From a virus, in the IMG/VR virus record IMGVR_UViG_3300011115_000612, positions 1 to 36,847 of that record: DNA of 36,847 bases. One strand, written 5' to 3'. A program made the translations under genes and the position numbers. The notes beneath the pieces are model-generated. The model was not told the DNA's origin. It searched no databases and saw only the letters and a program-made list of their open reading frames with translations. Positions 1 to 36,847 of the stretch are shown piece after piece; the stretch's first letter is position 1, and each line of letters opens with the position of its first letter.

Positions 1-623
1 CCGCCACCGCCAGCATAAGTAACACTTGAACCAGTAATAGAGTTTGCGACACCTGCGCCACCAGCACCGCCTGTAGTTGATGCCGTACCATTACCGCCAA
101 CTGCGCCAGCACCACCACCACCACCACCTGTAGCGACTGAGTTTATGACGCTTCCGTTACCGCCAGCAAAACCCTGATTAGATGTCCCAGCACCACCTAA
201 ACCTTGCGGATATCCAGTATCTGCACCGCCACCACCAGAACCTGAACCACCAACTTTGCCACCATTTTGACTTGAATTAGAAAACATACCTCCACCGCCA
301 CCACCCGTAGATGATGCCAAAATAAAATTACTTGCAGACCCAGTCGTACCAACAGCAGTCACCGTACCAGCCGCACCGCCAGCACCAATCACAACAGAAA
401 AATTAACACCTTTAATTAATTCGAGTCTTGGCTGTAAAACGCCGCCACTACCGCTTGCTGTCAAAGTTGAAAACATACCGCCAGCACCACCACCACCCTG
501 TGCGCCGCCGCCGCCACCGCTAACAACTAAATAATCTAATAAAACAGTTGCAGCCGCAGCAGCCTTACCCCAGTTAGCGACAGAAGGTTGTTCTATTAGT
601 GTGCGCTGTGCGTACCTAGTCAC
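1..623 (-). CDS. Glycine-rich tail/fibre-type protein (C-terminus beyond window)
   Basis: The first 207 residues of a protein that leaves the window at its left edge. I place the start at the GTG at 621-623, two bases after the stop of the gene before it; no good ribosome site is visible, so coupling to that gene is likely. After about 35 ordinary residues (ending in LLDYLVVSGGGGG) it is dominated by Gly, Ala, Ser, Thr and Asn, with runs of four to six Gly. Glycine-rich tracts like this are common in tips of phage tail fibres and appendages that touch the host. Its place in the late strand next to other virion-type genes supports that role. The exact role is inference; a structural protein is fairly sure. 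Confidence 0.72.
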   Translation of the reverse strand, partial: MTRYAQRTLIEQPSVANWGKAAAAATVLLDYLVVSGGGGGAQGGGGAGGMFSTLTASGSGGVLQPRLELIKGVNFSVVIGAGGAAGTVTAVGTTGSASNFILASSTGGGGGGMFSNSSQNGGKVGGSGSGGGGADTGYPQGLGGAGTSNQGFAGGNGSVINSVATGGGGGGAGAVGGNGTASTTGGAGGAGVANSITGSSVTYAGGG

Positions 624-625
624 GA

Positions 626-976
626 CTACGCCGTGATTCTGTTTACGAAACCGAACAGTTCAATCTTGTTTGCTGTACCAGCAAACGCTGTCACAACAAC
701 AGAACCAGTTACAAGCAAGCCAGCAACGACAAGAACAAGACCCGAAGGTGTTACCGCAATTGATTGTTGAATCAAGTCCGAAGTTGCAGTCACTCCACCA
801 AACTCAACAGTTAAAGTAACTGCCGATGAATGGATGTTGTTTGCGTACAGCCAAATCTCATCCAACGCTGTTGCGTGGGCAGTATGGATTGTTGTACCTA
901 GAGTTGCTGTTGCAGCAACGGCGATACCTCGACCGTTTGTGCTACCTGAAAGTTTTACCTTAGTAAATGTTGCCAT
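626..976 (-). CDS. Small structural-type protein, unknown
   Basis: 116 residues, ATG at 974-976 preceded by AGGAG about eight bases upstream. The sequence is rich in Ala, Thr, Val and Gly with alternating hydrophobic residues (for example VTLTVEFGGVTATS), which predicts an all-beta fold, and it has no membrane segment or catalytic motif. Proteins of this composition next to glycine-rich fibre genes are usually minor virion or appendage proteins. It lies two bases before the fibre-type gene and is probably co-translated with it. I do not recognise a named family. Confidence 0.75.
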   Translation of the reverse strand: MATFTKVKLSGSTNGRGIAVAATATLGTTIHTAHATALDEIWLYANNIHSSAVTLTVEFGGVTATSDLIQQSIAVTPSGLVLVVAGLLVTGSVVVTAFAGTANKIELFGFVNRITA

Positions 977-1011
977 GTGTTATCTCCTATGTGTTTACTT
1001 AAATCGTTACA

Positions 1012-1335
1012 TTAAAAAGCGGACATTATCACTTCTTGTTCAACCGTATCCACACGCTCGAACACCATCAACTCCAAAAACTCATCAAAATCCTCAGTGT
1101 CAAAAGTTGCCAAATCCACAGCTGCAGGGTAAACATCAACAAAGTAGCTGTTCATAAGGTCGCCCAAAGTGTTACCTACGGCGCCCTCACTTACAAAGAA
1201 CTGAGACTGTAAAGTACCCCGATACTCCAAGCCCTTCTCTGACCAGAACGTGTATAGCAAGTCTCCAAGGGTCGCACCCGCCAGCGGGTAAGCGACCACC
1301 AACGATTCGTACATTGCATCGTTAGTTGTTGCCAT
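1012..1335 (-). CDS. Small acidic protein of late operon, unknown
   Basis: 107 residues. The ATG overlaps the stop of the small terminase gene as TAATG, so translation is probably coupled. The protein is acidic in its second half (FDTEDFDEFLELMVFERVDTVEQE) and begins with an Ala/Thr-rich part containing two similar stretches, TLGDLLYTF and TLGDLMNSY, about 40 residues apart, which may be an internal duplication. No domain recognised. Position between the small terminase and fibre-type genes suggests a packaging or virion role, but nothing in the sequence proves it. Confidence 0.75.
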   Translation of the reverse strand: MATTNDAMYESLVVAYPLAGATLGDLLYTFWSEKGLEYRGTLQSQFFVSEGAVGNTLGDLMNSYFVDVYPAAVDLATFDTEDFDEFLELMVFERVDTVEQEVIMSAF

Positions 1336-1766
1336 TACACCACCTTCAACCCACGACGATTCTTTTCATGAGCAGCAATCTGCCCAATCAGTTCGTCGAG
1401 CTCTACATCTGTTAATTCGTTCGTCTTCTTATTAGACTGAACCGTTACCACAGGTGGCAACATGCGGTTAGTGGCCTGTAGATAGAGCTGAGCAGATTTA
1501 GTGTCACCCTCTAAGGCTTTGTTGTAAAGTGTGTCCAGAAGCTTTTGTGTACGCTCTGGTGAACCCTGAATGTCGTCAACTCGTTTCTTCCACTCCACCA
1601 AGAAGATTTCTTTCTTCTGCCAACGTCTAAGTGTTGTCTCGTCTATCTTGTGTTCTAGAGCGTACTTAGCTTTAGACACTGGCACCCGCTCTGAAGGAGC
1701 GGTGCATAACCAATCCAAGTAGTTCTGTTGGGGGACTGTCAATGTCAGTTCTTCGTTGTTTGCCAT
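1335..1766 (-). CDS. Terminase small subunit (probable)
   Basis: 143 residues from the ATG at 1764-1766; the TTG one codon earlier is less likely. The N-terminal half contains a helix-turn-helix-like stretch (about residues 32-58, ending TTLRRWQKKE) followed by a helical segment (KLLDTLYNKALEGDTKSAQL, about residues 75-95) and a charged C-terminus. This order of DNA-binding HTH, helical oligomerisation part and charged tail is that of phage small terminases, which recognise the packaging site and hand DNA to the large subunit. It is the first gene of the leftward late strand. No clear Shine-Dalgarno is seen, so a short leader is likely. A non-terminase HTH regulator is the main alternative. 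Confidence 0.62.
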   Translation of the reverse strand: MANNEELTLTVPQQNYLDWLCTAPSERVPVSKAKYALEHKIDETTLRRWQKKEIFLVEWKKRVDDIQGSPERTQKLLDTLYNKALEGDTKSAQLYLQATNRMLPPVVTVQSNKKTNELTDVELDELIGQIAAHEKNRRGLKVV

Positions 1767-1782
1767 CAATGTGTATGCACAT

Positions 1783-1797
1783 CGTTACTATGTAACG
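1783..1797. promoter_or_regulatory. Inverted repeat CGTTAC-TAT-GTAACG
   Basis: Perfect 6-base arms around a 3-base centre, 17 bases before the small terminase start in the divergent intergenic region. A shorter one, GTG-TATG-CAC, lies at 1771-1780. Repeats of this size between divergent transcription units are typical operator shapes; the cognate regulator is unknown. Confidence 0.4.
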
Positions 1798-1800
1798 CTT

Positions 1801-1843
1801 GGGGGGGACTATAGGGGGGGAAACGAAAAACAGGTTCTGTCAA
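1801..1843 (-). promoter_or_regulatory. Candidate late promoter with flanking C7 runs
   Basis: On the minus strand a perfect TTGACA (complement of 1838-1843) is followed 24 bases on by TATAGT (complement of 1808-1813), which is flanked on both sides by runs of seven C (1801-1807 and 1814-1820 read as G on the plus strand). Transcription would start near 1800 and give a leader of about 34 bases to the small terminase. The spacer is much longer than the usual 17, so a non-standard promoter or chance is possible. The same box pair occurs at 10290-10324. Confidence 0.35.
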
Positions 1844-1869
1844 TCGAAACGCCTTAAGCGTTGCGATTG
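1841..1869. promoter_or_regulatory. Long imperfect inverted repeat upstream of early operon
   Basis: CAATCG-A-AACGC at 1841-1852 is matched by GCGTT-G-CGATTG at 1858-1869 around CTTAA, giving 6 + 5 paired bases with one mismatch. It ends 22 bases before the first early start codon and just before its ribosome site. It can act as a DNA operator or as an RNA hairpin in the early leader. A related core, ACGCTTAAGCGT, occurs at 10515-10526. Confidence 0.45.
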
Positions 1870-1890
1870 AGACGTACACAAAGGATAGCG

Positions 1891-2232
1891 ATGCCACCTA
1901 AGCCACCACAGCCACCGTTGAAAAAGAAGACACGGCCCTTAAATCGCACAAAAATTACTCCTACCAAAAAGAAAAATACAAACGCTATTAACAACGTAGT
2001 TAATAAAGTAAACAAAGGTTTAAGAGCTTCCGACAAATTTTTAGACAAAGCCACGGGCGCTGACCAATTTAAAAAAGTATTAAAAAAAGGACTAACTCCA
2101 GAACAACGTGCAAAAGCCGCAGCAAGAGGAGTGATAGCCGGTGGCGCATTTGTTGGTGGAAGCGCTGCAGTAAGAGCCTTACTTAGAAGTGGAAGTATTG
2201 GCAATAGAGGTTTATCAGGTAAAGGAGAATAA
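1891..2232 (+). CDS. Small very basic protein with Gly/Ala hydrophobic C-terminus
   Basis: 113 residues. The start is ATG 1891 with AAGGAT at 1881-1886; a TTG at 1861 in frame has no ribosome site. The first 35 residues are Pro/Lys/Thr-rich and strongly basic, the middle (KGLRASDKFLDKATGADQFKKVLKKG, split by Gly) is amphipathic, and the end (ARGVIAGGAFVGGSAAVRALL) is a weakly hydrophobic Gly/Ala helix that could touch membrane or pack against a partner. No family recognised. It opens the rightward early operon, so it is likely among the first proteins made. Confidence 0.8.
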   Translation: MPPKPPQPPLKKKTRPLNRTKITPTKKKNTNAINNVVNKVNKGLRASDKFLDKATGADQFKKVLKKGLTPEQRAKAAARGVIAGGAFVGGSAAVRALLRSGSIGNRGLSGKGE

Positions 2233-2236
2233 TGAA

Positions 2237-2467
2237 ATGCAAAAGAAGAAATCAACAATGACGCAAGCTTACAAAGCAATGGAGGCTATGGAAAGCCCTG
2301 CACACAAGAAGAAAGAAATGGCTATGGCGAAAAAGGCTATGCACTACTTGCCTAACGGCAAGAAATACATGGGCGCAACACACAAGATGGATGGCAAGCC
2401 GTACAGTGGTGCCAAGCACAGTGCGTCAAGCAAAGCTTTGAAGAACAGTAAACCAAAGAAAAAGTAA
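2237..2467 (+). CDS. Small Lys/Met/His-rich protein
   Basis: 76 residues from ATG 2237, preceded by AAAGGAG at 2221-2227. It is Lys-rich with many Met. Its second half has the short pattern YLPNGKKYMGATHKM followed by DGKPYSGAKHSASSK, two related G-x-(K/P)-(K/P)-Y-x-G-A-x-H units. Similar H-x-M-x-DG-x-x-x-x-G repeats occur in small phage proteins of unknown role, by memory only. The charge suggests binding to nucleic acid or another polyanion. The stop overlaps the next start as TAATG. Confidence 0.8.
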   Translation: MQKKKSTMTQAYKAMEAMESPAHKKKEMAMAKKAMHYLPNGKKYMGATHKMDGKPYSGAKHSASSKALKNSKPKKK

Positions 2468-2739
2468 TGGCTAAGACCGCTGCTTGGACCCGCAAAGAGG
2501 GAAAGAACCCAGCAGGCGGACTCAACGCTAAGGGCGTTGCGTCCTACCGTGCGGCAAACCCTGGCTCCAAACTAAAAATGGCTGTCACAACAAAGCCAAG
2601 CAAACTAAAAGCAGGGTCAAAAGCAGCCAACCGACGCAAATCCTTTTGCGCTCGTATGGGTGGTATGCCGGGCCCAATGACAAAACCAAATGGTAAGCCA
2701 ACACGCAAAGCATTGGCACTCAAGAAATGGAATTGCTAA
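2467..2739 (+). CDS. DUF6321-like small basic protein
   Basis: 90 residues, ATG overlapping the previous stop (TAATG). The conserved-looking core has AAWTRKEGKNPAGGLNAKGV near residues 5-24, then GSKLKMAVTTKPSKLKAGSK and RRKSFCARMGGM near residues 57-68. I recall this pattern as the phage/bacterial DUF6321 type found in cyanophages and other environmental phages, function unknown. The protein is strongly basic and has two Cys, too few for a usual zinc site. Its neighbours are equally small and basic, so they probably act together. Family call from memory; gene call firm. Confidence 0.8.
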   Translation: MAKTAAWTRKEGKNPAGGLNAKGVASYRAANPGSKLKMAVTTKPSKLKAGSKAANRRKSFCARMGGMPGPMTKPNGKPTRKALALKKWNC

Positions 2740-2906
2740 TGGCAGTAAACGCATCAGGTAACTACACCAAACCAGCCATGCGCAAACGGCTATTCAACAA
2801 AATTAAAGCAGGTTCTAAGGGTGGCGACCCAGGTGAATGGTCAGCCCGCAAAGCACAACTCCTAGCCAGCCAATATAAAAAAGCTGGTGGCGGATACACC
2901 GACTAA
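2739..2906 (+). CDS. 55-residue basic protein
   Basis: ATG 2739 overlaps the stop of the gene before it, and its own stop at 2904-2906 overlaps the next ATG, so the short frame sits exactly in a chain of TAATG junctions, the best evidence that it is real. The product contains YTKPAMRKRLFNKIKAGSKG near residues 9-28 and then GEWSARKAQLLASQYKKAGG, a pattern (tandem basic helices with GSKGG-x-P-G-x-WSARKAQ) I remember from many environmental phage genomes as a family of unknown role. Net charge is strongly positive. Confidence 0.78.
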   Translation: MAVNASGNYTKPAMRKRLFNKIKAGSKGGDPGEWSARKAQLLASQYKKAGGGYTD

Positions 2907-3142
2907 TGGCACTAGCCAAACCACAACAATCCTTAAAAAACTGGTCAAACCAGAAATGGCGTACATCTGACGGCAAGCCATCTAAGGGTAAAAAACGTTA
3001 TCTACCAGACGCAGCCTGGAACGCACTTAGCCCAGCAGAGAAACGTGCTACCAACACAGCCAAAGCACGAGGCAACGCCAAAGGCAATCAGTTTGTTGCT
3101 CAACCTAAAAAGGTTGCACAAAAAACCAAGGGCTACAGATAG
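2906..3142 (+). CDS. 78-residue basic protein
   Basis: Starts in a TAATG overlap. The middle reads W-x-N-Q-K-WRTSDGKPSKGKKRYLP, then an Ala/Lys helix (SPAEKRATNTAKARGNAKGN, about residues 42-61) and a Lys-rich tail ending KTKGYR. No enzyme motif, no membrane part. This arrangement resembles another recurring small phage family of unknown function. It shares size, charge and spacing with its neighbours, which points to one functional group. Confidence 0.8.
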   Translation: MALAKPQQSLKNWSNQKWRTSDGKPSKGKKRYLPDAAWNALSPAEKRATNTAKARGNAKGNQFVAQPKKVAQKTKGYR

Positions 3143-3375
3143 TGGCCGGTAAGAAACCAGCTAAAAGAAGTGCCAGCACAGTCGTAATTCCTAAAGAAGA
3201 CTACGGCAACCCAACGCTTTACGTTGGGTTGACCCCAGATGCTAACCACGTATGCCCAGAATGTAACAAAAGAACCAAGAGAGCCATTATTCGAGAGTAT
3301 AAAGGTATATTATATTGCGCCAAGGGCTGTGTCGCTAATGCAAAGCGGAGAGAATCTTTTACTAAACTCTTGTAA
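3142..3375 (+). CDS. Small zinc-finger-like basic protein
   Basis: 77 residues from GTG 3142, which overlaps the TAG stop of the previous gene by one base. Four cysteines form C38-x2-C41 and C59-x3-C63, the spacing of a small zinc ribbon, between a basic N-terminus (AGKKPAKRS) and a basic C-terminus (NAKRRESFTKLL). A DNA, RNA or protein binding role is likely. It is the last of the six-gene basic cluster; after its stop comes more than 400 bases without a gene. Confidence 0.78.
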   Translation: MAGKKPAKRSASTVVIPKEDYGNPTLYVGLTPDANHVCPECNKRTKRAIIREYKGILYCAKGCVANAKRRESFTKLL

Positions 3376-3544
3376 TTTTTGATTAAGGTACCCTTTTGAG
3401 TTGCTAGGTACCCCCTCTTGTGGAAATTGTGTTGGACAGACACGGCCCGATGCCATCCATATGCCAAGACCAGGGCCACCCCCCCCGTGCCCCCCGTCTG
3501 GCTCTGCTACTGCGTATGGTTCCTCGCTGTCTGCGCGCGACAAC

Positions 3545-3591
3545 AGCGACAATACGACACTCGCTACGCTCGTGACGCTTATATTGTCGCT
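3545..3591. repeat. Inverted repeat AGCGACAATA / TATTGTCGCT
   Basis: Perfect 10-base arms at 3545-3554 and 3582-3591 with a 27-base centre that contains one copy of the CTCGCTACGCTC repeat. The spacing fits either a protein-binding pair or a large stem-loop. Confidence 0.6.
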
Positions 3592-3639
3592 TACTAATAG
3601 GCTCGCTCGCTACGCTCACTCGCGACGCTCGCTACGCTC
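3560..3639. repeat. Three copies of CTCGCTACGCTC
   Basis: Exact copies at 3560-3571, 3606-3617 and 3628-3639, with partial copies (CGCGACGCTCG, CGCTCGCTAC) around them. The spacing of the last two is 22 bases, two helical turns, as in iteron-like arrays. Confidence 0.7.
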
Positions 3640-3735
3640 GCTACTTCCCCCCACTCGTGCGTCCTAACCCACCAGCGGTCAGGGCTTGGGTCGGTGGTGG
3701 GTATGGGGTGGTGTGTGTGTACAAGACAGGTCTTA

Positions 3736-3769
3736 CCCCTCCGACGGGGCGAAGGGGATAAGCCCCTTC
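3736..3769 (+). terminator. GC-rich hairpin before gene at 3790
   Basis: GAAGGGG (3751-3757) pairs perfectly with CCCCTTC (3763-3769) around ATAAG; a smaller CCCC/GGGG stem precedes it at 3736-3749. No T-run follows. It lies about 20 bases before a start codon, like the hairpins in front of the next genes, so RNA processing or stability is as likely as termination. Confidence 0.45.
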
Positions 3770-3789
3770 CTGAGACAGACTGGAAGGTT

Positions 3790-4062
3790 ATGGATAACGA
3801 CACGATGCTAGGTATTCATATGTTTGGCGATGTCCAGACATATGTAGAAACAGACCCACTTTACGGTTTAAACCGTGAGTTGACTGGTACTGATTCATAT
3901 CAGGACTTAATCACCTTGATTGAGAATCAGTATGGTGATTGGGCTTACCGCGTTCTTGACCGTTACACGGCTCAAGCGTTGTGGTCGCTAGCCGATGAAC
4001 ACGGCGCACACAATGCGCTTGAGTTGATTGAAGGTCAAGAAGACCCTACAGAAACTCTGTAG
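3790..4062 (+). CDS. Small acidic protein, unknown
   Basis: 90 residues from ATG 3790; GGAAGG lies close upstream at 3782-3787 with a spacing shorter than usual, so ATG 3805 cannot be excluded. The product is acidic and mixed alpha/beta with a helical C-terminal half (ENQYGDWAYRVLDRYTAQAL near residues 45-64, then LADEHGAHNALELIEGQED). No motif recognised. It is bracketed by hairpins and starts a group of three small genes, each with its own hairpin and ribosome site. Confidence 0.72.
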   Translation: MDNDTMLGIHMFGDVQTYVETDPLYGLNRELTGTDSYQDLITLIENQYGDWAYRVLDRYTAQALWSLADEHGAHNALELIEGQEDPTETL

Positions 4063-4073
4063 AAAACAAGTCC

Positions 4074-4110
4074 GTGAACGGTGCGCCCCCCTTGGGTGCG
4101 CACCGTTCAC
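4074..4110 (+). terminator. 13-bp perfect hairpin after gene at 3790
   Basis: GTGAACGGTGCGC (4074-4086) pairs with GCGCACCGTTCAC (4098-4110) around an 11-base loop, beginning 11 bases after a stop codon and ending 10 bases before the next ribosome site. TCTCTATC follows, not a T-run. Possible terminator/attenuator or RNase processing site. Confidence 0.6.
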
Positions 4111-4130
4111 TCTCTATCAGAAAGGTTCCT

Positions 4131-4445
4131 ATGAAGTTAGACCTCAAGAACATCAAGCGTGTAAATATCAAACTGCCTGACCAGTTTGAGCGCGACGCCT
4201 TACGGCGACAACGCGCTCTTAATGACTCAGGCATTATTGAACAAGTTGATGACCTGAGCATCAACTCTAATCCTGCTGATGAGCCTGACGAGCTCAGGGC
4301 AATGCTGAATATGTCTGTAGAACCAGATTATTCAGATGAAAAGTTTGCTGACATAGTTCCTATGTTGGCATCAGAAGTGCTATGTCCTACAGAAAACCTC
4401 TGGGTTGCTCGCAACTTTGAGTGTGTCTGTGGAGATAGTCATTAG
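4131..4445 (+). CDS. Small acidic protein, unknown
   Basis: 104 residues, ATG 4131 with AAAGG at 4121-4125. The N-terminus is basic and amphipathic (LKNIKRVNIKLPDQFERDAL), the rest acidic (NPADEPDELRAML), and the last 25 residues contain three Cys (CPTEN..., ECVCGDSH) that could bind metal. No family recognised. The gene sits between two strong hairpins and its stop is directly followed by the second. Confidence 0.75.
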   Translation: MKLDLKNIKRVNIKLPDQFERDALRRQRALNDSGIIEQVDDLSINSNPADEPDELRAMLNMSVEPDYSDEKFADIVPMLASEVLCPTENLWVARNFECVCGDSH

Positions 4446-4488
4446 CGAGTTTCTTGCCCCCCGCGTTGCGTGGGGCAAAGAAACCCGC
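4445..4488 (+). terminator. Long hairpin after gene at 4131
   Basis: GTTTCTTGCCCC (4449-4460) pairs with GGGGCAAAGAAAC (4472-4484) with a single bulged A; an inner CGC-GTT-GCG and an outer GCG/CGC extend it. It begins at the stop codon. No T-run follows. Confidence 0.6.
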
Positions 4489-4529
4489 AGTCAGTAAACA
4501 ACATAAACCTAACCGAAAGGAAATCAATA

Positions 4530-4850
4530 ATGAGTACAACATTAATCGTTGCTGGGCTTAGTAAGCCTGGTGCTAAAGCAACTGCCGTGTCTTTCACGGT
4601 AGTTGACGGAATGCGTCCTTGGGCTTGGATACCTAATGCGCTTGTGGCTACACACAACATTCGTGCTGGTGTAACACTGGAAATTGACGAAGTGGTTGCT
4701 ATGGGTTCACCTGTAACTTCCTATATCAAGGACGGTATTGAGTTTGAGTTAAGTCAGCCTAAGCAACAGTTGATGCTTGGCGGTAACTTGGCTATCACTC
4801 AACCTGCGTTCAAACCGTTGACAGCGTTGACTGTAACTAAGTCTGAGTAA
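4530..4850 (+). CDS. Small beta-rich protein, unknown
   Basis: 106 residues, ATG 4530 with AAAGGA at 4516-4521, a strong ribosome site. Alternating hydrophobic pattern (TTLIVAGL, TAVSFTVVDG, GVTLEIDEVVAM, TALTVTKS) and few charges predict a beta-barrel or sandwich. Size and pattern could fit a small single-stranded DNA-binding or OB-like protein, but I see no diagnostic aromatic motif and do not assign it. It probably is highly expressed: it has its own leader, a good ribosome site and a strong terminator-like hairpin after it. Confidence 0.75.
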   Translation: MSTTLIVAGLSKPGAKATAVSFTVVDGMRPWAWIPNALVATHNIRAGVTLEIDEVVAMGSPVTSYIKDGIEFELSQPKQQLMLGGNLAITQPAFKPLTALTVTKSE

Positions 4851-4872
4851 TTCACTCAGTGTAATCGTTATC

Positions 4873-4903
4873 GGAACCAAGAGCCCACTGGGCTCTTGGT
4901 TCC
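4873..4903 (+). terminator. 14-bp perfect hairpin (probable terminator)
   Basis: GGAACCAAGAGCCC (4873-4886) pairs with GGGCTCTTGGTTCC (4890-4903), three-base loop, 22 bases after a stop codon. Only two Ts follow. It is the strongest stem in the early arm and the best terminator candidate there. Confidence 0.65.
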
Positions 4904-4922
4904 TTAACGAATTACTAGGTAG

Positions 4923-4983
4923 CAAAACGCGGAACGCGCGTTTTGAAAATCTGTCGCCCTGGGTCGCTAAAGCGACGGCGACA
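4923..4983. repeat. Two further hairpins before the AACACC array
   Basis: CAAAACGCG (4923-4931) pairs with CGCGTTTTG (4937-4945). Then TGTCGCC (4952-4958) pairs with GGCGACA (4977-4983) around an inner GTCGCT/AGCGAC stem (4963-4976). With 4873-4903 this makes three stems in 110 bases. Confidence 0.6.
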
Positions 4984-5030
4984 ACACCAACACCAACACC
5001 AACACCAACACCAACACCAACACCAACACC
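4983..5030. repeat. AACACC hexanucleotide x8
   Basis: Eight exact units, purine/pyrimidine biased (no G on the plus strand). In one plus frame it reads Thr-Pro repeats that continue into the gene at 5134, but that frame has no start codon upstream, so I treat it as non-coding. Such arrays are prone to slippage. Confidence 0.9.
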
Positions 5031-5076
5031 AGAGCCACTAACGCCAACCGTCACTACAACTCAGGGCTTTAATTTG

Positions 5077-5117
5077 TTCGGGTGTGGCAATTATTTATTC
5101 GGGTGTTGCAATTATTT
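5077..5117. repeat. 21-base tandem repeat
   Basis: TTCGGGTGTGGCAATTATTT (5077-5096) and TTCGGGTGTTGCAATTATTT (5098-5117) differ at one base and are spaced 21 bases, two helical turns, ending 16 bases before the next start codon. This is the shape of a paired binding site in the leader of the next gene. Confidence 0.75.
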
Positions 5118-5133
5118 TCTTAGAAAGGAAAAT

Positions 5134-5433
5134 ATGAAACTCAAATATAATATCAGGTTGTTAGTTCAATATGAAATCGAAGCAAATTCGTTTTTTGAAG
5201 CAATGTTGCGTGCTAACAGAAATGTAATGCCAAACAATAATGATGAGGTCAAATTTCATTATGTAGACAAAAATGAAAAAAGATATGTTTTTGATTATAA
5301 TGACATGTCTTTAACAGAAGTTGAAACTTTTGGTAAGTTTCCTTCTTTGTCTGTTGTTGAACAATCGTCCAGTTGTCTTGCGCCCCCCGCTTCGCGGGGC
5401 GCAAGCCAACCTAACCCTAAGGAGGACAAGTAA
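5134..5433 (+). CDS. Small protein with hairpin-encoded C-terminus
   Basis: 99 residues, ATG 5134 with AGAAAGGAA at 5122-5130. The first 70 residues (MKLKYNIRLLVQYEIEANSF...) look like a small alpha/beta domain. The last about 20 residues (SSCLAPPASRGASQPN...) are encoded by a GC-rich hairpin and look like non-conserved tail. The stop overlaps the amidoligase start in TAATG and the AAGGAGG for that gene lies inside this one, so the two are translationally coupled. Function unknown. Confidence 0.72.
   Translation: MKLKYNIRLLVQYEIEANSFFEAMLRANRNVMPNNNDEVKFHYVDKNEKRYVFDYNDMSLTEVETFGKFPSLSVVEQSSSCLAPPASRGASQPNPKEDK
5377..5405 (+). repeat. GC-rich hairpin inside the end of gene 5134
   Basis: CTTGCGCCCC (5377-5386) pairs with GGGGCGCAAG (5396-5405); CGC-TTC-GCG extends the stem inside. 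It resembles the hairpins at 4074-4110 and 4445-4488 (C5-C6 run on the left arm), but here lies in a coding frame, 14 bases before the amidoligase ribosome site. Confidence 0.7.
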
Positions 5434-6473
5434 TGCCTAGTGGAAGAAGATGTAATAACTGTAATTACAGATTTGCAACAGAAGAAACTGCCTGCAGCTA
5501 TGAAGGTGACATTTATTGCGACAGCTGTATGAATGACATCAATAATGAAAACGGCGACGAAGATGACAATGATGAAAATTATCATCGTGGAATAAACAAC
5601 TACGGATACCACCCATCACCAATTTTTCACTATGGTGATGGAACAAGAAACTCAAGGCACACAAAAACCACAGAAAACCGTTATGAACCAATGATGGGTA
5701 TCGAGCTAGAAACAGAACAAAACGGCGATGAATACCTTAGCCAAGCAGTTAATTACATTCAAGAAACTGCCGGCGACCTTCTTTATCTAAAAGAAGATTG
5801 TTCAATTAGAAATGGTTTCGAGATTGTGTCGCATCCAATGACATTGGACTACATACACAATCACGCAAAATGTTATGAAGATGTTTTAGATTATTTACGC
5901 AAAAATAATTATCGTGCTTGGCACGCATCTAATTGTGGATTGCATATTCATATTTCTAAAAAGTCATTCAAAGACGCTAAACACGAAATGAAATTTCTGT
6001 TTTTTGTGTACCATAACAAAAAAGCATTAGTTAAATTCGCAGGTCGTGACACACATTATGCCAGATTTGATTTGGACTCTTTTGTTGGTGCTACTGGTTC
6101 ATCTGTCCATAGCGAAGATGACATAAAACCAACCATTATGGAAGTTGTTAAGGGTGTTCGTAAAAACGGTGGATATGTACCAGGTCAGCACGAACGCAAC
6201 CTTGCAGTAAATCGTATGAACGAAGATACGCACGAATTGCGTATCTTCAAACCATCATTGCGTTTTACTACTGTGTTGGCTTATGCCGAGTTTGTTCATT
6301 CTTTGTTTGCGTACACAGAACAAGTAAGTCTGGAAGATGTATTGAAAAATAAAGGACTAACCACATTCACACCGTTAGTTAATTATGCAAAAACAAATCC
6401 AGAATTGTATAAAAACTTTATTATAAAATGCGAGAAGAAAAATGTATTACGATACGAACAGGAAGGTAACTAA
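5433..6473 (+). CDS. Amidoligase (COOH-NH2 ligase, glutamate-cysteine-ligase fold) with N-terminal zinc finger
   Basis: 346 residues, ATG 5433, AAGGAGG at 5419-5425. Residues 7-32 form C-x2-C...C-x2-C (C7, C10, C29, C32), a zinc ribbon, followed by an acidic Asn/Asp linker. The catalytic part shows the amidoligase motifs in order: MGIELETE (88-95), EDCSIRNGFEIVSHP (121-135), CGLHIHIS (168-175), RNLAVNR (255-261) and ELRIFK (268-273). The family, related to glutamine synthetase and glutamate-cysteine ligase, is predicted to use ATP to join a carboxylate to an amine on peptides or cell-wall precursors. The next gene is a class II glutamine amidotransferase, the known partner type, which would supply ammonia. 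Substrate unknown. Confidence 0.85.
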   Translation: MPSGRRCNNCNYRFATEETACSYEGDIYCDSCMNDINNENGDEDDNDENYHRGINNYGYHPSPIFHYGDGTRNSRHTKTTENRYEPMMGIELETEQNGDEYLSQAVNYIQETAGDLLYLKEDCSIRNGFEIVSHPMTLDYIHNHAKCYEDVLDYLRKNNYRAWHASNCGLHIHISKKSFKDAKHEMKFLFFVYHNKKALVKFAGRDTHYARFDLDSFVGATGSSVHSEDDIKPTIMEVVKGVRKNGGYVPGQHERNLAVNRMNEDTHELRIFKPSLRFTTVLAYAEFVHSLFAYTEQVSLEDVLKNKGLTTFTPLVNYAKTNPELYKNFIIKCEKKNVLRYEQEGN

Positions 6474-6475
6474 AT

Positions 6476-7486
6476 ATGTGCATATTAACATTTATGCCAG
6501 ACGGAATTGATATTGCCTACGATAGAGCAAAAGAATGCGCAAGAGCAAATCCTGACGGATTTGGTTTTGCAATCCATGCGCGTGTGGCAATCATCAAAGA
6601 CCATGACATGGATTTCGAAAAACTATGGTTGCGTTGGGTAGATATGAGAAAATCGTATCAAGGTCCAGCATTGTTCCATTTCCGTATTGCCACGCACGGC
6701 AATACAGACATAAACAACTGTCATCCATTCGATGTAAACGGTAATCCAAACACTGTAGTTGCACACAATGGTATTTTGCCAATGACTATGCCACTAAACG
6801 ATAGTCGTTCAGATACAAAGTTGTTTGCTGACTTTGTGTTACCGGCAATAGGTGGTGTCGAATCATTAGACATCAAAGAAAATCTGGACAATCTAGAAAA
6901 TTGGGCTATCGGTAACAAATTAGTTATCTTAACTGTTGAAGAAAAAGCATCGTACGATTGGTACATCATCAATGAACACGCAGGTCATTGGGATGCTGGT
7001 ATGTGGTGGTCAAACAGTTCTTACAAAAGAACATATCCAATCTCGTATGTCAATTATGGGTACAACACAAACACAACTACCTATAAATCAACATACAAAA
7101 ACGGCATATATAGCGACCCATTAGGTTGGGATAAATACGAAACAGGATATGACGAAACCACCGACACAAACAAATGGGAACTAGAAGACACAGTAGATTA
7201 TCTAGAAGACGAACTGTATGCCAGTACAGAAATTATGGATGTAATACAAATCTTTACTGATTATTCTAATCCTGATTACGCAACTGTAACTTGTTACAAC
7301 TGCGGGCAAATATTTTATGTTGATGCTTTCGAGCCTAGCGCAACACATTGCGGTCATTGTAAAACTTGTTTGGGATGTTCAGGACACAAATGTAATTGTT
7401 GGACTGAATACGAATATCCCAAATCATTCATTCAATGGAATCAAAAAGAAGGGACAGTCACATATGAGCCGAATGCTAAATCATAA
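6476..7486 (+). CDS. Class II glutamine amidotransferase (Ntn hydrolase) with C-terminal zinc ribbons
   Basis: 336 residues, ATG 6476, AGGAAGG at 6460-6466, two bases after the amidoligase. The mature N-terminus would be Cys2, the nucleophile of class II (GATase_6-like) enzymes; DGFGFA (27-32), FHFRIATHG (67-75), NCHPF (81-85) and AHNGIL (96-101) are the usual substrate-binding and oxyanion motifs. It hydrolyses glutamine to release ammonia for a partner synthetase. Residues 273-308 carry eight Cys in C-x2-C pairs plus a CNC, likely two small zinc ribbons, an unusual addition that mirrors the zinc finger of the amidoligase and may hold the two proteins together or bring them to one target. 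Confidence 0.85.
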   Translation: MCILTFMPDGIDIAYDRAKECARANPDGFGFAIHARVAIIKDHDMDFEKLWLRWVDMRKSYQGPALFHFRIATHGNTDINNCHPFDVNGNPNTVVAHNGILPMTMPLNDSRSDTKLFADFVLPAIGGVESLDIKENLDNLENWAIGNKLVILTVEEKASYDWYIINEHAGHWDAGMWWSNSSYKRTYPISYVNYGYNTNTTTYKSTYKNGIYSDPLGWDKYETGYDETTDTNKWELEDTVDYLEDELYASTEIMDVIQIFTDYSNPDYATVTCYNCGQIFYVDAFEPSATHCGHCKTCLGCSGHKCNCWTEYEYPKSFIQWNQKEGTVTYEPNAKS

Positions 7487-7601
7487 ACGGCGCAAAAAAA
7501 TGAAAAGAAAAATCAAACGACAAGATGTTGGTTGGGAAATTGTGCTTGCCGAAGTAACTAAATACGAAATCAATCTAGCCAAGAAAGGTACACCAAAATG
7601 A
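7464..7601 (+). CDS. 45-residue basic protein
   Basis: Starts at ATG 7464, overlapping the end of the amidotransferase by 23 bases, with AAGAAGGG at 7446-7453. The first 20 residues are nearly all Arg/Lys/His (HKRRKKMKRKIKRQ), followed by a short amphipathic helix (WEIVLAEVTKYEINLAKKG). Its stop overlaps the next ATG as ATGA. A nucleic-acid or acidic-surface binding peptide is likely; real because both junctions are coupled and the ribosome site is good. Confidence 0.6.
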   Translation: MSRMLNHKRRKKMKRKIKRQDVGWEIVLAEVTKYEINLAKKGTPK

Positions 7602-7996
7602 CTATCAGAATAGTATCTAACGAACAAATACGATTTGATGTTGATATTGAGTCGTACAACCGTATTGTGCGAGACATAACAAGAACAACAACAGACTTGT
7701 GTGAACGACAAATAAATGCAGTAATTGCTGGTCAAATTTCCAATGAATTACGAGATGCAGTTGTAGCCAGCATAGACATAGACGCAGTGTGTTATCACGT
7801 TAGTAATAATTTAAATTATGCCAGAATAATTGATTTAGCAAAAACACAATTAGTGAGTGCTTTGTTAGATGATGAACGATTCAAAGTACTTGTTAATCGT
7901 GGTATCAACAATTCAACAATTGGATTCATCGATGAAACAGTAGAACGAGTAACAGCGCATATGGAACAACAAGCAGGAATGGAAAGTGATGTTTAA
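7598..7996 (+). CDS. Helical protein, unknown
   Basis: 132 residues, ATG 7598 in an ATGA overlap. Mostly alpha-helical by pattern (ESYNRIVRDITRTTTDLCER, NELRDAVVASIDIDAVCYHV, LAKTQLVSALLDDERFKVLV) with an acidic balance; no membrane segment or motif recognised. Its stop overlaps the next ATG. Part of the train of small genes behind the amidoligase pair, but without features that tie it to that chemistry. Confidence 0.75.
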   Translation: MTIRIVSNEQIRFDVDIESYNRIVRDITRTTTDLCERQINAVIAGQISNELRDAVVASIDIDAVCYHVSNNLNYARIIDLAKTQLVSALLDDERFKVLVNRGINNSTIGFIDETVERVTAHMEQQAGMESDV

Positions 7997-8280
7997 TGTC
8001 AATACAAATTAAAGCGTTTTCAAATTCAAAATATTACCACAAAGAATATATTAACAAATTAAAAATGTTAGAAACAATCAGCCCGCACATGCGGGAGTTG
8101 TTTGAGAAAATCTCTGACGCAGAATACGGCTTAACACTCGTCGAGTGTACGCGTTCTGATGACAGAATTAAAATGAATGAAACAAAAATACGATTAGATA
8201 TGTTGCGTTTAGACGGACATATTTTATTAATTGAAGGTAGATATTACAACAAATCACACATAGAAACGGAAGAAATATAA
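7996..8280 (+). CDS. Small helical protein, unknown
   Basis: 94 residues, ATG 7996 in a TAATG overlap. Helical pattern with a C-terminal HTH-like part (RLDMLRLDGHILLIEGRYYN, about residues 67-86), which resembles the recognition wing of winged-helix proteins; weak evidence for DNA binding. Two short hairpins lie in the gene (8080-8093 and 8134-8148). Function unknown. Confidence 0.72.
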   Translation: MSIQIKAFSNSKYYHKEYINKLKMLETISPHMRELFEKISDAEYGLTLVECTRSDDRIKMNETKIRLDMLRLDGHILLIEGRYYNKSHIETEEI

Positions 8281-8281
8281 A

Positions 8282-8758
8282 ATGGACACAGCAATAATGA
8301 GACTGACAACAAAAGCAGAAGCAGAAATCAATAAAGTCTTACAAGACTTTATTGACCCTTGGAATTTAGACAAAGCATCTCTTTGGGTAATGAATGCAAC
8401 TGGTTCAATGATTATGAAACAACAAAACGGAGATGTTTACGATTTGTTGGACAGCAAAGAAACACTAAAAAGCATTAAAAATGCTGACTTTTTTGGCATT
8501 TTGACTTGTGGTTGGGCAGCACCAATAAAAAACGACATTACAGATTTAGATGGTGTAGCACCAAGTAAACATCCAATGAAACGACGAGTTCGTTTGGTTG
8601 TTGGAGCAGACATAACCGGTGTTGCAAGTGTATTGCGTTTTGCAGATGATGAAGACGAAATTGTAACAGACGATGGTAAAGCACGTGGTTCTTTAGCTGA
8701 TGCAGTTAATCAATTGGTTATTAAAAAATTAAAATTAGAAGCGAAAGAATCAAAATGA
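8282..8758 (+). CDS. Alpha/beta protein, unknown
   Basis: 158 residues, ATG 8282, one base after the previous stop. It shows an N-terminal helical part (KAEAEINKVLQDFIDPWNLD), a central alternating stretch (FFGILTCGWAAPI, about 74-86; RVRLVVGADITGVASVLRF, about 102-120) and an acidic C-terminus ending in a Lys-rich helix. The middle could be an enzyme core, but no catalytic signature is clear. Its stop overlaps the next start as ATGA. Confidence 0.75.
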   Translation: MDTAIMRLTTKAEAEINKVLQDFIDPWNLDKASLWVMNATGSMIMKQQNGDVYDLLDSKETLKSIKNADFFGILTCGWAAPIKNDITDLDGVAPSKHPMKRRVRLVVGADITGVASVLRFADDEDEIVTDDGKARGSLADAVNQLVIKKLKLEAKESK

Positions 8759-8925
8759 CAAAAACATCAAATGATTACATTAATGAATTTTTGGCAGAAT
8801 TTGCCAAAGCTGGTATTGTATTCACGGAAGAACAAATAAATGTTATGTTTAGATTTCATACTTCAAAACTAAGCAACCTGATTGGAGAACTCGAAGATGA
8901 AAAAAGCAACACAGACAGAGTTTGA
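8755..8925 (+). CDS. 56-residue acidic helical protein
   Basis: ATG 8755 overlaps the previous stop (ATGA). The product (YINEFLAEFAKAGIVFTEEQ..., ending NLIGELEDEKSNTDRV) is one or two helices with an EF-like acidic stretch. The last 29 bases overlap the next gene, which begins at ATG 8897. Support is the coupled start and composition like its neighbours. Confidence 0.6.
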   Translation: MTKTSNDYINEFLAEFAKAGIVFTEEQINVMFRFHTSKLSNLIGELEDEKSNTDRV

Positions 8926-9202
8926 TACGCTCAAAAATAATTACAACGAACTTCGTTCGTTCTGTAGTTCGCTAGAACGAGAGATACGAGAACTAGAAAA
9001 CGTTGTTCGAGTACTCAGAGATAAAAAAATAAGCAAAGCAAGCAAGGGAGACATACTAGGATTGTCGGACTATGTGGAAGAAACAATTGATTCATACGAA
9101 TCATCTGGACGACCATATGATGACGATGAACTTCTAGATAATCGCCAGTGGGCACAACGATGTGTTGATTGGCTCAAACAACAAGCAAAAGAGATGTCAT
9201 GA
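8897..9202 (+). CDS. Coiled-coil protein, unknown
   Basis: 101 residues from ATG 8897 with GGAG at 8884-8887; an in-frame TTG at 8882 overlaps that ribosome site and is rejected. Residues 8-50 (FDTLKNNYNELRSFCSSLER..., EIRELENVVRVLRDKKISK) have the heptad pattern of a coiled coil, and the rest is acidic and ends in an amphipathic helix. It probably forms dimers or binds a helical partner. Overlaps its neighbours on both sides, stop/start ATGA with the next gene. Confidence 0.72.
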   Translation: MKKATQTEFDTLKNNYNELRSFCSSLEREIRELENVVRVLRDKKISKASKGDILGLSDYVEETIDSYESSGRPYDDDELLDNRQWAQRCVDWLKQQAKEMS

Positions 9203-9429
9203 GCATGAATATTGGAACCAATATTGTGTCAGTTGTCTTTACGGATGTTGATGTAAAAAAAACAATGCCACACTTAAAAGGAATAAGTAATGCTGTTGCA
9301 TTAGAAAGTATCAGAGAACTATTCGAATCGTATCTCAGAGAAGCCGGTCATGAAATCATGTGGCAACTACTCAACGATAACGGTTGGAATATCGGTGGAC
9401 AAAACTTTATAGATGACGGGGGTTGGTAA
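9199..9429 (+). CDS. Small acidic protein, unknown
   Basis: 76 residues, ATG 9199 in an ATGA overlap; a TTG at 9169 is rejected because it would overlap the previous gene more deeply and lacks a ribosome site. Pattern: beta-like N-terminus (NIGTNIVSVVFTDVDVK), then helices (AVALESIRELFESYLREAGH), and a Trp/Gly end (NDNGWNIGGQNFIDDGGW). No family recognised. The stop overlaps the WhiB start as TAATG. Confidence 0.72.
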   Translation: MSMNIGTNIVSVVFTDVDVKKTMPHLKGISNAVALESIRELFESYLREAGHEIMWQLLNDNGWNIGGQNFIDDGGW

Positions 9430-9740
9430 TGTTGTTAAATAAATGGGAACTAATAAAAAGAGAAAGAGACCAATACATTGATAAAGAGTTAGAAAAAATT
9501 AACAAACATGCTAATTGTATTGGTTCTCCTAGTAGTTGGTTTTTTCCTGATGATACCAAAGGTGGGCAACCCAATATTAAACCTGGTTCAGATACTTACA
9601 ATGCCTACATGACCTGTAAGGTGTGTGTAGTTAAAGATGAATGTTTAGCGTTTGCTCGAACACATAAATGTGTTGGCATATGGGGTGGCAAAAGATTTAA
9701 CTATAAAGGTGAAGCAAAAATAAAAATCAAAGGAGAATAA
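9429..9740 (+). CDS. whiB-like: WhiB-family iron-sulphur transcription regulator
   Basis: 103 residues from ATG 9429 (TAATG overlap). It has the four cluster-binding cysteines of WhiB proteins, C30, then C63-x2-C66-x5-C72, the FFP signature (38-40) after the first Cys, and the GIWGG turn (83-87), followed by a short basic tail (KRFNYKGEAKIKIKG) that would contact DNA. WhiB proteins carry a [4Fe-4S] cluster, bind region 4 of the host principal sigma factor and redirect transcription; phage copies are known to interfere with host WhiB regulators. The extended N-terminal helix (KRERDQYIDKELEKINK) is longer than in many family members. It strongly implies an actinobacterial host. Confidence 0.88.
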   Translation: MLLNKWELIKRERDQYIDKELEKINKHANCIGSPSSWFFPDDTKGGQPNIKPGSDTYNAYMTCKVCVVKDECLAFARTHKCVGIWGGKRFNYKGEAKIKIKGE

Positions 9741-9741
9741 C

Positions 9742-10260
9742 GTGGTAAAACGAATACTAATAATATTTGGTTTTTGGGTGTTGGGTTTGTTTACCGTAAT
9801 GGCTATCTCAACACCTAACACCAAAACAACAACCATTGTTGAAACAACTCTTGTAAGTAAATTACAGATAGTTAAAGCAACACAACAGATAACACATCGA
9901 GACACGGTGTGGCTACCAGCAAATATGATGTGTCCACAATGGGCACAGATGGCTATCGATGTAGGTTGGCTCGAAACAGACCTACCAAAAATAGATGCAG
10001 TAATGTATCGTGAGTCACGGTGTTTTAGTGGTTCGCACTATGCAGAAGACCCACACGGTGGGTCTTACGGCTTGATGCAAATCAATGCCTTCTGGTGTAA
10101 ACCGTCAAGATGGTATCCAAACGGATACCTACAATCATTTGGGGTGTTGTCTAACTGTAAACAGTTATTTCACCCCAGAACAAATCTAATTGCTGCCAGA
10201 TTAATATGGCAATATTCCCATACACAATATGGAGATGGTTGGCTGCCATGGCAACCGTAG
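9742..10260 (+). CDS. Membrane-anchored lysozyme-like (lytic transglycosylase) protein
   Basis: 172 residues from GTG 9742, AAAGGAG at 9729-9735. Residues 4-22 (RILIIFGFWVLGLFTVMAI) form a hydrophobic anchor or uncleaved signal after a positive start, so the rest should lie outside the membrane. The domain contains MYRESRC with the likely catalytic Glu91, GSYGLMQIN (108-115) and NLIAARLIWQYS (148-159), the motif order of SLT/goose-lysozyme-like folds, and Cys64, 94, 119 and 139 that could form two disulphides. It should cleave the glycan strands of peptidoglycan. It is in the early strand, far from the late endolysin, so roles other than final lysis are possible. Confidence 0.78.
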   Translation: MVKRILIIFGFWVLGLFTVMAISTPNTKTTTIVETTLVSKLQIVKATQQITHRDTVWLPANMMCPQWAQMAIDVGWLETDLPKIDAVMYRESRCFSGSHYAEDPHGGSYGLMQINAFWCKPSRWYPNGYLQSFGVLSNCKQLFHPRTNLIAARLIWQYSHTQYGDGWLPWQP

Positions 10261-10262
10261 TG

Positions 10263-10330
10263 TGGGGGATAGGAATCGAACCTAAATGCTTGACAGACCG
10301 CACCCAGATGTGCTTTACTATAATCCCCCA
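10263..10330 (-). tRNA. tRNA-like sequence, possibly degenerate
   Basis: Read on the minus strand the ends pair as TGGGGGA / TCCCCCA, and a T-arm is clear (TAGG-TTCGATT-CCTA). A loop CTGTCAA, the form of a GUC (Asp) anticodon loop, lies at the expected distance, but its 5-base stem has two mismatches and I cannot draw a normal D-arm; total length is only 68. It may be a degraded tRNA, an unusual short one, or chance. The same bases hold a promoter-like pair on the plus strand. Confidence 0.33.
10290..10324 (+). promoter_or_regulatory. Promoter-like TTGACA / TATAAT pair
   Basis: TTGACA at 10290-10295 and TATAAT at 10319-10324, 23 bases apart, then CCCCC. It matches the minus-strand pair at 1801-1843 in both boxes, the bases after TTGACA and the C-run after the second box. 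It points at the replication genes from 10435. Confidence 0.35.
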
Positions 10331-10338
10331 TCTGGGGG
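10325..10338. repeat. C5/G6 hairpin
   Basis: CCCCC (10325-10329) faces GGGGGG (10333-10338) around ATCT-like bases directly after the TATAAT box. If transcribed it would sit in the very start of the mRNA. Confidence 0.45.
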
Positions 10339-10375
10339 GCAGTGGAGTGATGATAACGGGGGGCAATGAATACAA

Positions 10376-10403
10376 ATCACGCCAACCGAAGGGTCGGCGT
10401 GAT
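10376..10403 (+). promoter_or_regulatory. Leader hairpin ATCACGCC / GGCGTGAT
   Basis: Perfect 8-base arms at 10376-10383 and 10396-10403; ACC/GGT inside lengthens the stem. It ends 17 bases before the ribosome site of the nuclease gene. Either a terminator for the upstream genes or a leader element. Confidence 0.5.
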
Positions 10404-10434
10404 ATAGTGCGTACACAAAAGAAAAGGGGTTCTG

Positions 10435-11268
10435 ATGAGAGTTGAAGAAGAAACGAAACGGGTGTTCGTTAGACAATCCTGGTTAAAGGATATGTTGTTG
10501 TGTCCAGAACGCTCACGCTTAAGCGTTGTTCAACCTGAGTTCAAAAGCAATAACGACAGCGCTGTTATCGGTACATCAGTTCATGCCGGTATTCAAGCTG
10601 TGTTGGAAAACAAATGCTCATTATCTGAAGTTGGCGAAATATCATTACAGCATTTTAAAACATTAGAAGCAGAAGGAATCAAGTACACCAATGTTGACCC
10701 TGACTCCTGGCATACACATGTTGTTAATTTGTCTAACGCTTGGGCTAAAGACATATACCCCCACGTTCCACGCGGGGGTATATCGGAAGCAAAATTTTCT
10801 GTACCTACGGGTAGTTATGTAAATGACTACGAACTTTGGTTTGAAGGCACTATGGATTACTTACACAAAGATGGTATTTGGGATTGGAAAACTGCTGCTC
10901 GAAAATATTCTTTAAGCGAAAAACAATCTCAAGATGTGCAGTCTTCTATTTATACTTTTGCCGGAACAAAATTGGGTGTTCTGAATGATTGTTCTTTATT
11001 TAACTTTGGTGTTATGATTCGGGTGCGGGATGCGTACGGTCAAATCATTACTGTTAATCGTACAAAAGCTCACACAGATTTCGTTATAAAGCAAGCCATG
11101 TCAGCAGTTGCTTACGGGTTTGCTATGACTAACGGAACAGGAATACCAACGGATAATCGTTGGCTAATAAACGACCAACACTACTTGTGTTCAGAACGCT
11201 GGTGTCCGTGGTGGTCGGTATGTAAAGGTGCTCACATTAGTGGGTCAGACAACAACACAGGAGAATAA
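10435..11268 (+). CDS. Cas4/RecB-like PD-(D/E)XK exonuclease with iron-sulphur cysteines
   Basis: 277 residues from ATG 10435, GAAAAGGGG at 10421-10429. Nuclease motifs: GTSVHAG with His50, FEGTMDYL with Asp141, WDWK with Asp150 and Lys152, and QSSIY (169-173), the QxxxY motif of RecB/Cas4 enzymes. Cys23 near the N-terminus and C252-x4-C257-x5-C263 at the end are the four ligands of a [4Fe-4S] cluster as in Cas4 and AddB. Such phage enzymes resect DNA ends during replication and recombination. It opens the replication block. A 10-bp perfect hairpin (10753-10783) lies inside the gene. No cas1 or CRISPR array is near, so a role in adaptation is not suggested. Confidence 0.85.
   Translation: MRVEEETKRVFVRQSWLKDMLLCPERSRLSVVQPEFKSNNDSAVIGTSVHAGIQAVLENKCSLSEVGEISLQHFKTLEAEGIKYTNVDPDSWHTHVVNLSNAWAKDIYPHVPRGGISEAKFSVPTGSYVNDYELWFEGTMDYLHKDGIWDWKTAARKYSLSEKQSQDVQSSIYTFAGTKLGVLNDCSLFNFGVMIRVRDAYGQIITVNRTKAHTDFVIKQAMSAVAYGFAMTNGTGIPTDNRWLINDQHYLCSERWCPWWSVCKGAHISGSDNNTGE
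10753..10783. repeat. 10-bp perfect hairpin inside nuclease gene
   Basis: ATATACCCCC (10753-10762) pairs with GGGGGTATAT (10774-10783), 11-base loop. The C-run left arm is like the early intergenic hairpins (4074, 4445, 5377), but this copy is fully coding. Confidence 0.75.
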
Positions 11269-11269
11269 C

Positions 11270-11695
11270 ATGGATAAGGACAGGGCAATTATCACCCAAG
11301 TTGCAGCCAAAATTGCTGCAGACTTGGTTAACAAAGAAGGAGATACCACTGCAAAGATAGGCGAGTTTGCTACTTTGTTTGTGAGTGTAAAAGATATTAT
11401 TTTTGAAGTTATCGAAGCTTCTCAGCCTCAAGCTGAAATCTATGAAATGACAAAAAAAGCATTCAATGCAACGGAAGTAGAAACAAGTAGCTCCCCTTCT
11501 ACTACTACTACTGGACCGTTGCAGATTGTTGGTAAACAACACGGCGACATCCCTGACTGGCTCATCAAAGCGTGTAAACGTGATGGTGTAACCAAGGTGT
11601 ATGACAATCGTGATGGCTTGGCAGTTAATGCCAAGCGTCCTTGGTTCAAGTCTGTTGAAGGCGAAAAAGCCTACTGGGCACCGAAGACACGATAA
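11270..11695 (+). CDS. Replication-block protein, unknown
   Basis: 141 residues from ATG 11270 with AGGAG about six bases upstream. N-terminal helical part (IITQVAAKIAADLVNKEGD, FVSVKDIIFEVIEASQ), a Ser/Thr linker (ETSSSPSTTTTGP, about 73-85), then a compact C-terminal part with IPDWLIKACKRDGVTKVYDN and ending KRPWFKSVEGEKAYWAPKTR. The C-terminal part looks like a small DNA- or protein-binding module. Its place between nuclease and helicase suggests a DNA-binding accessory factor; that is inference. Confidence 0.75.
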   Translation: MDKDRAIITQVAAKIAADLVNKEGDTTAKIGEFATLFVSVKDIIFEVIEASQPQAEIYEMTKKAFNATEVETSSSPSTTTTGPLQIVGKQHGDIPDWLIKACKRDGVTKVYDNRDGLAVNAKRPWFKSVEGEKAYWAPKTR

Positions 11696-12748
11696 ATGAA
11701 ACTTACCGCAGAACAAATCTCTGCGGGCTGGGACATGGTGGAGAAGCAGGTTCATCCTGAGTCTCCACCATCTTCTGTTATCCCGCCGTCTGAATACAAA
11801 ATGTACGAACCGCTTTCAGAAGCGGCACATTCTTTTGTACGGTGGGCACAAAGCCCACAAGAAAGAATTCATTTAGGATTACCACAAATAGATACAGAAA
11901 TGCGTGGCATTGCCGCAGGTGAGATGTCAATGATGATTGGGTACGCACACGGTGGTAAAACATTACTGTTGTTGCACTCGTTGTTAGAAAATCGTGACAA
12001 ACACATTGCAATGTTTATCCCGGACGAACCTCGTCAATTAGTCTTAACCAAACTTACCTGTATGTATCACGGCATAGATGCTCGGGAGTTGGAACGTTTA
12101 GTTGCGTTAGATGACGGTGACGCCATTGACTTACTCAGGGAAACAGCCGAAGAAAACTTTCCCAACCTTGCTGTGTTCGACCAACCATTAAATGCCCTAG
12201 ACATGGAACGCGCCTACAACGAAGTGTGCGATGTGTGGGGACAGATACCAGAGTTGGTTGTTGTTGACTACCTTGACCTTGTGGAGGCAGGAGAAACAGT
12301 TCCAGATAAAGCAACATTCGTAAAATCTTTCGGACGTCGCCATGACATTCCACTATTGGTGTTGCATCAAACTTCTCGTTCATCTGGCGCCGAAGGCGCC
12401 AAGCTAACCATGTCTTCTGGCGCATATGGTGGAGAACAACAAGCCACATCAATAATTGGTGTGCGTCGCAAAAAGTATTCTATCATGGCCGAGATGAACG
12501 AAATCAACAATAAGCTTGACAAATCACACTCTGAGCGCTCGTTAGAGCGTCTTGAATCACTACGGTATGATGCTCGCATACACGAATACACCCTTACCAT
12601 AAGCTTGCTCAAAAACAAACGACCAGCAGGTCAACTCGTAGACGATATTGATTACGAAATAGATTTGGCTACCGGGCGACTATCGCCATTATTCAATGGC
12701 GATTTACCAAAACAATATCTCCGAAGTTATCATGAACGACAATTCTGA
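11696..12748 (+). CDS. DnaB/RecA-fold replicative helicase or ATPase
   Basis: 350 residues; the ATG directly follows the previous stop. Walker A GYAHGGKT (82-89), Walker B VVVDYLDL (188-195) and the motif LLVLHQTSR (220-228) with the sensor Gln/Ser are those of DnaB-family and related RecA-fold ATPases. GLPQIDTEMRGIAAGEMSMM (61-80) is the usual GxxxLDxxxGGLxxGE-like lead-in. The N-terminal 60 residues do not look like the DnaB N-terminal domain, so it is a compact form. It lies next to the primase gene, which it overlaps by 17 bases. Likely unwinds DNA at the fork. Confidence 0.83.
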   Translation: MKLTAEQISAGWDMVEKQVHPESPPSSVIPPSEYKMYEPLSEAAHSFVRWAQSPQERIHLGLPQIDTEMRGIAAGEMSMMIGYAHGGKTLLLLHSLLENRDKHIAMFIPDEPRQLVLTKLTCMYHGIDARELERLVALDDGDAIDLLRETAEENFPNLAVFDQPLNALDMERAYNEVCDVWGQIPELVVVDYLDLVEAGETVPDKATFVKSFGRRHDIPLLVLHQTSRSSGAEGAKLTMSSGAYGGEQQATSIIGVRRKKYSIMAEMNEINNKLDKSHSERSLERLESLRYDARIHEYTLTISLLKNKRPAGQLVDDIDYEIDLATGRLSPLFNGDLPKQYLRSYHERQF

Positions 12749-13613
12749 ACTAATCAAAGATTTTGCCCAGCTGTTTACTGGTCGTACTGATGCGTACGGT
12801 TCTTGGGAAGGTGGCTGTATAAAAGAAGAAGTCACCATGTCCACATATGTCAAACATTTGTGGGGTCAAGAATATATTGGTATTTATCCAATGCTGGAAA
12901 ATAGTAAAGTTTGGTGGGGGTGTTCGGATATTGATGTGGACGACATAGACCAAGCACGCAATATTCAAATGGCTTTAAAACTAAAACTAATTGAAAGCTG
13001 GATTGAAAGAACAGTTAAGGGCTTCCACATTTGGGTGTTCGCCAATGAACCAGTTTCCGCGAAGGTGATGCGTCGAGCTTTGCTCGCCGCACACTCCGCG
13101 GTAAAAGTGCCGGCAAAAGAAATTAATCCAAAACAAGAAGAAACCTCAGGTTATGGTAACTATGTTCGGCTTCCGTATCCGGGTAATCTATTTGAACCAA
13201 TGGGCACACGATATATTATTGACGACACAAACAAGGAAATACCTTTAAATATTTTTATAAACGAAGCCATACAAAATCGTGTAACCGAAAGCCAATTAAT
13301 CCCATTGGCAAATATGTATGTGCCAAAACAATCATTAAACTTTAATAGCAACAACACCGCCATGCCTATAGATGTTGCTCGGACTTTGTTGACACCTTAT
13401 TCTTTAAAGATGTTTACAGATGGTCCACTACCTGACTCTGACCGTTCTGGAACTTTAGTGCGTCTTGCTTACAGACTTAGGTCTGATGGTTTAACAGCCG
13501 AAGTTGCTTACGGCATTATTCGTGGTGCCGATATTCGATGGGGTAAATTTTATTTACGAGAAGATGGCGAAATGCACATCTCTAAAATCATTGCTGATGT
13601 TTACGGCGAATGA
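12732..13613 (+). CDS. Archaeo-eukaryotic-type primase / primase-polymerase
   Basis: 293 residues from ATG 12732; another in-frame ATG at 12696 would overlap the helicase more deeply and has no ribosome site, so the shorter form is preferred. The catalytic core shows CSDIDVDD with the metal-binding Asp66 and Asp68, KGFHIWVF (96-103) with the family His, and GNYVRLPYP (142-150) with the Arg, the three motifs of the AEP fold. The C-terminal part (DGPLPDSDRSGTLVRLAYRL..., TAEVAYGIIRGADI) is helical, like PriCT domains. It primes replication and may also extend DNA. No separate DNA polymerase is seen in the window. Confidence 0.8.
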   Translation: MNDNSELIKDFAQLFTGRTDAYGSWEGGCIKEEVTMSTYVKHLWGQEYIGIYPMLENSKVWWGCSDIDVDDIDQARNIQMALKLKLIESWIERTVKGFHIWVFANEPVSAKVMRRALLAAHSAVKVPAKEINPKQEETSGYGNYVRLPYPGNLFEPMGTRYIIDDTNKEIPLNIFINEAIQNRVTESQLIPLANMYVPKQSLNFNSNNTAMPIDVARTLLTPYSLKMFTDGPLPDSDRSGTLVRLAYRLRSDGLTAEVAYGIIRGADIRWGKFYLREDGEMHISKIIADVYGE

Positions 13614-13951
13614 TTCATAAACAAATCTTCGCCGTTAAACCCCGTTCAAAACAACGCCCAAGAAGCACTCGCTCAGGCCACACATACACTCCCAAAGAAA
13701 CCCGAGAATACGAAAAACTTATCTCAAAACTTTATACAGGTGTTGCGTTTATTGAAGGTCCGCTCGAAGTTGAGTTAGTCTTTGACAATGATAAAACAGA
13801 AATCCTTATTCGGGAGTTGCGACCCAAATCCAACCCATCAAAACTACGTGGCGACATTGACAACTACGCCAAAGCCATTCTTGACGCGCTCAATGGTGTA
13901 GCGTACACAGATGACAAACAAATTGTTAGTCTGAAATTAAGGAAAAAATGA
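13610..13951 (+). CDS. rusA-like: RusA-like Holliday junction resolvase
   Basis: 113 residues, ATG 13610 in an ATGA overlap. The RusA signature is clear: RGDIDNYAKAILDALNGVAY (80-99) with Asp82, Asp84, Lys88 and Asp92, then TDDKQI. The N-terminal KPRSKQRPRST fits the family's KxRPR. It cleaves four-way junctions made during replication and recombination. The protein ends at DDKQIVSLKLRKK, about 10-15 residues before the usual last strand of the family, exactly where the HNH gene begins. Confidence 0.85.
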   Translation: MIHKQIFAVKPRSKQRPRSTRSGHTYTPKETREYEKLISKLYTGVAFIEGPLEVELVFDNDKTEILIRELRPKSNPSKLRGDIDNYAKAILDALNGVAYTDDKQIVSLKLRKK

Positions 13952-14397
13952 GAGAAATAGATTACAAACGCTTTATGTCAAAAGTAATCAAAACTAACGA
14001 TTGCTGGTTATGGAATGCTGGCAAAAATTATAAAGATTACGGCAACTTTTCTGTCACCATTAATGGGTGTTCAAAAACCTATCGTGCGCATAGATTTATT
14101 TACGAATATTTTAATGGAACAATTCCGGAAGGCATGTTGGTTTGTCATACATGCGACACACCAAGATGTGTCAATCCCAACCATCTTTGGTTAGGAACTG
14201 TGTCAGATAATACGGTAGATTCTGTGAATAAAAAACGTCACGGTATGACAAAAAAAACTCATTGCCCCAGGGGACATGAGTACACACTAGACAATACTTA
14301 TACTCGCGCAAACCGTGCTAGCCATGCAAGAGAATGCCGTAAATGTAGAAAAATTAAAAGTCAAAAATATGAAGAAAAAAGAAAACGATATGTCTGA
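13948..14397 (+). CDS. HNH homing-type endonuclease
   Basis: 149 residues, ATG 13948 overlapping the rusA stop. The HNH core CHTCDTPRCVNPNHLWLG (66-83) has His67, Asn76 and His79 with zinc cysteines C66, C69 and C74; the N-terminal part (DCWLWNAGKNYKDYGNFSV) is the usual lead of HNH_3 enzymes. A second zinc knuckle, CPRGH (106-110) with C130-x2-C133, follows. Free-standing genes of this type are mobile and cut intron-less or intergenic targets in related phages. It probably came in by transfer between rusA and the next gene. Confidence 0.88.
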   Translation: MREIDYKRFMSKVIKTNDCWLWNAGKNYKDYGNFSVTINGCSKTYRAHRFIYEYFNGTIPEGMLVCHTCDTPRCVNPNHLWLGTVSDNTVDSVNKKRHGMTKKTHCPRGHEYTLDNTYTRANRASHARECRKCRKIKSQKYEEKRKRYV

Positions 14398-14827
14398 AAA
14401 AGAATCTAGATGGGATATCCCTAAACCAAGCTTTAAGAAAGACTTAGAGTTTGGCAAACAAGGAGAAAACCTTGTTGCAAACTTTCTTCAAGGAATCATA
14501 AATGGTTCATTTGAAGTCAAGTCAGACCGGTATCGCAATGGCAAAATGGTTGTAGAGATTGCCCAGAATCCACGCCAACACGGCTGGAAAGCCTCTGGGC
14601 TGATGATAACCGAAGCAGAGTGGTGGGTCTATGTGTATACTATGAACGAGGCAATGATTGTTATATCCACCGAAAGATTGAAACGCTATATCGAAACTTT
14701 ATCTAAATCACGAATAAGATTGTTTGCGGAGGGCAGCAATAACCCAGCGAAAGGTTATTTGTTGCTACCTGAAGAAGTGATGCCACTTCTTTATGATTCC
14801 GCACACGATGGCAATGTCCAAGAATGA
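14390..14827 (+). CDS. PD-(D/E)XK-type protein, small
   Basis: 145 residues from ATG 14390, overlapping the HNH gene by 8 bases; an ATG at 14369 in frame is possible. FGKQGENLVANFLQG (21-35) and SFEVKSDRYRNGKMVVEIA (about 39-57) give the E...E-x-K / V-x-I pattern of restriction-like nucleases of the type used in phage recombination, and ASGLMITEAEWWVYVY follows as the usual last strand-helix. This layout is recurrent in phages as an uncharacterised nuclease. The catalytic Asp is not the canonical PD but an EVKSD stretch. Activity is inference. Confidence 0.65.
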   Translation: MSEKESRWDIPKPSFKKDLEFGKQGENLVANFLQGIINGSFEVKSDRYRNGKMVVEIAQNPRQHGWKASGLMITEAEWWVYVYTMNEAMIVISTERLKRYIETLSKSRIRLFAEGSNNPAKGYLLLPEEVMPLLYDSAHDGNVQE

Positions 14828-15656
14828 CATTCCGCAAGACAACAATGTCTTCATCACTTCCTATTTAAATAAACAAAGGCCGAATACGGCGATGGAAGCA
14901 TTGATGCTATCTATCTCTGATGTGATAGAAGAATCGGCAGAAGAACTACAGCCGTTGCGTGAAGCAGTTGCAATATGTATTGAGCAGCTTAACGAACAAG
15001 ACCAGTTTATAATCAACTCAGTCAACAGCGAGTTTGTGTCTTATGACGAGCTTGGTAAACGCCTTGGCGTTTCCAAGCCACATGCCTGGCGACTCAAAAA
15101 CAATGCTTATGCTAGACTACAACAACTACTAATAATGCACCCCCTAATAAGAAAGAAGGTCAGGGTGGTTAACACATGGGAACAATCCGCAAGTCAATGG
15201 GTTATGCACATCGCATCATTTGCAGCGGAATCAAAAAAGGCAGACACAAACAAACTACAACGATTGGTTACATCAGGGCGAATATGTTTATTCGAACAAG
15301 ACGAGTTGCCGGTGTCGCTTTTGTGGACAGAGATTGCTATTCAGGCAGTACAGGATTTACGTCTTAGTAATGATTGGGACTCTGGAGAAATGGCTACATT
15401 GCTCGCTTCAAAACAACACGACTATGGACATGGCAACATAACGGCATTTGGAATGAAGGGTGTTCTGGTTCGGCTATCAGACAAAGTTGAAAGACTAATT
15501 AATCTCGAATCCAAAAAAGCACAAAACGAATCAAAAACAGACACGCTACGAGACATAGTGGGCTACTGTGTGATAGCCCTAATGCTTAACGACGACACAT
15601 TTAATTTGAATTTAGGAGATAACTATGAGAACGAGTCAGTTAGTGATTGGATTTGA
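14808..15656 (+). CDS. HTH (sigma-70 region-4-like) fused to DUF1599 / nucleotide-modification-associated domain
   Basis: 282 residues taken from ATG 14808; ATG 14793 and 14814 are in frame, and none has a strong ribosome site. Residues 62-108 (LNEQDQFIINSVNSEF..., YDELGKRLGVSKPHAWRLKN) form a sigma-region-4-like HTH. Residues 195-262 match the DUF1599 pattern: K-x2-DYG (202-207), GVLVRLSDKVERLINL (218-233) and DTLRDIVGYCVIALML (245-260). DUF1599 proteins are all-alpha and linked to modified-nucleotide metabolism in phages, related to MazG-type pyrophosphohydrolases. A fusion to an HTH would place such an enzyme, or its dead version, on DNA or on RNA polymerase. Metal-binding acidic residues are partly kept. 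Confidence 0.7.
   Translation: MAMSKNDIPQDNNVFITSYLNKQRPNTAMEALMLSISDVIEESAEELQPLREAVAICIEQLNEQDQFIINSVNSEFVSYDELGKRLGVSKPHAWRLKNNAYARLQQLLIMHPLIRKKVRVVNTWEQSASQWVMHIASFAAESKKADTNKLQRLVTSGRICLFEQDELPVSLLWTEIAIQAVQDLRLSNDWDSGEMATLLASKQHDYGHGNITAFGMKGVLVRLSDKVERLINLESKKAQNESKTDTLRDIVGYCVIALMLNDDTFNLNLGDNYENESVSDWI
15050..15078. repeat. 13-bp hairpin inside the HTH coding sequence
   Basis: GCTTGG-T-AAACGCC (15050-15063) pairs with GGCGTTT-CCAAGC (15066-15078), one bulged T and a 2-base loop (4 effective). It encodes ELGKRLGVSKP, the turn of the HTH, where third positions have been tuned to complete the stem. Confidence 0.75.
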
Positions 15657-15801
15657 GATGCCTGTTAGCCCGGAAGAAGTTGCCAAAATATTAGAAAAAC
15701 ATTACGGACCAATCGATGTTGGTCTTGGTGTTTTTGAAAATGGTTTACAAACAAACTATTTATACGTTCACAATAAGGGCAAAAAACATGTCAAGCCATG
15801 A
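15625..15801 (+). CDS. 58-residue protein, unknown
   Basis: ATG 15625 with TTAGGAG at 15612-15618, one of the better ribosome sites in the block, overlapping the end of the DUF1599 gene by 32 bases. The product (FEMPVSPEEVAKILEKHYGPI, then DVGLGVFENGLQTNYLYVHN) looks like a small alpha/beta domain. It overlaps the next gene by 14 bases. Supported by ribosome site and spacing, not by any family. Confidence 0.68.
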   Translation: MRTSQLVIGFEMPVSPEEVAKILEKHYGPIDVGLGVFENGLQTNYLYVHNKGKKHVKP

Positions 15802-16072
15802 ACCCGACGGTTGGATATACGACATTATCCCAGCCAAACAAGTTGAAGAAATTGAAAACAAAGCTATGTACTTACAACACAACTTAGACAATGGAATCAA
15901 TGTTGTCTTGAGTGCATCTAATGACAGCGCAATAAAATTATGCCAGGCTTACGACGCTGGTCATAATGGGGACATCGGAGCATGGGTTCATGTCATGGGC
16001 TTCTTGGCTTCACTAATTGAAACCATAGAAGTGCACTTGGAAGACGAAGGGATAGACCCATATGAGCGATAA
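15788..16072 (+). CDS. Small acidic helical protein, unknown
   Basis: 94 residues from ATG 15788 with AAGGG at 15775-15779. The product (PAKQVEEIENKAMYLQHNLD, then SAIKLCQAYDAGHNGDIGAW) is helical and acidic. It could be a small adaptor or MazG-like helix bundle, but the key residues of MazG are absent. The next gene overlaps its end. Confidence 0.7.
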   Translation: MSSHEPDGWIYDIIPAKQVEEIENKAMYLQHNLDNGINVVLSASNDSAIKLCQAYDAGHNGDIGAWVHVMGFLASLIETIEVHLEDEGIDPYER

Positions 16073-16190
16073 AGAATCGGAAACAGAACGGTATCTTCGA
16101 GAAAGAGTAGAAGAATTAGAATTAACATTAGAAGCCATGCGAGCAGAGCTACGCGTGGCACAACAAGAACTGTGGAAGCAGGAAAAATGA
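16062..16190 (+). CDS. 42-residue coiled-coil protein
   Basis: ATG 16062 overlaps the previous gene by 11 bases, AAGGG about ten bases upstream. The product is one uninterrupted charged helix (RYLRERVEELELTLEAMRAE continuing to QQELWKQEK) with a leucine heptad pattern, so a short coiled coil. Its stop overlaps the next ATG as ATGA. Confidence 0.65.
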   Translation: MSDKESETERYLRERVEELELTLEAMRAELRVAQQELWKQEK

Positions 16191-16810
16191 GTAAAATTTT
16201 AATTGCTTGCGAAGAATCTCAAACCGTAACAAAAGAAATGCGAACATTAGGTATTGAAGCTTATTCTTGTGATATAGAACCTTGTTCAGGAGGACATCCT
16301 GAATGGCATATTCAGGATGACGTAACTTTATTGTTAAAAGAAAAATGGGAAATGATTATTGCATTTCCGCCTTGCACAAATCTTGCGGTTAGTGGTGCTC
16401 AATGGTTTGAAAAAAAAAGAAAAAATGGGACACAACAAAAAAGTATAGATTTTTTTATGTTATTTGCTAATGCTGAATGCAATTATATTGCTATTGAAAA
16501 CCCAGTTGGAATAATGTCTTCAGTTTGGAAAAAACCCAATCAAATAATTCAACCATTTGAGTACGGGGAAGAATACAGAAAAAAAACTTGTTTGTGGCTT
16601 AAAAATCTTCCATTGCTTATTCCAACAAATATTGTTTTTGCAGGAGAACAAAAAATATTTGCAAGTGGAAAATCTATGCCAAAATGGTATGCGGACGCAT
16701 GGGGTATGCCACCTAAAGAACGCGCAAAAATGCGGTCAAAAACTTTTACTGGTATAGCAAAAGCAATGGCTTCGCAATGGGGAATTTTAATTAAAAAGGA
16801 GCAAGTATGA
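16187..16810 (+). CDS. C5-cytosine-methyltransferase-like protein, phage variant
   Basis: 207 residues from ATG 16187 (ATGA overlap). It keeps the catalytic loop FPPC (60-63, motif IV, nucleophile Cys63) and IENP (103-106, motif VI), and its first strand-loop CEESQTVTKEMRTLGIEAYS replaces the usual FxGxG motif I with CEESQ, a form seen in many phage proteins annotated as DNA methyltransferase. There is no room for a full target-recognition domain: the protein is about half the size of standard C5 enzymes. It may methylate phage DNA, or act on free nucleotides. Weak codon bias (A/T-rich, poly-A tracts) differs a little from its neighbours, which may indicate transfer. Confidence 0.72.
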   Translation: MSKILIACEESQTVTKEMRTLGIEAYSCDIEPCSGGHPEWHIQDDVTLLLKEKWEMIIAFPPCTNLAVSGAQWFEKKRKNGTQQKSIDFFMLFANAECNYIAIENPVGIMSSVWKKPNQIIQPFEYGEEYRKKTCLWLKNLPLLIPTNIVFAGEQKIFASGKSMPKWYADAWGMPPKERAKMRSKTFTGIAKAMASQWGILIKKEQV

Positions 16811-17199
16811 GACCAGTAATTATTTTGTGGGATGATGCCTATTCAGAAGATGAATGGATGAACCTAGACAACTACAGCCCTAAGCCGGAAACCCCCAACA
16901 TCTCAATTGGTTACATCGTGCACTATCACAACGACTACGTGCATCTAGCGTCCACAATTGACCAAGATGGCAACAACTTCTGTGGCATTATGGCAATCCC
17001 ATACGACATGATTGTGTACGTAGCACCATTACAAATTTTAAGTGAAGCAAAAATGTATGGCAACAAAGAAGAAATTGAGCGATACTTACAAGGCAAGTTC
17101 GCTCAACGTCCTGAAGTTTATGATTTTACGGAACCTGTGGAAACAGTTTCAGAAACGACTCCCGAACCTTCTGCTTCGAATCCGCCCACGCTGGGCTGA
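16807..17199 (+). CDS. Last early gene, unknown
   Basis: 130 residues, ATG 16807 in an ATGA overlap. A beta-rich N-terminal part with many aromatics (PVIILWDDAYSEDEWMNLDN, then ISIGYIVHYHNDYVHLASTI) looks like a small barrel, and the last 25 residues (FTEPVETVSETTPEPSASNP) are a disordered Pro/Thr/Glu tail. The tail is encoded in the 74 bases that overlap the endolysin gene on the other strand. No family recognised. Confidence 0.72.
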   Translation: MRPVIILWDDAYSEDEWMNLDNYSPKPETPNISIGYIVHYHNDYVHLASTIDQDGNNFCGIMAIPYDMIVYVAPLQILSEAKMYGNKEEIERYLQGKFAQRPEVYDFTEPVETVSETTPEPSASNPPTLG

Positions 17200-17623
17200 G
17201 TTCAACGTGAAGCCAGTCCCCACCAGGTGCTTCGTGAATAGTTAGCTTGGTATAATTCTCCCAAGTACCCCTAGTCCACTTGTAACCACGACCCCACGGC
17301 TTAGGAAAATAATCCAACACCATCTCGATGCCGAGTTCGTCCGAGTGTCGCACCATAAAGTCCGCCATGTGTTCGGCCATCTGTCTTCCGTTACGCCTAC
17401 CCTTTGTTGGGGTCTTGCGATAACTAAGGTCCACAGCACGCCCCGTAGCGTGCACAGACAGCGTTGTCTTGGAACCCCTCATTGGCCTATTGACGAAGGT
17501 GCCGTTGTTCCACAACGCACCTTCGCTGAAGTAAACAAGATGTTTTACTAATTCAGTCAACCCTGGTTTTTCACCAGCTGCCAACCCATCGGTGTTACCC
17601 GTGTATGTGTGTTTTGTTCTCAT
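17126..17623 (-). CDS. M15-type peptidase endolysin
   Basis: 165 residues, ATG 17621-17623, AAAGGAG overlapping the end of the gene before it. Zinc motif SVHATGRAVDL gives His58 and Asp65 (H-x6-D), and DWLHVELS gives His139, the set of VanY/L-alanyl-D-glutamate-type M15 peptidases, with Trp110, Trp116 and Trp121 around the active site. It should cut the peptide cross-bridges of peptidoglycan at the end of infection. It is the last gene of the late operon. It has no signal or anchor, so it needs a holin-like partner. Confidence 0.85.
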   Translation of the reverse strand: MRTKHTYTGNTDGLAAGEKPGLTELVKHLVYFSEGALWNNGTFVNRPMRGSKTTLSVHATGRAVDLSYRKTPTKGRRNGRQMAEHMADFMVRHSDELGIEMVLDYFPKPWGRGYKWTRGTWENYTKLTIHEAPGGDWLHVELSPAWADSKQKVRESFLKLFPQVP

Positions 17624-17624
17624 G

Positions 17625-20600
17625 TTACTCCTTTTTAATTTTCTTAATTGGTGAACCAAAAAATCCTAACCACGCATTAATTTTAGCATCGCCGTACGAG
17701 TTAAGTAAACGGTCAGCTTGCGAAATTGGCACAAAACTTCCTTGCACAATATTTATTATTCTGTCGCTTGGTGTTTCCAATTTTTCGTCATTAAATAAAT
17801 TTTGACTTAACGCCTGTTCAAGAGGTACCCTCAACAAAGGATTAAGATTTGAAGCAAACTTTTTGGGCATAGCTAATTGTTCAAGTTGTTGTTGAACTCT
17901 TGTAAAACCAAGGTCGGGTGCCGCATAAAGTGGCAAACCGGGAAGTCTAAACGCATTAATCTGTTGCAACCAAGGAGGCAATGGTTGTTCCTGTTCGGTT
18001 TCTTTATCTCGCAAGTTACGCACTAAAGAATTATAAATTTGGTATGGTTTTGGATTAAGCCACATGTTTTGTAGTTGTAGTGGAAGGTTTCGTGAAGTCC
18101 AAATCCAAAACGGTACAAATTGTCTTGCGGCTCTATCAAGTTTAGACAGGTCTTCGTAATCAAAATAGAATCTTTTAGTTCTTGCTATTGCCATATCAAC
18201 ACTCATGCCTTGAACGGCAGAGTCATATCCGAGAACAAAACGTGACATGTTATCAGACTTTTGACCAAGACTACGCAAAGCACGAGTTGGTGGATTGTCG
18301 TATATTACATTGCCGGGAACAAGACCTTGAAACAAATCACTATAAATACCACCACCAGAACCCAATGCTGAGGTTCTAGCTTTAGTAGCAAGTATTTGTT
18401 CTTCTGGTGACAAAGTTTTTACAAACTTTTTCCAAGAAACACCCTTTTTGTATGCCGAGTTCCATTCGAAATATATTTCTGTAGCGCGACGATAGTGGGC
18501 TATCTGTCCACCAGCTAATACATATTGGAATACGTTACCTACAAGGTTTCTAACATGAAAACCCGGCGTAAAGGTTGCGTATGTTTTATGGAACTTTGTA
18601 TATCCACCAACAAGTTTTACCATTTGACGCACGAATGCTGGGTCTTCAAAGTAAGAAGCATTTTTCCAAAGTTCGTAAAACTCTGGACTTACTTCAATCA
18701 TGTCAAACTTGCCACCAAGACGTTTCCATCCATCAGTAACCATTGCCAACACACCCGTTTCATCTGCTGTGAACGCAGAAGTTCTGGTTGTTGGTTTTGC
18801 CATTGATGCCAAACCATCCAAAAGCCTTGCTTCGCCTTCCACTTGAGGAAGTCGAGAAGCAACAAGCATTGCTTCAGCTTCTTTTGTTCCTGTGTCTAAA
18901 AGAACTTCTTCTATGGGTGTCGCCGTTCCTCGTTTTCGTACATTTACCAAAACAGTTTCTGTATTTTTTACCCTAGCCATGGCATCAAAATCAACAACTG
19001 TTGAATCAGAAGCTATTACACCTTTTGTTTGCTTAGCTTGTTTAAGGGCTTCTGCTTGTGCAGCCTTATCAAATTCATCGTATTGAGAATCAAACTGTTG
19101 AACAAGGCGATTAATTGTTTCTGTTTTTTCAGGCGGCAAAGATGCAACGGACTCCAATGTCCGTTGCTCTACATTTACCATTTGTTGATGATATGGAATA
19201 TTAGGATTATAATCAGGTGCAACAGTTGTTGGTTGTGGTGTTCTGGTTGATTCATTAAGAACCTTTACCGCAGCTTGTTTCTTTTTAATTTCTTCTATTT
19301 TGGCTCGTTGTTTTTGTTGTTGCGCAACATGCTTAACAAGAAGTTCATCTTCCCCTGGAGTTGTAAATAGTTTTTGTTTATCCCTAATAATCTTACTAAT
19401 GCTTTTACCTTTTGTTCCCTTAGTTTCTAAACCATTATTTTTTATTGTTTGTAAAACCTCTACTTGTTTATCACGCATTGCGCGTGTTGTTGGAATCATT
19501 AAAATAAACTCATCTAAATCGTCAATTTTAATATCGTTAAAATTGGCTAAAATAGAATTAAGAATTTCTGGATGCGCCGTTATCCAATCGTTTAAAACTT
19601 TAACATTTGGCGAATTTAAAACATTTTTAGGAACTCCCAATATAGCCAAACTGGTGTAATCTGGACTACCGGCTACTGGTCTTGCTTTCATACCTTGAGG
19701 CACAGCTTTTAAGGAACCTTGATAAACATCGCTATATTCTAAATTTGTCAATCTGCTCAACTTATTTGTTCGTTGTTGCAAAAGGTTAACTGCTTCTAAT
19801 GCTCTTTCGTTTGACCCGTAGGTTTCCCACCATTCTTGAGTCCTAACTCTTTCGGTTGTTAAATAATCAATTTGATTGTCTAACCCTTTTATTTCTCTAT
19901 CTAATTCAGAAACAACATTCTTTGGCTGTCTTTTTGCAGCTTCTTCAATAGCCATATTTTTTACTCTAGTGTGTTCAAACAAAAATTTATTAGCATCAGA
20001 TTTATTCCACGCTTTTCCAATGTTTTCTTGTCGAACAAGAAAAGTTGCTTCACTTGCAAAAGCATTACTTTGTTCTTTGCTAATATATGAAACAAATTTT
20101 TGCAACATTTCATCATCCGGTATTAATGCGTCGGTATAGTTGTCGCCTAAAACAATACGACGCAAATCCTCATCCTTCAAACGAGACACAATATATTGTA
20201 TTTTATCATTTGGAACATAAGTAGTATTCTTTGGATTAACAAAAGCATCCCATTCTTGAGGCGTAAAAGACATTGGTTTGTTGTTGTATAAAAATTCAAT
20301 TCTTCCCTTAAATGTCCAATCAACAAAATCTCCATCAATTGTGGCAAGTTGTTGCAAATTTTGCACACGATTTAAAATAGCTTTAGCTTGTGGATAAAAA
20401 TCGCTTTCTTCTAATAACATTTGTTTATTAGCAGCCAAGTTTTGAGTTCCAGTAATTTCACCTGTTTCGGGATTGATGCGGTTTCTTAATGGAACTTCAG
20501 TTGGTTCATCTAAAGCTAACTTGGCTTGTTGTGGCAATGTACTGTTCTGAAATTTTTTAAAATACTCATCTGGCAACAACTTATCCGATTGATTTTTTAG

Positions 20601-23600
20601 TTGTTCTATTTCTTGTTCCGCCAAAAGCATTGCCCTATTAGCAATCAACACATCTCTACGTAATTCATCAACAGTAGATTTTGAAATCTGCGCTGCATCA
20701 TTGGTAAAGTCGTTCATCAAAGACGCAAACAAACCATCTGCAACTTGTTTGTTTGTTCTTTGCGATGCCCCGGCTTCTTGAAAAAGAAAATTCTTTAAAT
20801 CATCATAATTTGCTATGTCTGTACGTTCACTAATCTTTTGGGCTTGAGCTATAAATTTTCGAGCTCTTGCCGAATTAGAAAACGCAATATCCAAAACTAT
20901 TTCAAAATCAGCAGTATCAATTATTGCATTTGGATTTTTTGTTAAAAGTATGTCTAACAAATCAAAAGCAGAATTATTTTCATTAACAAATTTTTCTGTT
21001 ATATTATCAAGATTTGAATAACTTTTATTTTTACCTAAAACTTTAGGCATTGATTCAAGAAAGAAATCTCTAAACCTAGTTGACAATGTTGCATCTGTTG
21101 CAGTAATTGGTTGTGGACGAAACAATTGTGCCAAATCGGCTTTATTAATGTATTCTTGAATTTTTACAAAAACAGATGTTCGAACATTTTCTTCAGTTGT
21201 TTGAATTTTCTTAACTTGAGTTTGTCTTAAAAGAATTTTCTGAAGACGTTTCTCAATATCTTTTCTTTTGGTTTCTAACCGCTTCAAATGTTCATTAAAC
21301 AATTTTTGTTCGTTCTGTGGATATTTTTTTAATTGAACAGCACGTTGACTTTCTGTTGTTACTTTTGTTGCTTTAACATTTACGGTTTTTTTAATTTTTA
21401 TTATTTCATTACTAATCTCTAAAGCCGTCTTGGGTTCTCGACCCAAGACGGTCTGAATAACAGAATCCGAAAAAGGATTACTTTCTAAGTCCAAAACTCT
21501 TTGTCTTAACAATTTACGTTGAGCTTCCAACAAACCATCGTTCACAGCATCACCATGATAGACCTGCACAAATTGCGCAATATCTTCTTCTGTGTTTAAA
21601 GGCAAATCCAAATCCGGAATCAGTCCCTTAATAGCAGCAATTCCATCTTTTAATTCGCCTTGGTTAGTTACCGCTCTTTGAATCGAATTTTGTATTCTTA
21701 CAACACGTTCCAATTCTCTTTGTGTTTGAGATACGTACAAAAGAGTTACTTCTGAGGTAATATCTTCTATTTCTTTTTGACCTAATAAAGACGGCCCAAA
21801 CTTAAATTGAACATATTGTTTTACACGTTCATCAATTCCCCTAATTATATTGCCATAAATTTGCATATCCTGCAACGCAAATCCATAACGCAAATTATTG
21901 CTAGCAACATCCGCTTTAGACAAATTTGCTTTTTTAAGATTTACTCGTCTTATGTTTTTTAATCTTTTAGTTTTTTCGTACAAACTTTTTATTATGTTAA
22001 ATTTTGTTTCATCGGACGCAAACAATTGTTTGTCAACACCATTAAAAACATCCTTAAGCGCAATTGCTATTGTTTTATCAATTGTGTCCGCATCGCCTAT
22101 TGTTAAATTTTTTATTAAAGCCTGTATTGAATTAACCATCTTTTTGTCTACTACATTGTCAAACCCCAAACGAGTACCAGCTTCAGCACTATTTACAACA
22201 GTTGCACGCTTGGGAACATAATTTCCCATCTCGACCATTCTTTGCAAATCGCGGGCCAATGCCCGCGTTTGCGAAACTGTTTCACCAACAATTCCTTCGC
22301 TGCCAATATTATTGATAAGTCTGTCTCTAAGTTTTTCGTATCTGTCCAAAATGTCTGACAACATTTTAGGCGGATTTTCAAATACATTTTTTAATTCATT
22401 AAGAGTAGAACCAAAGTTGTTTAGTGCTTCTACAACATTTTGGTTAACCGGCAATGCTTTTACTGGTTGAGATACAACATCGGACACAACAGGTGTTGGT
22501 GTTGGATTTGTTTCGGGAAAATATATTCCTAAATTTTTTCCCTTTTCATTTTTGTCATATGCAGTTTTTTGTCGAGCGTTTCGCTGCATAGTTCCTATTG
22601 GGTCAATTGCCAATGGGTCAATTGACTCATCAATTATGGACGCAGGTACAACAGATGCAGCCGTAGGTACAGGCACAGCACTTAAGGGTGTTGGTACAAC
22701 AGATATAGACGTGGGTGTCGCATCAAGAACAGCCGCACCACCAACCCTGCCAGCGGCAACCATAGAGCGAGAAGTAAGTTCACCAACAGCGTCGCTACTA
22801 TCCATTGCTAACAATGGGTCAGATGCTGCATCCTCTTTAATAACTCTAAGAAAATCTCCGCCTTCTCGCACGCCTGTTAACACATACGCATTGTGTCCCT
22901 GTTGTTGTGCAAAATGTTCAGAATACTTTTGCAAAATCTTAACCATATCATTTTCGTAAAAATTGTAAGTTAATGCTTCAAATGGTTTTTCGGTTTTAGG
23001 GTTTAAAAGAAGTCCAGGTGTCTTAGCCATGTCATTCAACTCATCAAGTGTGTAAGCCCTCTGTTCTATACTGTGTCCAAAAAAATTGTCGCCAGGCTGC
23101 AGACTTCTTCTTCGATACGAAGAAGCAAACCTGTGGCTATCATCAATAGCCGCCCCACCAGTTCTTGCATCCCACGCTTCTTCGCCAATTTTTAATCTTT
23201 CCACAAGTGCGTCATCTGACTCCATGTGTGGAATATAATTTTTTCTTCTTACAAACTTTTCTCCATATTTTGGAGAAATTTCATTTGCACTTTTTTGAAT
23301 ATCATCAAATCTTCCGTTAAAAAAATTTCGAATTTTTTCACCAAGGGGACGAATAACATCGTCGGCGCTTTCTAAAGCGCCTTCACGTTCTAACAAAGAA
23401 GCAATAGAAAGTTTATTTGCTTCCATATCAGGGTCAGCAACAACTCTTAAAACCTGTTGTGTTACGTATTCTCTATTTTTTGCGGTTATTGTTCGTTGTT
23501 GTTGAGCCTGTTCCAAACGCACACCAGCGTCCAACGCTTGTTGCGGTGTCATCGAATCACCGTTTTCTAAAACACCTGAAGCCAAACTTACCCTGTCTCT

Positions 23601-24527
23601 CAAGACCGATTGGTTATCAATGTAGGAAGCTTGAAACGTGCCATCAGGTGTTGCATATTTCATTACGTTTCTACCAGCAGGATTTCTAACTAATCCCAAA
23701 CGTGCTCCCGTAATAGCATTTTCAAGCAAAGCTCCAACCGGACCGGAACCAGGAAGTTTTACTCTTGAACCAAAATAATAAATACCTGGACCACGAATAC
23801 CTAAATCATCACGCAAATAACCAGGAAGCGCTTTTTTGCCCTGCGCAGAAACGTCTCTAAAAACTTTGCCAATATCGTCTTTACCAAATGTTCTAATTCC
23901 TGCTTTGCTCATTGCTTGCATGCGTGTTTTAGCAAGGTTTGCAAGGGCGTTTCGCCCTTCTCGACCATGCACATATTTAATACCACCCAAGATTTCTCTT
24001 GTTTTACCGCCCTTAGAAATAACTTTGCCACCCGACATTATTGTTTTCATTGTGGCCTTGGCAGGCACAGCACCACCAAGAGTTGCATAGGTCCAAGGGT
24101 CGAGTGCAACATCACCAATAAACCCAAGAATTCTTCCACCCCACTTATTTTTTACTGGAAACGCAGTACCAAAACCATAAGTCAAATCTTTTGATTGATT
24201 AACAAAATCAGACAAATTTGCATTTGTGTTTGGGTCGCTATCTAAAACATCAACAATTTCTCTAGCTCCAGAAATTACAATTCGTCTTGGTGCGTCAATC
24301 AAGCCAATTGTATTAAAAACTGGTTTAAGAATTTTTTGAGCAATAGTGGGTTGAGGCTGTATATTAGATTTAACAGTAGAAGCAGCCAACGCTGCTAAGC
24401 CGCTAGTTTTTGGTGGACTGGAATTATTTGTAGATGTTTTATTAGCTACAGTTGTTGCGGTTTTAGTAGTAGCAATTTTGCCCAAACGTTTTAGAAACTC
24501 TTGTTCATTAATTGGCGGAATAGCCAT
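17625..24527 (-). CDS. Giant internal virion / polyvalent-type protein, 2300 residues
   Basis: One continuous frame of 2300 residues. Residues about 590-700 are a low-complexity Pro/Thr/Val/Ala linker, and about 700-1700 is very helical and Lys/Glu/Asn/Gln-rich with long coiled-coil parts (RLETKRKDIEKRLQKILLRQ). The C-terminal about 400 residues are more conserved-looking and aromatic (FHKTYATFTPGFHVRNLVGN, RQFVPFWIWTSRNLPLQL), a pattern I associate with large polyvalent-protein-associated domains of phage proteins. In short-tailed phages a giant late protein after the tail genes is usually an ejected core protein that makes a channel through the envelope. No protease or lysozyme motif found. 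It uses 19 percent of the window and carries several intragenic hairpins. Confidence 0.75.
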   Translation of the reverse strand: MAIPPINEQEFLKRLGKIATTKTATTVANKTSTNNSSPPKTSGLAALAASTVKSNIQPQPTIAQKILKPVFNTIGLIDAPRRIVISGAREIVDVLDSDPNTNANLSDFVNQSKDLTYGFGTAFPVKNKWGGRILGFIGDVALDPWTYATLGGAVPAKATMKTIMSGGKVISKGGKTREILGGIKYVHGREGRNALANLAKTRMQAMSKAGIRTFGKDDIGKVFRDVSAQGKKALPGYLRDDLGIRGPGIYYFGSRVKLPGSGPVGALLENAITGARLGLVRNPAGRNVMKYATPDGTFQASYIDNQSVLRDRVSLASGVLENGDSMTPQQALDAGVRLEQAQQQRTITAKNREYVTQQVLRVVADPDMEANKLSIASLLEREGALESADDVIRPLGEKIRNFFNGRFDDIQKSANEISPKYGEKFVRRKNYIPHMESDDALVERLKIGEEAWDARTGGAAIDDSHRFASSYRRRSLQPGDNFFGHSIEQRAYTLDELNDMAKTPGLLLNPKTEKPFEALTYNFYENDMVKILQKYSEHFAQQQGHNAYVLTGVREGGDFLRVIKEDAASDPLLAMDSSDAVGELTSRSMVAAGRVGGAAVLDATPTSISVVPTPLSAVPVPTAASVVPASIIDESIDPLAIDPIGTMQRNARQKTAYDKNEKGKNLGIYFPETNPTPTPVVSDVVSQPVKALPVNQNVVEALNNFGSTLNELKNVFENPPKMLSDILDRYEKLRDRLINNIGSEGIVGETVSQTRALARDLQRMVEMGNYVPKRATVVNSAEAGTRLGFDNVVDKKMVNSIQALIKNLTIGDADTIDKTIAIALKDVFNGVDKQLFASDETKFNIIKSLYEKTKRLKNIRRVNLKKANLSKADVASNNLRYGFALQDMQIYGNIIRGIDERVKQYVQFKFGPSLLGQKEIEDITSEVTLLYVSQTQRELERVVRIQNSIQRAVTNQGELKDGIAAIKGLIPDLDLPLNTEEDIAQFVQVYHGDAVNDGLLEAQRKLLRQRVLDLESNPFSDSVIQTVLGREPKTALEISNEIIKIKKTVNVKATKVTTESQRAVQLKKYPQNEQKLFNEHLKRLETKRKDIEKRLQKILLRQTQVKKIQTTEENVRTSVFVKIQEYINKADLAQLFRPQPITATDATLSTRFRDFFLESMPKVLGKNKSYSNLDNITEKFVNENNSAFDLLDILLTKNPNAIIDTADFEIVLDIAFSNSARARKFIAQAQKISERTDIANYDDLKNFLFQEAGASQRTNKQVADGLFASLMNDFTNDAAQISKSTVDELRRDVLIANRAMLLAEQEIEQLKNQSDKLLPDEYFKKFQNSTLPQQAKLALDEPTEVPLRNRINPETGEITGTQNLAANKQMLLEESDFYPQAKAILNRVQNLQQLATIDGDFVDWTFKGRIEFLYNNKPMSFTPQEWDAFVNPKNTTYVPNDKIQYIVSRLKDEDLRRIVLGDNYTDALIPDDEMLQKFVSYISKEQSNAFASEATFLVRQENIGKAWNKSDANKFLFEHTRVKNMAIEEAAKRQPKNVVSELDREIKGLDNQIDYLTTERVRTQEWWETYGSNERALEAVNLLQQRTNKLSRLTNLEYSDVYQGSLKAVPQGMKARPVAGSPDYTSLAILGVPKNVLNSPNVKVLNDWITAHPEILNSILANFNDIKIDDLDEFILMIPTTRAMRDKQVEVLQTIKNNGLETKGTKGKSISKIIRDKQKLFTTPGEDELLVKHVAQQQKQRAKIEEIKKKQAAVKVLNESTRTPQPTTVAPDYNPNIPYHQQMVNVEQRTLESVASLPPEKTETINRLVQQFDSQYDEFDKAAQAEALKQAKQTKGVIASDSTVVDFDAMARVKNTETVLVNVRKRGTATPIEEVLLDTGTKEAEAMLVASRLPQVEGEARLLDGLASMAKPTTRTSAFTADETGVLAMVTDGWKRLGGKFDMIEVSPEFYELWKNASYFEDPAFVRQMVKLVGGYTKFHKTYATFTPGFHVRNLVGNVFQYVLAGGQIAHYRRATEIYFEWNSAYKKGVSWKKFVKTLSPEEQILATKARTSALGSGGGIYSDLFQGLVPGNVIYDNPPTRALRSLGQKSDNMSRFVLGYDSAVQGMSVDMAIARTKRFYFDYEDLSKLDRAARQFVPFWIWTSRNLPLQLQNMWLNPKPYQIYNSLVRNLRDKETEQEQPLPPWLQQINAFRLPGLPLYAAPDLGFTRVQQQLEQLAMPKKFASNLNPLLRVPLEQALSQNLFNDEKLETPSDRIINIVQGSFVPISQADRLLNSYGDAKINAWLGFFGSPIKKIKKE
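21425..21451. repeat. 11-bp perfect hairpin inside giant gene
   Basis: CCGTCTTGGGT (21425-21435) pairs with ACCCAAGACGG (21441-21451), 5-base loop. It is more GC-rich than the surrounding AT-rich coding sequence. Confidence 0.75.
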
Positions 24528-24529
24528 AA

Positions 24530-25375
24530 CTAACCTTTAAGTTTATTTAATAAGCCTGGATTTTCCATTATCTTTGTCAATAACATTCTTTGTTTCAAAG
24601 CATCAATCAAAGGAGAACCACCACCCTGACGTGCCATTTGAGATGCAGCCATTCCCTTAATAGCCTCAGCGTCACCAAGAGCTTGTTCTCGTCTTTGTTG
24701 TTTAACCAATTCGGTACGAATTGGTACATAATTTTTACTAGTTTGCGCACGCACAGCTGGGTTGGCGTTCCTGGTATTAATTATTTTTTGTTGTTCAGGT
24801 GTTGGGTCGAGTCCTTCTACACGCTTAGCAAGTTGTGCATAAACACCACCCATCAAAGGTTCAGGGTCATACGGAGCATCAGGTTCGGGTAAGCCAGCTT
24901 TAGAAAACTGAGTTTCTTTAGGTGCCTTATTTTTTATTTTAGTAACTTCAGTTGTGTACGTATTTTGTTCTTTGCTTAAAGTGTCAAGCAAATCCATGTA
25001 GTCAGCCATCATGTCTTTTTGTTCGTCTGTTTGTTTTTTCTTATTTGGGGAAATATTTTGAGCAAGAAAATATGCTCGTAAATTTTTCTTCATTTGAATA
25101 AGGGGAAGACCCTTTTGAATATCGGAAGCAATAGTTGTGGCAACAGTATCGGCTTCTGGGTTATTTAAAATCTGGTTATAGTACGGCGATGTTCGTGCTC
25201 GAACATCTTCATCACTTTCATCAATGTCTGGCCTACTCGTATATGTGCCCGTCAAAACCCCAAGGTCGGGTGAGAAGAATCTACTAACATCAGCACTAGC
25301 TAATTGGGCACCTGGTTTACCGGCTATACCTTGTGCCTGATTAATTAATGCGAGTATTCGCGGGTCAATGCTCAC
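24530..25375 (-). CDS. Probable internal virion protein
   Basis: 281 residues from GTG 25373-25375 with AAGGGA about ten bases upstream. Rich in Gln, Lys, Asp, with long helices (DEQKDMMADYMDLLDTLSKE, YVPIRTELVKQQRREQALGD) and a polar, mostly disordered N-terminal third. No enzyme motif or membrane span. It ends two bases before the start of the 2300-residue gene, like the set of core proteins encoded together in T7-like phages. Role inferred from position. Confidence 0.7.
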   Translation of the reverse strand: MSIDPRILALINQAQGIAGKPGAQLASADVSRFFSPDLGVLTGTYTSRPDIDESDEDVRARTSPYYNQILNNPEADTVATTIASDIQKGLPLIQMKKNLRAYFLAQNISPNKKKQTDEQKDMMADYMDLLDTLSKEQNTYTTEVTKIKNKAPKETQFSKAGLPEPDAPYDPEPLMGGVYAQLAKRVEGLDPTPEQQKIINTRNANPAVRAQTSKNYVPIRTELVKQQRREQALGDAEAIKGMAASQMARQGGGSPLIDALKQRMLLTKIMENPGLLNKLKG

Positions 25376-25397
25376 GTCTTATAGTCCCTTCGTTACC

Positions 25398-26720
25398 TTA
25401 GTAACCACGACGTGCTTGAAGCGCTTGAAACAATTCGTTTGGGTCTTGACCAGGCACGTTTCGAAGAAGGTTTGCTAGTTGAATTTGTTGGTTTGTTGGA
25501 TTACCGTTGTCAGTGTCACCTGGCTTTTTGTAATTTTTATCAGGGTCCGGCTCACGAGTTTCTTTTCCACTAGTCCATTTTGTTATACGAATACGGTCTG
25601 GACCTATGCCCTCATATGTTCGACTTACTTCCGAATCGTCTTGGTTATCTGTTTTGTCTGTTGTTGCCCCATCCACATTGCCACCAGCTTGAATAACAGC
25701 TTGAGCCAATTGATTAGACAAATTATTGCGGTCCCCTTCAACGCCAAACCTTGACTGGAACATTTGTTGCTGCAACTGCGCAAGCGCTGCGGCTTGCGCA
25801 TTCTCTGCTTGACCTCGATAACCAGCTCGTTCTTGACCCAAACCAGTATTAAACAAGTTTTGTCCCATGGCGCTTTCGGCGCCACGCGACGAAGCGCCAC
25901 TCTGGGCAACACCGCTAAGAACATCAATAAGGTTTTGATAGTTGCCAGCGCCCTGCTGAGCCTGTAATTGGTCAGCCTGTATCTGACCCTGCACAGGCTG
26001 GTCTGACACGCCATAAGCGTTTAGGTACTGTGTGAGAGCATCTGGAGCGCTACCTACACCTGCCTGCATTCCTGCGTATGGATTATTTGGGTTTGCCTGA
26101 AGATAGGTATTTAGAGCGTTGTAACCAGAATCACCCAACCCTCTAGCAGCATCATAGCCTTCGTTAATACCAGTCATTGCACGCCCATAAACACCGCTAA
26201 CAGCGTCACCAGAAACTTTACCCTGGTCCGTTATCATGCCTAACAACTTGTCAAAACCAGTATTAAATTGACCCTTACCACCATCGTAATAATTGGTGTA
26301 TCCCGACGCTATACCGGCATCTCTATTTCGACCAAACTGCAACGCTTCTAACGCAGCTGCTTGCGATGCGGCATCTTGTGATTTACCATAATTAAATACT
26401 TGGTTTTGATAATCTTGGGCAGCAGCATCCTGTGTTTTGCTATAATTAAATTTGTCTTTATCAAGATTAAGCTGAGCAAGTTGTGCGGCCGTCATTGACC
26501 CACTACCACCAGAATTAGGTTGATAATTACCAACCAACTCCTCTAATTGTTGTTGAAAAGTTTTGGTTTTAGTACCAACATCAGAATTATTAAGAGCACC
26601 AGAATTGTAACCTAATTGAAATCGTCGACTTGTATCGCCAACAGTTGGGCCATATATGTTTCCACTAGCTGCACCACCGTCCCAACGAGTAACACCAGAT
26701 TGACTAACTGTATTTGCCAT
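25398..26720 (-). CDS. Gly/Gln/Ala-rich probable internal virion protein
   Basis: 440 residues, ATG overlapping the previous stop (TAATG). Two repeated blocks near residues 75-125 (KFNYSKTQDAAAQDYQNQ, VFNYGKSQDAASQAAALEAL) show an internal duplication with the unit F-N-Y-x-K-x-Q-D-A-A. The rest is rich in Gly, Gln, Ala, Asn and Tyr and poor in charges, with a Pro/Asp/Lys-rich C-terminal linker. Two intragenic hairpins, at 25777-25800 and near 25867. Likely part of the ejected core or a tail-associated assembly; unknown family. Confidence 0.72.
   Translation of the reverse strand: MANTVSQSGVTRWDGGAASGNIYGPTVGDTSRRFQLGYNSGALNNSDVGTKTKTFQQQLEELVGNYQPNSGGSGSMTAAQLAQLNLDKDKFNYSKTQDAAAQDYQNQVFNYGKSQDAASQAAALEALQFGRNRDAGIASGYTNYYDGGKGQFNTGFDKLLGMITDQGKVSGDAVSGVYGRAMTGINEGYDAARGLGDSGYNALNTYLQANPNNPYAGMQAGVGSAPDALTQYLNAYGVSDQPVQGQIQADQLQAQQGAGNYQNLIDVLSGVAQSGASSRGAESAMGQNLFNTGLGQERAGYRGQAENAQAAALAQLQQQMFQSRFGVEGDRNNLSNQLAQAVIQAGGNVDGATTDKTDNQDDSEVSRTYEGIGPDRIRITKWTSGKETREPDPDKNYKKPGDTDNGNPTNQQIQLANLLRNVPGQDPNELFQALQARRGY
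25777..25800. repeat. 9-bp perfect hairpin inside gene 25398-26720
   Basis: TGCGCAAGC (25777-25785) pairs with GCTTGCGCA (25792-25800), 6-base loop. A second stem (TGGCGC / GCGCCA) lies near 25867. Confidence 0.7.
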
Positions 26721-27154
26721 TAAACTGCTCCCATTCTGTTTGCATAAAGCTGACGAGCAGCGTCAGCAATAGTTTGTGCCTTCTCTGATTCCATGTCGGC
26801 TAATTGATTCTTAAATCCTTCAAGACGTTGTGCTTCACCCAAGTCGTAACCACGTTGACTCTCTAGTTGCCCCTGGTCAAACTGTTGTAAACCTTGAGCT
26901 CGTTGCTTTGCAAAGTCTTGCAAACCACGAGCAAATATTCCTGATTGCACATTGGGACCCTGCAAACCACGTCGAGCATAACCAGCTGCAATTTGTGGTT
27001 GCGCCTTGTTGTATTGGTCCATCATGTTTGTTCTGTCGCGTGTACCACGTTGCTGAGACAGGAAGTTGGCGTACGCATTCATTGCACCAGTAGCTGCGTA
27101 CTGTTGCGTGTACCCGCGCCTGCGAGCTTCGTAGTCAGCCGGGTTAAATGCCAT
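26720..27154 (-). CDS. Helical Gln/Arg-rich late protein
   Basis: 144 residues, TAATG overlaps on both sides. Composition is Gln, Arg, Ala and Tyr (ARRRGYTQQYAATGAMNAYA, QRAQGLQQFDQGQLESQRGY), a low-hydrophobicity helical protein. No membrane span or motif. It closely resembles in composition the N-terminal parts of the next gene, so the two may have a shared origin or function. Probably packaged with the internal virion proteins. Confidence 0.7.
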   Translation of the reverse strand: MAFNPADYEARRRGYTQQYAATGAMNAYANFLSQQRGTRDRTNMMDQYNKAQPQIAAGYARRGLQGPNVQSGIFARGLQDFAKQRAQGLQQFDQGQLESQRGYDLGEAQRLEGFKNQLADMESEKAQTIADAARQLYANRMGAV

Positions 27155-27327
27155 TACTTAATCCTCTGATAATCTTTGCCACTTGACTTAGATATGTCAA
27201 TTTGCATCTGTTCAATCTTGTCATGGATTCGACCAATCTCTTGCGACAACGATGCAAAGATTTGTTGTAACGCAATAGCGTCGCTTGTCTTTAGTGCGTT
27301 TACAATAGGACTGTTCCATGTTTTCAT
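27154..27327 (-). CDS. 57-residue coiled-coil protein
   Basis: ATG 27325-27327 overlaps the stop of the fibre-like gene, and the stop overlaps the next ATG; both are TAATG. The product (WNSPIVNALKTSDAIALQQI, then LSQEIGRIHDKIEQMQIDIS) is a helix with heptad spacing. The double coupling and the clean fit into a gap of exactly this size support the call. Confidence 0.75.
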   Translation of the reverse strand: MKTWNSPIVNALKTSDAIALQQIFASLSQEIGRIHDKIEQMQIDISKSSGKDYQRIK

Positions 27328-27623
27328 TATCCAAACACCTGCGAACTCAATACGATTTGGTCGCTATCTGGAGAAGTTGCTGCCGTACCAGAACTAGCCG
27401 CAGTAAGACGTCCCTTTGCGTCCACGGTAATACTTGCATCTGTGTACGAACCAGCAGTTACGGCTGTGTTTGCCAACGATGCTGAAGTTATAGCACCAGC
27501 AGTAATGTTGGTGCCTGCTTGTAGTGCGTCAACAAAAGTTTTAATAGCGGTGTTGTTACTATTGACTTCACCAGCTTCAGCAATAGTTGCGTTAGTAAAT
27601 GAGTAAGGTACTGTAAGTGGCAT
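27327..27623 (-). CDS. Small fibre-like protein
   Basis: 98 residues, starting in a TAATG overlap. It contains ASLANTAVTAGSYTDASITV followed by DAKGRLTAASSGT, the recurring beta-helical repeat (A-x-I-T-V-D-x-K-G-R-L-T-A-A) found in tail fibres and appendages of many phages. It is too short to be a full fibre, so it may be the stem or base that joins another protein. Confidence 0.75.
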   Translation of the reverse strand: MPLTVPYSFTNATIAEAGEVNSNNTAIKTFVDALQAGTNITAGAITSASLANTAVTAGSYTDASITVDAKGRLTAASSGTAATSPDSDQIVLSSQVFG

Positions 27624-29230
27624 TATCCCGTCATCTTTCGGTTGTTGTATTTAATAGCAATAGAGTCAAAGCCCCAGTCGGAAGCAACAGGGCCAGTAAA
27701 CAAAAGACAGATAGAACGACAGAAACCAAGGTTTGACCCGTTAATAATTTCAACACCCTCTGGTGGCAAACCCCATTTACCTGTACCCCACACACCCGTG
27801 CCCCAACGCATTCCGTCTCCACCAGCACCAAGTGCTACATTGAAAGTTTTACGTTCCGAATTAGGTGTTTCTTCGTAATTGTGAAATACTTTTACGTTTA
27901 CGGTGCCAGCAGTTTTTACTTGCTTAAACGCAATGTCTGGTCTGCGAAACATTTTTTTCTGTGCATAGGTACGACCATCAATCCAACCAGTTCTATAATA
28001 CGATTCAAAACCAGTTAACGTACCAGTAATGTTGTCTTTGATTTCACGGTACAAATCAACCTTGATAATGTACGCTTCTGTTGGATGAATAAACAAGCGA
28101 TAGTTGTCGTTGTTTGAATCAGACCAATTAATGCCACCAATTAAACCTTTGTCATCATAAGTAGCAAACTGCATGTAAGCACCTTTGCTACCAATGGTTG
28201 GGTCAAAGACATAGTTATATGTTGGTGCCGTAGCAGCAGCGTCGGGGTCTGTTGGTAAAGCAAGCCAGATTCGACGCCCTACATACGAAACGCTGTAAGG
28301 CTCTAAACTTGCGGCACTTAGTTTTCTATCATCCACCAAGGGACGTATAGGGTCAAAAATGTCTTGGACAACAGAACCGTTATAATAGAAAAGACCTTTT
28401 GGTGTTGAGTAAAAAAATACACCTTGTTCCGCAACAGCAAGACTGTTACGGCTAGAACAACCAAGAATTGCCGACAACTGAACAACATTAAAGTTTGCAG
28501 TTTCTGTACCAACAAGTAAATAGATTGCGTTAGTTTTAAAAATAACCAACTGTCCCTGTACGACAGCTAAACCATTAACACCACTACCGCCACCTTTGAC
28601 ATCAATGTAGTCATCTTCCATCCAGTCTTCAGGTAGACCTTCGTGCGACCATCGCACTCGGTCAGGATAGGCAATGCTATCCTCTGTTGTGTTTGCTACA
28701 AACATTTTGTTGGCGTGCACAATGTTGTGCTCTGCTTTTGGCATATAACCAGCAACCGGACTTACTAACGCTTGCCATGTAGGTCCAGATGCTGTTAATG
28801 CGGTTGCGTATGTAGAAGTTGTATCCCATTTGTATCCTGCCGTTCCTGTTGCACCTGTGCTGATATATAAAGTACTTCCCCAGTTTGCAAACGACGCGCC
28901 ATCGGCGTTAGCCGTGGCGATGTCGTTGCTCAACGAATAAGCAAGAGTAGAGAAGTCACCACCTGTAGAACGATAAACCTTCGTGCTATTAGCCAACATA
29001 ATTGTAGATGTAGCACCAGAGAACGCATGAAGTTTGTTTGGTGCCCAAGTACCAGCAACAGCAGTTGTGTGTAAACGTTGCATAGCCCCACGGCTGAACA
29101 CGCCCCCGCGCGGGTCAATCTCAACATTCAACATTTCTGGTGATTCATTACGAGCAAGTAAGAACTGGTCGGCTCGAAGATTCAAGCCACCAGTAAAATC
29201 GTCATAACGCTCAAGAAGAATTTGGCTCAT
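27623..29230 (-). CDS. Tail nozzle/hub-like protein
   Basis: 535 residues from ATG 29228-29230; a GTG-type frame extension to 29272 overlaps the gene before it and is rejected. The N-terminus FTGGLNLRADQFLLARNESP is the familiar start of podovirus proteins that form the lower tail (T7 gp12/P22 gp10-like). Repeated strands such as VVQGQLVIFKTNAIYLLVGT and SLAVAEQGVFFYSTPKGLFY have the pattern of beta-propeller blades. The C-terminal part has GDGMRWGTGVWGTGKWG. It binds the connector gene's product, which is just upstream. Confidence 0.75.
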   Translation of the reverse strand: MSQILLERYDDFTGGLNLRADQFLLARNESPEMLNVEIDPRGGVFSRGAMQRLHTTAVAGTWAPNKLHAFSGATSTIMLANSTKVYRSTGGDFSTLAYSLSNDIATANADGASFANWGSTLYISTGATGTAGYKWDTTSTYATALTASGPTWQALVSPVAGYMPKAEHNIVHANKMFVANTTEDSIAYPDRVRWSHEGLPEDWMEDDYIDVKGGGSGVNGLAVVQGQLVIFKTNAIYLLVGTETANFNVVQLSAILGCSSRNSLAVAEQGVFFYSTPKGLFYYNGSVVQDIFDPIRPLVDDRKLSAASLEPYSVSYVGRRIWLALPTDPDAAATAPTYNYVFDPTIGSKGAYMQFATYDDKGLIGGINWSDSNNDNYRLFIHPTEAYIIKVDLYREIKDNITGTLTGFESYYRTGWIDGRTYAQKKMFRRPDIAFKQVKTAGTVNVKVFHNYEETPNSERKTFNVALGAGGDGMRWGTGVWGTGKWGLPPEGVEIINGSNLGFCRSICLLFTGPVASDWGFDSIAIKYNNRKMTG

Positions 29231-29232
29231 GG

Positions 29233-29931
29233 TTATATATTTCTTATCTGTCGGCCAAGTGTCTGCAACCATCGTCGTGTAGTTGGGTAAATATGCCCAC
29301 CAGAAAGAAGTATTGGTCGTGCGCTCGGTGACTTCATTAAGTCACGACGCGCCATAGCTACACCTTCTTCAAATGATTTTAGATACATTTGTGAAAGTTC
29401 TGGGTCTTCTTGTCGCTGGTACACACGGGACAATACAAAATAGACAAGCAGAATATGAAACCATTCATCGCAATCAATTGGGTCGGTAATAGTTGTCAAC
29501 CATGTATAAACAGGGTTGCGATACGCACGAACAGTAATTGGATATACAAGGTCAGGCTTGGCATACAGATGTAACTGACCATCCCACAAAGCATAAAAAA
29601 ATGGACGACTAGCAACATCGGTGGCCCCTAACCAAATTTGTTCCGCATCGTCATAGGCAATCATTGTTAAACGATTGCCAGCAGTAGAAGTATCTACAAG
29701 CGAGATAACTTCACGGATGTCACCAATCGTGGATATTGTGTACGCACGTTGATTTGCTACCGTGTTGAATGTATATGATTGTTGGTACGTCGGCCAACGA
29801 CGTTCCAACACAATAATGCGTTGAAAGGCTTCCTTGACAAAATCGTCAAGTACCGAGTTAGGTAGGTCAGTTGTGTCTAGGTCCGAAATGTTTCGGACCA
29901 TAAGCCGGACAGCCGTCAGGCTCATTGCCAT
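29233..29931 (-). CDS. Head-tail connector / tail adaptor protein
   Basis: 232 residues, TAATG overlap at its start, GGGGAG upstream. Helical N-terminus (LTAVRLMVRNISDLDTTDLP, LDDFVKEAFQRIIVLERRWP), central beta part and a last helical part (LLVYFVLSRVYQRQEDPELS) fit the adaptor (gp11-like) of short-tailed phages that joins portal and nozzle. A 9-bp perfect hairpin (29880-29899) lies near the start of the gene. The order connector, nozzle is the usual one. Confidence 0.72.
   Translation of the reverse strand: MAMSLTAVRLMVRNISDLDTTDLPNSVLDDFVKEAFQRIIVLERRWPTYQQSYTFNTVANQRAYTISTIGDIREVISLVDTSTAGNRLTMIAYDDAEQIWLGATDVASRPFFYALWDGQLHLYAKPDLVYPITVRAYRNPVYTWLTTITDPIDCDEWFHILLVYFVLSRVYQRQEDPELSQMYLKSFEEGVAMARRDLMKSPSARPILLSGGHIYPTTRRWLQTLGRQIRNI
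29880..29899. repeat. 9-bp perfect hairpin inside connector gene
   Basis: GGTCCGAAA (29880-29888) pairs with TTTCGGACC (29891-29899), 2-base centre, in the first 20 codons of the connector gene, where it could slow translation. Confidence 0.7.
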
Positions 29932-30146
29932 TAGGCTTCTCCCCTACTACGGAGATGACCCATGCAGAAATCTGTGCCCTTTGCCTTTCGACCTTCACAA
30001 GTATCATCATTAGCCGAACAAAAGTTACCTCGCCCTAAATAGGGAGCGCTTGCTGACGCTAGTTTGGAACCTGGCACGTTTGCTGAAGGTCGAATACCTT
30101 GGATTGGAGTTCCATAGTATTCATGGGACAATTGTGCGTTCTTCAT
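29931..30146 (-). CDS. Small zinc-binding-like protein
   Basis: 71 residues from ATG 30144-30146; the GTG just before (30149) is also possible, with AAAGGA upstream of both. Conserved Cys/His near the end (FCSANDDTCEGRKAKGTDFC followed by MGHLRSR) give C-x5-C-x9-C-x2-H, a likely zinc site. N-terminal part has no motif. Small zinc proteins of this kind occur between capsid and tail genes in several phages; function unknown. A 13-bp hairpin lies just upstream of the gene. Confidence 0.7.
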   Translation of the reverse strand: MKNAQLSHEYYGTPIQGIRPSANVPGSKLASASAPYLGRGNFCSANDDTCEGRKAKGTDFCMGHLRSRGEA

Positions 30147-30168
30147 CACTACCTGTCCTTTTCGTTAC

Positions 30169-30204
30169 TTGGGATGCACCCTAGAGGGGGCGGGTACACC
30201 CCAA
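30169..30204 (-). terminator. 13-bp hairpin between late genes
   Basis: TTGGGATGCACCC (30169-30181) pairs along its whole length with GGGTACACCCCAA (30192-30204) if two G-U pairs are allowed on the minus strand; 10-base loop. It follows the stop of the basic protein gene by nine bases. No T-run. Confidence 0.5.
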
Positions 30205-30212
30205 ATTACGAA

Positions 30213-30821
30213 TTATTTTTTCTTTTTTACTTTTACCCCATTAACATAACGGGTTCCAGAATCGTTTTGAATGCCTTTCAAGAATCCACCAATTTTTTGC
30301 AAACCACTTGGAGAATTATCATATTTTGATTTAAAACGTGTTTTTCGTGGTGCTGATTTTACAGGTCCCTTAGAACTACCATAAGCATCAGCACTACGCA
30401 TTGCGGTGCCTTTTGATGCTGTTGATGCTGGCATTTTCTTAGCAACAGAAGCTACGCCTTTGCGACCCGCCGCATCTCCACGGTCAGTTGCTTGATACTG
30501 ATACCTACTACCTGTTTTTGTTGCTGGAGCCGATGGCTTCAAATATGGTGCAGGTGTGGTGCTTCCAGTAGATTTCTTTTTTGGTGCACCAAAACCCTTA
30601 CGAGCTACATCACCTGACTGAAACTTCTGACGCAAAGCAGCACGGTCAAGAGTTTTGCCACTCTTGGCAGCTTCTGCCATACGAGTCTTAACGTAAAACT
30701 TTTGTGCCGACACACCAGACTCTTTACGAGCAAGCTTACGGGTTGAAATTTTCTCTTTACTGTTTGGCTTGTTTTTTGGTTTTGAGTAACCAGACATTCC
30801 GCCCTTGTCATCCATTGGCAT
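30213..30821 (-). CDS. Very basic late protein
   Basis: 202 residues, ATG 30819-30821 with AGGAG upstream. Lys, Arg, Ser, Thr, Pro and Gly make up most of it; there are no long hydrophobic stretches, so it is probably largely disordered. An AT-hook-like or histone-like role in the head, or a glue between capsid parts, would fit its charge and its position between the decoration-like protein and the connector. The charge pattern is like the tiny basic proteins of the early arm, but no close similarity is visible. Confidence 0.72.
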   Translation of the reverse strand: MPMDDKGGMSGYSKPKNKPNSKEKISTRKLARKESGVSAQKFYVKTRMAEAAKSGKTLDRAALRQKFQSGDVARKGFGAPKKKSTGSTTPAPYLKPSAPATKTGSRYQYQATDRGDAAGRKGVASVAKKMPASTASKGTAMRSADAYGSSKGPVKSAPRKTRFKSKYDNSPSGLQKIGGFLKGIQNDSGTRYVNGVKVKKKK

Positions 30822-30829
30822 TCAAGTCT

Positions 30830-30845
30830 CCTAGTCATGACTAGG
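30830..30845. repeat. 16-base perfect palindrome over a ribosome site
   Basis: CCTAGTCATGACTAGG. On the minus strand its last bases are the start of the AGGAG of the basic protein gene, so the stem, if formed in RNA, would hide the ribosome site. Confidence 0.6.
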
Positions 30846-30868
30846 TGGGGGGCTTTTATCCCCCCACC
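30844..30868 (-). terminator. 9-bp GC hairpin after the decoration-like gene
   Basis: GGTGGGGGG (30844-30852) pairs with CCCCCCACC (30860-30868), 7-base loop, 12 bases after the stop on the minus strand. It could end or weaken transcription between capsid genes and later genes. Confidence 0.55.
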
Positions 30869-30879
30869 CAATAATTGAA

Positions 30880-31308
30880 TTACTTTACTACGCCACCTGA
30901 GTTCAAGCGGTAAAGCTGACATGTTGTGGTTGATGTTACAACAGCAAGGAATGATGCTGAACAAGCATCAAACACTGTCATATATCCGCCACCTGTAATT
31001 GTCCAACCAGTGTTGGTTGTTACAACAATTTCAAAAGCAGACGCAAGGTTCACAATTGTAAACTCAAACGAAGTTCCTACTGCTTCATCCGTCAAAGCAG
31101 CAATTACAAGTGCTGCTGTTGGAAGGGTGAATGTTCGGTCTGCTGTTGGTGTTTGCACAAACAATTTGCTATCAATTAGTTGTGCTGCTGTTGGTGTTGC
31201 TGCAGCATCGGACAAAGCAACCGCAGTTACTTTTTCTCGTTGTGCAATGTATGTCTCCAAACGCTTGCGTGTTACCGCTCCGTCTGTATCGTTTCCTAAT
31301 AGTGGCAT
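30880..31308 (-). CDS. Capsid decoration-like protein
   Basis: 142 residues from ATG 31306-31308. The N-terminal 25 residues are charged, and the rest is an Ala/Thr/Val-rich beta protein (DRTFTLPTAALVIAALTDEA, FEFTIVNLASAFEIVVTTNT). Such small beta proteins directly after the major capsid gene are usually head decoration or fibre proteins that bind the capsid surface. No direct family match by eye. Confidence 0.7.
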   Translation of the reverse strand: MPLLGNDTDGAVTRKRLETYIAQREKVTAVALSDAAATPTAAQLIDSKLFVQTPTADRTFTLPTAALVIAALTDEAVGTSFEFTIVNLASAFEIVVTTNTGWTITGGGYMTVFDACSASFLAVVTSTTTCQLYRLNSGGVVK

Positions 31309-31336
31309 TGTTGTTTCTCCTTGTTAGTTAGATTGA

Positions 31337-32275
31337 TTAGGCGGTCTTAGCTGTCAATTTGCCTTGCTTAAAACGGTTACGGACAGTTAAGTTTCCGTAG
31401 CACATGATAAGCGCATATCGAGCATCCAAGTCCTCTGGACGAATGAAATCTGTCTGTTGGAACCATTTAGCTGAGTGACCACACAATGTGAGGTACTTGC
31501 TATTTAGGAAGAAGAACACACCTGCTGTGCAACCAGTGTCGTACATTACAGGAGCAGCCTTAAACAAAAGGTTCTGGAAACCAGCATCTGCTGTCTTGGT
31601 GTCTGTGTAACGTAGGTTAGGTTGTAGCAATGCCTCGTACTTCTCAAACAATGTTTGAGTTGTAAGAAGAATGTCTGGGTGGTCATTACCAACAGAAACT
31701 GTGTTATAAGCAGTTGCCATCTGGGCAAGTGTCAAAGCGGTTGCTGTTGTTTCTTTGTATGACTTCCACCATGTGTATGTAGCGGAATCAATGTTTCCGA
31801 CAGTACCAGTGTTATCTACAAGGTTTGATAAACCATTCCAGTTCTTTGAACTGTTGCCAGTTCCGTCACCGAAGAACATTGTGTTAAAACCTTCACGAAG
31901 CGATTCCTCGGCTTGCATGATTTTGGCTTCTAACAAGTTAATGATTTCTGCCTCACCATTGTTCTTGGCTTCCTCAATACCGCTGATTGAAATGGAAGCA
32001 GCATACTGCTTCCAGTCGTACTCAGCAGCCGTGATGCCGGTCTGTGGTGTTAGGGCAATCGTGTCAAAACCCGAGTACGAACCAACAGTGTCGTTGAGTC
32101 CGTAGATGAGTGGTTCCACGATTTTTGTGCCACCGTTGAGCATACGAATACGCCCTTTTTCCATCAACTGATAAGTCAGAGGACGTGCGGTGAACACGTT
32201 GTCGGTCAACGTCGAGCGATAGTTCGCAAGCGTTGTTGATAAAAGTGTGTCAAAATTACTGTTTGGGGCTACCAT
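31337..32275 (-). CDS. Major capsid protein (HK97-fold, probable)
   Basis: 312 residues from ATG 32273-32275, CAGGAG upstream. N-terminal arm (MVAPNSNFDTLLSTTLANYR), an E-loop-like segment (NGGTKIVEPLIYGLNDTVGS), a long helix (AEIINLLEAKIMQAEESLRE, about 115-135) and a P-domain-like C-terminal part with KYLTLCGHSAKWFQ and VRNRFKQGKLTAK follow the order of HK97-type capsid proteins used by many short-tailed phages. It is flanked by scaffold and decoration-like genes, the standard place. It makes the icosahedral shell. Confidence 0.83.
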   Translation of the reverse strand: MVAPNSNFDTLLSTTLANYRSTLTDNVFTARPLTYQLMEKGRIRMLNGGTKIVEPLIYGLNDTVGSYSGFDTIALTPQTGITAAEYDWKQYAASISISGIEEAKNNGEAEIINLLEAKIMQAEESLREGFNTMFFGDGTGNSSKNWNGLSNLVDNTGTVGNIDSATYTWWKSYKETTATALTLAQMATAYNTVSVGNDHPDILLTTQTLFEKYEALLQPNLRYTDTKTADAGFQNLLFKAAPVMYDTGCTAGVFFFLNSKYLTLCGHSAKWFQQTDFIRPEDLDARYALIMCYGNLTVRNRFKQGKLTAKTA

Positions 32276-32300
32276 GATTGATTACTCCTGTTGTTTAGTG

Positions 32301-33086
32301 CTAGCCGTTAGTTTGGCGTTTTGCCAACTCAAAAGCTTCGCGTAGTGTGGTTACGGGTTTGGAAGCAACGTCTGCGCTTTTTGAAGAAGCGCCTTTCGAC
32401 ACGACAGACGCATCCCGTTTAGATTGAACAATAACTTTTTCATCTTCCGCCTTCTTGGCTTTCACCTGCGAATTAGTTAAGTTCTGTTCAAATATTCGGT
32501 CAAACGCTGTCTGTTTATAGACGGCTTCCAGATTGGAATTGCCTGTAGCCAAAGCCTTAGCAATTACTTCATCTGCATCAAACGCATCACCATACTTCCG
32601 TGACAGAGACTCAACTGTTTTCTCCAAATCACGCAGAGCCTTTTCTTGCTCAAACGCTTTCATACGAGTTTCTAGTTGTCGGTACTGTTTCTCAACTGGG
32701 TCCAATAACAGTTCATCTTCCGATGATTGCTGTTCTTCTAAACCATAATGTTGTTTCAACAATTCCAAAGTACTTTTTGGGTCGTTCTGCAAAGCTTCTT
32801 GCAAAGCGGAACCAAACTGCACCTGTTTCCGTTGCTCACTCAATTCCTGTGTCTTACGGGTATAATCCGCTTGACGCTGGTATCCAGCAAGCGCCTCTTT
32901 TAGTGGCACATCAATTTCTTCACCAGCGACGTTTAGCTTGACAGGTCTGTCAGCGTATTCGTCCCAAGTAAAATAATCTTTAGCTACTTCAGGGGCTTCA
33001 CCTATTTCCGTGTCTACATCTGCTTGTCCAATAATTTCAGTTATCGGGGCTTCAGCTACACTATCAACGGTGTTATCATTACTCAT
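32301..33086 (-). CDS. Capsid scaffold protein
   Basis: 261 residues from ATG 33084-33086 with GGAGGA just upstream (the TTG at 33098 overlaps that site). The first 45 residues are very acidic, the middle is one long coiled-coil region (EKQYRQLETRMKAFEQEKAL, DLEKTVESLSRKYGDAFDAD), and the end is basic and helical (VTTLREAFELAKRQTN), the part that would bind the capsid protein. This is the typical layout of phage scaffolds, which guide shell assembly and leave before packaging. Confidence 0.82.
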   Translation of the reverse strand: MSNDNTVDSVAEAPITEIIGQADVDTEIGEAPEVAKDYFTWDEYADRPVKLNVAGEEIDVPLKEALAGYQRQADYTRKTQELSEQRKQVQFGSALQEALQNDPKSTLELLKQHYGLEEQQSSEDELLLDPVEKQYRQLETRMKAFEQEKALRDLEKTVESLSRKYGDAFDADEVIAKALATGNSNLEAVYKQTAFDRIFEQNLTNSQVKAKKAEDEKVIVQSKRDASVVSKGASSKSADVASKPVTTLREAFELAKRQTNG

Positions 33087-33096
33087 AGAGTCCTCC

Positions 33097-33129
33097 AACG
33101 GTTTGCTCTATACCTAATGCAAAACCGTT
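33097..33129 (-). terminator. Hairpin between portal and scaffold genes
   Basis: AACGGTTT-GC (33097-33106) pairs with GCAAAACCGTT (33119-33129) with one extra A and a 12-base loop. It covers the last bases of the portal gene and ends at the scaffold start site region. It may be a processing or attenuation element that sets scaffold amounts. Confidence 0.45.
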
Positions 33130-34978
33130 ACATGCCACCTTGTGTATTTGGCAAAGGTGCACCTTGCGCAATAAGTTGCGCAAGAATTTCGGGTGGAATA
33201 TTCGATGGCATTCCCATACCACCAGTAGGTGGCATTGGCCCCATATCAGGCATTGGTCCCATATTTGGTGGCGGTCCTTGTGGCATTGGTTGCTCTGGTG
33301 GCATCGGTGGACCTTGTTGTTCAGCGCCAGGTGGTGGAACAGGCATCATCGGTTGTGGGGTCACAAACGATGCTGCTCCACGAATACCAAAACCATACTG
33401 CAAAATGTATGTAGCCAGTTTTGGCATATCTAAAATACCAGCACCAGCAAACGGAGCCATGGCGTCCACAACTTGCATTGCCATCTGACGACGAAACGAT
33501 TCATTGACAGGCTGGGTTGACCCACCCTCAACAACAAAGTCAAATTCGCCTTGAATAAAATCTCGGTCAAACTCAAGCCAAATAGGTTGTGCTTCTGACC
33601 CAACAATACGCACAGCCTGTTCGCCAGTCATGTATTGCTGTGCAAGCATAATTAGTCGCCTACCACACTCACCGATACTCTTTTCAATAATAGCCAACTT
33701 GTCTGAAACACGAGCGTTAGCGGCATCTTGGATAATCGCTGCCTCTGTAGCCGTACGGCGAATCTCTGGCATTCCGCCACCCTGATATTCGTTAAGTCCA
33801 GAGACTGAACGAATATCGTCAGAAATAAGTTGCGACTGGTTATAGAACTCAGGTGGGTTAATAACTGCTGGCATTGGGACAATTATGTTGTTGATGTTAT
33901 CTTCTGAGATAACAGGAACCATTACGTTGTCTTCGTCAGACTCAAGAGCGCTACGACCATCTGTGTCAAACGCAGTTTCCTTGTATAGCCACTTACGAGA
34001 GTACCGCTTACGGTGACTCATCATCTGTGTACGAGTAAGGTTCAATTCGTGCTGCAGAGGTTCGATTGCTTCTAGTTCACCCATTGGGTAAAAGTAATCA
34101 GGCACATCGTAGTTGCGAATCATCACATACGGATGTCCAAACAAGAATGGCATCTTGGTTGGTGAAACAAGGAATCTGTCTGAGCCATCACAAAACACAG
34201 ACATAGTGTTTCTGTCAATGTCGTACCACTCCCAAATTTCTACATAAGCATCATTCTTGTTCGTAGACATGCGAGGACGGAATTGGTCTTGTCCCCACTT
34301 GGAGTAATGCGATGGTGCCGCATCCGCGCGGGCGGATGCGTTGTATCGCTTATCCTTCTTTACATCTTCCAATGGACGACGCACTCTTTGTGCTATCCAA
34401 CGAATATCGTCAATGGATGTAGCATCAGGGTCTACATACATATCAAAGCAAGATATGCGCTCAACATAGCCTCTGTCTTCTTTGATGATTAATTCTGACT
34501 CTATAGCAGCCTCGGGCCCAGGTGTGGTTAGTTCATCATACGAATCAAAGTTTGGTGTTTCATCTCTAGCTTTTTCTTCTTCTACGTAGCGATAGCCGGT
34601 CTTAACCCAACCGTGACCAACAATAAGAAAGTCTTTTACTGCACGACGAAACTCTGCTTGGCAACCATAATGTTGCCACCAGTAGTTGATGATTGCTTCT
34701 GTAACTACTGCTTTGTCTGCATCTTCTGGTCGTTTAGCATTAACCGTAATTTTTGGATGGTTAATAGATACGGCAGGTGAGATTACGTTGATTGTGGCAA
34801 ACGCAATGTTTACCAACAGTTGGTCTTCTTTAATATCCGTACGGTGATGCTTGCCTCGATACAGGTCAATCAAACGACTCCACAAATCGTCGTACCGTTC
34901 TTCTTTACGCCACCTTCTAGATTGTTCTAGTTTGTCACGGTATTTAGTTAGAAGTTCTGTGTTAGTTATGCGTGCCAT
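33128..34978 (-). CDS. Portal protein
   Basis: 616 residues, start in a TAATG overlap. Mixed alpha/beta core, with the portal-like order: N-terminal part with EERYDDLWSRLIDLYRGKHH, wing with many strands, a long helix-rich part (AATEAAIIQDAANARVSDKL), and a disordered C-terminal tail of Pro, Met, Gly and Gln (GPMPDMGPMPPTGGMGMPSN). It makes the dodecameric ring through which DNA enters and leaves. Position between terminase and scaffold is standard. A 9-bp perfect hairpin (34319-34340) is inside the gene. Confidence 0.85.
   Translation of the reverse strand: MARITNTELLTKYRDKLEQSRRWRKEERYDDLWSRLIDLYRGKHHRTDIKEDQLLVNIAFATINVISPAVSINHPKITVNAKRPEDADKAVVTEAIINYWWQHYGCQAEFRRAVKDFLIVGHGWVKTGYRYVEEEKARDETPNFDSYDELTTPGPEAAIESELIIKEDRGYVERISCFDMYVDPDATSIDDIRWIAQRVRRPLEDVKKDKRYNASARADAAPSHYSKWGQDQFRPRMSTNKNDAYVEIWEWYDIDRNTMSVFCDGSDRFLVSPTKMPFLFGHPYVMIRNYDVPDYFYPMGELEAIEPLQHELNLTRTQMMSHRKRYSRKWLYKETAFDTDGRSALESDEDNVMVPVISEDNINNIIVPMPAVINPPEFYNQSQLISDDIRSVSGLNEYQGGGMPEIRRTATEAAIIQDAANARVSDKLAIIEKSIGECGRRLIMLAQQYMTGEQAVRIVGSEAQPIWLEFDRDFIQGEFDFVVEGGSTQPVNESFRRQMAMQVVDAMAPFAGAGILDMPKLATYILQYGFGIRGAASFVTPQPMMPVPPPGAEQQGPPMPPEQPMPQGPPPNMGPMPDMGPMPPTGGMGMPSNIPPEILAQLIAQGAPLPNTQGGM
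34319..34340. repeat. 9-bp perfect hairpin inside portal gene
   Basis: CGCATCCGC (34319-34327) pairs with GCGGATGCG (34332-34340), loop GCGG. It encodes part of a loop with three Ala/Asp residues and is clearly more GC-rich than its surroundings. Confidence 0.7.
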
Positions 34979-35178
34979 TATTTATCCTTCTTACCATCGT
35001 GCCAACCTAAATGGCCATCAATTTTCTCTCCAACTTTGTCTACCTTACGACCAATTGACCTTAACAAAACTCTTGCTTCAGCGTGCTGTTCGGTATTTTC
35101 CCTGCGTAGTCTATTTGCCACTACAACAAGTGGACCCGTAATCAAAGCAACGGCGATTGGGACCCAGATTTCAGCCAT
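34978..35178 (-). CDS. Small one-span membrane protein (holin-like candidate)
   Basis: 66 residues from ATG 35176-35178 with GGAG nine bases upstream; a longer frame to 35202 has no such site. Residues 4-23 (IWVPIAVALITGPLVVVANR) form one membrane helix, followed by a charged tail (VDKVGEKIDGHLGWHDGKKD). The KID-x-HL-x-WH ending is found in small phage membrane proteins. It could be a holin or a membrane anchor. Its place between large terminase and portal, far from the endolysin, is unusual for a holin. Confidence 0.65.
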   Translation of the reverse strand: MAEIWVPIAVALITGPLVVVANRLRRENTEQHAEARVLLRSIGRKVDKVGEKIDGHLGWHDGKKDK

Positions 35179-35182
35179 GATT

Positions 35183-35410
35183 TTAACTCCAAAGTGGAGC
35201 AACAGGCTCAGCGTTTATACCGGCTGACCTGGCATCAGCCATTTGTTTGTCTTGACGTTGCCTAACCGTGGGCCCATGGAAATCTTCTTTGCCATAAGTA
35301 AAACCCAGATTGACTGTAGCTACATGGCATTTAAAACAAATAGCACCCCGCCTCGGTAGTTCTGGTGCATAAAATGCTGTGGAACAGCCGGTACATGTTA
35401 TGGAAAGCAT
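35183..35410 (-). CDS. Small zinc-ribbon protein
   Basis: 75 residues from ATG 35408-35410; the TTG one codon earlier is less likely. C6-x2-C9 and C25-x2-C28 (ITCTGCSTAFYAPELPR followed by AICFKC) form a zinc ribbon, then comes a basic/polar C-terminal part. Similar small zinc ribbons next to terminase genes may take part in packaging or be structural, but the role is unknown. Confidence 0.72.
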   Translation of the reverse strand: MLSITCTGCSTAFYAPELPRRGAICFKCHVATVNLGFTYGKEDFHGPTVRQRQDKQMADARSAGINAEPVAPLWS

Positions 35411-35420
35411 CAATAGAACT

Positions 35421-36847
35421 CTAAATCGTTACTTTGCGTACATTCTCTGAACCAATCGGTATTCGACCAGGTTTTACTGCTTTGGGAATCTTTGTAGCCC
35501 ACCAATCAAACGAGTTCTTTTTGACCTTCATCTCAGAGCGGTACTCTGGCAACCAAACATACTTAAGCATCTGATTAGCAATAGCCAAAGACATAACTCT
35601 GTCATCGTGGGGTGAACCGTGCATCTTGCCGTTCTGTTCACGCACGAAAGTACGCAACTCGGCAATGGTTGCTTTACATAGAATATCAATAGCACCGTCA
35701 CGCATGTTTCCGTTTAACTCATCAATAGCCAATGGCTTAGAAACAGATGTCGTGCGCCAACCCAAAGATTCGCTAATCGTTGGGTTGCGCTGACCCAATC
35801 GTCTTTGACGGAACATGTTCTTGTAACCAACTCTCTGCAAGCCCTTCAAGGTTGTTAGTCCGTGGTTATTAGATTCGACACCAATCAAACAATGGTTATA
35901 CCACCAACCCAAAGCGTGTAGCACTTCTTCTCCAAAGATGTCTGCGTCCACATGACCATGCCAATGAGCTACAACAATCCCGCTTTCAACATTGATGACA
36001 TGTGCTGTACTGAAGTCACCATGGCCTAAACCTTCAGCAACGTCAGCTCCAATAACATAAACTTCCGAAGGTTGTGGAAACTCCCACACAGCCAACTCGC
36101 CACCATCTTCACGAAATTCATACATTCCCTTACCTGGAATCTTATGTAAGTATCCACGGTTCGGTTCCGCAATCTCGTACGCGCGTAGCGCGTCCAAGTC
36201 AAAGACAGGTCTACCAGAACGGATAAACGCTTCATCTGGGTCTGATGGATATTCTTGTGCCAACTGCCAATCAGGTAAATCACGCTTCTTTGCTTCGTAC
36301 CATTCTTCATCACGGTCTCCAGCAGACCAGGGAAAGAAAATACCCGTGAATCTATTTGTCTCTGTCTGAGAACCAACCCACAGTTCGTGGAATATGTTGC
36401 CTTCTCCGTTTGCTGTACTCAGACAGATTACACGACCGCCGACATCTGCAATAGGTTCGATAGATGCCCAAGCTTCGCTTGGGTTGGGCAAGAACGCCAT
36501 CTCGTCAATGATTACCAAGAATACAGATTCACCACGGGCTGGGTCATTACCTGATGGTAATGACTCAACTGCGGAGTCATTGGCAAACACAATCTTTAAC
36601 TGGTTATCTGATAACAACTCTGGTCCATGTTGTCGCATCCAAATAGGTAGCATCTTGTAGCCGTACTTAGATTTCTGTAGCAACTTGGCTGCTTCACGCT
36701 CTGTGCGGGAAAGCATGACAATGAATCTGTCCGGCCAGAAGAATGCCAACCAGAAAGAATACGCAGAAGCCAGAGTCGAGAATCCAATCTGTCGTGCTTT
36801 GAGAACTATTGAGTATCTGGTGGATAGCCAAGTTTCAATTGTTTCTC
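35421..36847 (-). CDS. Large terminase subunit (N-terminus beyond window)
   Basis: 474 residues are visible and the frame stays open to the right edge, so the first part is missing. Near the edge KARQIGFST (16-24) is the deviant Walker A of phage terminases, and VFLVIIDEMAF is the Walker B. The C-terminal nuclease has VIGADVAEGLGHGDFSTAHV with the first Asp, IGVESNNHG with the Glu, and HDDRVMSLAIANQM with the last Asp. It pumps DNA into the head with ATP and cuts it at the end. A TTG at 36749 is not a real start because the reading frame upstream is coding. It leads the visible part of the late operon. Confidence 0.9.
   Translation of the reverse strand, partial: ETIETWLSTRYSIVLKARQIGFSTLASAYSFWLAFFWPDRFIVMLSRTEREAAKLLQKSKYGYKMLPIWMRQHGPELLSDNQLKIVFANDSAVESLPSGNDPARGESVFLVIIDEMAFLPNPSEAWASIEPIADVGGRVICLSTANGEGNIFHELWVGSQTETNRFTGIFFPWSAGDRDEEWYEAKKRDLPDWQLAQEYPSDPDEAFIRSGRPVFDLDALRAYEIAEPNRGYLHKIPGKGMYEFREDGGELAVWEFPQPSEVYVIGADVAEGLGHGDFSTAHVINVESGIVVAHWHGHVDADIFGEEVLHALGWWYNHCLIGVESNNHGLTTLKGLQRVGYKNMFRQRRLGQRNPTISESLGWRTTSVSKPLAIDELNGNMRDGAIDILCKATIAELRTFVREQNGKMHGSPHDDRVMSLAIANQMLKYVWLPEYRSEMKVKKNSFDWWATKIPKAVKPGRIPIGSENVRKVTI

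Follow-up and report, generated by a model that had tools for sequence, protein, structure and literature searches.

What reaction do an amidoligase and a glutaminase carry out when a phage encodes them side by side, and on which substrate? Phage amidoligase-glutaminase pairs were noted over a decade ago, and their substrate has so far been predicted only. The pair studied here lies in the early region (+ strand) of a 36.8-kb IMG/VR virus record (the window, i.e., the whole stretch of DNA that was analyzed), whose late structural region (portal, major head protein, and terminase) is on the - strand. We give an even chance to the reading that the two proteins, from what is probably an actinobacteriophage, form a two-subunit enzyme that draws on glutamine for amidation, most likely of cell-wall peptides or their precursors. 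Within that reading the amidating chemistry is likely, and cell-wall precursor peptides are our guess at the substrate.

Identity of the two enzymes

As originally predicted, the two open reading frames are adjacent and only two bases apart (Table 1); each gene is preceded by a good ribosome-binding site, that of the ligase being AGGAGG at 5420-5425. The proposed check against Pfam came out differently for the two proteins. The ligase matched Amidoligase_2 (PF12224) at 25.5 bits, above the gathering cut-off of 22, and this family was found at E <= 0.01 in 34 of 35 ligase relatives. The window glutaminase taken alone was below threshold both for GATase_6, the family named in advance (17.3 bits, cut-off 27), and, narrowly, for GATase_4 (22.2 bits, cut-off 23), but 35 of its 36 relatives matched GATase_4 at E <= 0.01. 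PHROGs gave strong matches to unnamed phage families (phrog_16683 and phrog_25883, the latter matching the glutaminase at 123 bits) and to one named amidoligase enzyme. Sequence searches against solved structures yielded zero relatives of the ligase and, for the glutaminase, glutaminases only.

Structural models place the two proteins in the same classes. The AF2 model of the ligase (pLDDT 87.7) was matched by Foldseek, with probability 1.00, to YbdK, glutamine synthetase (GS), plant glutamate-cysteine ligase (GCL), PafA, and Dop, and every significant fold match was a GS-superfamily ATP-dependent ligase or a relative of one; since it superposes on solved ligases with TM-scores of only about 0.3-0.4, the modeled fold supports a GS/GCS-type class and not close kinship. 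For the glutaminase (core pLDDT about 95, cysteine-rich tail mostly 66-79), the best match was the glutaminase domain of GlmS (1xff, E = 3e-8), followed by EgtC (1e-4) and PurF; with TM-scores that are modest, the model likewise supports an Ntn glutaminase fold class and not close kinship.

The predicted active sites are strictly conserved. Among 35 viral ligases from diverse contigs, G89, E91, E93, K120, D122, E130, H171, H173, R205, R255, N260, E268, and R270 are invariant, and the GxExE, D(G/C)S...E, HxH, and ExR motifs of Amidoligase_2 are conserved. Among 36 glutaminases, the invariant residues are C2, H68, R70, T73, G75, N81, H83, H97, N98, G99, S112, and D113, which we take, from what is known of GlmS and PurF, to include the nucleophile, the site for the glutamine carboxylate and amine, and the oxyanion hole. 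The motifs quoted in the original prediction are therefore present with catalytic residues that are invariant even in distant relatives, and the loss of Cys2 or ATP-site residues, named there as the finding that would count against it, occurred in none of these 35 ligases and 36 glutaminases. Together with the profile and fold matches, this bears out the assignment of one protein as an amidoligase and the other as a class II glutaminase.

Table 1 Features of the amidoligase-glutaminase locus and a nearby gene, in window coordinates.
Feature	Position	Strand	Basis
Small gene, 99 aa from ATG 5134	5134..5433	+	ORF list, sequence
Amidoligase_2, GS/GCS-fold carboxylate-amine ligase, 346 aa	5433..6473	+	Pfam PF12224, AF2 model, Foldseek
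Ligase N-terminal Cys4 module (C7, C10, C29, C32), presumed zinc-binding	5451..5528	+	Conservation, model
Ligase motif G-I-E-L-E (E91, E93), predicted metal/ATP site	5697..5711	+	Invariant G89, E91, E93
Ligase motif K120-x-D122...E130	5790..5822	+	All three invariant
Ligase motif H171-x-H173 (GLHIH)	5943..5951	+	Invariant
Ligase motif R255...N260...T266-x-E268-x-R270-x-F272	6195..6248	+	Invariant
Glutaminase ribosome-binding site AGGAAGG, within the end of the ligase gene	6460..6466	+	Sequence
Class II (Ntn) glutamine amidotransferase, 336 aa	6476..7486	+	PHROG_25883, Pfam, Foldseek
Catalytic Cys2, N-terminal once Met is removed	6479..6481	+	Invariant in 36 relatives
Glutamine site H68-x-R70-x-x-T73-H74-G75, N81, H83-P84, H97-N98-G99 (oxyanion), S112-D113	6677..6814	+	Invariant but H74 (at least 90%)
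Glutaminase C-terminal eight-Cys module (C273 to C308), presumed two zinc sites	7292..7399	+	Conservation
WhiB-like protein	9423..9740	+	Pfam Whib, 33.6 bits (cut-off 23.6)

Inheritance of the pair and its surroundings

Relatives of the pair are widespread, and its two genes travel together. Searches of deposited phages with tblastn gave 22 records for the ligase and 23 for the glutaminase, mostly mycobacteriophages of the Marvin cluster, whose two genes lie side by side; adjacent pairs also occur in the OM43 phages MEP401/402 (glutaminase match) and in ctgrD200. In a scan with alignment-based profiles, viral contigs yielded 411 relatives of the ligase and bacterial genomes (mostly Clostridia) yielded 223; we analyzed the best 80 of each, a choice in which close relatives are over-represented. 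Among non-redundant loci with enough downstream sequence, the glutaminase directly followed the ligase in 54 of 54 viral and 58 of 66 bacterial cases. So that the pair itself did not decide which loci were counted, we also anchored on a neighboring PD-(D/E)XK nuclease gene. This gave 39 non-redundant contigs that extended at least 5.2 kb upstream, of which 34 carried both genes, five (distant ones) carried neither, and none carried a single gene. The divergence of the two proteins was strongly correlated in a mirror-tree comparison (r = 0.946, 65 pairs; permutation maximum 0.18), which indicates co-inheritance rather than contact, since linkage alone would yield such a correlation. The pair is a stable, strictly co-inherited unit, and the close partnership originally proposed for the two genes is evident in all three of these measures. 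Near the Clostridial pairs (L093-L172), a resolvase-like recombinase was found in 40 of 80 loci and a tyrosine integrase in 27 of 80, which suggests that the Clostridial pair is a mobile cassette.

These data also bear on whether the pair might be a decaying remnant or a chance resemblance that encodes no working enzyme. The sub-threshold Pfam scores of the window glutaminase would fit such an account, but catalytic residues are invariant across dozens of phages whose overall identity is only ~30-40%, and the two genes were both present or both absent in 39 of 39 anchored contigs. We consider this account extremely improbable and reject it on the grounds of invariant active sites and both-or-neither inheritance; the pair is real, intact, conserved, and probably functional.

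The genes around the pair are less constant. Immediately upstream, the stop codon of a 99-aa gene overlaps the start of the ligase gene; its product has no known family, a homologous reading frame occupies the same place in one relative (L001), and the gene is probably co-transcribed with the ligase. Clustering of neighbors revealed no small gene common to all 66 viral loci: 62-aa and 88-aa neighbors are restricted to about half of them, and the small neighbors vary between subclades. A WhiB-like homologue lies near the pair in 48 of the 66. WhiB proteins typify actinobacteria and the phages that infect them, and because such a gene stands near the pair, the host of the window virus is probably actinobacterial. 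None of the genes next to the pair in the window is one for cell-wall synthesis, which counts against our reading, and no further biosynthetic gene was recognized nearby.

Several other features of the window were observed. Just after the WhiB gene, at 9742-10260, is a gene for a small lysozyme-like protein (SLT_3-like, below the cut-off) that has a hydrophobic stretch at its N-terminus and is kept in relatives. An AEP-TOTE type primase gene (12696-13613; 70.6 bits, cut-off 27) overlaps a DnaB-like helicase gene; Pfam named this family after a conflict system, and here it looks like a replication primase. The late region contains a reading frame of 2300 aa (17625-24527, - strand) with zero Pfam matches at E <= 0.01. 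Upstream of the pair, a perfect intergenic (CAACAC)8.3 tandem repeat at 4982-5031 is represented by four copies at about the same site in the close relative L001, so its copy number is variable. Strong hairpins at 4074-4110, 4445-4488, 4873-4903, and 5372-5410, also upstream of the pair, lie where one small early gene gives way to the next and may be signals for RNA processing or stability; the window had zero Rfam matches and zero tRNA genes.

Cysteine-rich modules

The original prediction gave each enzyme a zinc ribbon. A conserved cysteine module is indeed present on each, but that of the ligase appears to be of another type. In the ligase, C29 is invariant and C7, C10, and C32 are conserved in at least 90% of 35 viral sequences; the model shows a hairpin (21-28) followed by a helix (30-39), and this secondary structure looks, with moderate confidence, treble-clef/LIM-like and not like a classical zinc ribbon. 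By sequence, its matches to LIM/FYVE were weak and non-significant, and the LIM and RING matches of the modules among solved structures were likewise not significant. In 36 glutaminases, C273 and C276 are invariant and C292, C295, C298, C301, and C306 are conserved in at least 90%, with C308 invariant in the closer relative set. This eight-cysteine tail is enough for two metal sites; metal binding by both modules is presumed.

It was also suggested that the modules dock the two enzymes to each other, a proposal that our survey weakens. Counted by pattern, both modules are present in 47 of 53 non-redundant viral pairs, and ligase fingers without a glutaminase module characterize 55 of 57 counted pairs from Clostridia and other bacterial genomes. 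The GATases of MEP402 and ctgrD200 have no C-terminal cysteine module, and in LUZ24 gp18 it is the N-terminal fingers that are absent. Since Clostridia, MEP402, ctgrD200, and LUZ24 each do without one of the two modules, neither is generally required for pairing, and mutual zinc docking is rejected as a general rule, though it may occur within the branch to which the window belongs. There is a precedent in MurT/GatD, where a cysteine-rich insertion in the ligase contributes to the interface (PMC6085368). By analogy with that system, the folds of which are unrelated, the modules might dock ligase to glutaminase in a pair that amidates peptidoglycan precursors or a specific protein; we regard this combined proposal as doubtful. 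Should both docking and amidation be true, no earlier phage modification of this sort would have been biochemically demonstrated within the literature that we examined.

The modules might instead read a target. On this account the substrate of the pair is a protein (host RNA polymerase, a defense protein, or a phage protein) and not the cell wall. PafA and Dop, two of the fold matches of the ligase, both act on proteins; ligase relatives carry 2 to 11 CxxC/H knuckles, as might be expected of recognition modules; and the pair sits in the early region beside replication genes. However, none of the neighboring genes that might encode a target accompanies the pair in every locus, and the small neighbors differ from one subclade to another; a protein target seems to us somewhat unlikely. 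If a host protein or peptidoglycan were amidated, the pair would represent a new phage route to changing the surface or physiology of actinobacteria.

Known systems and the candidate reaction

The original prediction regarded a phage system of this kind as new, but the pair was already on record in Marvin-cluster, OM43, and LUZ24/tf phages, and it has been described as belonging to a putative peptidoglycan-modification cassette (PMC5498523, PMC11945000). Of three papers that mention both amidoligase and zinc ribbon, none, judged by title, concerns this pair, and we make no claim that an architecture with two cysteine modules is new. The published functional assignments of the phage pair are predictions, and we found no experiment or measured activity in the papers that we examined.

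A close counterpart is the Marvin-cluster pair (e.g., Tesla gp108/gp109). As in the window, an Amidoligase_2-like gene stands beside a class II GATase gene; the ligase has CxxC knuckles at its N-terminus, and the GATase ends in a module of eight cysteines. It differs in sequence (identity is only about 30% for the ligase and 41% for the GATase), in spacing (the genes are ~80 nt apart), and in its genomic setting (65-kb genomes). The OM43 phages MEP401/MEP402, whose pair was reported by their authors (PMC10580990), also have an adjacent ligase and GATase_4-like glutaminase near replication genes, but their tailless GATase is accompanied by a ligase with a long N-terminal extension. Clostridial chromosomal pairs (Ruminococcus, Oscillospiraceae) have a ligase of the same subfamily with several cysteine knuckles and a GATase directly downstream; unlike that of the window, this GATase is GlmS/PurF-like, with an RG-motif and no eight-cysteine tail. 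The window pair is the two-gene form known from Marvin phages, here core to a widespread lineage of probable actinophages.

Larger cassettes in phiEco32, RIO-1/PSA-HP1, LUZ24, and tf likewise encode an Amidoligase_2 protein and then, directly, a class II GATase (gp18-gp19 in LUZ24). Beyond this pair they encode a further COOH-NH2 ligase, an ATP-grasp enzyme, and a gamma-glutamyl cyclotransferase (GGCT). Scanning of window ORFs detected none of these three, and the lack of ATP-grasp and GGCT genes counts against our reading; in LUZ24 the GATase is of the GATase_6 type and the ligase is finger-less. The cassettes of RIO-1-like and LUZ24-like phages have been named as putatively peptidoglycan-modifying (PMC5498523, PMC11945000, PMC3890496), and a passage of PMC10580990 cites a cell-wall/superinfection proposal for phiEco32. 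Our cell-wall reading of the window pair draws on this assignment of related phage cassettes by others, itself a prediction. In the window lineage the system is pared down to two genes, which are core to an entire phage group and always inherited together, so that it should be easier to test cleanly than cassettes of five to seven genes.

In the mechanism that we propose, the pair, encoded in the early region, would act in the infected cell. The glutaminase, with Cys2 as nucleophile, would hydrolyze glutamine, and the amidoligase would activate a carboxylate with ATP and couple the released ammonia to it, yielding a carboxamide; the cysteine-rich modules would keep the two enzymes together or on their target. 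That target would most likely be a host cell-wall peptide or precursor (e.g., the carboxyl of D-Glu or diaminopimelate), the amidation of which would alter the cell surface or the substrate of lysis. Ammonia transfer, complex formation, and substrate are all putative. MurT/GatD would resemble such a pair, if the model is right, in combining an ATP-dependent ligase with a glutaminase, but as an analogy and not a relative: it has a Mur ligase fold and a different GATase type, whereas the fold matches of the window proteins are to the GS superfamily and to GlmS/EgtC.

A different division of labor would have the ligase add an amino acid (e.g., glutamate) or a peptide, and the Ntn enzyme serve as an amidohydrolase that removes gamma-glutamyl groups or cleaves a side chain. 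EgtC, which is GATase_4-like, strips gamma-glutamyl groups with no ammonia donation and works with EgtA in ergothioneine synthesis. GATase_4 is the nearest Pfam family of the window glutaminase, EgtC is among its fold matches, and the fold of the ligase is similar to those of YbdK and GCL, both GCS types, so the partner may remove gamma-glutamyl groups as EgtC does; the GATase of the related cassette has also been called a degradation gene (PMC5498523). GlmS is, however, a better fold match than EgtC (3e-8 vs 1e-4), and the partners in some related pairs are GlmS/PurF-like. Actinophages and OM43 phages have a GATase_4-like partner with an N-x-D-G-x-G motif, and Clostridia and LUZ24 have a GlmS/PurF-like GATase_6 with an RG-motif; ammonia donation is favored because these two partner subfamilies of one ligase family have glutaminase chemistry in common. 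Ligation followed by trimming is in our estimation unlikely.

The pair could also make a small amidated metabolite or recycle nitrogen during infection. The GS-like fold of the ligase is compatible with this, and a passage of PMC10580990 attributes to the Marvin authors a proposal of secondary metabolite synthesis. The finger modules nevertheless suggest a macromolecular partner, and the neighborhood of the pair has no other recognized biosynthetic gene; we consider a metabolic role improbable.

Several related phages encode a second, smaller, finger-less amidoligase upstream of the pair (L196:1600-2436, L201:1260-2135, L203:1111-1905, L209:1338-2186, and L213:1252-2109). Its motifs are all intact, its Pfam match is marginal or absent, and its presence recalls the two ligases of LUZ24.
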